Virus record (IMG/VR): IMGVR_UViG_3300032893_000111
Coordinates: 1 to 43,255 of that record
Source of the DNA: a virus
DNA length: 43,255 nt
Strand: one strand, 5' to 3'
This document shows, piece by piece, positions 1-43,255 of the stretch. The notes under the pieces were generated by a model. The model had not been told where the DNA came from, searched no databases, and was given only the letters and a program-made list of their open reading frames with translations. The position numbers and the translations under genes were made by a program. Position 1 is the first letter of the stretch, and each line of letters starts with the position of its first letter.

Positions 1-1204
1 CCTGCACGAGCGCGATCGCGCCGGTGATCAGCGGCATCGCCGCGATGCCCGGCACCCCCGCCGCTTCCAGTCCCGCGCCCGCCGCGGACCCGAGCGCCGA
101 GCGCGCGAGCACCGTCGCGCCCGCGGCCGGGGCCATCCCCTCCACGCGCGCCGCCGTGTCGCGGATGCTCTTCGCGATCTGGTCCCACCGGTCGATCACG
201 CTCTTCAGCGTGGAGTCGATCCGGTCGAGCACCGTCTCAATCGAGCGCACGAAGTCGGTCGTGTTCCCGGCCACGCTCCCGAAGAGCCGGCCCATGATCG
301 TCCAAACCTTCTCGAGGATGCCGCCGATCTTCTTCCCGAGGATCTGGAGCGTGCCGATGATCTGCGTCTTGTAGAGCAACAGGTACTTCACGACCGTCCC
401 GAGCTCGTGCTTCACCGCGTTGAACGCGCTCTTGAAGAGGTTCGACTTGAAGATGTCGACCGTGTCCTGGATCGTGCTCGTGAGGCCCGCCCACGACGAG
501 CCGAACGCGTCGGCCGCCGGCGCGAACTGTTGCAGCGCCGCCGAGAGCACCTCGATCCGCTTCGACGGGTCCATCGAGTTGAACTGCTCCGCCGTCTCCC
601 GGATCGTGCCCGTCGCCTTCAGCATCGCCCACAGCCGGACGTGCGAACCCGCCCGCCCGCTCGCGAGCATCTGCGCCTCGCGCTGCGCCACGTCGAGCTG
701 CACGCCGAGCGCGGTCGACGCCGACACGAGGTCGAGCGTCAGCTTCCGCGCGTACTCCATCGACTTGCCCGCGCCGAGCACCGCGCCGGACACCGCCCCG
801 AAGATTTGCGCGAGCTGCTGCGTCGTCGCGACGCTCTTCACGGCATCGTTCTGCAGTTCGGCGAACATCCGCCCCGCGGACCGCTGCGCCTCGGCGAAGG
901 GGATGTGCTGCACCGCCCCGATCACCGCCGACAGCGAGATCGCCGTCTGCTCGAGCTGCGCCTGGTACTCGATCGCGCCGTCCGTGAGCGCGTGGAAGAC
1001 GCTCTCCCCCACGCGCAGGGCCGCGTACCCGGCCCCGAGCAGCCCGACGCCGCGGAGCACCGTGCCCAGCATCGACGAGTGCCCCTCGAGACCGCTGCCG
1101 ATGCCCCGCAGCGCCCCGGACACGCTCTGGAGCTGCGACTGCGCGTTCCGGATGTTCTTCAGCCGGAGCTCGGCCTCGATCGCGTACTGCGACTTAGCGG
1201 TCAC
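1..1204 (-). CDS. Tape measure protein, N-terminal part (runs off the window)
   Basis: The frame is open from a GTG at 1204 to the window edge, giving about 401 residues without a stop. It starts VTAKSQYAIEAELRLKNIRN, a charged helical opening, and continues with Gly/Ala-rich hydrophobic helices (GTVLRGVGLLGAGYAAL near residues 50-70, and GSAAGAGLEAAGVPGIAAM near the edge) between long amphipathic stretches. That pattern, and the position directly downstream of sheath, tube and tail-assembly chaperones, is typical of a tape measure protein, which sets tail length and helps eject DNA. The start is chosen because of the GTAGGCTC element just upstream and the absence of an earlier in-frame start close by. 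The C-terminal half lies outside the window, so no lytic domain can be excluded. Confidence 0.8.
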   Translation of the reverse strand, partial: MTAKSQYAIEAELRLKNIRNAQSQLQSVSGALRGIGSGLEGHSSMLGTVLRGVGLLGAGYAALRVGESVFHALTDGAIEYQAQLEQTAISLSAVIGAVQHIPFAEAQRSAGRMFAELQNDAVKSVATTQQLAQIFGAVSGAVLGAGKSMEYARKLTLDLVSASTALGVQLDVAQREAQMLASGRAGSHVRLWAMLKATGTIRETAEQFNSMDPSKRIEVLSAALQQFAPAADAFGSSWAGLTSTIQDTVDIFKSNLFKSAFNAVKHELGTVVKYLLLYKTQIIGTLQILGKKIGGILEKVWTIMGRLFGSVAGNTTDFVRSIETVLDRIDSTLKSVIDRWDQIAKSIRDTAARVEGMAPAAGATVLARSALGSAAGAGLEAAGVPGIAAMPLITGAIALVQ

Positions 1205-1209
1205 CGGAC

Positions 1210-1217
1210 GAGCCTAC
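1210..1217 (-). promoter_or_regulatory. GTAGGCTC leader element upstream of the tape measure gene
   Basis: Reads GTAGGCTC on the minus strand and ends 5 nt before the GTG at 1204. The same octamer precedes several other structural-gene starts, none of which here has an AGGAGG-type site. It may contribute to translation initiation or be a processing element. Function is inferred from recurrence only. Confidence 0.4.
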
Positions 1218-1290
1218 CACCGACGGAAGGCGAACGCCCCGGCCGAAGCCAGGGCGCTCGCGTCTCGCCGGCCTAAGACGGCGAGGTGGT

Positions 1291-2091
1291 TCAGGTGCCG
1301 GTCGACGCGACGAGCTGCCACGCCGAGCCGTCCGCGATCAGCATCGCGGTCTGGTTCTGCGCGAGCGTCTTCCCCGCGACCGTGACCGTGTGCGACGCGT
1401 CGAGGTTGATGATCACGGACACCTTTCCCGCCGTCGTCGCGGCCGGCATGGTGACCGTCACGTTCCCGGACAGGCCGCTGTACTTCGTCACGACGTGGTT
1501 GCCCGTCGGGTTCCCCGCCGTGAGCGACTCCGGCGTCCACACCTCGATGCCGCCGTTCGTCACGCCGGCCGTCGCCGCCACCGCACCCGTCAACGTCGAC
1601 GCTCCGGTGACCGCCAGCGTGCCGCCGACCGTCTCGTTCCGCGTCACCGCCAGGTCGCGCGCGATCGCCGTGTCGCCGGTCGCCGCGTCCACGGTGAACT
1701 TGTTCGTGTTGACCGTCAGGTTGCCGTCGACCTCCGCGGTCGCCGCGAACGTCGCGGCCCCCGTCACGTCGAGCGTGTCGTCGAGCGTCGTCGCGTCGGC
1801 CACGTCGAGCGTGCCCGTCACCGTCAGGTTGCCCGGCGTGGACGTCGAGAACGCCCCGGCCGCGATCAGGCCGTTCAAGAGCGCGTACGCGTTCGGCGCC
1901 ACGCCCTCCTGCAACGCCCGTTGCACCTTGTAGGCCGCGAGCGCGTCGGCCATCGTGCCGGCATTGTAGAGCACGTGCACGAGGCCGGCCGCCTCCTGCT
2001 CTGCCGTGATGTCCGCCGAGTTGAGCAGGGTGCCGGCGACGATGGTGCCGCCCGGCTGCACGAAGTCCACGAGCACGATCTGAGTCGTCAT
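1291..2091 (-). CDS. Fibre-like repeat protein between tail chaperones and tape measure
   Basis: A 266-residue protein with a start ATG at 2091. Residues about 85-190 consist of degenerate repeats of the type LTVTGTLDVADATTLDDTLDVTG and GGTLAVTGASTLTG. Such short alternating T/V/G beta-strand repeats are typical of trimeric tail-fibre or beta-helix shafts in phages. The C-terminal third (from about IEVWTPESLTAG) is non-repetitive and could be a globular tip. Its place between the tail-assembly chaperones and the tape measure is unusual for a receptor-binding fibre, so a tail decoration or whisker-like role is equally possible. A GTAGGCTC element precedes the start. Virion role is inferred from repeats and neighbours. 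Confidence 0.65.
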   Translation of the reverse strand: MTTQIVLVDFVQPGGTIVAGTLLNSADITAEQEAAGLVHVLYNAGTMADALAAYKVQRALQEGVAPNAYALLNGLIAAGAFSTSTPGNLTVTGTLDVADATTLDDTLDVTGAATFAATAEVDGNLTVNTNKFTVDAATGDTAIARDLAVTRNETVGGTLAVTGASTLTGAVAATAGVTNGGIEVWTPESLTAGNPTGNHVVTKYSGLSGNVTVTMPAATTAGKVSVIINLDASHTVTVAGKTLAQNQTAMLIADGSAWQLVASTGT

Positions 2092-2096
2092 GCGGC

Positions 2097-2104
2097 GAGC
2101 CTAC
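2097..2104 (-). promoter_or_regulatory. GTAGGCTC leader element upstream of the fibre-like gene
   Basis: GTAGGCTC on the minus strand ends 5 nt before the ATG at 2091 and follows immediately after the stop of the frameshifted chaperone extension. It is one of six copies in the window. Confidence 0.4.
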
Positions 2105-2105
2105 A

Positions 2106-2722
2106 TCACTTCGGCTGCGTCGGCGACTCCGCTCGCAGGATCTCCGCCACCTCTTCCGAGAGCCGGTCGAGGAACACCTTGTCCGTGTTCCACACCTCGC
2201 CCAGCGAGACGTGCGTGTAGCGCAGCAGGAACGCGATCTGTTTCAGGCGCCCCGCGGCCCGCTCGGTCAGCCCACCTCGAGCGAGCCCTGCGCTTTTCCC
2301 GCAGCGTCGTCCGAGAGGTGGGTCTGCAGGTTCTCGCTGAACATCTTCATCACGAGCATCCGCCCGCCCTCGCCGAGCAGCCCCCAGAGCATCTCGCGCT
2401 CGGCGTCGCCCAGCTTCTCGCCGTTGAACGCCGTCACGGAGAGGAAGGCGAGCTCGCGCTGCGTCCGGATCAGCATCGCCGTCGGATCCACCGCCGCGCC
2501 GCTCTTGCCGACCCCCAGCGCCCGCATGGCGCGCGCCTCCGCCTGCGACTCGATCGCCGGCGTCACGGACTGGAGCGTCAGCTTGAAGCTCTCCCGGAAC
2601 GCCCCGGGGTGGCACGTCTCCGGGTCGACCTCGAAGGTCACGACCGTTCGCGGCAGCTCGAAGGTCGGCCCGTGCGGCGTCTCGCGCACCAGGTGTGTGA
2701 TCGCGTCTTGGAACTTCGTCAT
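2106..2722 (-). CDS. Tail assembly chaperone, -1 frameshift fusion (gpGT-like)
   Basis: The extended product shares residues 1-143 with the short chaperone, then shifts -1 at GGGAAAA (2294-2300) and continues for 62 residues to the stop at 2106, about 205 residues in all. The extension begins SAGLARGGLTERAAG and includes LKQIAFLLRYTHVSLGEVWN. It has no good start of its own and begins inside the upstream reading frame, as expected of a T domain made only by frameshifting. In lambda-like and many contractile-tail phages the GT form recruits tail tube subunits to the tape measure. The heptamer is in the zero-frame phase X XXY YYZ, exactly as required. Confidence 0.75.
2267..2722 (-). CDS. Tail assembly chaperone, short form (gpG-like)
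   Basis: A 151-residue protein from the ATG at 2722, preceded by a good GGAGGA Shine-Dalgarno. It lies between the tail tube gene and the tape measure region, where long-tailed phages encode the G/GT chaperone pair that binds the tape measure during tail assembly. It contains an alpha/beta N-terminal part (FELPRTVVTFEVDPETC) and a helical C-terminal part (LAFLSVTAFNGEKLGDAEREM). Near its end, at codons 142-143 (GGA AAA), sits a heptamer GGGAAAA that lets a fraction of ribosomes shift to the -1 frame. The family call rests on position, size and the frameshift arrangement rather than a strong sequence motif. Confidence 0.8.
   Translation of the reverse strand: MTKFQDAITHLVRETPHGPTFELPRTVVTFEVDPETCHPGAFRESFKLTLQSVTPAIESQAEARAMRALGVGKSGAAVDPTAMLIRTQRELAFLSVTAFNGEKLGDAEREMLWGLLGEGGRMLVMKMFSENLQTHLSDDAAGKAQGSLEVG
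2294..2300 (-). promoter_or_regulatory. Programmed -1 ribosomal frameshift site GGGAAAA
   Basis: In the zero frame the codons read GCG GGA AAA GCG, so the heptamer G GGA AAA has the canonical X XXY YYZ phasing. A -1 slip gives GGG AAA and opens the frame that runs to 2106. The zero frame ends 27 nt downstream at TGA (2267). Confidence 0.8.
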
Positions 2723-2762
2723 GTTCGTCCTCCGGTCAGTGAGGGTGCCGCGTCGGATCCAA

Positions 2763-2795
2763 GGTCAGCGCCCGCGCGGCAACGCCACGCTGACC
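2763..2795 (-). repeat. Inverted repeat in the tube-chaperone gap
   Basis: GGTCAGCG (2763-2770) and CGCTGACC (2788-2795) form 8-bp perfect arms around a 17-nt G/C-rich loop. The hairpin lies in the 110-bp gap between the tube gene and the chaperone gene. No U-run follows it on either strand, so it is more likely an mRNA hairpin between genes than an intrinsic terminator. Confidence 0.45.
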
Positions 2796-2832
2796 GAAGC
2801 GCAGAAGCGCACGCGCGCCGCCGCGCGGGCTC

Positions 2833-3282
2833 TCAGAGCGCGAAGATCGTCGGACGCTGCGAGCACTTCCACGGGAGCTTCCCCGAGATGTACTCGTCGC
2901 GGCCGCCGATGCTGTACTCCTGCGCGCCGAAGTAGAGGTCGCTGAACGTCAGCACGCGGACCTGCCCGTCGCGGAAGAGCAGGCGCAGCGTCAGCGTGAA
3001 GACGAGCGTCTGCGGAAGCCGGTCCTGCGCGCGCAGCACGATCCGGTCGACCAGATCGAAGACGTTCGGGTCTTGGATGTCGACCTCCATGTCCCCGTCG
3101 ATGCCGTTGAAGATGTCGTCCTTCCGACCCGTGACCTCCCCGAGGTAGCCCTCCTCGAGCAGGTCCATGTCGTAGGTGAAGGACGCCGTCTTCAGCGCGG
3201 CTGTGAAGAACGTCTGCCCGCTCAGCGTGTCGGCCAGCGAGACGCTCGCCTCTTGGCCTCTAATCCTTTGCGGAAGTCCCAT
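2833..3282 (-). CDS. Tail tube protein
   Basis: A 149-residue protein from the ATG at 3282, with a GAGGAG ribosome site just upstream. It follows the sheath gene by 10 nt, the standard sheath-tube order of contractile tails. The size and predicted strand-rich content (FTYDMDLLEEGYLGEVTGRK, TLVFTLTLRLLFRDGQVRV, FSDLYFGAQEYSIGGRDE) fit a single tube-barrel domain. The tube forms the inner channel through which DNA passes. The call rests mainly on neighbour order and length. Confidence 0.75.
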   Translation of the reverse strand: MGLPQRIRGQEASVSLADTLSGQTFFTAALKTASFTYDMDLLEEGYLGEVTGRKDDIFNGIDGDMEVDIQDPNVFDLVDRIVLRAQDRLPQTLVFTLTLRLLFRDGQVRVLTFSDLYFGAQEYSIGGRDEYISGKLPWKCSQRPTIFAL

Positions 3283-3292
3283 CGTCGTCTCC

Positions 3293-5512
3293 TCAGCTCG
3301 CCGTTACGACCACGGTCTCGCCCACCTGGAGCGAGAGCACGATGACACGCGCGCTCGGCAGCGTCTTGATCGCCTGCGCGAAGATGAAGGTGCCGGCGTC
3401 CGTGAGCGCCTGCGTCTGCTGGCTCTTCGCGTCGATGCTGTACGCGCTGATTCGCTGGTTGCTCGGGTTCGACTCCGAGAGCAGCCCCGCGAGGAACGCG
3501 TTCAGCGTGCCGAGGATGTCCGTGCGGAGCTGCTGCGTCGCGACCTTCTTGACGAAGGGCTTGATCCCGACCGCCTCGCTGTCCGCGATGTAGTCGAGCA
3601 TCTTCAGGCGCGCGATCGTCGTGAGCCCCGACTCCGTGTTCATCGTCACGCCGTCGTCGAACTGCGGGCCGACCGTGTCGTCGACCACCGGCGGCGCGAT
3701 GCCCGCGGCCTCGAGCGTCGCGTAGCTCGAGATGTCGAGGTCCGTCGGAACGTCCTCGACCGCGAAGAAGGGCGTCAGGAGGTCGGTCGCCTGGCCGGGG
3801 TTCGTCTCCGGCTGGAGGCACGCCATCACCGTCGCCATCGTCATGTCCGCGGGCACGGTGATGATGCCCGAGTCGGTGAAGCCGGCGCCCCCATTGAGCG
3901 CGCCCGTCTCCGCGATCTCCGGCACCTGCACCTGCCAGCCCGGGTAGGTGAAGATGCCGCGCCCGTTCTCCGGGTCCGGGTACTGATCCCGGTCCGTGAG
4001 CGCCTGCGCCTGCGAGAGCCCGAGGAACGCCGCGACGACCGGCTTGCGGCCTGCGAGCCCGCCCGACGTCGCCGTGATCGCGTTCGCGAGCACGTCGGCG
4101 CGGTGCGTGTTGGACGTGCGCGCCGAGACGGAGATGTTGGCCTTCTTCGCCTTCCCCTTCGGGGAGAGCGTCGCGTTCAGCGCCGCGAGGTAGGCCGCGT
4201 CCATCTGCGGCTCCGTCAGCGCCGCGGTCAGCGCGTTCGCGTTCGTGACCTCGACCTCGAAGTTCGTCGGCTGGTCCGTGACCGTCGTCACCGTGCCCGA
4301 GCTCGCGCCGACCGCCGTGCCGTCGTCGAGCGCCGGACGCACCTTCACGACGTGCGGGCCCGGGTTCGGCGAGTCGGCCGTGCCCTCGGCGATCGTGAGG
4401 GTCTGCATCGTGACCCACGTCGTGGTCCCGTCGGTGACGCGCGTGCCGGCGGGGATCGTGTCCGCCGCGTGCACGCCCGCGTCGACCTGCGTGTCGAGCG
4501 GCGAGAAGCCGATCGTGGTGCCCATCGCGGTCGTGTTGACCTTGATGTGCCCCGTGCCGCCGACGGTCGAGTAGACGCGCAGGAGCCCGTCCGAGCCGAC
4601 GCGCGCCTTCGCGTTGATCGAGCCGAGGCCGGCCGTGCCGTTGATGATCGTCGCGACCTCGGCCGCAGTGACCGCGTCGACGTTCGCCACGCTGCCCGTG
4701 CCGTTCGTCGTCGCCGCCGTGAGCCCGATCGCGGCGAGCGTGCCGGCTGTGACGTTCGCCAGCGTGATCGCGCCCCCGGTGCCCTTCTGCTGCCCGACGA
4801 GCACGAGGTGCGCGCCCGAGTCGCTCGCGCACGAGTAGCCCACCGCCGCGTTGATCGCCGCCGCCACCTGCGCGCGCGTCGAGTCGGACGACGAGAAGAC
4901 GACGTTGATCGTCGCGCCGCCGTCGATGGTGATCGCCATCGTCTCGCCGCCGACGAAACCCGACGTGCTGAAGCCGGAGCCCGTCACCGTCGCGACGACC
5001 GCCGTGATCGCCGTGGACGACGCCGGGCCGCCGGTCTCCGTCGTGATCGACACCTGGCCGCCGACGGTGAGCGCGAACGGGCCGGCCCCGCCGAGGATGA
5101 CCGCGAGCGGCGAGAAGGTCACCTGCCCGACCGACGTGTCCACGCGCGCGAAGATGAAGCCCTGCGCCTGCGCGTACTTCGCCTTCAGGAAGCCGTTGCC
5201 GTTCCAGAGCTGCGAGAGGTGCCGGCGCGCGCACGGGTTCTGGTGCTTCAGCGAGCCGTACGTGAACCCGAGCCCGCCGAACGCCGCGAGCTGGTTCCCC
5301 GGCGTCACGTCCGCGGGCCCGGTGCCGTAGATCGGATCGTACTCGACGGCGTCTCCGCCTGCCGCGAACGGCCCGTCCTCGAACTCGCCCGTGAGCAGCA
5401 CGTAGCCGGTGGGCGCGCCCAAGATCGGCGAGGGCGGCGCCACGTCGCGGATGTAGATCCCCGGGACGTTGTAGAAGGGGAGCGGCGAAGTGCCGCGCTG
5501 CACGAAGGTCAC
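3293..5512 (-). CDS. Tail sheath protein with inserted repeat domains
   Basis: A 739-residue protein starting at the GTG that overlaps the HNH gene stop by 4 nt (GTGA). The N-terminus (VPGIYIRDVAPPSPILGAP, GYVLLTGEFEDGP) and the C-terminus (GIKPFVKKVATQQLRTDILG and the following helix, then a strand QVGETVVV) match contractile tail sheaths. The sheath contracts to drive the tube through the host envelope. Between about residues 140 and 420 there is an insertion rich in small residues with at least two related units. One of them (GGETMAITIDGG about 188-199, then DSTRAQVAAAINAA and LAAIGLTA) resembles a domain in the protein encoded at 14104-14826. The insertion makes the protein much longer than a minimal sheath and probably forms the outer surface decoration. 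Confidence 0.88.
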   Translation of the reverse strand: MTFVQRGTSPLPFYNVPGIYIRDVAPPSPILGAPTGYVLLTGEFEDGPFAAGGDAVEYDPIYGTGPADVTPGNQLAAFGGLGFTYGSLKHQNPCARRHLSQLWNGNGFLKAKYAQAQGFIFARVDTSVGQVTFSPLAVILGGAGPFALTVGGQVSITTETGGPASSTAITAVVATVTGSGFSTSGFVGGETMAITIDGGATINVVFSSSDSTRAQVAAAINAAVGYSCASDSGAHLVLVGQQKGTGGAITLANVTAGTLAAIGLTAATTNGTGSVANVDAVTAAEVATIINGTAGLGSINAKARVGSDGLLRVYSTVGGTGHIKVNTTAMGTTIGFSPLDTQVDAGVHAADTIPAGTRVTDGTTTWVTMQTLTIAEGTADSPNPGPHVVKVRPALDDGTAVGASSGTVTTVTDQPTNFEVEVTNANALTAALTEPQMDAAYLAALNATLSPKGKAKKANISVSARTSNTHRADVLANAITATSGGLAGRKPVVAAFLGLSQAQALTDRDQYPDPENGRGIFTYPGWQVQVPEIAETGALNGGAGFTDSGIITVPADMTMATVMACLQPETNPGQATDLLTPFFAVEDVPTDLDISSYATLEAAGIAPPVVDDTVGPQFDDGVTMNTESGLTTIARLKMLDYIADSEAVGIKPFVKKVATQQLRTDILGTLNAFLAGLLSESNPSNQRISAYSIDAKSQQTQALTDAGTFIFAQAIKTLPSARVIVLSLQVGETVVVTAS

Positions 5513-6225
5513 GGGTTCGTCTCCTCGGTTGAGGGAGTAGTAGCACGGACCGCACGCGGAACGCGACCCCACTCCTCTGGCGTCTTCGTGTTCTTCCGCG
5601 AGTTGCACGAACGGCAAGCCGGCACGACGTTCGACGGCGCGTGCTCCCCGTTGCGAGAGAGCGGCACCACGTGATCCATGGTCATCCGGCCGCCGGCGCC
5701 ACAGTAAGCGCAATGGTGGCCGAACGCGGCGAGGATCGCCCTCCACTCTTCGGCCGTCACGCCGCGGCCGCTCGCTCGCTTCGAGGCGCGCCGCTTCGCC
5801 TCCCGCAACATGTGCCCGCTGCAATCCAGACACGTGACGCGGTAACCATCTTTCGTCGGAGAGGACGGCGTTGCCTTCCGCGCAGGCTTCAGCTCGTTGC
5901 ACTTCCGGCAGATGCGCCACGCCATGCCGTCACGCATCACGATGGGCGATCGCTTCGCAGCTCGCGCGGCCACGGCCAGCACTTGCGCGACCAACGCCGA
6001 CGCCGACTGTGCCGGCGTGGGCGGAACGCCTCGGCGGGCTTCCACGCGCGCAGCAACCACCTCGGGCCGCTGCGCGCGTCCACGGAGCACCCCCTGATGC
6101 GAAGCCGACATCTTCGCGCGCGTTTCGGGCGACGCCTTCCGCCCACGCATGATGTCGCTCAGCAGCTTCCGCTGCTCCGTCGACATCGGCCCTCGCGGAA
6201 CACCCTTCGGCCAGGGCTTACCCAC
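5509..6225 (-). CDS. HNH endonuclease with NUMOD-type DNA-binding motifs (homing type)
   Basis: A 238-residue protein from a GTG at 6225, overlapping the upstream gene by 8 nt and the sheath gene by 4 nt. The N-terminal part has a NUMOD3-like helix (SPETRAKMSASHQG) and a Cys pair zinc motif (CRKCNELKPA, then CLDC). The C-terminal part is a classic HNH domain: CAYCG, then TMDHVVPLS, then ACRSCNSRK. Free-standing HNH genes of this build are homing endonucleases that spread by cutting alleles lacking them. It is wedged between a tail-terminator-like gene and the sheath without disturbing the overlaps, so it is well integrated into the operon. Confidence 0.88.
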   Translation of the reverse strand: MGKPWPKGVPRGPMSTEQRKLLSDIMRGRKASPETRAKMSASHQGVLRGRAQRPEVVAARVEARRGVPPTPAQSASALVAQVLAVAARAAKRSPIVMRDGMAWRICRKCNELKPARKATPSSPTKDGYRVTCLDCSGHMLREAKRRASKRASGRGVTAEEWRAILAAFGHHCAYCGAGGRMTMDHVVPLSRNGEHAPSNVVPACRSCNSRKNTKTPEEWGRVPRAVRATTPSTEETNP

Positions 6226-6880
6226 TCGGGTCCTCTACCAGGGTTCTCAGTTGCACGCTCGCAGGAACCGCTCGCCGTTCGTGAACGTCCGCAAGCTCTG
6301 CGCGAATCCTCACCATCAGCCGCCGCTCGTTCGCGTAGACGGCGCCGGCCTCGTCGGCGCGCTGCATCGAGATCAGCGTGAGCGTCACCGGCACGCCGAA
6401 GAACTCTTCGCCCGTCGACACGACGATCCCGTACCGCCCGTCCGTCGGCGCGAACGCCGCGGGCAACCGCGCCGCGATCGCCTCTCGCAGCGGCTCGTGG
6501 TCGGCCCAAAAGTCGACCTGGAACGTCGTCACGACCTCCGCCGTCTTCCACAGGACGGTACAGCGATCCTCGTCGAACGTCTCGACGAGCGCCTCGGGCA
6601 CGAAGTTGAAGTCGTCCTCCGCGACGTCATCGAGGTCGAGCACCGTGACGCTCGGGTACTGCTGGAGCGTCTGCGGATCGGGCCACGCGCTGTTGATCCG
6701 CTCCGCCGGGATCTGGAACGTCACGTCCTCGCCGTCGCCGCCCCAGCGAACGAACTCGAGGCCGGCGAGGTACGCGCACAACGCGTCGCTCGCGGCCTTC
6801 CGCGCGTCGACCTTCGGCACACGCGTCACCTGGAGCGCGCCGTCGCTGAAGAGCAGCTTGCCGAGCGGCTCAGTCGCCAC
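6218..6880 (-). CDS. Tail terminator/completion-like protein
   Basis: A 220-residue protein from a GTG at 6880 that overlaps the upstream stop by 11 nt. The middle region (SVTVLDLDDVAEDDFNFVPE, TAEVVTTFQVDFWADHEPLR, then VPVTLTLISMQRADE) alternates strands and turns and resembles phage neck or tail-terminator proteins that cap the tube before head joining. Its position between a gp10-like gene and the sheath supports this role. No decisive motif is visible, so the assignment is contextual. The C-terminal end (LMVRIRAELADVHERRAVP) looks like a helix. Confidence 0.5.
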   Translation of the reverse strand: MATEPLGKLLFSDGALQVTRVPKVDARKAASDALCAYLAGLEFVRWGGDGEDVTFQIPAERINSAWPDPQTLQQYPSVTVLDLDDVAEDDFNFVPEALVETFDEDRCTVLWKTAEVVTTFQVDFWADHEPLREAIAARLPAAFAPTDGRYGIVVSTGEEFFGVPVTLTLISMQRADEAGAVYANERRLMVRIRAELADVHERRAVPASVQLRTLVEDPSG

Positions 6881-7199
6881 GCGCGGACCGGGCGAGCTGC
6901 GCGGCCTGCACGTGGTGCATCGCCGCCTGCTCGTGCTGGTACGCCGCGGCGCCGGCGTCCGTCTCGGTCGCGGCCGCACGCTCGCGGTGCAGCGCGGCGC
7001 CGGCGTGGTTCTCCGCTGCGCGCTTCAGGTGCTCCTTCGGATCGCGCAGGTAGCCGGACAGCTTGCCGCCGCGCTTCTTCACGCTCTCGCGAGCCTTGTT
7101 GAGCCCGATCGCGATCGCCTGCTTGCGCGGCTTCCCGGCCGCGCGTTCGGTCGCGATGTTCTCGCCGATGGTCTTCGGGCTCGATCCGCCTTTGAGCAT
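6870..7199 (-). CDS. DUF6496-like small basic protein
   Basis: A 109-residue protein from the ATG at 7199. Residues 8-35 contain TIGENIATERAAGKPRKQAI and IGLNKARESVKKRGGKL, closely resembling the KQAIAIGL...AR signature of small phage proteins annotated as DUF6496. The rest is Ala/His/Glu-rich helix (AAENHAGAALHRERAAATET, HEQAAMHHVQAAQLA). It lies among head-tail connector genes and may be a minor virion or DNA-binding protein; the function of the family is not established. A GTAGGCTC element that includes the upstream stop codon TAG precedes the start. Confidence 0.7.
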   Translation of the reverse strand: MLKGGSSPKTIGENIATERAAGKPRKQAIAIGLNKARESVKKRGGKLSGYLRDPKEHLKRAAENHAGAALHRERAAATETDAGAAAYQHEQAAMHHVQAAQLARSARGD

Positions 7200-7205
7200 G
7201 TCGAA

Positions 7206-7213
7206 GAGCCTAC
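7206..7213 (-). promoter_or_regulatory. GTAGGCTC leader element containing a stop codon
   Basis: GTAGGCTC on the minus strand, 6 nt before the ATG at 7199. The TAG inside the element is the stop codon of the upstream gp10-like gene, so termination and the putative leader coincide. Confidence 0.4.
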
Positions 7214-7695
7214 CCGATCCGGTCTGCGAGCGCAGCGAGCTCCGCGTCGATCTCGTCCTTCACGAGCTGCGGCACCTCCCGCCACGACTTCGCCATGTAG
7301 TGCCGCGGCGCAATGCCGACCTCCGCCATCTTCTTCGCCACGCGGAACGCGATGCCGCGCGCTTCCTCCTCGTCCATCGCGAAGCCCTTACGCATCACCC
7401 AGCGCACGAGCGGCTCGATCGGCGGGAAGTGCGGCCGCGCGCCGTTCTCGATCGCCTGCGCGTGCGGCGCGTTCACCGCGACCACCGCGCCGTCGCCGAG
7501 ATCCTCCTTGTCCACGGACTGCCGCAGCGAGCCCGTGTCGACCGCCGGGTGCGGCTCCGCCGTGTCGATCGCCTCGACGACCTTGCCGACGTAGCGCGAC
7601 CCGGCCGACTGCAGCCCGCGCACCGACGCGTCCCGCAGCTCGCCGGGGAGCTCGTCGAGGATCTGCGCGAACTCCTCGAGCGAGACCCGCTTCAC
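7210..7695 (-). CDS. HK97 gp10-like head-tail/neck protein
   Basis: A 161-residue protein from a GTG overlapping the upstream stop (GTGA). It has the features of the gp10-like neck family: an N-terminal helix (VSLEEFAQILDELPGELRDA), a central PAVDTGSLRQSV segment, AVVAVNAPHAQAIENGARPH with the Asn-Gly turn, and a C-terminal PRHYMAKSWREVPQ. The VDTGxLRxS plus YxxxxExG-like arrangement is characteristic. These proteins join the connector to the tail. The gene sits among head-tail joining genes in the expected place. Confidence 0.75.
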   Translation of the reverse strand: MKRVSLEEFAQILDELPGELRDASVRGLQSAGSRYVGKVVEAIDTAEPHPAVDTGSLRQSVDKEDLGDGAVVAVNAPHAQAIENGARPHFPPIEPLVRWVMRKGFAMDEEEARGIAFRVAKKMAEVGIAPRHYMAKSWREVPQLVKDEIDAELAALADRIG

Positions 7696-8306
7696 CGCCC
7701 GAGCCTGCCCGAGATCCCGCCGGGCTGCCCGTTGCGCGCACGCTCCATGTCCTGCCGCATGAGCGACACGCGCCACTCGAACGCCTCGGCCTTCCGGTAC
7801 GGCATGCCGCGCACCACGAAGCGCCGCCGCTCGGTGACGCCGTCGCGCGCATCGACGCGGACCTCGATGAACGTCTCCTGCCCCGGCTTCAGCCCGTCGC
7901 CCGGCGCCGTCGGACCCAGCGGCGCGAGCATGAACATCGAGCGCACCTGATCCTCGGTGTACGACCCCGACACCTGCGACAGCGTCACGCTCCCGCGCTC
8001 GACGAGACCCGCCGACCGGATCTCACCCTGCACGCCGGACGTCTCGTTCACCTTCGGAGTCGGCAGGATCTCGACCTCCTTCACGCACCTCGCAACGCCG
8101 CGCCCGACGGCGCCGCCGTCCCACTCGATGAGCACGGAGAAGACCCGGTACGGCCGCACGCCGAGGTCCGTCGCGATCTGGCGGAGCTCGTCGACCGTCT
8201 CCTGCAGCTCGTTCACGAACGAGCGCTCCGGCGACGGGTTCGGGCCGATGCCCGGCTCGTCGCCCGGAAGGAGCGCGCGCGGGTTGCTCGTCGCGTTCGT
8301 CTTCAC
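7692..8306 (-). CDS. Unknown head-tail region protein
   Basis: A 204-residue protein starting at a GTG within a GTGA overlap. No family motif is recognised. It contains mixed strands (RPYRVFSVLIEWDGG, VEILPTPKVNETSGVQG, SVTLSQVSGSYTEDQVRSMF) and ends in a basic, Gly-rich tail (RARNGQPGGISGRLGR). Four-nucleotide overlaps on both sides place it in one transcription and translation unit with the gp10-like gene, which suggests a connector or head-completion role. This is inference from neighbours only. Confidence 0.6.
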   Translation of the reverse strand: MKTNATSNPRALLPGDEPGIGPNPSPERSFVNELQETVDELRQIATDLGVRPYRVFSVLIEWDGGAVGRGVARCVKEVEILPTPKVNETSGVQGEIRSAGLVERGSVTLSQVSGSYTEDQVRSMFMLAPLGPTAPGDGLKPGQETFIEVRVDARDGVTERRRFVVRGMPYRKAEAFEWRVSLMRQDMERARNGQPGGISGRLGR

Positions 8307-8752
8307 GAGTTGATGACCGGGACGTTGAAGCCGCCGCCCATCGCCCCCGCGAAGCCGAAGCTCGCGACCTCGCCGTACGGGTTGATCGGGCACGCCATCA
8401 TGTCGGCGAGCTGGCGCTGCCACCGGATGAACTCGCCGGTCAGCATCGACAGCTCGTCCTGGTTCAGCTTGATCTCGCCGATCGACGACGCGCGGATGCG
8501 CGACCGCGCCGTCGCCATCTGCGCGAGGATCGCGTCGAGCTGACACACGATCTGGAGCACGATCGCGCCGCCCTCCGGCAAGATGCGATCGAAGTTCGTC
8601 TCGAGGAGGTAGAGCGCGTTGCTGAGCTGCGGGATCCCGAGCGCCATCGACGACGACATCTGAGAAACGGACGGGTAGCCCAAGAGATAGCGGATCTTCG
8701 CGCGCTGCTCGAGTGTGAAGACGGCCTTCGGCGGATTCTGTGCGTCGCTCAC
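8303..8752 (-). CDS. Unknown helical protein in the connector region
   Basis: A 149-residue protein with a GTG start overlapping the HNH gene stop (GTGA). It is largely helical (FTLEQRAKIRYLLGY, SNALYLLETNFDRILPEGGA, IVLQIVCQLDAILAQMATAR), which suits a head-tail adaptor, but there is no motif to confirm this. The C-terminus is Gly-rich and hydrophobic (GFAGAMGGGFNVP). Confidence 0.6.
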   Translation of the reverse strand: MSDAQNPPKAVFTLEQRAKIRYLLGYPSVSQMSSSMALGIPQLSNALYLLETNFDRILPEGGAIVLQIVCQLDAILAQMATARSRIRASSIGEIKLNQDELSMLTGEFIRWQRQLADMMACPINPYGEVASFGFAGAMGGGFNVPVINS

Positions 8753-9210
8753 TCCGTAAGTGTGCGCCACGTGTGCCGCTGGATCAACAGCGTGATGGTT
8801 CCGTGAACCACACCAAAGCGTCGCGCCAGAGATGCGCCGCGCTCGCCATCTCTGTGCGCCCGCCGGATCTCGATCACCTGCTGTTTCGTCAGTCGCGGGT
8901 AACCGTGGTGCCGGTTCTTCCGCACCATGTCGCGCATGTTGTCCTCGTGCGTGCCCAGGAACAGATGGTCGGGGTTCACGCACGCCGGTTGATCGCAGCG
9001 GTGCAAAACGAACAGGCCGTCCGGGATCGGCCCGATGAACACCTCGTACGAGACGCGGTGCGCCGGTCGTTTCTTCCCGTCTACGGTCATTCGACCATAC
9101 CCACCGGAACGGTGAGTTTGCCGCGTCCAAAGCCAGCAGCCCGTGTTCGGTTCGGGCTCACCGTACGCTTCGATCCGGGCCGCCAATCCGCGCAAACGAT
9201 GTAGAATCAT
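8749..9210 (-). CDS. HNH homing-type endonuclease
   Basis: A 153-residue protein from the ATG at 9210, with a perfect AGGAGGT Shine-Dalgarno upstream. It has the HNH_3-type core: NTGCWLWTRQTHRSGGYGRM, then AHRVSYEVFIGPIPDG, then VLHRCDQPACVNPDHLFLGT, followed by ENMRDMVRK. The C-terminus carries a helix-turn-helix-like module (LTKQQVIEIRRAHRDGERGA, then RFGVVHGTITLLIQR) that probably binds DNA. The layout is the same as the larger HNH gene at 10197-10883. It is inserted in the connector gene block. Confidence 0.9.
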   Translation of the reverse strand: MILHRLRGLAARIEAYGEPEPNTGCWLWTRQTHRSGGYGRMTVDGKKRPAHRVSYEVFIGPIPDGLFVLHRCDQPACVNPDHLFLGTHEDNMRDMVRKNRHHGYPRLTKQQVIEIRRAHRDGERGASLARRFGVVHGTITLLIQRHTWRTLTE

Positions 9211-9236
9211 CGCCGTGACCTCCTGAGGGTCGCCAT

Positions 9237-9267
9237 CCGCCCGGACGATCTCACTCGTCGCGGGCGG
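9237..9267. repeat. Strong hairpin between the basic protein gene and the HNH gene
   Basis: CCGCCCGGACGA (9237-9248) pairs with TCGTCGCGGGCGG (9255-9267) with one bulged base and a 6-nt loop. It sits in the 64-bp gap between the stop at 9275 and the HNH start at 9210. On the minus strand no U-tract follows, so it could attenuate or protect mRNA rather than terminate. Confidence 0.5.
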
Positions 9268-9274
9268 TGTTGTT

Positions 9275-9598
9275 CTAGCGCTTCTTCAGCCCGCTGAGAA
9301 GTGCGCGGCCCTTGCGCGCGAGCCCGCGCACGTGCGCCTTCGTCGTCGGGATCGGCTCGCCCACCCGGTGCGCCATCATCGCGTGCGGCGTCGGACGCCC
9401 GTGCCGATCGCGCAGCGGCTTCGCGAGCGCGTGCGCGCCGCCGAAGTGCCGCGTGAGCACGCCGCCCTTCCGCTTGCGCTCCGCGTGCGTGAGGTCGTGG
9501 TCCATCTTGCGCGGGTTGTGGAGCAGCTTGTGGACGCGCTCCGGCCCGTGCTTGCCCGGCCTCGAGTCGGCGCCTCCCGGCTGCATCGCCGGCTTCAC
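9275..9598 (-). CDS. Small very basic protein of unknown function
   Basis: A 107-residue protein starting at a GTG that overlaps the upstream stop (GTGA). It is rich in Arg, Lys and His (HKLLHNPRKMDHDLTHAERK, RKGGVLTRHFGGAHALAKPL, LARKGRALLSGLKKR), suggesting nucleic-acid contact or packaging inside the virion. No family is recognised. It lies between capsid-associated genes and the HNH gene. Confidence 0.6.
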   Translation of the reverse strand: MKPAMQPGGADSRPGKHGPERVHKLLHNPRKMDHDLTHAERKRKGGVLTRHFGGAHALAKPLRDRHGRPTPHAMMAHRVGEPIPTTKAHVRGLARKGRALLSGLKKR

Positions 9599-10179
9599 AG
9601 CGGAACCCCGTCGCGTCCGAGCGCCTTGTCGACCGCGGTCAGCTCGGCGTCGACCTCGATCGGCGTGTTGTCCGGGTGGTCGGCGTCGATCACCGGGAGC
9701 CCCGTGTCGTCGTCGATCTCCACCGCACCGGCCACGCCCGTCATGTAGACCGTCGTCGTGCGCCGGAAGGTGGGCGGCGGCCGCTGCGGCTCCGGCGCGT
9801 TCGGCCGGCTCGGCGGTCCGCTCGGCTCGAGCTGCACGCCCTGCGCGAGCATCAGGTGCACCGGAACGTGCATCACCGCGTAGACGTCCCCCTCGACCGC
9901 GGTGCAGAGCCCCGTCGGCCCCACCCAATCCTGGGTCTTCAGGCAGCGGTAGTGCGTCGGCTCCGCCTTCGGCTGCTCCGGCGCCGGGGGCGGCGGCTTC
10001 GGGTTCTCCGGCGGCGCGTCGTCGTCGTGCCCGCCCTTCTCGTGCTCCGCGTGCGCCTTGAGCATGTCGGCGAGATCGTCGGGCAGCGTGCCGCGCGCGT
10101 CCTCCTCCGACATGCCGAGCCGCTCCTTCGCGGCCTTCACCATCCGATCGAACCGCTTCCTCTCCGCGTCCTTCGCCAT
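9595..10179 (-). CDS. Minor capsid-region protein with proline-rich linkers
   Basis: A 194-residue protein from the ATG at 10179. It has an N-terminal helical segment (ERKRFDRMVKAAKERLGMSE), a long proline-rich linker (NPKPPPPAPEQPK), a central compact part containing YRCLKTQDWVGPTGLCTAVE, a second proline-rich linker, and an acidic C-terminus. The mosaic of linkers and one small folded unit may suit a head decoration or head-closure protein. No family is recognised. It is preceded by a GTAGGCTC element. Confidence 0.6.
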   Translation of the reverse strand: MAKDAERKRFDRMVKAAKERLGMSEEDARGTLPDDLADMLKAHAEHEKGGHDDDAPPENPKPPPPAPEQPKAEPTHYRCLKTQDWVGPTGLCTAVEGDVYAVMHVPVHLMLAQGVQLEPSGPPSRPNAPEPQRPPPTFRRTTTVYMTGVAGAVEIDDDTGLPVIDADHPDNTPIEVDAELTAVDKALGRDGVPL

Positions 10180-10184
10180 GCGTC

Positions 10185-10192
10185 GAGCCTAC
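10185..10192 (-). promoter_or_regulatory. GTAGGCTC leader element
   Basis: GTAGGCTC on the minus strand, 5 nt before the ATG at 10179, in the short gap after the HNH gene. Confidence 0.4.
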
Positions 10193-10196
10193 CCCT

Positions 10197-10883
10197 TCAC
10201 GCGACGTGCTTCCAGAAGCGCCGATGGATGATGGCGTTCACGTTCGTCCGGCTGATCCCGAACCGCACAGCCAGATCGCACTGGCGTTCGCCGCGCGCGG
10301 CGGCGGCGCGCATCTCGCGCACCTGATCTTCGGTGAGCTTCGATCTGGCGGTGGCACTGCCGCGCGGCCGACGAGCATCGACGTCGATCGTCGTCGTGAT
10401 CGGTCCGCCAGCGCGCTTCCAGAAGTGCCCTTGCACGGCTCGCCCAACGGTTCTCAGCGCCACACCGAATCGGTTCGCGCAGGTTCGCAGCGACGCGCCG
10501 GCCGCATACATCTCGCGCATCTCGACCACCTGCGCATCAGTCAGCACGCGCGTCAGCGGGATCATCCCGCGGTTCCCGGCCCGGCCCTTCTCGGCCATGT
10601 CCGCCATGTTCTCGGCGTGCGTGCCGCTGCGGAGGTGCGCCGGATTGATGCAGGCCGGTACATCGCAGAGATGCAGGATCTCGTGCCCGGTCGGGATCGG
10701 CCCGATCGCCAGCTCGTGCGCCACGCGATGCGCACGACCGAGCGTCGAGTAGCCGTAGCCCGACGGATGTCGGCTTCCGGTCCAGATCCAGCACGGAGTG
10801 CCGAGCGTCGGGTGTGGCGGCCCGCTCCTATCCGTGCGTGCCCAGAACCGCTCGATCGCTTCTTCGCGTGCTAGCTTCCGCAT
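10197..10883 (-). CDS. HNH homing-type endonuclease with two C-terminal HTH repeats
   Basis: A 228-residue protein. I place the start at the ATG at 10883, which has GAGGAG upstream, rather than at an earlier in-frame start. The HNH core reads TPCWIWTGSRHPSGYGYSTL, AHRVAHELAIGPIPTG, LHLCDVPACINPAHLRSGTH, ENMADMAEKGR. Two similar helix-turn-helix-like units follow (LTDAQVVEMREMYAAGASL..., and LTEDQVREMRAAAARGERQ...), each ending in a W-K/R motif. These probably recognise the target site. It is inserted immediately after the major capsid gene. Confidence 0.9.
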   Translation of the reverse strand: MRKLAREEAIERFWARTDRSGPPHPTLGTPCWIWTGSRHPSGYGYSTLGRAHRVAHELAIGPIPTGHEILHLCDVPACINPAHLRSGTHAENMADMAEKGRAGNRGMIPLTRVLTDAQVVEMREMYAAGASLRTCANRFGVALRTVGRAVQGHFWKRAGGPITTTIDVDARRPRGSATARSKLTEDQVREMRAAAARGERQCDLAVRFGISRTNVNAIIHRRFWKHVA

Positions 10884-10963
10884 GTCGGCGTCTCCTCGCT
10901 GACCATCCGCCTCGGACGCTTGCCGGCGTCGCGAGGCGGTTCTCTTTCTACCAGATGCGAGAA

Positions 10964-10992
10964 GGCCCGCCACATCTTTCGACGGGCGGGCC
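10964..10992 (-). terminator. Hairpin downstream of the major capsid gene
   Basis: GGCCCGCC (10964-10971) pairs perfectly with GGCGGGCC (10985-10992) around a 13-nt loop, 26 nt after the capsid stop. The bases that follow on the minus strand (TTCTCGCATC) are only weakly U-rich. It may reduce readthrough from the highly expressed capsid gene or stabilise its mRNA. Confidence 0.5.
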
Positions 10993-11017
10993 CACTCTAA
11001 CCCATAGAGATCACTCT

Positions 11018-12430
11018 CTAAAAGTTCGCGCTCGAGCTTGCGTGCTCGAGCACGATCGCCCTTCTGAACTGCGAGCCGTTGCTGTTCATGCCGAGCACGT
11101 CGCTCGGCACCGCCCAGCCGCCGCTCCACGTCCACGAGCTCGACACGACCTGCTGCTTCCGGTCGAGCGGCGCGCGCAGGATCATGCGGATCCGGTCCGT
11201 CATCAGGGAGATGCCGTTGTTGACGACCACGAACTCGCCGACCTTGCCGGTGTAGCCGGCCTCGGTGAGGAGCTTGCTCTCGTCGATCCAGTGCTCGTAG
11301 AGCCCTTGGCCGCCGAGGATCAGCACGCGCGCGATCTGGACGCCGCCGTCGTTGATGACCTCGCCGTTGATCTCGGTCGCGAACTTCGACTCGCCGGAGC
11401 CCGTCGAGATCAGCGTGCCGCTGTTCGACGACGTCGGGTTCTGCGTGTCCTGGTAGAACCGCATCCCGAAGAGCTGCCCGAGCGCGCCGTCACGGAAGAC
11501 GGTCGTGTCCGGGAGCGACTGGTAGAGCTGCCGGAAGTTCGCGTCGTTCGACACGAGCTGCGCGATCGCGTCCGGCTGCAGGTGCACGTGGTAGGTGCCG
11601 TCGACGCACGGCGGCACGTTGAGTGTCTGCAGGTACTTCAGCGCCGTGAAGAGCATCGCGCTCGTCAGCGTCGACGAGCTCGTGATCCCGTCCACGCTGT
11701 TCGCCGCGTTCGGCCGGAGCACGCGCGACCGGCTCGACGCGTAGACCGCCGCGCGCGCCGACGCCGTCACCGCCGCGTCGAGGTAGAGCGTGCCGGGCCC
11801 GAGCGGCACGCTCGAGTCGTCCGGCACCGCGTTGATCACGTTGACGCTCGTCGGGCTCGACCCCGGGTTGATCTGGATCGGCAGCTTGTTCGTCGAGCTG
11901 ACCGGCACCGGGAGCGGCTTGCCCGAGACGAGCACCGTCACGGTCGTGAAGCCGTTGATCGCCGCCACGTGGATCGCCGTCGCGGACGTCGCCGCCGCCG
12001 TCATGCACGTGTTGCCCGCGAGGTAGGCCGTGTACAGCGCGTTCCGCGCCAGGTGGTTCAGCGTCTCGGCCGCGTTGATGCCGAGCATCTTCGCGTTGCG
12101 CAGGTACGTGCTCGCCAGCGTGAGCTCGCTGGTGAGCATGTCCGTGTCGACGCTGTTGCCGTACTGGTCGTAGAAGACGTTCCACTGCTCGAACTGGTAC
12201 GTCGCCGGCGAGATGTCCTTGCCCGTGACCGGGGTGACGTTCACCGCGATCGGACCGGGGCGCGTCATCGTCAGGCTCGCGCCGATGTTCGCGGCCGCCT
12301 TCTCCGGCGTCGCCTCGGCGCGGTAGATGAACGTCGCGATCAGCGTGTCGTGGAAGACGCGCTGCAGGAGACCGCTCTGGACGATCTCGGTCGGTACGCC
12401 TTGGATGATGGCTGCGTTCGGGTCGGCCAT
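11018..12430 (-). CDS. Major capsid protein (N4 gp56-like)
   Basis: A 470-residue protein from the ATG at 12430, with GAGGG at the ribosome-site position. The N-terminal part (AEATPEKAAANIGASLTMTR, ATYQFEQWNVFYDQYGNSVD) and the following helix (TDMLTSELTLASTYLRNAKM, LGINAAETLNHLARNALYTA) are like the N4-gp56 branch of HK97-fold capsid proteins. It lies directly after the scaffold-like gene and is bounded by hairpins on both sides, as expected of a highly expressed unit. An inserted middle region (about 140-260) is rich in S, T and V and may form a surface domain. Other phage capsid branches are possible, but the role is well supported by position and length. Confidence 0.85.
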   Translation of the reverse strand: MADPNAAIIQGVPTEIVQSGLLQRVFHDTLIATFIYRAEATPEKAAANIGASLTMTRPGPIAVNVTPVTGKDISPATYQFEQWNVFYDQYGNSVDTDMLTSELTLASTYLRNAKMLGINAAETLNHLARNALYTAYLAGNTCMTAAATSATAIHVAAINGFTTVTVLVSGKPLPVPVSSTNKLPIQINPGSSPTSVNVINAVPDDSSVPLGPGTLYLDAAVTASARAAVYASSRSRVLRPNAANSVDGITSSSTLTSAMLFTALKYLQTLNVPPCVDGTYHVHLQPDAIAQLVSNDANFRQLYQSLPDTTVFRDGALGQLFGMRFYQDTQNPTSSNSGTLISTGSGESKFATEINGEVINDGGVQIARVLILGGQGLYEHWIDESKLLTEAGYTGKVGEFVVVNNGISLMTDRIRMILRAPLDRKQQVVSSSWTWSGGWAVPSDVLGMNSNGSQFRRAIVLEHASSSANF

Positions 12431-12467
12431 GTGTAGGCCCTCGTGCGTGAAAAGGGTGTCTGCGCGG

Positions 12468-12482
12468 GGCTCACCGTGAGCC
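12468..12482 (-). repeat. Inverted repeat in the capsid gene leader
   Basis: GGCTCAC and GTGAGCC are perfect 7-bp arms around one base. The mRNA hairpin would lie about 40 nt before the capsid start and is followed by CCCTTTTC. It may stabilise the leader or act as an attenuator. Confidence 0.45.
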
Positions 12483-12507
12483 GCTCGCTTTCACCTGCGC
12501 CGAGATC

Positions 12508-12599
12508 CCCGTCCACCTGTTTCCCGCCGGTGTGCGCGTGTGGGGCCGTGCCTTCAGGTCGCCGCTCTCTCCCGTCCACCTGTTGACCGCCGGTGTGCC
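12508..12599 (-). repeat. Two 29-bp direct repeats in the capsid leader
   Basis: Copy 1 at 12508-12536 and copy 2 at 12571-12599 both begin CCCGTCCACCTGTT and end CCGCCGGTGTG, differing at only a few positions, 63 nt apart. Copy 2 contains the 12-mer ACCTGTTGACCG that also occurs at 30947-30958 upstream of the small terminase gene. The 274-bp gap between scaffold and capsid genes otherwise holds the terminator, an inverted repeat and no convincing gene. A binding site for a late regulator is a possibility. Confidence 0.55.
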
Positions 12600-12654
12600 G
12601 CGTGCTGGGAGCGCGTGTCGGTGTCGTGACCCTACGCCGTGCAGACGGAAAATG

Positions 12655-12680
12655 CAAAGGCCGCCCCCGAAGGAGCGGCC
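12655..12680 (-). terminator. Intrinsic-type terminator with UUCG tetraloop between scaffold and capsid genes
   Basis: On the minus strand GGCCGCTCC-TTCG-GGGGCGGCC forms a 9-bp stem (one G-U pair) closed by the very stable cUUCGg tetraloop, followed by TTTGCATTTT. It begins 25 nt after the scaffold gene stop. It probably separates scaffold and capsid expression, either ending part of the upstream transcript or protecting a processed 3' end. Confidence 0.75.
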
Positions 12681-12704
12681 CGTGCGAGCGATCAGCGGTC
12701 GACC

Positions 12705-13358
12705 CTACAGCCCGTAGTGCCGTTTCTGCGCGAGCAGCGCCGGGTCGTCCGCCGGCACCTCCATGAAGTTGGGCTTCTCGCCGTTCGCTCCGCGCGTCGT
12801 CGGGTCGTCGGGCCGACCGGCCCCCGAGGCCGCGGGCTTCCTCCCCGCGGGCGCGGGCGGTGCGGGCGGCGCCGCGGTCGGCACGCCGAACGCCGCGCGG
12901 TGCCGCTCGTCCTTGAGCAGCTCGTCGAGGTAGACGCTCTCGTCGAGCGTCTCGCCGTCGCTCATGGTCGCGAGCTTCTCGCGGATGCGGTACTTCGCGA
13001 GCCCGACGTCCTTGATCCCCTTGCCCGCGGCGAGCTCCGCGAGGTAGGCGTCCTCGGCCGCCTTCTGCGCGACCTCCTCTGCCCGCTCGGCGCGCGCCTT
13101 CGCCTCGGCCGCCTCGGCGCGCAGCCTCTCGGCCTCGGACATCTGCGCCTTGCGCTGCTTCTCCGCCTCGGCCTCGAGCTTCTCCGCGGCCTCGAGCTTC
13201 GCCTTCAGCGCCGACGGGTCGTCCGTGCCGAAGGTCTCGCGCAGGAACTTCGCGCGATCGCGCCGCATGCGCTCCGTGAGCGCCGCCGGGGTGAGCTTCA
13301 GCTCCTCGTCGCCGCCGCCGGCCGGCGGGGCCGCCGGCGTCTCGTTGTTCTCCGTCAT
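12705..13358 (-). CDS. Capsid scaffolding protein
   Basis: A 217-residue protein from the ATG at 13358, with GGGAAGAG upstream. Residues about 45-115 are a long charged coiled coil rich in A, E, K and R (LKAKLEAAEKLEAEAEKQRK, ERLRAEAAEAKARAERAEE). The N-terminus is Pro/Gly-rich, and the C-terminal part is a Pro/Ala linker (PTAAPPAPPAPAGRKP) followed by a short conserved-looking tail. Helical proteins of this kind placed directly before the capsid gene are the internal scaffold that templates the procapsid. No protease domain is fused to it. Confidence 0.8.
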   Translation of the reverse strand: MTENNETPAAPPAGGGDEELKLTPAALTERMRRDRAKFLRETFGTDDPSALKAKLEAAEKLEAEAEKQRKAQMSEAERLRAEAAEAKARAERAEEVAQKAAEDAYLAELAAGKGIKDVGLAKYRIREKLATMSDGETLDESVYLDELLKDERHRAAFGVPTAAPPAPPAPAGRKPAASGAGRPDDPTTRGANGEKPNFMEVPADDPALLAQKRHYGL

Positions 13359-13416
13359 GCTCTTCCCTTTCGACCGCGGGCGCCGGTCAGGACGCCCGCG
13401 GGTTCACCGCCCGATC

Positions 13417-14046
13417 TCAGAACGTCGCGTCGCCCGCGAGCAGCGCCGCGCCGACGCTCGGCTGGTCGCCCACGCCTGGCGTCGCGATGTAGGTGATCGT
13501 CACGCTGGTCTCGGAGCCGCTCGCGTAGAGCTTTGCGCCCGTGCCCGCGTCGGTGAGCGCGATGTGCCCGGACGCCGGGCTCGAGGTGCCGCGCACGTCG
13601 ACCGTGAGCGCCGTGCCGGCCTGATCCTCGGCCGAGATGATCACGAGGCCCGCGCGATCCTGGGCGAACGTGATCGCGTGCGAGACGACCTGGCACACCT
13701 CGGTCACCGTCTGGCCCTGGTAGGGCTGGTAGGTGATCTCCGCCTGCGTCACGGCGTCGGACGCGTAGAAGAGCACGTTTCCGTTGCCGTCCGGCGCGCA
13801 CTGCTTCGTGGAGAGCGACGTGCCCGGGATCTCCGGCGTCTGCTCGCCCTTCGTGGTGCCCGCGCTCGCGTACGCCTTCAGGATGCGCGCGCACGGCGGG
13901 TCCATCGTCGCCTTGTTGCTGGACACCGCCACCTGCACCGTGAGCGGGAGCTGCGCGAGCATCGAGCCGAGCTTGATGGCGCGGAGCTGCTCGGCGGTCT
14001 GGTTCAGGTTCGTGTTGTCGAGCGCGTCCTTGAGGCTGGTCGTCAT
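13417..14046 (-). CDS. Virion-associated protein of unknown family
   Basis: A 209-residue protein from the ATG at 14046, preceded by GGAGA. It has a helical N-terminus (MTTSLKDALDNTNLNQTAEQ, LRAIKLGSMLAQL), then beta-rich sequence with T/V/S/G (TVTEVCQVVSHAITF, AGTALTVDVRGTSSPASG, ETSVTITYIATPGVG). It sits between two other structural-looking genes and the scaffold gene, so it may be a head decoration or minor capsid protein. No family is recognised. Confidence 0.6.
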   Translation of the reverse strand: MTTSLKDALDNTNLNQTAEQLRAIKLGSMLAQLPLTVQVAVSSNKATMDPPCARILKAYASAGTTKGEQTPEIPGTSLSTKQCAPDGNGNVLFYASDAVTQAEITYQPYQGQTVTEVCQVVSHAITFAQDRAGLVIISAEDQAGTALTVDVRGTSSPASGHIALTDAGTGAKLYASGSETSVTITYIATPGVGDQPSVGAALLAGDATF

Positions 14047-14076
14047 CTTCGTGTGTCTCCGTTGAGGATCTGCGAG

Positions 14077-14084
14077 GAGCCTAC
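14077..14084 (-). promoter_or_regulatory. GTAGGCTC element in the gap before 14046
   Basis: Same octamer as before other structural genes, but here about 30 nt from the ATG at 14046, which has its own GGAGA site. This copy weakens the idea that the element always acts as a ribosome site. Confidence 0.35.
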
Positions 14085-14103
14085 ACGAGCGCTCCGGCGG
14101 ACG

Positions 14104-14826
14104 CTACGTCGTCGAGCCCGCGGCCACGATGGTCACGTTCCCGGTGCCGCTGATCTGCACGCGCGCCGGCGGCGCGGGCGTCGAGCCCTTCGGCGTCGAG
14201 GACTGCATGAACGGCCCGTACACCGTCATGTCGGCGCCTTCGCCGAGGGTCGTGCCGGTCGTCAGCCCGAGCGCGGTGTTGCCCGTGCCGCTCGCGACCA
14301 CGACGGACCCGTCGGAGCCCGTCAGGATCCCGTCGAGCTGGAGCTGCCCGCCGACCGCCGTTGCGCGCGGCGTGGCGAGCCCGGCGAGCGCCGCGGCCGC
14401 GTTGATGCGCGCGCACACCTGCGCGAGCGTCTGATCGCCGATGAGGAACGTCCCCGAGACCGCGACTCCGTCGATCGTGAAGCTGAACGTCTCGCCGCCC
14501 GAGAAGCCGGTCGGATACGACCCGCCGGATGCGAGCACGGTCGCCGGCGCCGCGCCGATACGCAGGATCATCGGCTGCGTCGTGTCCACGTAGAGGAACT
14601 GGATCGCCGTCAGCTCCTCGAGCAGCGGGAGGTCGACGAACACGTCCCCCGGCAGCCCCGAGGTCTGGATGTAGAGCGGGGAGTTGGGCGCCGTGCCGAC
14701 GACCGAGCCGTAGACGCCCGCGCAGCCGCACGCGAGCTCGAGGACGTACGTCGCCGAGCCGCCCGATCCGCACGAGCAGCCGTCGCCGCCCGCGCTGATC
14801 TTCCCCGAGAGCTGGAGCTGCCCCAC
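14104..14826 (-). CDS. Beta-rich structural protein sharing a domain with the tail sheath
   Basis: A 240-residue protein from a GTG at 14826. The N-terminus is Cys/Gly-rich (GGDGCSCGSGGSA, LACGCAG). Residues about 100-190 contain FSGGETFSFTIDGVAV, then DQTLAQVCARINAAAA, then QLQLDGILTGSDGSVVV and ALGLTTGT. This order (GGETxxxTIDG, AQVxxxINAA, then a strand and GL-T) recurs in the sheath insertion. It suggests a shared beta domain used on the virion surface. The exact role is unknown; the position before the scaffold argues for a head or decoration protein. Confidence 0.6.
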   Translation of the reverse strand: MGQLQLSGKISAGGDGCSCGSGGSATYVLELACGCAGVYGSVVGTAPNSPLYIQTSGLPGDVFVDLPLLEELTAIQFLYVDTTQPMILRIGAAPATVLASGGSYPTGFSGGETFSFTIDGVAVSGTFLIGDQTLAQVCARINAAAALAGLATPRATAVGGQLQLDGILTGSDGSVVVASGTGNTALGLTTGTTLGEGADMTVYGPFMQSSTPKGSTPAPPARVQISGTGNVTIVAAGSTT

Positions 14827-14829
14827 GGG

Positions 14830-15102
14830 TTAGTCCCCGTCGCCGGCTTCGGGGTGCGGCTTAAGCGCCTGCCGCGCGGCGGCCGCCTCGACCGACTCCT
14901 GCGCGTCCGACGGCGCGAAGCCGTCCTTGAAGAACGCGTCACCCGCCGCGCCCATCGGCTTCGGCGTCTCGGGCACCATCGGGATCAGGCCGTCGGGCGC
15001 GCCGTCGGTCATCGACTCGGCGTCGGTCGTCGGCTGCCAGACGTCCATCGGGTGCTCGGCGACCGGGTTGCCGCCTTCGGAGGGGAACGGGAGCTTCGCC
15101 AT
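14830..15102 (-). CDS. Small acidic protein at the head of the structural block
   Basis: A 90-residue protein from the ATG at 15102. It is rich in Pro, Asp, Glu and Ala, with low-complexity stretches (GAPDGLIPMVPETPKPMGAA, AQESVEAAAARQALKPH) and no recognised motif. It is the first gene of the structural block after the methyltransferase remnant. Ribosome-site support is weak, so the start is uncertain. Confidence 0.5.
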   Translation of the reverse strand: MAKLPFPSEGGNPVAEHPMDVWQPTTDAESMTDGAPDGLIPMVPETPKPMGAAGDAFFKDGFAPSDAQESVEAAAARQALKPHPEAGDGD

Positions 15103-15121
15103 GCACGAGAAGATGCACGAC

Positions 15122-15178
15122 TCAGCGCGCGGTGTCCACCAGGCCGCCGATGCCAGAGAAGAGCGACCCGATCGTCAC
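15122..15178 (-). pseudogene. C5 cytosine methyltransferase remnant (motif I only)
   Basis: A GTG within a GTGA overlap with the upstream gene opens an 18-codon frame reading VTIGSLFSGIGGLVDTAR and then TGA. The first 13 residues match motif I, the S-adenosylmethionine loop (SLFSGIGG) that begins C5 DNA cytosine methyltransferases, which normally continue for over 250 residues. After GGL the family pattern is lost and the frame stops. I read this as the 5' end of a methyltransferase gene whose remainder was deleted, joining it to the structural block. It is unlikely to encode an active product. Confidence 0.65.
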
Positions 15179-15375
15179 GGCTCGCCGACGTGCGATCGCG
15201 CGTGGTCGAGGAAGAAGTTCTCCGCGCGCGCCGTGAGCCTCGTCCCGTACACCTGCCATCGGCCGTGCCCTCGTTCGGACTGCAGCTTCGCCATGCACTT
15301 CTCGCACGAGACCCAGCCGTCGGAACCGACCTTGAACCCGAGCGCCTCGAGCTTCTTTGCGTCGTCCTTCGTCAT
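15175..15375 (-). CDS. Small C2H2-like zinc-finger protein
   Basis: A 66-residue protein from an ATG overlapping the methyltransferase stop (ATGA) and itself overlapped by the methyltransferase remnant (GTGA). Cys24 and Cys27 (SCEKC) and His58 and His62 (DHARSH) could bind one zinc ion. The spacer is longer than in classical zinc fingers. It may bind DNA or accompany the methyltransferase. No family is recognised. Confidence 0.6.
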   Translation of the reverse strand: MTKDDAKKLEALGFKVGSDGWVSCEKCMAKLQSERGHGRWQVYGTRLTARAENFFLDHARSHVGEP

Positions 15376-16004
15376 GCCCACTCGATCGACACGGAGCACG
15401 TCGTGCCCTTCGGCGTACCCCCGCGCGCGATCTCCATGAAGAGGAAGTCCGTCGCCGGCGACGTGTCCTTCGCACCGACGAAACGCGGCCGCGCGGAGAG
15501 CACGCGCACGCGCGTGGGGTGGGCGACCGACGTCCACAGCCGATGCCGGCTCTGACCCGGATCCTTCTCGTTCTTCCCGAAGAACACCGAGACCGGCAGG
15601 ATCATGCAGACGCGCGGCGTCCAGGCCAGCGCGCGCTCGATGAACTCGAGCATCAGCGAGAAGGGCGGGTTGCCGACGGTGACCTCGGGCAGGAGCCCGG
15701 GAGTGTAGAGCGCCCGCTCCACGGCCGGACGAAGCTCGCTGACGAGGAAGTCTCCGCACGCGAAGCCTCCGCGCTCCGCCCACTCCGGATCGAGCTCGAA
15801 CGCCAGCACGCCACGCGCACCCTGCGCGCGCAGCTCGCGCACGAGCTGTCCGGTCCCCGCGCTCGGCTCGAGCACGACCTGCCCGTCGATGTGGCACCAC
15901 GCGACGAACTCCGCCGCGAGCCAGTCCGGGGTCATCCACAGATCGTTCGGGTTCGCCACCGTGCGCGCCGTGTCGATGCCCGGAAGCCCCTGTTGCTCGT
16001 TCAT
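15372..16004 (-). CDS. N6-adenine-type DNA methyltransferase-like protein
   Basis: A 210-residue protein from the ATG at 16004, coupled on both sides by 4-nt overlaps. Motif I is visible at about residues 45-54 (LEPSAGTGQL), and the catalytic motif IV at 111-115 (GNPPF). The segment LWMTPDWLAAEFVAW upstream of motif I resembles the start of phage-type adenine methyltransferases. The enzyme would transfer a methyl group from S-adenosylmethionine to DNA, probably N6 of adenine, which can protect phage DNA from host restriction or mark it for other uses. It is small and no target-recognition domain is obvious. No restriction partner is seen nearby, so it looks solitary. Confidence 0.85.
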   Translation of the reverse strand: MNEQQGLPGIDTARTVANPNDLWMTPDWLAAEFVAWCHIDGQVVLEPSAGTGQLVRELRAQGARGVLAFELDPEWAERGGFACGDFLVSELRPAVERALYTPGLLPEVTVGNPPFSLMLEFIERALAWTPRVCMILPVSVFFGKNEKDPGQSRHRLWTSVAHPTRVRVLSARPRFVGAKDTSPATDFLFMEIARGGTPKGTTCSVSIEWA

Positions 16005-16096
16005 CGCAGCCCCATCGAGACCAGCACACCCAGCACGGACAGCACGATTCCGATCACCAGCAAGCACCCGAGAAGCGCTTCCTGCTCTTCGTTCAC
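16001..16096 (-). CDS. 31-residue single-pass membrane microprotein
   Basis: A GTG start overlaps the upstream stop (GTGA) and the stop overlaps the methyltransferase ATG (ATGA). The product begins VNEEQEALLGC and then has one hydrophobic helix, LLVIGIVLSVLGVLVS, before the last few residues (MGLR). The acidic N-terminus, helix and basic C-terminal Arg suggest a membrane-inserted peptide. Coupling on both sides strongly suggests that it is translated. Its role is unknown; a small holin-like or inner-membrane modulator is possible. Confidence 0.65.
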   Translation of the reverse strand: MNEEQEALLGCLLVIGIVLSVLGVLVSMGLR

Positions 16097-16218
16097 GCGA
16101 GCACCGAGGCGATGATCTCGCCGAGCGTCGCGTCGTTGACGTCGCTCGGCTGCGAGCCGAAGCGCGCGTCCTCGGCGTAGCGCGGGAGCTTCGCGTGTAG
16201 CTCCTTCCAGACCTTCAC
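16093..16218 (-). CDS. 41-residue unknown protein
   Basis: A 41-codon frame starting at a GTG that overlaps the upstream stop (GTGA) and ending in a GTGA overlap with the microprotein gene. The product is KVWKELHAKLPRYAEDARFG plus a Ser/Asp-containing helix (NDATLGEIIASVLA). No family is recognised. Translational coupling and G/C third positions support it. Confidence 0.55.
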   Translation of the reverse strand: MKVWKELHAKLPRYAEDARFGSQPSDVNDATLGEIIASVLA

Positions 16219-16352
16219 CGCCTGGTGAGGGTCGCCACGAACGCCTTCCGGCCCGTCGGCACGTGCGTGACCTGCGAGACGAGGGTGCCGTGGTGCAGGC
16301 CCCACACGCCCTCGACGTCGGCCTCGACTGCGCACCCGATGATCTTCTTCAT
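16215..16352 (-). CDS. 45-residue unknown protein
   Basis: Starts at the ATG at 16352, with a strong GGAGAGGAA leader just upstream. The product is MKKIIGCAVEADVEGVWGLH, then a short strand-rich tail ending ATLTRR. It looks like a small beta fold, possibly a mini SH3-like barrel, but this cannot be confirmed. Confidence 0.55.
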   Translation of the reverse strand: MKKIIGCAVEADVEGVWGLHHGTLVSQVTHVPTGRKAFVATLTRR

Positions 16353-16392
16353 CCGTCCGTTCCTCTCCGCCGCGGCTCGCGGCCATGAGCTT

Positions 16393-16578
16393 CTAGCGCC
16401 GCCTCGCGGGCTGTCCAGCCTCTCGCTCCGCCTGCTCTCGCTCGAACCGCGCAGCGCGCTCGATCTCGAGCTGCTCTCGCTCACGCTCGACGCGCGCTGC
16501 CTCGCGTGCCGCCCACTCCTCGATCCGCGACGGTCCGCCGCGGAAGGGTTGCCTACCTCGCGTCTCTCTCCGCTCCAT
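16393..16578 (-). CDS. 61-residue charged helical protein
   Basis: Starts at the ATG at 16578, with AGGAGG upstream, inside the end of the preceding gene (26-nt overlap). Residues about 20-55 are almost all E, R and A (EEWAAREAARVEREREQLEI, ERAARFEREQAEREA), a single alpha helix or coiled coil. Role unknown; a structural or regulatory partner protein is possible. Confidence 0.5.
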   Translation of the reverse strand: MERRETRGRQPFRGGPSRIEEWAAREAARVEREREQLEIERAARFEREQAEREAGQPARRR

Positions 16579-16738
16579 CCGCCTCCTGATCGAGCCGATC
16601 GGCTCGCGCGTTCTGCCCGATCCGGCGCAGCTTCTTCGCCGCCTCACGAATCCAGGTCGCCGCCATGCTCGCCGCCTCGAGTGCGTTCTGCGTCGTGGGC
16701 AGCCGCGCAGGCCGCGTCTTGTCGTCCTCGCGCGTCAC
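16553..16738 (-). CDS. 61-residue helical protein
   Basis: Starts at a GTG overlapping the upstream stop (GTGA). The product contains NALEAASMAATWIREAAKKL and RRIGQNARADRLDQEADGAE, a likely helical hairpin, resembling the many small helical phage proteins of this type. No family is recognised. Confidence 0.5.
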   Translation of the reverse strand: MTREDDKTRPARLPTTQNALEAASMAATWIREAAKKLRRIGQNARADRLDQEADGAERDAR

Positions 16739-16974
16739 GGCGTGGACGCCTGCGCGCGGAAGCGCTCGATCGCCTCGCCGCACACGCGCTTCAGCGTCGC
16801 GGCGTCGCACGGGGACGGCGTGCCGGTGTGCCGTGTGAACCGCTCCACGATCTGCCAGAGCTCGAGCCCCGCGAGCGTCTCGGGCCGCTGCCGGCCCATC
16901 CAGGCGCCGAGCTTCCGGACGAAGGCGTCGAAGCGTCGCTCGATCGCCCGCTGCGCTGCCGCGTGCCGCGCCAC
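16735..16974 (-). CDS. 79-residue unknown protein
   Basis: A GTG at 16974 just after the upstream stop; the frame ends in a GTGA overlap. Contains RRFDAFVRKLGAWMGRQRPE, then LAGLELWQIVERFTRHTGTP and CDAATLKRVCGEAIERFRA. Mostly helical with two Cys. No family is recognised. Confidence 0.5.
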   Translation of the reverse strand: MARHAAAQRAIERRFDAFVRKLGAWMGRQRPETLAGLELWQIVERFTRHTGTPSPCDAATLKRVCGEAIERFRAQASTP

Positions 16975-16975
16975 G

Positions 16976-17179
16976 TCAGCGCCCGGAGCTCGCGTTCCGC
17001 CACGGGACGCCGGTGCCATCCGTCGCGTCGACCGGGAGGTCGGGCGGATCCTCGGTGAGGCCGCCCGACTGCGCGCGCTCGCTCGCGATGTGTTGCGGCA
17101 GCACGGCGACGAGCGGCCCCATGCGCTTCACGGGCTCCGTCTCGGGGATGGGAGGCTCGACGAAATGGTCTCCGGACAT
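16976..17179 (-). CDS. 67-residue proline-rich unknown protein
   Basis: ATG at 17179, preceded by a GTAGGCTC element rather than a clear purine-rich site. The product is Pro- and Asp-rich (FVEPPIPETEPVKRMGPLVA, GLTEDPPDLPVDATDGTGVP) with no recognised domain. Low-complexity composition makes this one of the less certain small genes. Confidence 0.5.
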   Translation of the reverse strand: MSGDHFVEPPIPETEPVKRMGPLVAVLPQHIASERAQSGGLTEDPPDLPVDATDGTGVPWRNASSGR

Positions 17180-17184
17180 GAAGA

Positions 17185-17192
17185 GAGCCTAC
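17185..17192 (-). promoter_or_regulatory. GTAGGCTC leader element containing a stop codon
   Basis: GTAGGCTC on the minus strand, 5 nt before the ATG at 17179. The TAG inside it is the stop of the lipoprotein gene. Confidence 0.35.
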
Positions 17193-17431
17193 CTCGGCAC
17201 GCGCGAGCACGCGAGCCCTGCATCGTTCTCCGGGCAGAGGGCCGGCGCGCCCGGGATGCCGCGCGGCGCGCGCAGGTCGCGCCCATGCGCTGGCGGCGCG
17301 ACGATCTGCCCCGGCACGTAGACCGGCGCGGCCGCGTCGCCCTCCCACGTCTCGCGCAGCTCCGCCACGCCCGGCCGAACGTCAGCGCAGCCGGCGAGCA
17401 TGAGCAGAGCGACGGCGGCCGCGCGCGTCAC
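17189..17431 (-). CDS. Small lipoprotein
   Basis: An 80-residue protein starting at a GTG in a GTGA overlap. It begins with a short basic N-terminus and a hydrophobic run (VTRAAAVALLMLAGC), ending in the lipobox LAGC with the acylated Cys at about residue 15, so it is predicted to be exported and lipid-anchored. The mature part is Pro-rich (AAAPVYVPGQIVAPPAHG, RAPRGIPGAPALC). In phages, such small lipoproteins may be outer spanins or superinfection factors; here no adjacent inner spanin is evident. Confidence 0.7.
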   Translation of the reverse strand: MTRAAAVALLMLAGCADVRPGVAELRETWEGDAAAPVYVPGQIVAPPAHGRDLRAPRGIPGAPALCPENDAGLACSRVPR

Positions 17432-17631
17432 CGCACGCCCTCCGCGGTCAGCTCGATCGCGATCGGCGCGGCCACGTCGGGATCCGTGCCCGCGCGCACG
17501 AGCGCCGTGAACGCGGCGAGGGCGCCGTGTCGCTCCGCCGCGCGGTACGCCGCCGTTGCGGCGCACTCGTGCGGCACGTTCGCGTACACCTCCCGAGAGC
17601 AGCCCCCGCACTTCCCGATGACCTTCTGCAT
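17428..17631 (-). CDS. Small zinc-binding protein
   Basis: A 67-residue protein. The ATG at 17631 is chosen because a strong GGAAAGGAA leader precedes it. Cys8, Cys11, His21 and Cys23 (KCGGC, NVPHEC) make a compact zinc-binding group, followed by a helical Ala-rich region (ATAAYRAAERHGALAAFTAL). A longer in-frame start exists upstream and would overlap the preceding gene. Function unknown. Confidence 0.6.
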   Translation of the reverse strand: MQKVIGKCGGCSREVYANVPHECAATAAYRAAERHGALAAFTALVRAGTDPDVAAPIAIELTAEGVR

Positions 17632-17660
17632 GTGGACGTTCCTTTCCGAGCGCGATGCGC

Positions 17661-17909
17661 TCACCCGAACTTGGCGCGGATCCCCGCCTCGATCCAGCCG
17701 TCGGCCAGCCGCAGATCGAGCGGGGCGACGTCGAGCAGCCGCGCCGCGCGCGCGAGCTGCGTTGCGTGCGCGAGCGCCGTGCGCGCGTCAGACAGGTACC
17801 CCTTCGCGCTCGGCAGCTCCGGAGCGATCGCCGCCCAGCGGTAGAGCAGGCGCGCCTCGATCAGCCACGCCTCGAGGAGGACCATCAGCGCCTCGTCGCG
17901 CGGGCTCAT
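17661..17909 (-). CDS. 82-residue helical unknown protein
   Basis: An ATG start overlapping the upstream stop (ATGA). The product is Leu/Ala-rich (DEALMVLLEAWLIEARLLYR, ARTALAHATQLARAARLLDV), probably a helical bundle. No family is recognised. Confidence 0.6.
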   Translation of the reverse strand: MSPRDEALMVLLEAWLIEARLLYRWAAIAPELPSAKGYLSDARTALAHATQLARAARLLDVAPLDLRLADGWIEAGIRAKFG

Positions 17910-18349
17910 CGGCGCCGCTCCAGCGCATCGCGCATCGCGCCGCCGGCCTCCGCGTGCCCACCAAGGGGTTGCGGCTCGCACTCGCGACAGAGGTAGTAGT
18001 CGTCGCGACCCATGTCGTGCGCGGTCGCGTCGTCGCGGTGCGGGCGCGCGCTGCACCCCTCGCACGCGACGCGGTCGAGGCAGTCGCGCGCGTCGCAGTC
18101 GGGGCCGCACGCATCGGGCGGAGTCGCGTCGCACGTGTGCACGTGCCGCAGCCCTTCGCGATCTTCCGATTCGGTGCACCACCCCGTACAAGCGCGGCAC
18201 GAAGGATCGCGCCCTTCCGCTTGCGCGCGGAGCTGCGCCGCCTGCCTTGCCTTACACGCGGGGCACCGCAGCTCCGGCGACTCCGCCGGAAGCACGCGGC
18301 CGCACCTGTCGATGCACGGCCGATAGAACGTCTTGATCGTGCGACTCAT
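17906..18349 (-). CDS. Cys-rich multi-zinc protein
   Basis: A 147-residue protein from the ATG at 18349, the first gene of the leftward unit after the divergent intergenic region. It has 15 cysteines, many in pairs: C29/C32 (CPAC), C51/C54 (CRAC), C58, C73, C81/C85, C90, C96/C99 (CEGC), C121/C124 (CREC). This could bind several zinc ions and resembles no named family I can identify. It may be a DNA- or RNA-binding factor or an adaptor. Being first in the transcript next to a repeat-rich intergenic region, it is a candidate regulator. Confidence 0.65.
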   Translation of the reverse strand: MSRTIKTFYRPCIDRCGRVLPAESPELRCPACKARQAAQLRAQAEGRDPSCRACTGWCTESEDREGLRHVHTCDATPPDACGPDCDARDCLDRVACEGCSARPHRDDATAHDMGRDDYYLCRECEPQPLGGHAEAGGAMRDALERRR

Positions 18350-18556
18350 GCTCGGCTCTATTGCGAGCGCCGTGCCAGCGTCGAGCGCGCGTAAGTCGTT
18401 GATCCGTCGTCGCGCCGGGCCCCGATCGTAACGCTCGAGCGTAACAGTCGGTGTTACGGTGTGACGCTTCCCGTTACGGTGTTACGCCCGCAGCGCGGCT
18501 AAGTGCTTGATCCGTCGTCGCCGCGCGCTGGCACGTCGGCTGCACTAGACGGGGGC
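18350..18556. promoter_or_regulatory. Divergent intergenic region with direct repeats and GTAAC/GTTAC boxes
   Basis: A 207-bp gap between the leftward gene at 18349 and the rightward gene at 18557. Two 21-bp direct repeats (TAAGTCGTTGATCCGTCGTCG at 18392-18412 and TAAGTGCTTGATCCGTCGTC plus G at 18500-18520, differing at two positions) lie 108 bp apart and flank a dense set of boxes. These are GTAAC at 18428-18432 and 18441-18445, and GTTAC at 18453-18457, 18473-18477 and 18481-18485, plus a near match GTGAC at 18461-18465. A 6-bp inverted pair GTAACA/TGTTAC with a 5-nt spacer lies at 18441-18457. Two 15-bp units (18453-18467 and 18473-18487) differ at one base and are 20 bp apart. This looks like an operator or iteron array. 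No clear -10/-35 pair is assigned. Confidence 0.7.
18392..18520. repeat. Paired 21-bp direct repeats flanking the box array
   Basis: The two copies share the 14-mer TTGATCCGTCGTCG exactly. Their placement at the two ends of the GTAAC/GTTAC cluster suggests that each marks one promoter or one edge of an operator or origin. Confidence 0.65.
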
Positions 18557-18883
18557 ATGCAAACGACGCAACGCACCGGGCGCCCGCTGAAGTTCGTGGG
18601 CGACGTCTGTCTATACGGAACGCCCGCGATCGGGTTCCACTACCTCGCACGCGCGAGCGCGACCGGGCCCTTGATCGAAGGCGGGCTCCGTGACCGCGAA
18701 GGGCACGGCGGCACCTTCGGAACTACGACGGAAGCGATCTGGCACGCGTGCGATGCGATCCGCGCCGCCGGCACGACGCGCGGCGCAATCGTGATCCACG
18801 CGCCTGGCGGCACGATGCATGCCGTTACCTTCCTGCATGCGCACGTGCCGAATGCGGGCTCGCTCGAATGGGTTTCGACATGA
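18557..18883 (+). CDS. Unknown 108-residue protein, first gene of the plus-strand island
   Basis: ATG at 18557. The product is compact with a mixture of strands and helices (KFVGDVCLYGTPAIGFHYLA, TTTEAIWHACDAIRAAGTTR, AIVIHAPGGTMHAVTFLHA). It ends in an ATGA overlap with the next gene. No family is recognised. It is the only transcript group on the plus strand, directly following the repeat-rich region, so it may be an early or regulatory gene. Confidence 0.6.
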   Translation: MQTTQRTGRPLKFVGDVCLYGTPAIGFHYLARASATGPLIEGGLRDREGHGGTFGTTTEAIWHACDAIRAAGTTRGAIVIHAPGGTMHAVTFLHAHVPNAGSLEWVST

Positions 18884-19266
18884 CGCGCGAGGAAGCGGCG
18901 ACGCTGTACCGTCGCGAGCGCGGGGTCGCGTGCTACTCGCTTTCGTGCACGCCTGAGACGTTCGACACCGCGTGCGCCGCCGAGGTACTCCGCGGCGAGA
19001 AGCACAACGACGCGCTCGCGCGACACCTCGCGTGGATCGCGGCGCTCGACACCGTGCGCATCGATTGCCCGAGGTGCCACGGCACAGGCGTCTACGCCCG
19101 TTCGTGGGTTCACGAGCTGGGCTGCGGCATGCGGCCGCAAGGCGAGACCGGCACCTGCTACCGATGCGAGGGGAAGGGCTTTCAGGTGCGCGCCGACTGG
19201 CATCGGAACGCCAAGCGCGACGAGCACGCGATCGCGGAAGCGTTCCGCGCGATGATGGGAGTGTAA
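18880..19266 (+). CDS. Protein with DnaJ-type CxxCxGxG zinc motifs
   Basis: A 128-residue protein from the ATG at 18880, coupled by ATGA to the gene before it. Two CxxCxGxG motifs at about 63-70 (CPRCHGTG) and 93-100 (CYRCEGKG) match the zinc-binding repeats of DnaJ, which hold two zinc ions or recognise unfolded or RNA partners. There is no J domain, so this is an isolated zinc module. Such modules also occur in small RNA-binding and anti-termination-like proteins. An alternative start 12 nt upstream cannot be excluded. Confidence 0.7.
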   Translation: MTREEAATLYRRERGVACYSLSCTPETFDTACAAEVLRGEKHNDALARHLAWIAALDTVRIDCPRCHGTGVYARSWVHELGCGMRPQGETGTCYRCEGKGFQVRADWHRNAKRDEHAIAEAFRAMMGV

Positions 19267-19270
19267 GGCG

Positions 19271-19540
19271 ATGATCTCTTCAGTTCTGGATCACGCGGAA
19301 GGCAGGTTGATCGAGCCCTACTCGATCAAGCGCTACCTCCGAAACCACGACGCGGATCAGCTCTGGATCGTCGACGTCGACGTCATCGGCGACCGCGTTA
19401 CGCGGTGGCAGTTTCTCGTGCACGCCACGACTGCCGATGACGCCACGCGCGCATCGCTGACGCGTCTCCAGCATGTTCACGGAGGCGATTGGAGATTCGA
19501 TCCGATCGAGTGTCACCCTGCGAAGGCCGCGCGTGCCTAG
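19271..19540 (+). CDS. Unknown 89-residue protein
   Basis: ATG at 19271 with AAGG a few bases upstream. Contains YSIKRYLRNHDADQLWIVDV, DVIGDRVTRWQFLVHATTAD and RASLTRLQHVHGGDWRFD, an alpha/beta mixture. No family is recognised. Third member of the plus-strand island. Confidence 0.55.
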   Translation: MISSVLDHAEGRLIEPYSIKRYLRNHDADQLWIVDVDVIGDRVTRWQFLVHATTADDATRASLTRLQHVHGGDWRFDPIECHPAKAARA

Positions 19541-19541
19541 G

Positions 19542-19739
19542 ATGCGCTTCGTGCGCGACCTCCGCGCTGGCGATCATGTCGTCGTCACTCACACGGGCGA
19601 CGTCACAACGATCGTCGCCGTGCACCGCGTCGACGGCGCGCCGTTCTACGAAACGGCGCTCGCGGGCGATGAGCGGTATCAGTGCGCCGGAACGCTAGAA
19701 GCGCTCCGCGTCGAGCGCGTAAGGCTCGGGCGCGACTAG
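19542..19739 (+). CDS. Small SH3-like beta-barrel protein
   Basis: A 65-residue protein from the ATG at 19542, next to the stop of the previous gene. The pattern LRAGDHVVVTHTGDVTTIVA followed by HRVDGAPFYETALAGDERYQ is like small SH3/KOW-type barrels. Its stop shares the palindrome CTAG (19736-19739) with the stop of the convergent MuF-like gene, so the two genes end tail to tail with a 4-bp overlap. Confidence 0.55.
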   Translation: MRFVRDLRAGDHVVVTHTGDVTTIVAVHRVDGAPFYETALAGDERYQCAGTLEALRVERVRLGRD

Positions 19740-20785
19740 GCCGCGCGGCGCGCCGAGCGAGGGATTGAAGCCCGAGCTCGAGCGCCGACGCGTCCCTCGC
19801 GCTCGCCCTCCGGCACCTCGCGCGAGTAGGCCGTCTCCTCCCACCGGCGCCGCCACGGGATCACCGTCTCGCGATCGTTCGGCCGCCCCGGCGGGTAGGG
19901 GTACTCCCGGCCGGCGCCGTCGACGAAGTAGTCGTCCACGCCGCGCACCTGGCCGTGCACCGCGACGGAGTCATACGCCGTGCGGTTGTCGAACGTGGCG
20001 AGGATCTTCTTGGCGGCGTCCGCGAAGACCGCGCGGTCGGCCCGGATCGTCTCCATGCGCGCGACGCTGTACGCGCGCGCCGTCTCCGTGCGCACGATGC
20101 GCTCTGCCCGGTACGCCGTGCGCTGGTACGTGCCCGGCAGCGGCTCGCCTACGCGCGCGAGAGCGACCTGCCCGGCGCGCACGACGCGTCGCACCGTCTG
20201 CGGGATCTTCGCGACGCCGGCGATCGACACGGCGAGCTCGTGCGAGCTGAGGCCGGACGCGAGCCCGACGGCGAGCGTGTGCTCCATGTCCGCGATCGTC
20301 GCGAGGCCGTAGCGGTTGACGCTCGACTCGTGCACGCGGAGCAGCGAGCCGCGCGCCGCGGCCGTCGCTTGCCGGATCGGCAAGAGCGGCATCGCCCGTG
20401 CGCCGCCGAGCAGCGGCTCGAGCTGCGCGAGGATGTCCGCGCCGGTCGCCAGCGACGTCTCGATCGCGCGGAATGCTTCCTCGCTCGTGAGGCCAGCGAG
20501 GCGCGCCTGCATCGCCTCCACGGACGCGCGCACCTGCTGACGCATCGCCATCGCCCGGAGCGCCGACGGGGGCAGGTCCACCCCGCCCATGCCCGCGAGC
20601 CGCGCGAGCCTGGACTGGAGCTCGGCGTCGGCGTCGAGCAGCACGTTCAGCAGCCGCCGAGCTGCGCGACGGCCGGCAGCGTCCTCGAGCCCCACGAGCG
20701 CGCTCCCCTCTGCGGCCGCGCGGCGGATGAAGCGGTCGGCGTCGCGGAGCCTGCCGAGCGTCCTGCCCGTGATGACGTCGACCAT
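19736..20785 (-). CDS. MuF-like head morphogenesis protein
   Basis: A 349-residue protein from the ATG at 20785. The C-terminal half has the minor head protein signature of the Mu gpF/SPP1 gp7 family: YRAERIVRTETARAYSVARM, FDNRTAYDSVAVHGQ, then DDYFVDGAGREYPYPPGRPN. These proteins are carried in the capsid with the portal and may be ejected with DNA. The N-terminal half is helical and rich in Ala/Leu. It lies two genes after the portal, the usual order. No toxin domain is attached at the C-terminus, which ends in an Arg-rich tail. Confidence 0.85.
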   Translation of the reverse strand: MVDVITGRTLGRLRDADRFIRRAAAEGSALVGLEDAAGRRAARRLLNVLLDADAELQSRLARLAGMGGVDLPPSALRAMAMRQQVRASVEAMQARLAGLTSEEAFRAIETSLATGADILAQLEPLLGGARAMPLLPIRQATAAARGSLLRVHESSVNRYGLATIADMEHTLAVGLASGLSSHELAVSIAGVAKIPQTVRRVVRAGQVALARVGEPLPGTYQRTAYRAERIVRTETARAYSVARMETIRADRAVFADAAKKILATFDNRTAYDSVAVHGQVRGVDDYFVDGAGREYPYPPGRPNDRETVIPWRRRWEETAYSREVPEGEREGRVGARARASIPRSARRAA

Positions 20786-20977
20786 CTACGTGCGCTCGTC
20801 GATGTGGTGTGGAAACGACCACACGAGTTGCGTGACCTCGAAGTTCGGGCACGTCGTCCGATCGATGTGGTCGGCCAGCGTGCACCACTCGTAGACCTGC
20901 GCCGGATCGTCGGCGCCGAACCCGTCGCCCCCGTGGAAGTCAGCGGGCCGCAGATCCTCTTCTCGCTCGCTCCGCAC
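20786..20977 (-). CDS. Small unknown protein between portal and MuF genes
   Basis: A 63-residue protein from a GTG at 20977, with an AAGGAG site upstream. Contains EWCTLADHIDRTTCPNFEV and LVWSFPHHIDERT; two Cys and several His might bind metal. It ends immediately before the next start (TAG then ATG). No family is recognised. Confidence 0.5.
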   Translation of the reverse strand: MRSEREEDLRPADFHGGDGFGADDPAQVYEWCTLADHIDRTTCPNFEVTQLVWSFPHHIDERT

Positions 20978-20980
20978 GCG

Positions 20981-22696
20981 CTACTCCTTCGGGCGCTCTT
21001 CCTCGGCGGCCGGCTTCTTCTCGAGCGCGGGCGCCGCGGCCGCGTCCTGCTTCGCCATCATGTCGAGCGCCTTCTCCGCGGCCGCGTCGGCCTCCTTCTC
21101 GATGGCCTCAAGCTCGGCGTCGACGTCCTTCACGCCGTACATCGTCGCCACGAACTCGACCGTCGCCCGCTGCGAGGCGACCGCCTTGCCGCCGTTGGCG
21201 AGCTGCGCGGCCGTCGTCGCCGCCTGGATGTCCGCGTACGTTGGCGAGAAGTACGGAGGCCAGTTCAGCGTCACGTTCAGCTCGAGCGCGTTCGCCGGGA
21301 ACACCCGCTCCGTCACGGTGACGGCCTTCGTCTCCTCGTCCGTCGTCACGCGCGGCGGCAAGATGATCTCTTCGCCGCGCGCCACGTGCACCGCGCCGGC
21401 GCGGAGGAACATCCGCACCGTGACGATGATCCCCTCCTGTCCGTACTGCTCGCGCAGGATGTCGCACGTCGCCAGCATCGGCTGGTAGAGGATGCGCATT
21501 GCCTGCGCGCTCTGCGCGGCGCCGGTGATGTCGGCCGGGTCGGCGAGGATCACCCCCGTGGCGTCGAGGATGTCCTTGCGCAGCTCCTCCTTCACCCTCA
21601 GCCCGGCGTCCGCGGCGCCGGCACTGAGCTCGAGGTAGCTCGCGCCGCCCTGCGAGATGATCGCCTGCCCCGAGCCCTTCCGGATCGGCTGCCCGTTGTA
21701 CGTGCGCGGGTCCGCGTGGATGACCGGCGTCGGGTCGCAGTTCGCCTTCACCCCCCGGATCGTCGCGCTCTTGATCTGGTTCAGCTCGTCGAGGTTCGGC
21801 TCCTCGCCCTCGTAGTCGCTCTCGCCGTCCTGCTGCCCCGCCCACGGGCGGTTCTGCAGGTAGACGAACGGGCAGAAGCCGTAGTCGTGCCGCGTCTCGC
21901 GCCAGCCGCGGCGCGCGAGCGGGCTCGAGGACCAGCTCCGCGTCTTCGCGAGCTCGCCCGGCACCTCCGGCCAGACCTGCTCCGTCTCCGTGTTCCAGTA
22001 GCGGACGTACCAGTAGGTGCGCTCGACGAGCCGGTCGTCGACCATGACCGTCTTCGGGTACGGGTAGCAGAGAACCACCTGGAGCGGGACCGGCTTGTTC
22101 TCGCCCGTCTCGTCGTCCTCCTCGCCGTCGCCCCACTCGAGCACGGTCACGTGCCGCGCTGCGTGCACTTCCATCCGCGGCTTGCCCTTGCGGTAGCAGA
22201 TCGACCAGCACGCCGTGCCCATCGCGCCGCCAAGGTCGCGCGCCTCGCTCATGCGCACCCAGAGCCGCGCCGTCTCCGCGAGCACGCGGACGTAGTCCTC
22301 GCCGTCGACGTCGCCCCTCACCTGCAGCGTCGGCGTGCGGTCGGCACCGAAGAGCATCGACGTCAGCCGGCGGACGACGATCTTGCCGAGGTCGTACCGC
22401 CCGCAGGGCCGCCGCTTCGCGTACGGTACGGAGATCCCAGGCTTCACCGGCGAGTCGCCGTAGCCGACCATCATGCCGTCCCAATCGTAGAGCTTCGTCG
22501 CGTCCTGCTGGCCGCGGAAGTAGCTCTCAAGACGGTCGAGCCGGGCCACGCGCGGGTTCTGCGCGAGCTCGGTCAGCTTCACCCCCGCGAGCGGGATGAC
22601 CGTCCGCTCGTTGCCCTGCGCCGGCATCGATCCGCCGCCTCCCGGCGGCAGCATGTTCCCGAGCTCGTAGATTCCGCGCTGAAGAGGGCCGGCCAC
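20981..22696 (-). CDS. Portal protein
   Basis: A 571-residue protein from a GTG at 22696. The size, position before the MuF-like gene, and segments such as YDLGKIVVRRLTSMLFGADR, SQGGASYLELSAGAADAGLR, KEELRKDILDATGVILADPA and ITGAAQSAQAMRILYQPMLA are typical of portal proteins, including the late region that forms wing and crown helices. The portal is the 12-subunit ring at the capsid vertex through which DNA is pumped. The C-terminus is a charged helix rich in A, E and K (about 515-571). Start is uncertain because the ribosome site is weak. Confidence 0.88.
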   Translation of the reverse strand: MAGPLQRGIYELGNMLPPGGGGSMPAQGNERTVIPLAGVKLTELAQNPRVARLDRLESYFRGQQDATKLYDWDGMMVGYGDSPVKPGISVPYAKRRPCGRYDLGKIVVRRLTSMLFGADRTPTLQVRGDVDGEDYVRVLAETARLWVRMSEARDLGGAMGTACWSICYRKGKPRMEVHAARHVTVLEWGDGEEDDETGENKPVPLQVVLCYPYPKTVMVDDRLVERTYWYVRYWNTETEQVWPEVPGELAKTRSWSSSPLARRGWRETRHDYGFCPFVYLQNRPWAGQQDGESDYEGEEPNLDELNQIKSATIRGVKANCDPTPVIHADPRTYNGQPIRKGSGQAIISQGGASYLELSAGAADAGLRVKEELRKDILDATGVILADPADITGAAQSAQAMRILYQPMLATCDILREQYGQEGIIVTVRMFLRAGAVHVARGEEIILPPRVTTDEETKAVTVTERVFPANALELNVTLNWPPYFSPTYADIQAATTAAQLANGGKAVASQRATVEFVATMYGVKDVDAELEAIEKEADAAAEKALDMMAKQDAAAAPALEKKPAAEEERPKE

Positions 22697-22705
22697 GGAG
22701 GGATG

Positions 22706-23014
22706 CTAGCGCGTCTTGCGGCGCGGCGCGCGCTCCACGATCGCGTTCAGCGCGCGCGCGGCCTCGACTTTCGTGTCGCGGCCGGAGGTCCAGCCCGGTT
22801 CGACGAAGCGCGCGAGGCGCGACCGCCGCCGGCCGAGCGTCGCGTTCTCGACGCCGCGGACCTCGCTGTTGCGGAAGGTCCAGACCTCGCCCGTCTCGTT
22901 CAGGATGACCGTCCAGAGATCGTCGTGGTCAACCCCGTAGTCACGCACGAGCACGGCGAGACCGGCGCCCTTCGGCGTCCACAGCGGCAGGGGCGGGTTG
23001 AGCTGCAACATCAT
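22706..23014 (-). CDS. Unknown 102-residue protein
   Basis: Starts at ATGATG, overlapping the upstream stop (ATGA). Contains LWTPKGAGLAVLVRDYGVDH, then TVILNETGEVWTFRNSEVRG, a strand-rich half like a small barrel, and an Arg-rich C-terminus (RAPRRKTR). No family is recognised. It directly precedes the portal gene. Confidence 0.6.
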   Translation of the reverse strand: MMLQLNPPLPLWTPKGAGLAVLVRDYGVDHDDLWTVILNETGEVWTFRNSEVRGVENATLGRRRSRLARFVEPGWTSGRDTKVEAARALNAIVERAPRRKTR

Positions 23015-23256
23015 CGGCCGGCGTTCTTCCTGGCGACCTTCGCCACCTCGAGCAGCCGCGCAGCGACCTTCTCGGCCGACTCGGGCGACATCGCGATCGC
23101 CGAGTCCTCGTTCAGGATCAGCGCCACGAGCTCGTCGTTGAGCAGCCCCACGTCCAGCGGCCCCTCGACGAGGTCGTACCGGAAGCGCTCGCGAGGGGCC
23201 TCGGCTACCTCGCGCGCGCGCCTGCGCTCCTCGAGTGAGACGACCTTGTCGCTCAC
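23011..23256 (-). CDS. Unknown 81-residue protein
   Basis: GTG start within a GTGA overlap. Contains SLEERRRAREVAEAPRERFR and LLNDELVALILNEDSAIAMS, then a helix EKVAARLLEVAKVARK. Probably helical. No family is recognised. Confidence 0.55.
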   Translation of the reverse strand: MSDKVVSLEERRRAREVAEAPRERFRYDLVEGPLDVGLLNDELVALILNEDSAIAMSPESAEKVAARLLEVAKVARKNAGR

Positions 23257-23462
23257 GGCGCCGTCGGCGTCGGCTCGTCGTCGAACGAGTCCGGCTCGGG
23301 GTCGTTGACCGCTCGCTGCGACGGCGTGATCGGCATCGGGCGCGTGTGCTTGCCGGGCGCGTGGAGCACCCCACACGCCCCGCACCATGTCTTCTCGGCG
23401 GGCGGCAGCTTCTCTGCGGACCCGCCGAAGACGGCGCCGCAGGCCGGGCACTGAACGCTCAT
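23253..23462 (-). CDS. Small zinc-ribbon protein
   Basis: A 69-residue protein from an ATG overlapping the protease gene stop (ATGA). Cys5/Cys8 (CPACG) and Cys27/Cys30 (CGACG) form a zinc-ribbon pattern, followed by an acidic disordered tail (DPEPDSFDDEPTP). Linked by overlaps on both sides to the papain-like protease gene and the next small gene. It may bind nucleic acid or a protein partner. Confidence 0.65.
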   Translation of the reverse strand: MSVQCPACGAVFGGSAEKLPPAEKTWCGACGVLHAPGKHTRPMPITPSQRAVNDPEPDSFDDEPTPTAP

Positions 23463-24325
23463 CCGAACGCCGCCTGGTTGACGTCCGACTCGCTCGTGAG
23501 CGTCCAGAAGTCCGACGCGATGCCCTGGAGCACGTAGTCGTACGGGAGCCAGCCGTAGCCGCGCTCGCCCCACGACGTGCCCCACGAGTTGCGGAAGAGC
23601 AGCATCCTCGTGTTGTCGTCGTACCCGACGAAGAGCAGCGCGTGGCCGCCCTCGACGCGGTCGTGCGGCCCCGGCATCGGGACGACGCCGTCGCCACCCT
23701 CGTGCATCGGAAAGCTCGAGTAGACGGTCGTGCCGAACATCACGCCGTGACCGGCCGCGAGGCGCGCCTTGATCGCCCCGAGCACGTCCGTCGGCGCGAC
23801 GCCGTGCGCGTCGAGGCGGTAGTAGACGAGCGACCGCACGGCTGTCGCGGCCGCCGCGATGATCGCCGGCGGGTCGGCATCCCACGCCGGGCCGTCCGTG
23901 TGCGGCCACAGGCGCTCTTCGACCGCGCCAACCGTCGCGAGCGCGCGCATGGTGTCCCGGAGCTCGGCTCCGGAGTCGCCGTGCAGCCCGGCAAGCATCC
24001 GGGTCGCCTTGTAGGTGAAGAGCGGCGATAGGATAACCCGGTCACCGCGCGAGATCCGGAGGAAGAGCATCACGAGCCCGGTCCCGGCGTGACCGGTGCA
24101 CGACCCGATCGAGCCCTGGTCCATCACGGGGGCGTCGTGCTGGCGCAGGTCGACCGACGAGACGGGAAGTCCGTTGACCGTGGCCACCCACATCCCTTTC
24201 GTGACGGCGTCGATGCTCTTGTGAAGCTGCTCCGACGCGAGCGCCTTTGCCACGGCCGGGTGCTCCGCGTGGTAGTCCCGGACGTCGCGGAGGTCGCGGC
24301 GCCAGCCGAAGGCGCGGCGGGTCAC
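23459..24325 (-). CDS. Papain-like (C1A) cysteine protease
   Basis: A 288-residue protein from a GTG overlapping the upstream stop. All parts of a papain active site are visible: oxyanion Gln70 and catalytic Cys76 (MDQGSIGSCTGHAG), catalytic His228 (EGGHALLFVGYDD), and Asn246 (FRNSWGTSWGERGYGWLP). The N-terminus (FGWRRDLRDVRDYHA) resembles that of bacterial C1 peptidases. No signal peptide is evident, so it would act in the cytoplasm or inside the virion. It sits four genes before the portal. A prohead maturation protease is usually a serine or ClpP-type enzyme, so a papain-type enzyme here is unusual; alternatives are a maturation protease, an injected effector, or an anti-host enzyme. Confidence 0.88.
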   Translation of the reverse strand: MTRRAFGWRRDLRDVRDYHAEHPAVAKALASEQLHKSIDAVTKGMWVATVNGLPVSSVDLRQHDAPVMDQGSIGSCTGHAGTGLVMLFLRISRGDRVILSPLFTYKATRMLAGLHGDSGAELRDTMRALATVGAVEERLWPHTDGPAWDADPPAIIAAAATAVRSLVYYRLDAHGVAPTDVLGAIKARLAAGHGVMFGTTVYSSFPMHEGGDGVVPMPGPHDRVEGGHALLFVGYDDNTRMLLFRNSWGTSWGERGYGWLPYDYVLQGIASDFWTLTSESDVNQAAFG

Positions 24326-24519
24326 GACTTCACCTCTGCGGACGCAGCGGCGAGCAGCCGCTCTTCCGCTTGCTGAAGGGCCGTCCACGCGCGCCCGATG
24401 GCTCCCTGAGCCTCTTCGTACGACACGCTCTGATCCTCGTGAGCGCGCCGCACCTCAGCGCGCGCGCTCGCCCATGCGCGGGCGAGATCGGCGAGTTCGT
24501 GATCTGCCGCGCCGGTCAT
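24322..24519 (-). CDS. 65-residue helical protein
   Basis: An ATG start overlapping the membrane protein stop (ATGA) and a stop overlapping the protease start (GTGA). One long charged helix (LADLARAWASARAEVRRAHE, SYEEAQGAIGRAWTALQQAE). Tight coupling to the protease gene on one side and the membrane protein on the other makes it likely to be real. Function unknown. Confidence 0.6.
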   Translation of the reverse strand: MTGAADHELADLARAWASARAEVRRAHEDQSVSYEEAQGAIGRAWTALQQAEERLLAAASAEVKS

Positions 24520-25172
24520 CGCGGCCCCATGGCGCGGAGCGCGGCCGACGCCGGCGCCTCGGCGCACGGCCCGACGAAGTGCCCGAGCGCCGTCACGGCG
24601 TCCGTGAGCCAGGGCGGTACCTGCACCCCGGCGTCGGTCATCACCGCGAGCAGCCGGGTCAGGGACGCGACCACGCACGGCGCGACGGCGAGCCAGATCG
24701 CGACGACGTTCCGGGTCACGGCGGCACGGAGCGCGGCCTCGCCGGCGACGACGGCGTCGTACGCGGCCGCGAGCGCGTCGGTGACGACGTCGTAGCCGTG
24801 CTCGTGGAGGCAGTCCGACGTCGGCGACGTGCCGCAGTCCTGCGCCCGGTGCGTGTCGACGGTGTCGCGTGCGGCGACGACGCCCTGCGAGGCGATGCCG
24901 AGGCCGACCTGCCCGTCCTGCAGCGCGCTCGCGCCGCAGCCGGTCGTGAGCACCGCGCCGGCCAGCACGAGGAGCAGCAGCACGGTCGGCGGCGGGGACG
25001 GCACGTCGAGGTGCATCGCGTGCGCGAGGTAGTTCAATCCGGCGGCGAGGATGCCGCAGACGACGCCGACCCACATCGGCGCGAGCTTCAGGAACGGTGT
25101 CGCCGCGCCCAGCATCGCGAGCATCGTGCCGACGGCGAGACCGAGCTGCACGGCGTTGAACTTGAACTTCAT
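24516..25172 (-). CDS. Membrane protein with holin-like helices and an internal lipobox
   Basis: A 218-residue protein from the ATG at 25172, with a GGAAAGGAAGG leader. Hydrophobic segments lie at about 7-24 (AVQLGLAVGTMLAMLGAA), 32-51 (PMWVGVVCGILAAGLNYLA), 63-78 (TVLLLLVLAGAVLTTG), and near 165-190 (NVVAIWLAVAPCVVASLTRL). The third ends in the lipobox LTTGC at Cys79, which in a free N-terminus would be lipid-modified. An in-frame ATG at residue 53 would make a shorter product with that segment as its signal peptide. So this may be one membrane protein, or a holin-like N-terminal part plus an internally started lipoprotein. A lysis or membrane role is inferred. Confidence 0.7.
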   Translation of the reverse strand: MKFKFNAVQLGLAVGTMLAMLGAATPFLKLAPMWVGVVCGILAAGLNYLAHAMHLDVPSPPPTVLLLLVLAGAVLTTGCGASALQDGQVGLGIASQGVVAARDTVDTHRAQDCGTSPTSDCLHEHGYDVVTDALAAAYDAVVAGEAALRAAVTRNVVAIWLAVAPCVVASLTRLLAVMTDAGVQVPPWLTDAVTALGHFVGPCAEAPASAALRAMGPR

Positions 25173-25200
25173 CTCGAGCCTTCCTTTCCTGCGCAGCCCG

Positions 25201-25590
25201 TCAGAGGACCGCGGCCCAGATCGTACCCGCACCAGCCGGCGGCGTGGTGACCTTCACGTAGACGTACCCGTACACGGGGAGCGAGAGTGCCGCCAGCGTG
25301 CCCGCGGACAGCGAGAGCGAGCTCTGCAGGAGCCAGAACCGCCGGCCGTCGAGCTGCGCCTGCGTGATCTGCGAGTCGTACACGTTCGGGAACGTCGAGT
25401 CGTCAGCGACGTAGACGCTCACCGTGCAGGCGACGTCCGACACGAGCACGGTCTTGCTCGGCGGCGCGAGGTTGTTCGGGTCGCGCTGCGGCACCACGAG
25501 GATGCGGGAGAGCGGCACGTCTCCGGGATCCGTCAGCGGGTTCGTGCTGTCCGTGCTGGTGTCGATGGCGATCTTGCTCGGGAAGAACAC
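25201..25590 (-). CDS. Unknown beta-rich protein, probably virion-associated
   Basis: A 129-residue protein from a GTG at 25590, with GGAGG upstream. The sequence is strand-rich and low in charge (SRILVVPQRDPNNLAPPSKT, ACTVSVYVADDSTFPNVYD, SLPVYGYVYVKVTTPPAG), as in head-decoration or tail-spike-like domains. No family is recognised. Confidence 0.55.
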   Translation of the reverse strand: MFFPSKIAIDTSTDSTNPLTDPGDVPLSRILVVPQRDPNNLAPPSKTVLVSDVACTVSVYVADDSTFPNVYDSQITQAQLDGRRFWLLQSSLSLSAGTLAALSLPVYGYVYVKVTTPPAGAGTIWAAVL

Positions 25591-25620
25591 GTTGCCTCCG
25601 CTGCTGCTTGAGGGTCGACT

Positions 25621-26016
25621 CTACGGCGAGAGCTGCCCGCCGTCCACGCCCTCCTTCGCGAGCGCGGCGCGCAGGTCGCGTGCGGGGCAGTCAGACGCGT
25701 GCTCGCCCGAGTCGCTCGCGCCGCAGAGCGAACACTGGCCGTACTCGACCACCGCGAGCACCTCCCGCGCCGCATCCCGCACCGCGCGCAGACGCTCTAC
25801 CTCGTCGCAGAGCGCGGCGAGCAGCGTCGGGGCGGCGGCGATCAGGGCGGCGTCGGCCACGGTAGACAGAACCCGCGCATGATGAATCGGACTGCCGCGA
25901 TGCGTTTCGCGCCCAGCCTCAATCAGCCACTCGCGAGGACCACTTGTTACCGCTTCCCACGGCCCCGGCGTGGCCTCCGCGAGCAGCCGGCGCGCCTCGT
26001 CCACGGGGTCAGCCAT
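25621..26016 (-). CDS. Ead/Ea22-like phage protein with a Cys cluster
   Basis: A 131-residue protein from the ATG at 26016, with AGGAGG upstream, overlapping the PAPS-reductase-like gene by 8 nt. The segment ADAALIAAAPTLLAALCDEV followed by ERLRAVRD is the recurrent helix of ead/Ea22-type phage accessory proteins. The C-terminal part has CSLCGASDSGEHASDC, a likely zinc site. The function of this group is unknown. Confidence 0.7.
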   Translation of the reverse strand: MADPVDEARRLLAEATPGPWEAVTSGPREWLIEAGRETHRGSPIHHARVLSTVADAALIAAAPTLLAALCDEVERLRAVRDAAREVLAVVEYGQCSLCGASDSGEHASDCPARDLRAALAKEGVDGGQLSP

Positions 26017-26845
26017 GGTCGTCCTCCTTGTCACCAGGTGCCTCGCAGATGCCCCAGCGCGCGCATCCGCTGGCCTCTGGAATCACAGCAAGCTGCGCGC
26101 CGCCGCGCGCGGTGCGGGACCATGCGATTACATCGCGAATCGGTGTCGGGATCACGCGTCGCGCATCGCCAGGGCTCTTCCCCGACCGCGACTCCTCGAT
26201 TGCAAACATGGTCTGTCCGATGTCGGACTCCATCGCGGCCACGCGCTCGATGCGCTCGGAGTCAATGTCTGCGATCAGGCGCAGTTCGGACTTCCGCGCG
26301 TGGATGCAAGGCCAGCAACCGACCCGTTCGGCGCCGAGCTGATAGAGCGGGTTGAGCGGAACGCTGGCGCGGTGATGCTCCGCGACAACGTCGGCGAGCG
26401 TCCACGAAATCAACGGGCGCCACACTTCGCAGTCGTACGCGTCCGACCACTCGCGCTCAGGCATCCTAGATCGCGAGCGACTTTCCTCGGCTCGGACGCC
26501 GACGACCATTACCACGTCGCGGCCGGTCTCCTCTCGGATGCAGTCCAGCTCTGCTCGGGTCGGCGCCACCTTCAACTCCGGCGAACACCATTTCCGCACA
26601 CGCGACGGGAACGTCCCTGTGCGGCGCGCGCGTGCCTCAAAGCCCTCGGCTGACGTGCGTCGCAGTGGCCCCAACCGTTGCTCCAGCACGTCGAGATACG
26701 CGTACGTCTGCGCAGCCTCCCAGCCTGTGTCGTTGAACAGGGGGATGATCGGAGAGAGGTTCGTGCGCAGTGCCCAGCACCAGAGCGCGGTGCTGTCCTT
26801 TCCGCCCGAGATACCGAGCACATGAACCCGTTCCTGGTCAGCCAC
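26009..26845 (-). CDS. PAPS reductase family (PP-loop) enzyme
   Basis: A 278-residue protein from a GTG at 26845. The N-terminal ATP-pyrophosphatase loop GISGGKDSTALW (residues 11-22) and the segment LFNDTGWEAAQTYAYLD are those of the phosphoadenosine-phosphosulfate reductase family. Further family features are KWCSPELKVAP (Cys87), VVGVRAEESRSR, and VGCWPCIHARKSEL (Cys177, Cys180). The cysteines could bind a metal or iron-sulfur cluster. Bacterial homologues reduce sulfate; relatives such as DndC act in DNA phosphorothioation. In phages the substrate is usually unknown. No dnd partners are seen in the window. Confidence 0.85.
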   Translation of the reverse strand: MADQERVHVLGISGGKDSTALWCWALRTNLSPIIPLFNDTGWEAAQTYAYLDVLEQRLGPLRRTSAEGFEARARRTGTFPSRVRKWCSPELKVAPTRAELDCIREETGRDVVMVVGVRAEESRSRSRMPEREWSDAYDCEVWRPLISWTLADVVAEHHRASVPLNPLYQLGAERVGCWPCIHARKSELRLIADIDSERIERVAAMESDIGQTMFAIEESRSGKSPGDARRVIPTPIRDVIAWSRTARGGAQLAVIPEASGCARWGICEAPGDKEDDHG

Positions 26846-27395
26846 GGTCGCCCTCCTTCGCGGCGGCGAGGGCGGCGCAGAAGGCAGTCCACGACACCTG
26901 CATCGCGTCGTGGAGACTCTCGAAGCCATCCTCGCCAAGCGCGCCTTCCAGCGCCTCCACAGCAACACGATACGCATCCGCCGCCTCGACGAGCGCCGCC
27001 AGCTTCGCGCGCAGGGCGGCGACCTTGTTGTCTCGTTCGAGCCACGCAGCGGACTCGCGCGCGCGCGCCTCGTCCCGCTCCTTGGTGAGCGTCGCGACCA
27101 GCGCGTCCCGAGCGGCCAGCGCGGCGCGCGTGGCGTCGAGTTCGGCGAAAGCCCACTTCGTCGTATGGGCTCGGATGTACGCAGCCGCGTGCTGGCCATC
27201 CCGAACATCCGCTAGCCGCCTCGCCTGCACCTCGTCCTCCACCGTCATCGTCATCGGCGGCACGGCCGCGCAGAGCTTCGCCCGCTCGTCGGCGCGGATG
27301 GCGGCGTCTACGGCGGCCTCGGTCACGCTCGTCGGGTTGCCGGGGGTCCACAGGTCGGCCCACGCCTCCCGCACCGCCTTCTCGGTCTCGCTCAT
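26838..27395 (-). CDS. 185-residue helical protein
   Basis: ATG at 27395 in an ATGA overlap, with GAGGAGGAA upstream. Contains SETEKAVREAWADLWTPGNP, then a long helix (AALAARDALVATLTKERDEA, AALRAKLAALVEAADAYRVA). A coiled-coil protein of unknown role. It overlaps the PP-loop gene by 8 nt. Confidence 0.6.
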   Translation of the reverse strand: MSETEKAVREAWADLWTPGNPTSVTEAAVDAAIRADERAKLCAAVPPMTMTVEDEVQARRLADVRDGQHAAAYIRAHTTKWAFAELDATRAALAARDALVATLTKERDEARARESAAWLERDNKVAALRAKLAALVEAADAYRVAVEALEGALGEDGFESLHDAMQVSWTAFCAALAAAKEGDRG

Positions 27396-27628
27396 CGCTT
27401 CCTCCTCGCCAGCCATTCGTTGGCCTCTGGCACCCACGTTCGAAGCATGTCGACCAACGCCACCGACTCCGCGTCCTCCTCCATGCGGCGCAGGAGAGCG
27501 CGCAGCGGTGCCGCGAACGCTCGCAGCGTCGCCGAGTCGCCGTTCGCCTCACACGCGCGCAACATCGCGCGCACCTCGTCGATCGTCGGCTCTCGCTCGT
27601 CGCTGGCCCGTTGCTTCTCGTCACCCAT
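27392..27628 (-). CDS. 78-residue unknown helical protein
   Basis: Start taken as the ATG at 27628, because the GGAGAGGAAGG leader is well spaced from it; a GTG 6 nt upstream is possible. Contains REPTIDEVRAMLRACEANGD and LRALLRRMEEDAESVALVDM. No family is recognised. It lies 48 nt after the large terminase gene. Confidence 0.55.
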   Translation of the reverse strand: MGDEKQRASDEREPTIDEVRAMLRACEANGDSATLRAFAAPLRALLRRMEEDAESVALVDMLRTWVPEANEWLARRKR

Positions 27629-27676
27629 CTGCACCGCCTTCCTCTCCGCGCCTCGCGACGCACACGTGTTCTAGAG

Positions 27677-29203
27677 CTACCTCGACAACGTGTCCAGCAC
27701 CTCGGACGGAGGCCCGGCGAGCGACATGCGTGCGCCCTCGCGCGCAAACCAGCTCGACATGAGGTAGTCCCCCGTGTGCGCGTTGGGCGAGTAGAAGAGC
27801 GCCTGCTGCTTCCAGATGCGCACCGGCTCCGGGTGATTGCCGGCGCCGTCCGCCGGGATCTGCCAGAGCCCCGACCGAAGCTCGACGCCGAGGCTCTCGA
27901 TCCCGAACGCCTCGCTGAACTTGTGCCGCGGGTCCGTGTTGAACGGGATCACCGGCATCCCGCGCGCCTGCCCAAACTCCGTCATCCAGAGCTGGACGCC
28001 GTTCGACTCCACGACGAACGTGCACCCGTAGCGCTGGTAGATGTCGCCCATCCGGTCGAGGATCTCCGGCTGCGTCCAGCGCCCAGCCTCGATCGCGAGG
28101 ATGCGTCGGAACGGCTGCCCGCCCTCCCGAGGGTTCGGCACCATCCCGATCACGAAGAACACCGTCTGCGCGTTCGTGTGCTTCTTTCCTGCGGCGAGGT
28201 CCAGTCCGCAGAAGCTCGGCATCAGTGCGCCGTTGAGCCCGATCCGCGGCGCGCGCTCGAGCATCCGCATCCCGCGTCGCGTACACCTCGTGAACCACTC
28301 CTCCTTGAAGCGGCTATCCGAGTCGATGCGGCGCAGGCAGAGGTACGACCTCGCGAAGGCCACTGGCGTCGTCGTCGCCTCGATCTCGATGATCTCCGCC
28401 AGCGTGAGCCGCTGCGGCCAGAGCAGCCGCCATCGCTCGTGCGGCTCCTCCGGGTTCAGCACGGCCGAGTAGCGTAGGTGCGTGTAGCCTGGACGCCGCG
28501 AGAGCCGGTCGAGCCGATCGCCCGGCACCCACGGCGTGCCGATGCTCACGTGCCAGCCGTCGGGCTCGAGGCGCGTGCGGACCGTGTTGTCGGCCCACTC
28601 GAGCGTGAGCTCCACCTGCTCCGGCGTGCGCGTGTTCTCGAAGTTGAGCAGGTCGTCCTCGACGACGACGTCGGCGCGCGAGCCGAGGATGCGCTTGGAC
28701 TGACGCGCGATCGCGACCATCGACGGGTCACGGATGCCCGAGCGCCGGTCGATCGTGATCGCCGTGTCGTGCCACGGGTCGCCCTTCCGCTGCGACTTCC
28801 GCAGGTGCGGGAAGACCTCGCGCACGCGCGGGTTGTCCTCGATCGCCGCCTTCACGTGCGAGAGCACCTTCGCCGACTGCGCCTCGGCTCCCGACGTGTA
28901 GAGGATGCGCAGCTCGGGGAACTTGCCGAGGAGCCACACGAGCCAGATCGCCACCACGGACGTCTTCGCGTGCCCGACCGGCGCCTCGATCACGAGCCGC
29001 TTCTTCGTGCACAGCGCGTCGTGCCACTCGACGTGGAAGGGCGCGTTGACGATCTCCGCGCCCGTCTTCTCTGCGCGGAAGGCGAACTCCGCGAAGGCCG
29101 CCGAGCTGCGCCTGGACTCCTCGATCTGGTGCCGGCGCCGAGCCAGCGCGCGAGCGAGGCGGTCGTCGTCCCCCTCCTCCGAGATGGCGACCGCCTCTTC
29201 CAC
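27677..29203 (-). CDS. terL: Terminase large subunit
   Basis: A 508-residue protein from a GTG at 29203. The ATPase part has a Walker-A-like loop at residues 73-82 (EAPVGHAKTS, Lys80) and a Walker B strand with acidic end at 179-184 (VVVEDD). The nuclease part has GLDLAAGKKHT, FVVESNG, and a late Asp in HTGDYLMSSWF, matching the RNase H-like fold that cuts concatemeric DNA. The Walker A loop is of the variant type that phage terminases tolerate. The motor pumps DNA through the portal, which lies about 5 kb further on. The start is not fixed by a strong ribosome site. Confidence 0.92.
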   Translation of the reverse strand: MEEAVAISEEGDDDRLARALARRRHQIEESRRSSAAFAEFAFRAEKTGAEIVNAPFHVEWHDALCTKKRLVIEAPVGHAKTSVVAIWLVWLLGKFPELRILYTSGAEAQSAKVLSHVKAAIEDNPRVREVFPHLRKSQRKGDPWHDTAITIDRRSGIRDPSMVAIARQSKRILGSRADVVVEDDLLNFENTRTPEQVELTLEWADNTVRTRLEPDGWHVSIGTPWVPGDRLDRLSRRPGYTHLRYSAVLNPEEPHERWRLLWPQRLTLAEIIEIEATTTPVAFARSYLCLRRIDSDSRFKEEWFTRCTRRGMRMLERAPRIGLNGALMPSFCGLDLAAGKKHTNAQTVFFVIGMVPNPREGGQPFRRILAIEAGRWTQPEILDRMGDIYQRYGCTFVVESNGVQLWMTEFGQARGMPVIPFNTDPRHKFSEAFGIESLGVELRSGLWQIPADGAGNHPEPVRIWKQQALFYSPNAHTGDYLMSSWFAREGARMSLAGPPSEVLDTLSR

Positions 29204-29209
29204 GCTGCT

Positions 29210-29545
29210 CTACGACCGGCGCGGCGGCCCGTCAGATCGCGTGTCGTACGTGATGGTCGGCACATCCACCTCGACCACGCTCCCGTCGATCTGGGCGTCG
29301 GCCGCCTCGGCCAGAGCACGGAAGAGCTCGAGCAGCGACGCGTGCGCCATCTCGATCCGGGTCATCACCTCCGCCCGTCGCGCGAGCGACTCGTCCTCGA
29401 AGATGCGGCGCTCGAGCGCGGCCCCCTCCACTGCCTGCGTCTCTCGCAGCACGAGCGAGCCCGCGATCGCGGCCCGCGCCAGCGCCGGGAGCTCGTCCCA
29501 CGCCCTCCCGAACCCCTCGAGCGCCTTCCTGGTCGATTCCCTCAT
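29210..29545 (-). CDS. 111-residue unknown protein next to terL
   Basis: ATG at 29545 in an ATGA overlap, with GGAAAGGAAG upstream. It is helical with many E and R (GFGRAWDELPALARAAIAGS, ALERRIFEDESLARRAEVMT), ending in a short strand (GSVVEVDVPTITYD). No family is recognised; a packaging accessory role is possible from position. Confidence 0.55.
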   Translation of the reverse strand: MRESTRKALEGFGRAWDELPALARAAIAGSLVLRETQAVEGAALERRIFEDESLARRAEVMTRIEMAHASLLELFRALAEAADAQIDGSVVEVDVPTITYDTRSDGPPRRS

Positions 29546-29781
29546 GTCGTCGCCGCTTCCTTTCCGCGAGCCCGTCGCTCGCTCGTCTCCCACCTCTGCG
29601 CCATCTGTCCGATGGTCGCAAGCCCCTCGGCAAGGTCGATCGCCTGCACCACGAACCGCATCGCGATCGGCTTGTGCAGATCGAGGTCGACGTCGTGCTC
29701 GCGGAGGAGCTGCACCGACATCTCGAGATACCAGTACGGCTTCCGCTCTCTCGCGACGAGCTCGTGGACGATCAGCCTCAT
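29542..29781 (-). CDS. 79-residue unknown protein
   Basis: ATG overlapping the upstream stop (ATGA). Contains LIVHELVARERKPYWYLEMS, then DLDLHKPIAMRFVVQAIDL. An alpha/beta mixture. No family is recognised. Part of the coupled string between terS and terL. Confidence 0.5.
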   Translation of the reverse strand: MRLIVHELVARERKPYWYLEMSVQLLREHDVDLDLHKPIAMRFVVQAIDLAEGLATIGQMAQRWETSERRARGKEAATT

Positions 29782-30164
29782 GCGCCCGGCACCAGCACGA
29801 GGCTCGGGCGCGGCTTCACGACGCCCATCGCCACGAGCGTCAGCATGGCCCGGCTCGCCGCCTGCGCGAGCACCTTGTCCGGGAGCGACATCACGAACGC
29901 CGCGGTGACCTCCTTCGGCTCGCGCCCGGTGAGCGCCGCCCGCTGTCGCTCGCGCACCTCGAAGTCGACCACCTGCTCCGAGAGCGGCCGCGTGTCCTTC
30001 GGCATCGCCGAGCCGTAGCGCTCCTTCCCGACGTAGAACTCGTACGCGCGCGTCGGCGCTCCGTCGAACTCGTCGTCGAAGATGCGGAAGCCGGTGACAC
30101 CGAGTGCAGCCGCGAGTTTCGCAACGTGCTCCTTGTCCGTCTCGTCGTACTGGAGCGGGGTCAC
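29778..30164 (-). CDS. 128-residue unknown protein
   Basis: GTG start in a GTGA overlap. Contains DKEHVAKLAAALGVTGFRIF, PTRAYEFYVGKERYGS and LAQAASRAMLTLVAMGVVKP. No family is recognised. It is coupled to its neighbours in the terminase operon. Confidence 0.55.
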   Translation of the reverse strand: MTPLQYDETDKEHVAKLAAALGVTGFRIFDDEFDGAPTRAYEFYVGKERYGSAMPKDTRPLSEQVVDFEVRERQRAALTGREPKEVTAAFVMSLPDKVLAQAASRAMLTLVAMGVVKPRPSLVLVPGA

Positions 30165-30397
30165 GGGTCGAGGTCTCCAGCCGCGATGGCGGCGATGCGC
30201 ATGCCGACCTCTGCCCGACGGTCGAGCGCGTCGAGCACGACGTCCTCGCCGTAGAGGGTCTCGCGGTCATGCGGCCGGCCGACGATGGCCGCGCCCACGC
30301 GGGCCGCACGTGCGTGCTTGTACCCGCGCGCCACGGCGACCGCGAGAAGCCTGTCCCACTCGACCTCCAGCATCACGCCTTGCTCGGGGTAGAGCAT
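30161..30397 (-). CDS. 78-residue unknown protein
   Basis: ATG sharing one base with the terS stop (TGATG), then a GTGA overlap downstream. Contains VEWDRLLAVAVARGYKHARA, then VVLDALDRRAEVGMRIAAIA. Helical. No family is recognised. Confidence 0.5.
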   Translation of the reverse strand: MLYPEQGVMLEVEWDRLLAVAVARGYKHARAARVGAAIVGRPHDRETLYGEDVVLDALDRRAEVGMRIAAIAAGDLDP

Positions 30398-30924
30398 CAC
30401 GTTTCTGCCTTCGGCCACCGGCCCGTCGTCGCGTAGTGCAGCAGCTCGTCGGGCGTCCGACCCACGAACTCGTCGGGCACGCTCGGCGCCTGCGCGGGCG
30501 CCGGCGACGTGTCGACCTCCAGCCGCATCGACGGTCCGCGCGTCGCGATGTTCCCGAGCCCGAGCATGTCGTTGATCAGCTCCCGCTTCACCGCGGGCGG
30601 CGTCTTCGGGTCGCGCAGCAGCCGCCGCTGCTCCGCGAGCGCGAGCGCCGGACCCGAGAGGCACTGCGCGATGTGCGCGGCCCGCATCTCGGCGCGGCGC
30701 TTCTGCGACTCGGCGATGTAGCCCGGGTCGGTGCGGATCTCCCACAGCCGAGTGCGAGAGAGCCCGGTCTCGGCGGACATCTGCTTGATGTTCGCGCCGG
30801 CGATCTCCAGCTCGAGGAGCTGCTCGCGGAGGAGCTCCTGCTGCTCTTCCGTCCGACGCAGCTTCTTCGCCGGCGGCCTTCGCCGAGGTTCCGCCTGGTT
30901 CTCTTTCCGCGCGGCTTCCGCCAT
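30397..30924 (-). CDS. terS: Terminase small subunit-like protein
   Basis: A 175-residue protein from the ATG at 30924, with a GAGAGGAAGG leader. The N-terminus is highly basic and Pro-rich. It is followed by a helix-turn-helix-like segment (ANIKQMSAETGLSRTRLWEI) and then a helical region (ESQKRRAEMRAAHIAQCLSG). A small DNA-binding protein with an HTH upstream of the large terminase fits the small subunit, which selects packaging sites. The Pro/Ala-rich C-terminus ends with DELLHYATTGRWP. The call is supported by position and HTH but the family is divergent. Confidence 0.7.
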   Translation of the reverse strand: MAEAARKENQAEPRRRPPAKKLRRTEEQQELLREQLLELEIAGANIKQMSAETGLSRTRLWEIRTDPGYIAESQKRRAEMRAAHIAQCLSGPALALAEQRRLLRDPKTPPAVKRELINDMLGLGNIATRGPSMRLEVDTSPAPAQAPSVPDEFVGRTPDELLHYATTGRWPKAET

Positions 30925-30946
30925 GCGTTCAGCCTTCCTCTCGCCG

Positions 30947-30958
30947 ACCTGTTGACCG
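30947..30958 (-). promoter_or_regulatory. 12-mer shared with the capsid leader repeat
   Basis: ACCTGTTGACCG here is identical to positions 12578-12589 in copy 2 of the capsid leader repeat. It lies about 25 nt before the terS start in an 80-bp gap that holds no other gene. Confidence 0.4.
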
Positions 30959-31004
30959 GAGGTCGTAACCCGTGAGGAGAAGGTGCCCGTCTACAGCGTG
31001 GGCG

Positions 31005-31364
31005 TCAAGACGTCCCGCACGGGGCCACCCCGGACCATGCGTTCCAGGGGGCCTCGCACGGATGCGGGCCGCCAGCCCGCACGGGAGCGCGGCTTCTCAC
31101 CCCCGTCCAGGCTCGAAGAGCGACCTCCCGGCGTGCCACTTCCTGTTTCGGCAGCTCGGTCCAGGTCGATGTCGGGCGCACGGCGCGGTCGAGCACGCGC
31201 TCGGGGCGGAAGACGGCGCGTCCGTGCCGTGCGGGCTGTGGCGTTCCGAAGGGCACCCCCCACACGAGGGGACGCGGGAAGAGGTAGCCATGCATCGGGT
31301 AGACCGCAGCGTTGCTCGAGAACCCGTGCATCGTGTACGTCGACGACGACGTCCCGTTGTACAT
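31005..31364 (-). CDS. 119-residue unknown protein
   Basis: ATG sharing one base with the HNH gene stop (TGATG). The N-terminus is Ser/Thr/Tyr-rich (YNGTSSSTYTMHGFSSN) with repeating MHGF/MHGY units. The C-terminal half is low-complexity and Arg/Pro/Trp-rich. Third-position bias is strong in the first half and weaker later, so the reading is only moderately certain. No family is recognised. Confidence 0.5.
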   Translation of the reverse strand: MYNGTSSSTYTMHGFSSNAAVYPMHGYLFPRPLVWGVPFGTPQPARHGRAVFRPERVLDRAVRPTSTWTELPKQEVARREVALRAWTGVRSRAPVRAGGPHPCEAPWNAWSGVAPCGTS

Positions 31365-31809
31365 CACCCGACCACTGTCGGCCGGCGTCTCCGGTGACGC
31401 TCCCACGCGGCGCGCAGGGTCGAGCGGGCGCGCTGCATCAGCTCGACCGACTCGCCCCGGGTCCGGCCCGAGAAGTGCCCCATGGCGTGCCAGCCGTTGT
31501 GACAGCGCTCGCAGAGCGGCACGGCCGTCGAGTCGGGGGCTCTCAGGCCCATGCCCTTCATGGTGCCCTTCTCGCCGTGCTGGTGATGGGCGACGCCGCC
31601 GGGTCCGCCGCAGCAGACGCAGGGGAGGGTGCGGAGCCAGGCGAGGTAGCGGGGCTCGGGCTTCGCCGTCGCCTTGCGGATCGGCTCGACCGGCGGCCGT
31701 GCGCTCGCGCCGATCTCGCGCAGCATCGCTTCCTTGCCGTGCGCGGGAGGAGGACCGAAGACGTACGCCGGACGCGCGGGGAGCTCGGGGCGACGGAAGC
31801 CGGAGCGCT

Positions 31810-31813
<4 letters not shown>
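31364..31813 (-). CDS. DUF968-like HNH nuclease family protein
   Basis: A 149-residue protein from the ATG overlapping the Gp37/Gp68 gene stop (ATGA). It has CVCC (Cys65, Cys67, Cys68), then HHQHGEKGT, then VPLCERCHNGWHAMG with two Cys and two His, followed by a helix (SVELMQRARSTLRAAW). This is the DUF968/HNH-like arrangement of phage recombination-associated nucleases. Its neighbours include a recombination set on the upstream side. It may process recombination intermediates. Confidence 0.75.
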
Positions 31814-32848
<1,035 letters not shown>

Positions 32849-32856
<8 letters not shown>

Positions 32857-33079
32857 CGAAGATCCCCGGACGCGCCGCGCGCGCCTTCGCCGACTGCCCG
32901 CCCGGCTTCACCTCTCCGGGCGCGACCGTGAACATCTTGCCCCGCAGCGTGCTCGCGATGGCGACGACCCGCACACGGCCGTCTGCCTCGATGCCGACCA
33001 CCTCGCCAGCGAACCAGGACAGCCCGTAGCAGCCGGCTCCGCGACGAAGACGGAAGCGCACGCGATCGCCCTTCTTCAT
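32849..33079 (-). CDS. Small SH3/KOW-like protein
   Basis: A 76-residue protein with TGATG coupling to the upstream gene. GDRVRFRL, then WFAGEVVGIEADGRVRVVAI, is the strand pattern of a small SH3-like barrel. It ends in an 8-nt overlap with the radical-SAM-like gene. Function unknown. Confidence 0.55.
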
Positions 33080-33573
33080 CAGAGCACCTCTCCCTCGATC
33101 TCGTCGCCTGCACCACCGCCGAGCCGCGGAGGACCAGCTTCGTACGCGGCCGCGATCTTCGGGAACGCGATCTCCGACAGCGTGCGCCCGCCGGGCATCA
33201 CGAGGTCGGCCATGAACTCGCGCTCCGCCGTCGACTCCTTGGACGCGATCAGCTCGAGCTTCGCCTTCGAGACGAGCAAGAGCACGCGCCAGCGACGCCG
33301 CCACTCGTCGTCCACCATGCGTTCGAGCTCGCCCGACTTCGGGTGCCCGCGGCGCTTCTGCTTCTGCCGCTCGGCGCGCGCTTCATCCAGCGTCGGCCGC
33401 GTGACGCGGAACCTGAAGAAGCGGTCCGCGAGCTGGATCAGCAGCGTCGCCACACCGCCTCCGTCGTCGGCGTCGATCATGACGCGCGTCGCCCCGGCCT
33501 TTCGGAAGAGCGTCTCGATCTCTGCGCGCGACTTCTCGGGCGCCACGCGCGTGCCCTCTGCGTAGCGGGTCAT
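33079..33573 (-). CDS. 164-residue unknown protein
   Basis: ATG in an ATGA overlap with a 14-codon frame. Contains KSRAEIETLFRKAGATRVMI, then ADDGGGVATLLIQLADRFFR and FRVTRPTLDEARAERQKQKR, an alpha/beta N-terminus, then DDEWRRRWRVLLLVSKAKLE. No family is recognised. Codon bias supports it. Confidence 0.6.
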   Translation of the reverse strand: MTRYAEGTRVAPEKSRAEIETLFRKAGATRVMIDADDGGGVATLLIQLADRFFRFRVTRPTLDEARAERQKQKRRGHPKSGELERMVDDEWRRRWRVLLLVSKAKLELIASKESTAEREFMADLVMPGGRTLSEIAFPKIAAAYEAGPPRLGGGAGDEIEGEVL

Positions 33574-33614
33574 GGTCCCGTCCCGTAGCAGTCGTCGATC
33601 GCCTGCCGCTTCAC
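33570..33614 (-). CDS. 14-residue microORF linking two genes
   Basis: GTG in a GTGA overlap with the upstream gene, and TGA in an ATGA overlap with the downstream gene. The product would be VKRQAIDDCYGTGP. Its only evident function is to carry ribosomes from one gene to the next; it could also be a real micropeptide. Evidence is purely positional. Confidence 0.35.
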   Translation of the reverse strand: MKRQAIDDCYGTGP

Positions 33615-34144
33615 GAGCCGGACTCCCACGCCCCGCGGAGGCGCTCCATCTCCTCGGCGTACATGCGCGCCGTCCACACGAGGCCCTTGATCCACTCGAC
33701 GCCGGTCCACCTGGCGTCGGCGTTCTGCGGATGCAGCACCAACGACGGCCCCATCGCCAGCGCGTACTCGTTCGCGTGATCCATGAGCCGAGCGACGCGC
33801 TCCGATTCGCGGGCGGCAACCGTCCGCTCGACCGCCGCGAGCACGCTCGCCGCGTTCGTTTCCGCGTCGGGCCCCATGCCGATCGCGTCGGCGATGTCGG
33901 CGAGACACTGTGCCATGAGCGCCGCCTCGTCCTGCGCGCTGCGCTCCGCCTCGCGCGCGGCATCTCGCTCCTCTTCCGCCTCGCGCTGCTTCTCGCGCGC
34001 GAATTGCTCCGCTGACGCGTAGAGCTGCGCCCCGCGCTCTGCCGCGCCCAAGGCCAAGCGGAGCCCCTCCGCGACGCGCATCTCGTGCTCGTGCGCCTCC
34101 TTCAGCCGAGCGATCTCCTCCTCCAGTTCCTTGAACGTCGCCAT
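33611..34144 (-). CDS. 177-residue coiled-coil protein
   Basis: ATG at 34144 with a GGAGAGGAA leader. The N-terminal 80 residues are a charged coiled coil (FKELEEEIARLKEAHEHEMR, AREKQREAEEERDAAREAER). The C-terminal half (LVLHPQNADARWTGVEWIKG, LVWTARMYAEEMERLRG) is helical with Trp. No family is recognised. Confidence 0.6.
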   Translation of the reverse strand: MATFKELEEEIARLKEAHEHEMRVAEGLRLALGAAERGAQLYASAEQFAREKQREAEEERDAAREAERSAQDEAALMAQCLADIADAIGMGPDAETNAASVLAAVERTVAARESERVARLMDHANEYALAMGPSLVLHPQNADARWTGVEWIKGLVWTARMYAEEMERLRGAWESGS

Positions 34145-34176
34145 CGTCCTCTTCCTCTCCGCGCCCGAAGGCGCCG

Positions 34177-34557
34177 TCACCCGATCAGTCGGAGCACGGC
34201 GGCGCCGCGCTCCTTCACCATCTCCGCCTCCATACGCTGCGTCGGCGTGAGCCTTCCTCCGTACTCGAGCAGCACGTCGATCTGCTGGATCGCGTCCCGG
34301 AGCACGGTGCTCGCGCGATCCTCGTCGGCGAGCTCGGCGTGCATGAGCCGGAGCGTCGGGAGCGCCGTCTTCAGTGCGGCGATCTCCTCCGCGTCGTGCC
34401 GCTGCGCCGCCTGGTAGCGGTTGCGGAGCCCGGTGTCCTTCGGCGGCTCCTGTTTGCGGTGCTCGGCGAGCCGGCCTTCGAGGAACTCGAGACGACGGAC
34501 GAGCCAGCCCAGCGCGCGGGCGACGTCTCTCTGCTCGGGCTGCTGATCCTTCTCCAC
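34177..34557 (-). CDS. 126-residue helical protein
   Basis: GTG at 34557 with GCGGAAAGGAA upstream. Helical throughout (ARALGWLVRRLEFLEGRLAE, HDAEEIAALKTALPTLRLMH). No family is recognised. Confidence 0.55.
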   Translation of the reverse strand: MEKDQQPEQRDVARALGWLVRRLEFLEGRLAEHRKQEPPKDTGLRNRYQAAQRHDAEEIAALKTALPTLRLMHAELADEDRASTVLRDAIQQIDVLLEYGGRLTPTQRMEAEMVKERGAAVLRLIG

Positions 34558-34609
34558 GCCGTTCCTTTCCGCGGCACACCGCGTGACCGATCTTGGTGCG
34601 CCCTGGAGC

Positions 34610-34975
34610 TTACCGCAACGGGTCGCCGGGCACCTTCGGATCTTCGATGTTCGGGTCGGAGTACACCGCCACCTGATCAGCGAGGTCGCCGTCCATGCCC
34701 GGCATGTTCGCGATGCGGTCGTGGATCACGCCGACCTGAAAAGCGACGGTCTCGTCGAGCACGTCGTTGATCTGCCGAACGTCGAGCACCATCGCCTGCA
34801 TCCATGGCTCGAGGATCTGCTGCTGCTCCTCCTCGGACAGCCGATCGAGCTGCTTGCCGGCAACGCGGCTCTCGACGCGCAGGTAGATGCGCCGCACGAG
34901 GCGGAAGATCGTCACGCGCGCCTGCTCCCGCGGCGAGAGAGCGGCGTCCGCTGCGGCGATCTCCTCGGGCGTCAC
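34610..34975 (-). CDS. 121-residue unknown protein
   Basis: GTG in a GTGA overlap. Contains EQARVTIFRLVRRIYLRVES, then LSEEEQQQILEPWMQAMVLD and VAFQVGVIHDRIANMPG. Helical. No family is recognised. Confidence 0.55.
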   Translation of the reverse strand: MTPEEIAAADAALSPREQARVTIFRLVRRIYLRVESRVAGKQLDRLSEEEQQQILEPWMQAMVLDVRQINDVLDETVAFQVGVIHDRIANMPGMDGDLADQVAVYSDPNIEDPKVPGDPLR

Positions 34976-35682
34976 CTGCGACCCCGGGCCACGGCAGCGG
35001 GCACCGCCGCCGACGTGGACGCGCGCGCTAGCGCGAGCTCGTCGGCCGTGTGCCACGCGGGCACGAGCCAGCCTTCGTTCCGCGAGTTGCCACAGCGCTC
35101 GGGCACCCAACCCTCGGCCAGGCCGCGCTCGTGGTCAATCGGGCCGCCCCAATGGTCGGCCGGCACCGGACACGAGCGCGGCACGCGACCCTTCACGATC
35201 GCGACGGCGTCGGCGACGTCGCCCATCCAGAGATCGTAGCCGTTGAGGGCGAGCCCGTTCGAGGGCGCCCCGGTCCAGTAGAGCGACTGCGGCCAGCCCG
35301 CGGGCCGCCACGCGCCGACGCGCAGGTCGGCGATCCACGGGCGCGTCGCGTCCGGGTGGAAGGCGTCGGGGCTGTACTGCTCCGCGAAGCGCTGGTAGCT
35401 CGTGTGCGTGCGCGCCGCGCCGCGCTCGAGCACGTCGTTGATCAGCGACATGCCGTCGCGGACGTGCGCGCGCTGCTCCTCGACGGTCTCGTGCCGCGAA
35501 GGGAAGAGCGACTCCTCCTTCACGCCGAGACGCGCGAGCACGAGGTGCTTCGCCAGCGGCGGGGAGTGCCGCGGGGCGTCCTGCGCGTCGGCGTAGGAGC
35601 ACGCCTTGATTCCCCACGCGACCACGAACGCCACGATGATGAAGAGCCCACAGCCGACGTCGTCACTCTTCCTTCCGCGCAC
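34972..35682 (-). CDS. Membrane-anchored unknown protein
   Basis: A 236-residue protein. Residues about 8-25 (VGCGLFIIVAFVVAWGIK) are a membrane segment after a short basic N-terminus, so the bulk of the protein may be periplasmic or outside the membrane. The rest contains SYQRFAEQYSPDAFHPDATR, VGAWRPAGWPQSLYWTGAPS, and WGGPIDHERGLAEGWVPERC. Start GTG at 35682 overlaps the upstream gene by 20 nt. No family is recognised. Confidence 0.6.
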   Translation of the reverse strand: MRGRKSDDVGCGLFIIVAFVVAWGIKACSYADAQDAPRHSPPLAKHLVLARLGVKEESLFPSRHETVEEQRAHVRDGMSLINDVLERGAARTHTSYQRFAEQYSPDAFHPDATRPWIADLRVGAWRPAGWPQSLYWTGAPSNGLALNGYDLWMGDVADAVAIVKGRVPRSCPVPADHWGGPIDHERGLAEGWVPERCGNSRNEGWLVPAWHTADELALARASTSAAVPAAVARGRR

Positions 35683-35938
35683 CGCGACCTCCCTTCAGGT
35701 GCTCGCGCATCCACTCGATCCGCTGCGCGTAGTCCGGAAGCAAGCGGAACGCCGCGCGCGACGCGTCGGCGAGGTGACGGCCCGGCCCCTTCGCCCACCG
35801 CGAATACGCCATGTTCTCGAGGGACTGCTGCACGCGCGCCCTGTCTGCCGTGAGCACCACGCGGCCGCGGAGCCGGTCCTTTGCGAGCTGCTTCTGCATG
35901 CGCTTCTGCGCACGCTTGTCGTCGAGCTTGACCTCCAT
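35663..35938 (-). CDS. 91-residue basic unknown protein
   Basis: ATG at 35938, 14 nt after the resolvase stop. Rich in K and R (DDKRAQKRMQKQLAKDRLRG), then AYSRWAKGPGRHLADASRAA and LPDYAQRIEWMREHLKGG. It may bind nucleic acid. No family is recognised. Confidence 0.5.
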   Translation of the reverse strand: MEVKLDDKRAQKRMQKQLAKDRLRGRVVLTADRARVQQSLENMAYSRWAKGPGRHLADASRAAFRLLPDYAQRIEWMREHLKGGRGARKEE

Positions 35939-35952
35939 GGGAGCGATCCGTT

Positions 35953-36504
35953 CTAGCCCGCCGCGCGCATCGCCGCACGCACGACGTCCGAATCGAGGCA
36001 CGCGTGGATGACGGCGACGGCATCGGCCGCGTGCTCCCGGTCTCCCTTGCGCATCGCGTCGAGGAACGCGGCAGTCGACGGATAGCGCTGGCGCACCTGC
36101 AGCTCGACGTCGTCCTTGGACGCGTTGCGAGCTCTAGCGATCTTCGCCTTCACCTCCTGCGGCGACGCCTGCACGATCGGAAGGTTCTTCGACGCGGCCA
36201 CGGCCACGACGACGCCGAGCGCCACGCCGATCTTCGCGGACGACCCTGCGTTGCGCGGAAGCGAGAGCGTCTCCATGCAGACCACGCGCACGTCGCGCTC
36301 GTACAGCTCGAGCTCGAGCCACGACCAGACCTCGCGCGCGCGACGGACGACGTCTTCGCTCTCGCGCACGGACCGCTTCTTGTCGCTGCGCTCAGTCTCG
36401 ATTGTTTTCATGGAGACGACCGACGAGTTCCGCGCGCCGCTGTCGAAGTGCATCAGCGCGACCCCCATGTGCGAGAGTCCGCCGTCGATTCCTACGATGT
36501 GCAT
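35953..36504 (-). CDS. RuvC-like Holliday junction resolvase
   Basis: A 183-residue protein from the ATG at 36504, with GGAAAGGAA upstream, coupled by TGATG to the gene before. The RNase H-fold acidic residues are in place: Asp7 (HIVGIDGGLSHMG), Glu78 (VVCMETLSLP), and the C-terminal acidic pair in DREHAADAVAVIHAC (Asp155/Asp161). The region ASPQEVKAKIARARNASKDD is typical of the RuvC fold. It would cut branched DNA during recombination and packaging. The gene is part of the recombination set. Confidence 0.82.
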   Translation of the reverse strand: MHIVGIDGGLSHMGVALMHFDSGARNSSVVSMKTIETERSDKKRSVRESEDVVRRAREVWSWLELELYERDVRVVCMETLSLPRNAGSSAKIGVALGVVVAVAASKNLPIVQASPQEVKAKIARARNASKDDVELQVRQRYPSTAAFLDAMRKGDREHAADAVAVIHACLDSDVVRAAMRAAG

Positions 36505-37028
36505 CACGTTCCTTTCCGCGGCCGGAGCGCGTGCCGCACCGTCGCGCTGCAGACGTCGAGCCGCTGCGTCTTGAGGAAGAGCCGACGAGGATCGCCGGCG
36601 TTCTCCACGTCCACGTCGTACTTCACCTTCACGAAGCCGGCGATCTCGCGCGCTGCTTCCTCGGGCTCCGAGCCCTCCACCCCGCGCACGAGCTCGTACG
36701 CGAAGAGCAGTCCGGCGAGCCTCTTCGCATTCGTGCCCTCGGCCGTGAGCACGGCCCCGAACCACGCGTTGAACGCCTTGAGCGCGGGGAGGTCGCCCTT
36801 CATCGTCTCGGTCGCGTTCCGGCGTCGCAGTTCGTAGAGCTCCGCGTCATCGCCGAGCGCGTCCGGCCGGTTGGGCATCTCCTCCGGCGCGAAGTCTCCG
36901 AGGTGCCGCGACACCTCGATCCCGGCGAGCACCCGGTCCGTCTTCTCGTCGCCCGTGACGCCGCCGATGGGCAACAGGAAGCTCTCGCTCACGCCGGACG
37001 GCGAGAAGAGGTCGCGCGTGCTCTTCAC
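36504..37028 (-). CDS. 174-residue unknown protein of the replication block
   Basis: GTG in a GTGA overlap with the replication protein gene. Contains SESFLLPIGGVTGDEKTDRV, then GDLPALKAFNAWFGAVLTAE and KRLAGLLFAYELVRGVEGSE. No family is recognised. Tight coupling with the initiator-like gene suggests a role in replication. Confidence 0.6.
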   Translation of the reverse strand: MKSTRDLFSPSGVSESFLLPIGGVTGDEKTDRVLAGIEVSRHLGDFAPEEMPNRPDALGDDAELYELRRRNATETMKGDLPALKAFNAWFGAVLTAEGTNAKRLAGLLFAYELVRGVEGSEPEEAAREIAGFVKVKYDVDVENAGDPRRLFLKTQRLDVCSATVRHALRPRKGT

Positions 37029-37618
37029 GTTGCCTTCGCTCCCGCGCGCAGCGCGCGCACCTGATCGGCCAGCCGGTTCGCGTCGGCGGTGCGCCCCTCG
37101 GACAGCGCGACGAGTTGCTCTTCCTCGAGCCGCGCGACGCGGTCCGCGTGCTCCTCCTGCGACACCGACCGGCTCACGCGCGCGCCCTCTGCCTTCTCGC
37201 GGAAGCGCTCCACGTTCGTGTCGTTGCGCAGGATCATCGTCAACTCTGTGTGGCCGCCCTCGGTGTGGAAGTCGGAAGTGCAGCACCCGAGGATGGCGCG
37301 GCAGACGTCCTCTTCCGAGTAGCGCCGGAGACGCGCGCGGATCGCCGTCTTCCGCTCGTCGGTCAGCGTCGCCTTCTTCTTCCCGGCGGCCTTCACCCAA
37401 TAGGCGAAGATCCGCTCGACCTTCTGCTCGAGCGCCACGTCCTTCGACGGCGCGCCCTGGATGCCAGGCAAGCTCGCCTGCGCCTCGCGCGTCGCCTCCA
37501 CGTCGGAGGCGAGCGCGCGAAGGCGCTCCGCCAGAGCGGACAGGCCGACCGTGCCGCTGTTCAGCTCCACGATCGCCTCGGCGAGCCGCCGGGTGATGTC
37601 CCGGCCGGTGAGCGCCAT
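37025..37618 (-). CDS. Phage replication initiation-like protein
   Basis: A 197-residue protein from the ATG at 37618, four bases after the SSB-like gene stop. The middle (VERIFAYWVKAAGKKKATLT, then DERKTAIRARLRRYSEEDVC and RAILGCCTSDFHTE, then ILRNDTNVERFREKA) resembles the conserved C-terminal domain of phage replisome organisers (DnaD/Phg_2220_C type). The N-terminal part is a helical oligomerisation-like region. It would bind the origin or help load a helicase. No helicase is visible in the window. Confidence 0.65.
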   Translation of the reverse strand: MALTGRDITRRLAEAIVELNSGTVGLSALAERLRALASDVEATREAQASLPGIQGAPSKDVALEQKVERIFAYWVKAAGKKKATLTDERKTAIRARLRRYSEEDVCRAILGCCTSDFHTEGGHTELTMILRNDTNVERFREKAEGARVSRSVSQEEHADRVARLEEEQLVALSEGRTADANRLADQVRALRAGAKAT

Positions 37619-37622
37619 GCGT

Positions 37623-38399
37623 TCACCAGGGGATGTCGTCGTCGCCCTTGCCCGGGCCCATCGAGTCGGTGAAGAGATCCGACGGCCCGGGGCACACGCT
37701 GCCGTCGAGCTCGTGCGCGGGGTTGCCGCAGACGCCGCACCGGGTAGGCCCGGTGCCACCGTCTGCGTCGCCCTCGCCGCCAGCCTCGTACGGCGGCGGC
37801 GCGCCCATGTCGTCGTCCTGCGGGATGTCGCGCGCGCCGCCGACCGGACCGCCCATGTCGTCGCCGCTCGTCGAGCCGGCGCCGCTGTCCGAGCTGTAGC
37901 CGTTCGCGGCCTGCTCCTCACGCCACGCGGCGATCATGCGGCGCTCATCGTCGGTCCACTCCTCCGGAGGGTAGTACCGCGCGACCTCATTGCTCTTCAC
38001 CATGCCGTCGCGTCCCTTCCACGCGTCGACACGGAGCTGCGCGACAAACGGCTTGAACTTGAACCTCTTCGCGATCGCGCGCGGGTCGCGCAGGTCGAAC
38101 GCCTCCATGTTCCCGACCGCCTGGCAGTAGTACATCAGCCGCTTGCGGTCCTGCGGGTGCTTGCCCAGCTCGAGGTTCCACCACGGCGTCCGCCCCTTGC
38201 CGGGGCCCGCGATCACCTCGAACTTGCAGCGGCGAAACGGCCGGTTGTCCTTCCCCTTGAGCTTCTCGTTCGCGAAGTACGCCATCGCGAGCATGTAGCG
38301 GCCCGGGGGCAGCGCGCTCGAGTCGGTCTCGGGGTGATCCTTCTTCTCGCCGACGGCTGCCGCCGGATCGAAGTAGTCCGTCTCGCGATCGTCGCTCAC
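37623..38399 (-). CDS. SSB-like DNA-binding protein
   Basis: A 258-residue protein from a GTG in a GTGA overlap with the Sak4-like gene. The N-terminal part (ALPPGRYMLAMAYFANEKLK, FRRCKFEVIAGPGKGRTPWW, RLMYYCQAVGNMEAFDLRDP) looks like a single-stranded DNA-binding OB fold of the DUF669 kind that accompanies Sak4. The tail has a Cys-rich insert (RCGVCGNPAHELDGSVC) and ends in DDDIPW, the acidic tip by which SSBs recruit partners. It should coat ssDNA in replication and recombination. Confidence 0.7.
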   Translation of the reverse strand: MSDDRETDYFDPAAAVGEKKDHPETDSSALPPGRYMLAMAYFANEKLKGKDNRPFRRCKFEVIAGPGKGRTPWWNLELGKHPQDRKRLMYYCQAVGNMEAFDLRDPRAIAKRFKFKPFVAQLRVDAWKGRDGMVKSNEVARYYPPEEWTDDERRMIAAWREEQAANGYSSDSGAGSTSGDDMGGPVGGARDIPQDDDMGAPPPYEAGGEGDADGGTGPTRCGVCGNPAHELDGSVCPGPSDLFTDSMGPGKGDDDIPW

Positions 38400-39283
38400 G
38401 ACGCACCTCCCGCCGTCGCCGGCGCAGTCTTCTGGTCGGGCGTCGTGTCCTGCAGCTCCTCGCCGGTCGCCTCGCCCTTCGTGAAGGCCCGCACCCACGC
38501 GGTGAAGTTGGGCACCTCGACCTCGCGAAGCGGCGGCATCGACTTCGTCATCATCCAGTCGGGCCCGGACGTCTCGACCCCGAACTGCACGACGCGCCGC
38601 GTCTCGCCCGGCTTCACCTCGACCGTCTTCGTCTGACGGAAGGTCATGCAGACGAGGTTGGACGCGTGCTGCACGCGCGCCGCGAGCTTCCGCATCGGGA
38701 ACATCGGCCCGATGGTACGCCCCTGCACGACGCCGTCGTCGTCCTTGATCTCGCGCTCCTCGCGCTCGGCCAGGAAGAGCACGTGGTAGGGGCAGTCCCG
38801 CACCGCGCGCACGAACGCGTCGAAGCGGTCGGTGAGCAGGTTGCCGTACGGATCCTTCCGCTTCGGCATCCCGTCCTTGTCGACCTGGCCCTGCGTGCCC
38901 ATCGCCTGGATCTCGTCGGAGAGCAGCTTCGCCATGTCGGTCAGCGAGTCGAGCACGATCGTCTGCGGCCACCACTTCGGCCACGTCTGGATCACGGCAC
39001 CCGAGCGATCGGTGATCGTGAAGCCCTTCTCTCCGCCGCGCTCGACGCGGATCGCCGTCCGGATGTTCCGCAGATCCTCCGCGTTCTCGACGAACGCGAT
39101 CTTCGGCACCGGCCGCTTGAGCCGCGTCGCGGCCGCGCGGATGTGGAACACCGCCTGCCTCTCCGTGAGGACGAACAACGGCTCCGGAGCGGTCACCCCC
39201 AGCGACGTCTTCCCGGTTCCCGAAGCGCCGTACGCCAACGCTTTCAGGTAGGTCTGCTCGCTGTCCTGCGTGATGATCTTCAT
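38396..39283 (-). CDS. Sak4-like AAA ATPase recombinase
   Basis: A 295-residue protein from the ATG at 39283, with GAGGAGAGA upstream. Walker A is GASGTGKTS (residues 19-27) and Walker B is PQTIVLDS with Asp112. It has the RecA-fold layout of the AAA_24/Sak4 phage recombinases and is followed by an SSB-like gene, as in other Sak4 phages. It would anneal or exchange single strands together with the SSB. The C-terminus has a strand-rich section (TKTVEVKPGETRRVVQF), then a disordered Pro/Thr tail. Confidence 0.85.
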   Translation of the reverse strand: MKIITQDSEQTYLKALAYGASGTGKTSLGVTAPEPLFVLTERQAVFHIRAAATRLKRPVPKIAFVENAEDLRNIRTAIRVERGGEKGFTITDRSGAVIQTWPKWWPQTIVLDSLTDMAKLLSDEIQAMGTQGQVDKDGMPKRKDPYGNLLTDRFDAFVRAVRDCPYHVLFLAEREEREIKDDDGVVQGRTIGPMFPMRKLAARVQHASNLVCMTFRQTKTVEVKPGETRRVVQFGVETSGPDWMMTKSMPPLREVEVPNFTAWVRAFTKGEATGEELQDTTPDQKTAPATAGGAS

Positions 39284-39469
39284 CTGCTCTCTCCTCGAGC
39301 CCGGCACACCGTGCCGTCTCGCTTCCTTCCCGGCCTACGAGGCCCGGGCACTGCATCCTCTCCGCTGTCTCGCCACCATGGCGGGAACAGCGCGCGGGCG
39401 ACGACGGTGTTCTCGACGCCGCCCGCGAGCCAGCCTTCTAGTGCGGCGCCGCGCGCGCCGCAAGCCCGC
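39284..39469. other. 186-bp gap upstream of the Sak4-like gene
   Basis: No convincing gene. An 11-codon GTGA-coupled frame follows the upstream stop. A G/C hairpin lies at 39329-39348 (CCCGGCC/GGCCCGGG arms with a 4-base loop and one bulge) and a smaller one at 39303-39315 (GGCAC/GTGCC). They may regulate the Sak4-like mRNA. Confidence 0.4.
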
Positions 39470-40027
39470 TCACCACTTGAGCGCGAGCTGCCGCGTCTCC
39501 TCGACCGCCTTGCCCATCGCCTCGAACGCCGCCTTGCGAGCCTTCTTCGCTTCCTTGCGCTCGTCCGCGGAGATGACCTTGGCCTCCTGCCAGTGCTGCC
39601 ACGCCTCGGCGATCGCGTCGCATTTCTCGTGGTACGCGCTCGGCCCGGACGAGACGTCGACGCCGGTCTCGATCGCCTCGACGAGGCTCGCCCACGCCGC
39701 CTTCACGCCCTCGGCCGCCTTCTTGCCGACGTCTGCGAGACGACCTTCGGTCTTCTGGATCTGATCCCAGCGGCGGAGCAGATCCTCGGCGGTCGCCTTC
39801 GCGTCCTCGGCGTTGACGCGCCGCTCGGCAGCGTTCGGCTTCTTGCCCTTCGGGTTCAGAGCCTTCTTGGCATCGGCGAGCGAGACGCGCTTCGCCGGCT
39901 TCGACGCCTTCGTCTTCTTGGCCTTCTTGCTGCCGCCCTTCGCCTTGGCCTTCTTGTTGCTGCCGGCGTGTCCGCCGTGCGTCTTCTCTTCGGCGCGCTT
40001 CGACGCCTCTCCGTCCGTGAGACTCAT
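39470..40027 (-). CDS. 185-residue protein with a lysine-rich N-terminus
   Basis: ATG at 40027 with a GAGAGGAAGG leader. Residues about 20-50 are a Lys/Ala/Ser stretch (NKKAKAKGGSKKAKKTKASK), a probable unstructured DNA-binding arm. The rest is helical (AKATAEDLLRRWDQIQKTEG, KAAWASLVEAIETGVDVSSG, WQHWQEAKVISADERKEAKK). It lies between a nuclease and an ATPase of the recombination set, so a DNA-binding partner is plausible. No family is recognised. Confidence 0.6.
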   Translation of the reverse strand: MSLTDGEASKRAEEKTHGGHAGSNKKAKAKGGSKKAKKTKASKPAKRVSLADAKKALNPKGKKPNAAERRVNAEDAKATAEDLLRRWDQIQKTEGRLADVGKKAAEGVKAAWASLVEAIETGVDVSSGPSAYHEKCDAIAEAWQHWQEAKVISADERKEAKKARKAAFEAMGKAVEETRQLALKW

Positions 40028-40032
40028 GATGA

Positions 40033-41196
40033 TCAGCCTTCCTCTCGATCGTCGACCACCACGAGCTCCGGGTGCCGATGATCCCGAACTTTGTACAGCG
40101 ACCGCGCGTCGCTGTCCATGCGGTCGCCATCCGGGGACGTGCATATCGGCAAGAACTCGCAGCCGCGCCCGTACGCGTAGCAGTGCGTCGTGTTCCGCGT
40201 CGCGCGCCGCGGGTCGCGCTCTGCCTCGCGCATCCGCGCTCCGTCCACGTAGAGGTCTGCCGCGAAGCGCTCGAGCTGCCACGGCTCGCGGTACGTCTCG
40301 AATCGCGCGAAGAAGCGATCCCCCTGCTCCATGAGCGACTGCGAGATCGCGAGCTGCTTCTCGGCAACGTCCGGCTTCGGCGTGACGCCGCGCGCAGCCT
40401 GCGCCGCAAGCGCGGCGCTCCAGGTCGCGTAGTCCGTGTCGCACGCGGCCACGCTCACGGTACCGTTCTGGTTGACCTTCGGCTCTCGCGGCGCCGCACG
40501 ACGAGCCACGTGGTAGACGAACCGCCGGCACGTGGCGTTGCGCAGGTCCGGCACGAGGTCGCCGTCGGGCGGCCGGATTGCCCCGCGCTTCAGCAGCTCG
40601 CGCACCGCGAGGATGTACTTCGTCGCCTGCTCGTCGACGTCTGCCTTCCGCTCGATGTCGAGCATCGCGGCCGTGGTCGCCTTCGTCTTCCGGTCGACGA
40701 CGACGACGTCGCCGTGAGCGCGATCGAAGTAGACGCGATCCAGCCGACCCGTGCCGTAGAGAGGGCCACCGCGACCGTCGACGCGCGGGATCGGCACCAC
40801 GAAGACCTCTTCGACGAGCAGCGGGACCAGGTTCTCGCGTTCCGTGGCCGTGACCTCCGCGTAGTGGCGGACCATCCACGCGAGACGCTCCTGCGCCAGC
40901 CCTAGGTTCGACGCCTCGTCGAGATCCTCCTCCTCGGGCTCGAGCTCGTCCGCGTGCTGGAGGAGGTACTGCTTCGCGCCGTCGAGGGCCGCATCCAGCC
41001 CGGCGCCCGCATCGAGCAGCTCGCCGCCCACGTGGAAGGCGCTACCGAAGGTGCGCGCGCCGGCCTTCTCCTCGATCGGGGAAAGCCTCTGTACGTACCG
41101 GTAGAGCCAGCGCCGCTCGCAGGCGCGGAACGTCGCGCGCTCCGAGAACGTGATCACGTGACGGTCGTACCCGGGCCCGGTGCGTCCGGTGCTCAT
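40033..41196 (-). CDS. RecB/Cas4-like PD-(D/E)XK nuclease with cysteine cluster
   Basis: A 387-residue protein from an ATG in an ATGA overlap. The nuclease core shows FGSAFHVGGELL (His55), GTGRLDRVYFD (Asp153), VVVVDRKTKA (Asp168, Lys170), and DEQATKYILA (Gln190, Tyr194), the order of RecB-type enzymes. Cys26 (FRACERRW) and the C-terminal Cys339, Cys346 and Cys352 (CYAYGRGCEFLPIC) form the four-cysteine iron-sulfur staple of Cas4/AddB-type nucleases. It is probably a 5'-3' exonuclease that makes ssDNA for the Sak4/SSB pair. Confidence 0.87.
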   Translation of the reverse strand: MSTGRTGPGYDRHVITFSERATFRACERRWLYRYVQRLSPIEEKAGARTFGSAFHVGGELLDAGAGLDAALDGAKQYLLQHADELEPEEEDLDEASNLGLAQERLAWMVRHYAEVTATERENLVPLLVEEVFVVPIPRVDGRGGPLYGTGRLDRVYFDRAHGDVVVVDRKTKATTAAMLDIERKADVDEQATKYILAVRELLKRGAIRPPDGDLVPDLRNATCRRFVYHVARRAAPREPKVNQNGTVSVAACDTDYATWSAALAAQAARGVTPKPDVAEKQLAISQSLMEQGDRFFARFETYREPWQLERFAADLYVDGARMREAERDPRRATRNTTHCYAYGRGCEFLPICTSPDGDRMDSDARSLYKVRDHRHPELVVVDDREEG

Positions 41197-41657
41197 CGGA
41201 GACCGAGCGCGTCGCGAAGCGCCTTGACCATGCTGCCGGACAACGCCTGATCGAGCTGCTCCCTCAGCGAGGCGCGCGCCTTCTCGATCTCCGGCGCGAA
41301 CTCCTTCGCGAGCAGCGCATTGAGCGTTTCCTTCACGCGCTGCGAGATCCACGAGTTGCCGCTGTCGCGGAAGCCGTCCGTCTTCGTGAAGAACTGATCG
41401 AGCACCGCCTCGCGGAAAGTGACCAGCCGAGTCTGCCCGTAGCGGGGACTCGGAGCGGGCACGCCGGCGCGCACGACGGCCTCGATCTCCGCGACGAGGC
41501 GCTCGTCCGCCAGCGACTTGAGCCGTTCGTCGAGAACCTCGGCCACGCGCTGCTCGACGCGCCCACTGAGATCGCCGAGCTTCTCGGCCAGCCTCTCGAC
41601 GACCCACTCCCGGATCCGCTCCTCGTCCCACTCCGAAACGTCGACGATGACCTGCAT
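41193..41657 (-). CDS. 154-residue helical protein paired with the nuclease
   Basis: ATG at 41657, with the GGAGAGGAAGG leader; an earlier in-frame start lies inside low-quality sequence. Contains IREWVVERLAEKLGDLSGRV, then ERLVAEIEAVVRAGVPAPSP, TFREAVLDQFFTKTDGFRDS, and a C-terminal helix (EIEKARASLREQLDQALSGS). It overlaps the nuclease start by 4 nt, so the two are translationally coupled. No family is recognised; a cofactor of the nuclease is one idea. Confidence 0.55.
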   Translation of the reverse strand: MQVIVDVSEWDEERIREWVVERLAEKLGDLSGRVEQRVAEVLDERLKSLADERLVAEIEAVVRAGVPAPSPRYGQTRLVTFREAVLDQFFTKTDGFRDSGNSWISQRVKETLNALLAKEFAPEIEKARASLREQLDQALSGSMVKALRDALGLR

Positions 41658-41721
41658 GCTTGCCTTCCTCTCCGCCAGCTTGCACCGGCACTCCACGGTG
41701 TGCGGCCCGCGCGCACCGGCG

Positions 41722-41866
41722 TCAAGCGTCGTCGTGCTTGGGCAGCTTCACCCCGAGCGCGACGCCCACCGCGCGACCGTCCTGGTACTTCTCCCGCGGG
41801 TCGACGCTCGCCGCCTGGCAGAACTTCTGCGGGCCGCCCGTCGCCGTACACCGCGATCCAGCTCAC
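41722..41866 (-). pseudogene. Small gene apparently split by a +1 frame change
   Basis: A GTG at 41866, coupled by GTGA to the ASCH gene stop, begins VSWIAVYGDG. A shift by one base near 41830 continues as GPQKFCQAASVDPREKYQDG then RAVGVALGVKLPKHDDA and TGA at 41722. Neither frame alone gives a sensible protein, and the combined length of 145 nt is not a multiple of three. A single extra base (mutation, assembly error or a frameshift) is the simplest reading. The product would be about 47 residues. Confidence 0.45.
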
Positions 41867-42282
41867 CACGGCCCCGCCTGCCGCGCGATCTCGCGCTCGA
41901 CGTCTTGGGGCACGTGCCACAGCGAGAGTCGCCCCTTGCACGGCACCGGCCGCGCGAGCACGGCGACCAGCTCGAGCACCCAGCCGAAGTTCCGGTCCGC
42001 GATGTGGAACCAGCGCCACTGGTCGGCGGGGAGCTGCACCGCGCGCGTCACGTGGCCGAGCACGCGCACGAGAGCGACGACGCCCTGCGGCGACTCGTGC
42101 GGCGCGGGCGGCTTCCAGCCGGGGATGACGTGCGGGCGTTCGTAGTTCGCGCCCGCGTGAAGCGCGATGACCGATCCGACGATCGCCTCCGGCGGCTTCC
42201 ACGTGCGGTTTTCGACGCGCTTCCCTCCGGAGACGACGGCGTCGCTCCAGGGACGGATCACGGTGACGGCGCGGAGCGTCAC
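41863..42282 (-). CDS. ASCH-domain protein
   Basis: A 139-residue protein from a GTG overlapping the upstream stop. The N-terminal segment VTLRAVTVIRPWSDAVVSGG then KRVENRTWKPP is the ASCH signature (PW..., G-K-x-E-x-R-x-W). ASCH proteins bind nucleic acid, and some act in RNA processing. The rest has strands (SVIALHAGANYERPHVIPG, VVALVRVLGHVTRAVQLP) and a C-terminal helix. It is likely an accessory RNA- or nucleotide-binding protein. Confidence 0.8.
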   Translation of the reverse strand: MTLRAVTVIRPWSDAVVSGGKRVENRTWKPPEAIVGSVIALHAGANYERPHVIPGWKPPAPHESPQGVVALVRVLGHVTRAVQLPADQWRWFHIADRNFGWVLELVAVLARPVPCKGRLSLWHVPQDVEREIARQAGPW

Positions 42283-42497
42283 GGCGTCACCATCGCGCGG
42301 ATGCGCATGGCGCACTCGTTGGCCAGATCGTCGGGTTGCTGGCTTACTGCGTCGCACTCGCCGGCGGCCCGCTCGAATGCCTCGCGCTTCGCGGCGCCGA
42401 CGAGGGCGGCCAACGCGACGCCGGCCTCGGCGGGAGTACCGAATCGGCACGCCGTGTAGGCGCGCTCGACAGCGGCGACCGTCTTGGGCGCGCTCAC
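42279..42497 (-). CDS. 72-residue protein related to its upstream neighbour
   Basis: GTG in a GTGA overlap. The C-terminal half, ALVGAAKREAFERAAGECDA then NECAMRIRAMVTP, resembles the C-terminal half of the product encoded at 42494-42820 (ALIAAAKREAFEEAACEAAP ... IRALAAKVTP). The two look like a tandem duplication of a small phage accessory gene. Function unknown. Confidence 0.55.
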   Translation of the reverse strand: MSAPKTVAAVERAYTACRFGTPAEAGVALAALVGAAKREAFERAAGECDAVSQQPDDLANECAMRIRAMVTP

Positions 42498-42820
42498 GGC
42501 GTCACCTTCGCGGCGAGGGCGCGGATGTCGAGGGCGGCGGCGCGACGACCGTCTGCGAACAAGCGCTCGCCGTCGCTCAACCCGTCCGTGTCGGGCGCGG
42601 CCTCGCACGCCGCCTCCTCGAACGCCTCCCGCTTCGCGGCGGCGATGAGGGCGTCGAGCGCCTGGTAGCGCCACGCGCATACCGCGCGGCCTCCGCCGGG
42701 CACGTCGCACGGTTCGCCGCAGCGGTCGCACACGCAGTCCTCGTCGGGGCGACAGTCGACCGGCTCCGATACCCACGCATCGAACGCCGCCCGCGCCTCC
42801 GCCACCTTGCTCTCGCTCAC
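42494..42820 (-). CDS. 108-residue protein with Cys pairs
   Basis: GTG in a GTGA overlap. The N-terminal half has several Cys (VDCRPDEDCVCDRCGEPC) that may bind zinc, and the C-terminal half is helical (RYQALDALIAAAKREAFEEA). The C-terminal half is shared with the next gene. Such AAKREAFE...A proteins are common small phage accessory proteins of unknown function. Confidence 0.6.
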   Translation of the reverse strand: MSESKVAEARAAFDAWVSEPVDCRPDEDCVCDRCGEPCDVPGGGRAVCAWRYQALDALIAAAKREAFEEAACEAAPDTDGLSDGERLFADGRRAAALDIRALAAKVTP

Positions 42821-42921
42821 GACGCCCTCCGCGTGCGGCAGGGGCAGGGCGCGGGCGCGCCGTGCGCGAGGATGTGCAGGAACGTGCGCCCGCACGACTG
42901 GCACCGCAGGAGCACGATCAC
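42817..42921 (-). CDS. 34-residue zinc-ribbon peptide
   Basis: GTG in a GTGA overlap on both sides. VLLRCQSCGRTFLHILAHGA then PCPCRTRRAS gives Cys7/Cys10 and Cys26/Cys28, enough for one zinc knuckle. No family is recognised. Coupling and codon bias support translation. Confidence 0.5.
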   Translation of the reverse strand: MIVLLRCQSCGRTFLHILAHGAPAPCPCRTRRAS

Positions 42922-43052
42922 GACGCGCCCCGCGCGCGGCGCGCCTTCGCGCGATCCATGCGGTCGGCCTCGGCGCGGAGTCGATCGGCTTCCACAAGGA
43001 AGCCCTCGCGCGCGCGGCGCTCCGCTAGCGCCCGCTTCTCGGCGGCCGTCAC
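42918..43052 (-). CDS. 44-residue basic helical peptide
   Basis: GTG in a GTGA overlap. AEKRALAERRAREGFLVEAD then RLRAEADRMDRAKARRARG is an Arg-rich amphipathic helix. Short and possibly DNA- or protein-binding. The start is chosen by the overlap. Confidence 0.45.
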   Translation of the reverse strand: MTAAEKRALAERRAREGFLVEADRLRAEADRMDRAKARRARGAS

Positions 43053-43237
43053 GACGCGCCGCCCGCGAGGAGCTGCGCGAGCACCGCGCCCGCGACGCCG
43101 ACCCACGCCTCGCGCGCGTGCTGCGCGATCGCGAGCGCGTACCGCCCGGCCGCGACGCGGCGCGCCGGATCGCGGTCGCCGATCGCGCTGCGCGCGTAGT
43201 CGCTCGCGACCAGCTCCAGAAGCCGCGCACGCGCCAC
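43049..43237 (-). CDS. 62-residue helical protein, may be 5'-truncated by the window
   Basis: The annotated GTG is at 43237, but the frame stays open to the window edge, so the true start may lie outside. Contains LLELVASDYARSAIGDRDPA and YALAIAQHAREAWVGVAGAV, an Ala-rich helix. No family is recognised. Confidence 0.45.
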   Translation of the reverse strand: MARARLLELVASDYARSAIGDRDPARRVAAGRYALAIAQHAREAWVGVAGAVLAQLLAGGAS

Positions 43238-43255
43238 CAGGAGCGCCGCGGGATT

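Follow-up and report, generated by a model that had tools for sequence, protein, structure and literature searches.

The described systems closest to the array analysed here are the replication origins of phages lambda and P22. In lambda, dimers of the O protein bind the iterons, and the iteron region constitutes the origin (PMC7466680, PMC3349717). The four annotated lambda iterons carry TCCCT/AGGGA-type arms at spacings of 12-8-12-12-12-11-12 bp (L138:1035-1119), and the rep_origin annotated in gene 18 of P22 possesses TTNAC/GTNAA-type arms at 12-8-12-12-12-11-12 bp (L155:1341-1485). The half-site lattice is identical in both origins, whereas the half-site letters differ (TCCCT versus TTNAC). 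In-gene iterons also differ between the different O proteins that bind them (PMC8022706).

GTNAC boxes are present in the O genes of phage Sf101 and Proteus phage vB_BPM-V3, in which they follow one another at 20, 12, 12, 12 and 11 bp and have a lambda-like ACACAAAAG flank. In vB_BPM-V3 the O gene is followed by a helicase gene, in Sf101 by a large unnamed ORF. The lattice is common to lambda, P22 and O-like genes; GTNAC arrays are therefore regarded as the same lattice with another half-site. It should be mentioned that a literature search found no paper on a GTNAC origin.

The box array between two divergent genes

The window, i.e. the whole stretch of DNA analysed, is a virus record of 43,255 bp with a GC content of 70%. 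It encodes tape-measure, head, portal and terminase proteins and represents a tailed phage; a contractile tail is a guess based on the size and position of a 739-aa gene (3293-5512), for which no PHROG match was obtained. Nearly all predicted genes are located on the minus strand, and an islet of four small ORFs on the plus strand (18557-19739). The recombination and replication genes of the window are those of RuvC, an AAA_24 ATPase and a PD-(D/E)XK nuclease. An HNH/endonuclease VII-type gene (5509-6186) sits among the structural genes, and the ORFs at 8749-9090 and 10197-10724 are HNH-like, as judged by eye only.

The gap at 18350-18556 (207 bp) extends exactly between the ATG of a minus-strand ORF (17906-18349) and the ATG of a plus-strand ORF (18557-18883), so that its placement between divergent genes in the original prediction holds. 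It is filled by six GTNAC boxes and two 21-bp repeats. The boxes, B1 to B6, form an array of 58 bp (18428-18485, no strand assigned) with successive spacings of 13, 12, 8, 12 and 8 bp; these are GTAAC at 18428 (B1) and 18441 (B2), GTTAC at 18453 (B3), GTGAC at 18461 (B4), and GTTAC at 18473 (B5) and 18481 (B6). Six GTAAC/GTTAC-like boxes had been predicted and six are present, one of them, however, being GTGAC. Box B1, 13 bp from B2, does not keep to the register. The 12-8-12 core, B2 to B5 (18441-18477, no strand assigned), is composed of two 17-bp inverted-repeat units with 3 bp between them, GTAAC-N7-GTTAC and then GTGAC-N7-GTTAC. The smaller elements described earlier are likewise found: the 6-bp inverted pair GTAACA/TGTTAC (18441-18446/18452-18457) and two 15-bp units (18453-18467 and 18473-18487), the starts of which lie 20 bp apart and which are identical at 14 of 15 positions.

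The two direct repeats, reported as identical at 19 of 21 positions, are confirmed as such. Both have the form TAAGT..TTGATCCGTCGTCG and bracket the array in the same (plus) orientation, R1 to its left (18392-18412) and R2 to its right (18500-18520), at a distance of 108 bp from each other. The whole window contains three pairs with at least 19 of 21 identical positions at distances of 21-130 bp, and the repeat pair alone is thus less exceptional than the box array. Among 123 arrays, flanking 21-bp repeats with at least 17 of 21 identities accompany only those of the window, L037 and L016; such repeats are no general feature of the arrays.

To the left of the gap, a Cys-rich ORF of 147 aa (17906-18349, minus strand) is the first of a leftward cluster of small genes. 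Neither PHROGs nor Pfam gave it a convincing family match, and no support was found for the suggestion that its product binds the boxes. The same cluster, starting at the array, includes a DNA methyltransferase-like gene (15372-16004; phrog_799, E 2e-22). To the right, the first islet gene (18557-18883, plus strand) encodes 108 aa with no family match in PHROGs and Pfam, and the second (18868-19266, plus strand) encodes 132 aa with CxxC zinc-type motifs and a weak DnaJ_CXXCXGXG match (E 0.0015, below the Pfam cut-off). The flanking genes had been announced as Cys-rich and zinc-motif genes; the former does adjoin the gap, whereas the latter is the second gene on the plus strand.

The same lattice in other viral loci

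The original prediction called for the box spacing to be followed in related phages. Queries with the portal, capsid and 132-aa proteins revealed no close relative of the window in IMG/VR, its capsid relatives being distant (28-33% identity), and the gap DNA showed nothing beyond one weak 27-bp match in named phages; the lattice, on the other hand, recurs in other viral loci. A loose pattern derived from the two 15-bp units was found at seven viral loci, most of them with arrays longer than the pattern required. The five-box lattice with alternating 8/12 spacing is present at 14 IMG/VR viral loci and eight loci in bacterial genomes. A composition control with the box letters reversed (CANTG) returned 0 viral loci. 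A spacing control (9/11) was not empty; it returned four viral loci, and dense GTNAC arrays with other spacings thus also exist. Dense arrays at 9/11 spacing occur in L151-L154, and L152 and L154 mix several spacings.

The four-box core (12-8-12) was identified in at least 119 viral stretches, of which, by estimate, some 20 could be chance matches. Boxes outside the core, not demanded by the search, lie among the matches listed at 12 bp (69), 24 bp (32), 8 bp (26) and 20 bp (17), and only 0-3 were counted at 9, 10, 11 and 13 bp among the same matches. In L024:3391-3499 and L020:6212-6384, runs of GTCAC with 7- or 8-bp steps give way to the 8/12 lattice. L006:844-916 contains four near-identical 20-bp units with GTTACGCCGTAAC; the gene beside them has, by eye, a Zot-like N-terminus, which suggests a filamentous phage.

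The loci counted in these searches include related phages, so that the counts are not independent. At 53 of 128 array loci, the array lies within a replication-initiator gene. These genes belong to three PHROGs families: O-like (phrog_2365), replication initiation (phrog_2447) and primosomal (phrog_4118). Profile comparison revealed no homology between the three (at most 24% probability), and where they align at all, the stretch includes Val-Thr repeats encoded by the boxes themselves. Of the 27 arrays in the O-like family, 22 follow 12-8-12-12-12 in the gene direction. Because a step of 8 bp does not preserve the reading frame and the boxes are also found in intergenic DNA, selection most likely acts on the DNA.

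Outside initiator genes, arrays adjoin a primase gene (L016), a VapE-type ATPase gene (L019/L027) and a helicase gene (L004), and can therefore still keep replication company. The intergenic arrays of L016 and L019/L027 resemble that of the window in having the 8/12 lattice outside a replication gene, and L016 also possesses comparable flanking direct repeats (17/21). In contrast to these loci, the window array adjoins neither a primase nor a VapE gene. Many intergenic arrays elsewhere are located near terminase or head genes and not near replication genes. In nine viral contigs (L038, L068, L082, L086, L093, L110, L115, L120 and L130) the array lies 0-22 bp from a conserved gene of about 400 aa, mostly just 3' of it; the predicted structure of the product is of modest confidence, and an RNA polymerase sigma-factor-like gene is found nearby in several of these contigs.

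The array as a probable replication origin

The window array is probably an iteron cluster that serves as a replication origin in the manner of lambda and P22; three defining features of that type were looked for and found lacking, and the array is therefore not classed as a member. The likeness concerns geometry. In lambda ori, inverted half-site pairs are 12 bp apart and adjacent units 8 bp (12-8-12); the same distances separate arms and neighbouring units at B2-B5, and lambda iterons 1-2 have the same geometry as the window core at 18441-18477. The features lacking are as follows: (i) at least four full iterons, lambda having four and the window two full 12-bp units plus the extra boxes B1 (13 bp) and B6 (8 bp); (ii) location inside an initiator gene, the window array being intergenic (gap 18350-18556); (iii) an AT-rich element adjoining the array, such as the 38-bp sequence beside lambda ori (PMC3349717), the window flanks having 58-76% GC in 50-bp steps and the lowest-GC stretch nearby lying about 0.8 kb away. 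The half-site also differs, TCCCT/AGGGA in lambda and GTNAC in the window. In P22, the half-sites TTNAC/GTNAA are one base from GTNAC, but the array is placed inside an O-like gene and that of the window outside. The arrays of Sf101 and vB_BPM-V3, unlike that of the window, are in-gene and belong to a full-length O protein. The checks on skew and unwinding proposed for origin activity did not turn out in its favour: beside the missing AT-rich unwinding element, there is no clear GC-skew switch at the array except for the plus-strand islet. The off-register box B1 and the intergenic arrays that elsewhere adjoin terminase or head genes likewise count against an origin. The choice originally offered was between an operator and an iteron array; the iteron half is supported by the lattice, which the array shares with lambda and P22 ori and with the 53 in-initiator arrays, whereas no support was found for the operator half.

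A protein of 197 aa (37025-37618, minus strand), the gene of which lies 18.5 kb from the array, matches the C-terminal domain of O-like/replication initiation proteins (initiator C-termini of phrog_16167, E 7e-11, and phrog_18020, E 5e-10). It also matches L126 and L099, initiators with GTNAC arrays in their own genes, and by these matches an array and an initiator domain are linked in one genome. The protein is a candidate for the helicase-recruiting half of an initiator. It has no recognisable DNA-binding domain, and the N-terminal DNA-binding part is missing; a low-depth structure model is all-helical and gave no PDB match. The DNA-binding part of an initiator was not found among the window proteins (profile-profile probability at most 3% for the three initiator families), and initiator-family profiles run against all window frames returned nothing at E below 1. 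In phages with matches to the 197-aa protein, namely IME285, Ab9, fEg-Aba01, VvAW1, PBR31 and KEN_04, the parts of each genome that were searched contain no GTNAC arrays.

In the proposed mechanism, each GTNAC-N7-GTNAC unit would be occupied by one dimer of a phage initiator. With 3 bp between them, adjacent dimers would assemble into a complex like the O-some, and a partner that recruits the replicative helicase would load it nearby. An initiator would thus bind the array, and replication would start there. A separate, so far unrecognised protein may provide the DNA-binding half, unless the contig is incomplete.

Other explanations and the meaning of the lattice

The main rival to the origin reading is a transcriptional operator, at which a phage DNA-binding protein would act cooperatively on the GTNAC lattice and repress or activate both divergent clusters. 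The array does occupy the intergenic space between two divergent gene starts, but known origins have the same lattice, and no regulator of such a kind was recognised in the window. A search covering sigma-70-type promoters alone found no such pattern in 18150-18800. Elsewhere, intergenic arrays occur in several phages, at nine loci an array directly follows the conserved gene of about 400 aa, and at eight loci the array is near a sigma-factor-like gene, which speaks for an operator. Initiators can also autoregulate, and this too is counted on its side. Taken together, an operator is possible but rather unlikely.

It is improbable that the array is a DNA-packaging site or a partition centromere, with the boxes bound by the terminase small subunit or a ParB/RHH-like protein. 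The window's terminase gene is about 9 kb from the array and no par genes were recognised in the window, although arrays elsewhere do lie near terminase or scaffold genes, e.g. in L092 (TerS), L097/L116 (scaffold), L102 and L016; moreover, the array shares its lattice with the ori of lambda and of P22, not with cos or pac.

Still less probable is that the boxes cluster by chance, or that they are the functionless remains of a decayed tandem repeat. The 43,255 bp of the window contain 116 GTNAC, six of them within 58 bp at the array, and in 300 simulated sequences no 61-bp stretch held more than four. The exact five-box lattice has a chance expectation of about 1e-8 and appeared in 0 of 100 shuffles; a box lattice of such density is not chance. 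The two 15-bp units resemble a 20-bp tandem duplication, and the pattern at some bacterial loci resembles plain tandem repeats, yet the lattice is kept across differing box sequences (GTAAC, GTTAC, GTGAC).

Binding of the array by a nucleoid protein of the host, of the EbfC/YbaB type, is hardly credible and the least probable of all. EbfC of Borrelia burgdorferi binds palindromic GTnAC, but YbaB of E. coli, H. influenzae and C. crescentus is reported to have no GTnAC preference (PMC8581549). The lattice, moreover, goes with phage initiator genes, and in lambda and P22 its spacing is preserved although the half-sites are others.

The reading of the array as a replication origin may be extended, tentatively and with the odds rather against it, to a widely shared origin code. 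The GTNAC 12/8 lattice would then serve initiator families without detectable homology, as well as some primase-helicase systems, with the same half-site and spacing; in the window it would act in trans, with the initiator split into a DNA-binding protein and the C-terminal helicase-recruiting protein 18.5 kb away. If the origin reading is right, the GTNAC rule of 12-8-12 bp would predict origins in many uncultured phages, also outside the initiator gene, and dimer packing on the DNA would explain the kept geometry and changing half-site letters across differing initiators. The array would, in that case, also point to split initiators.
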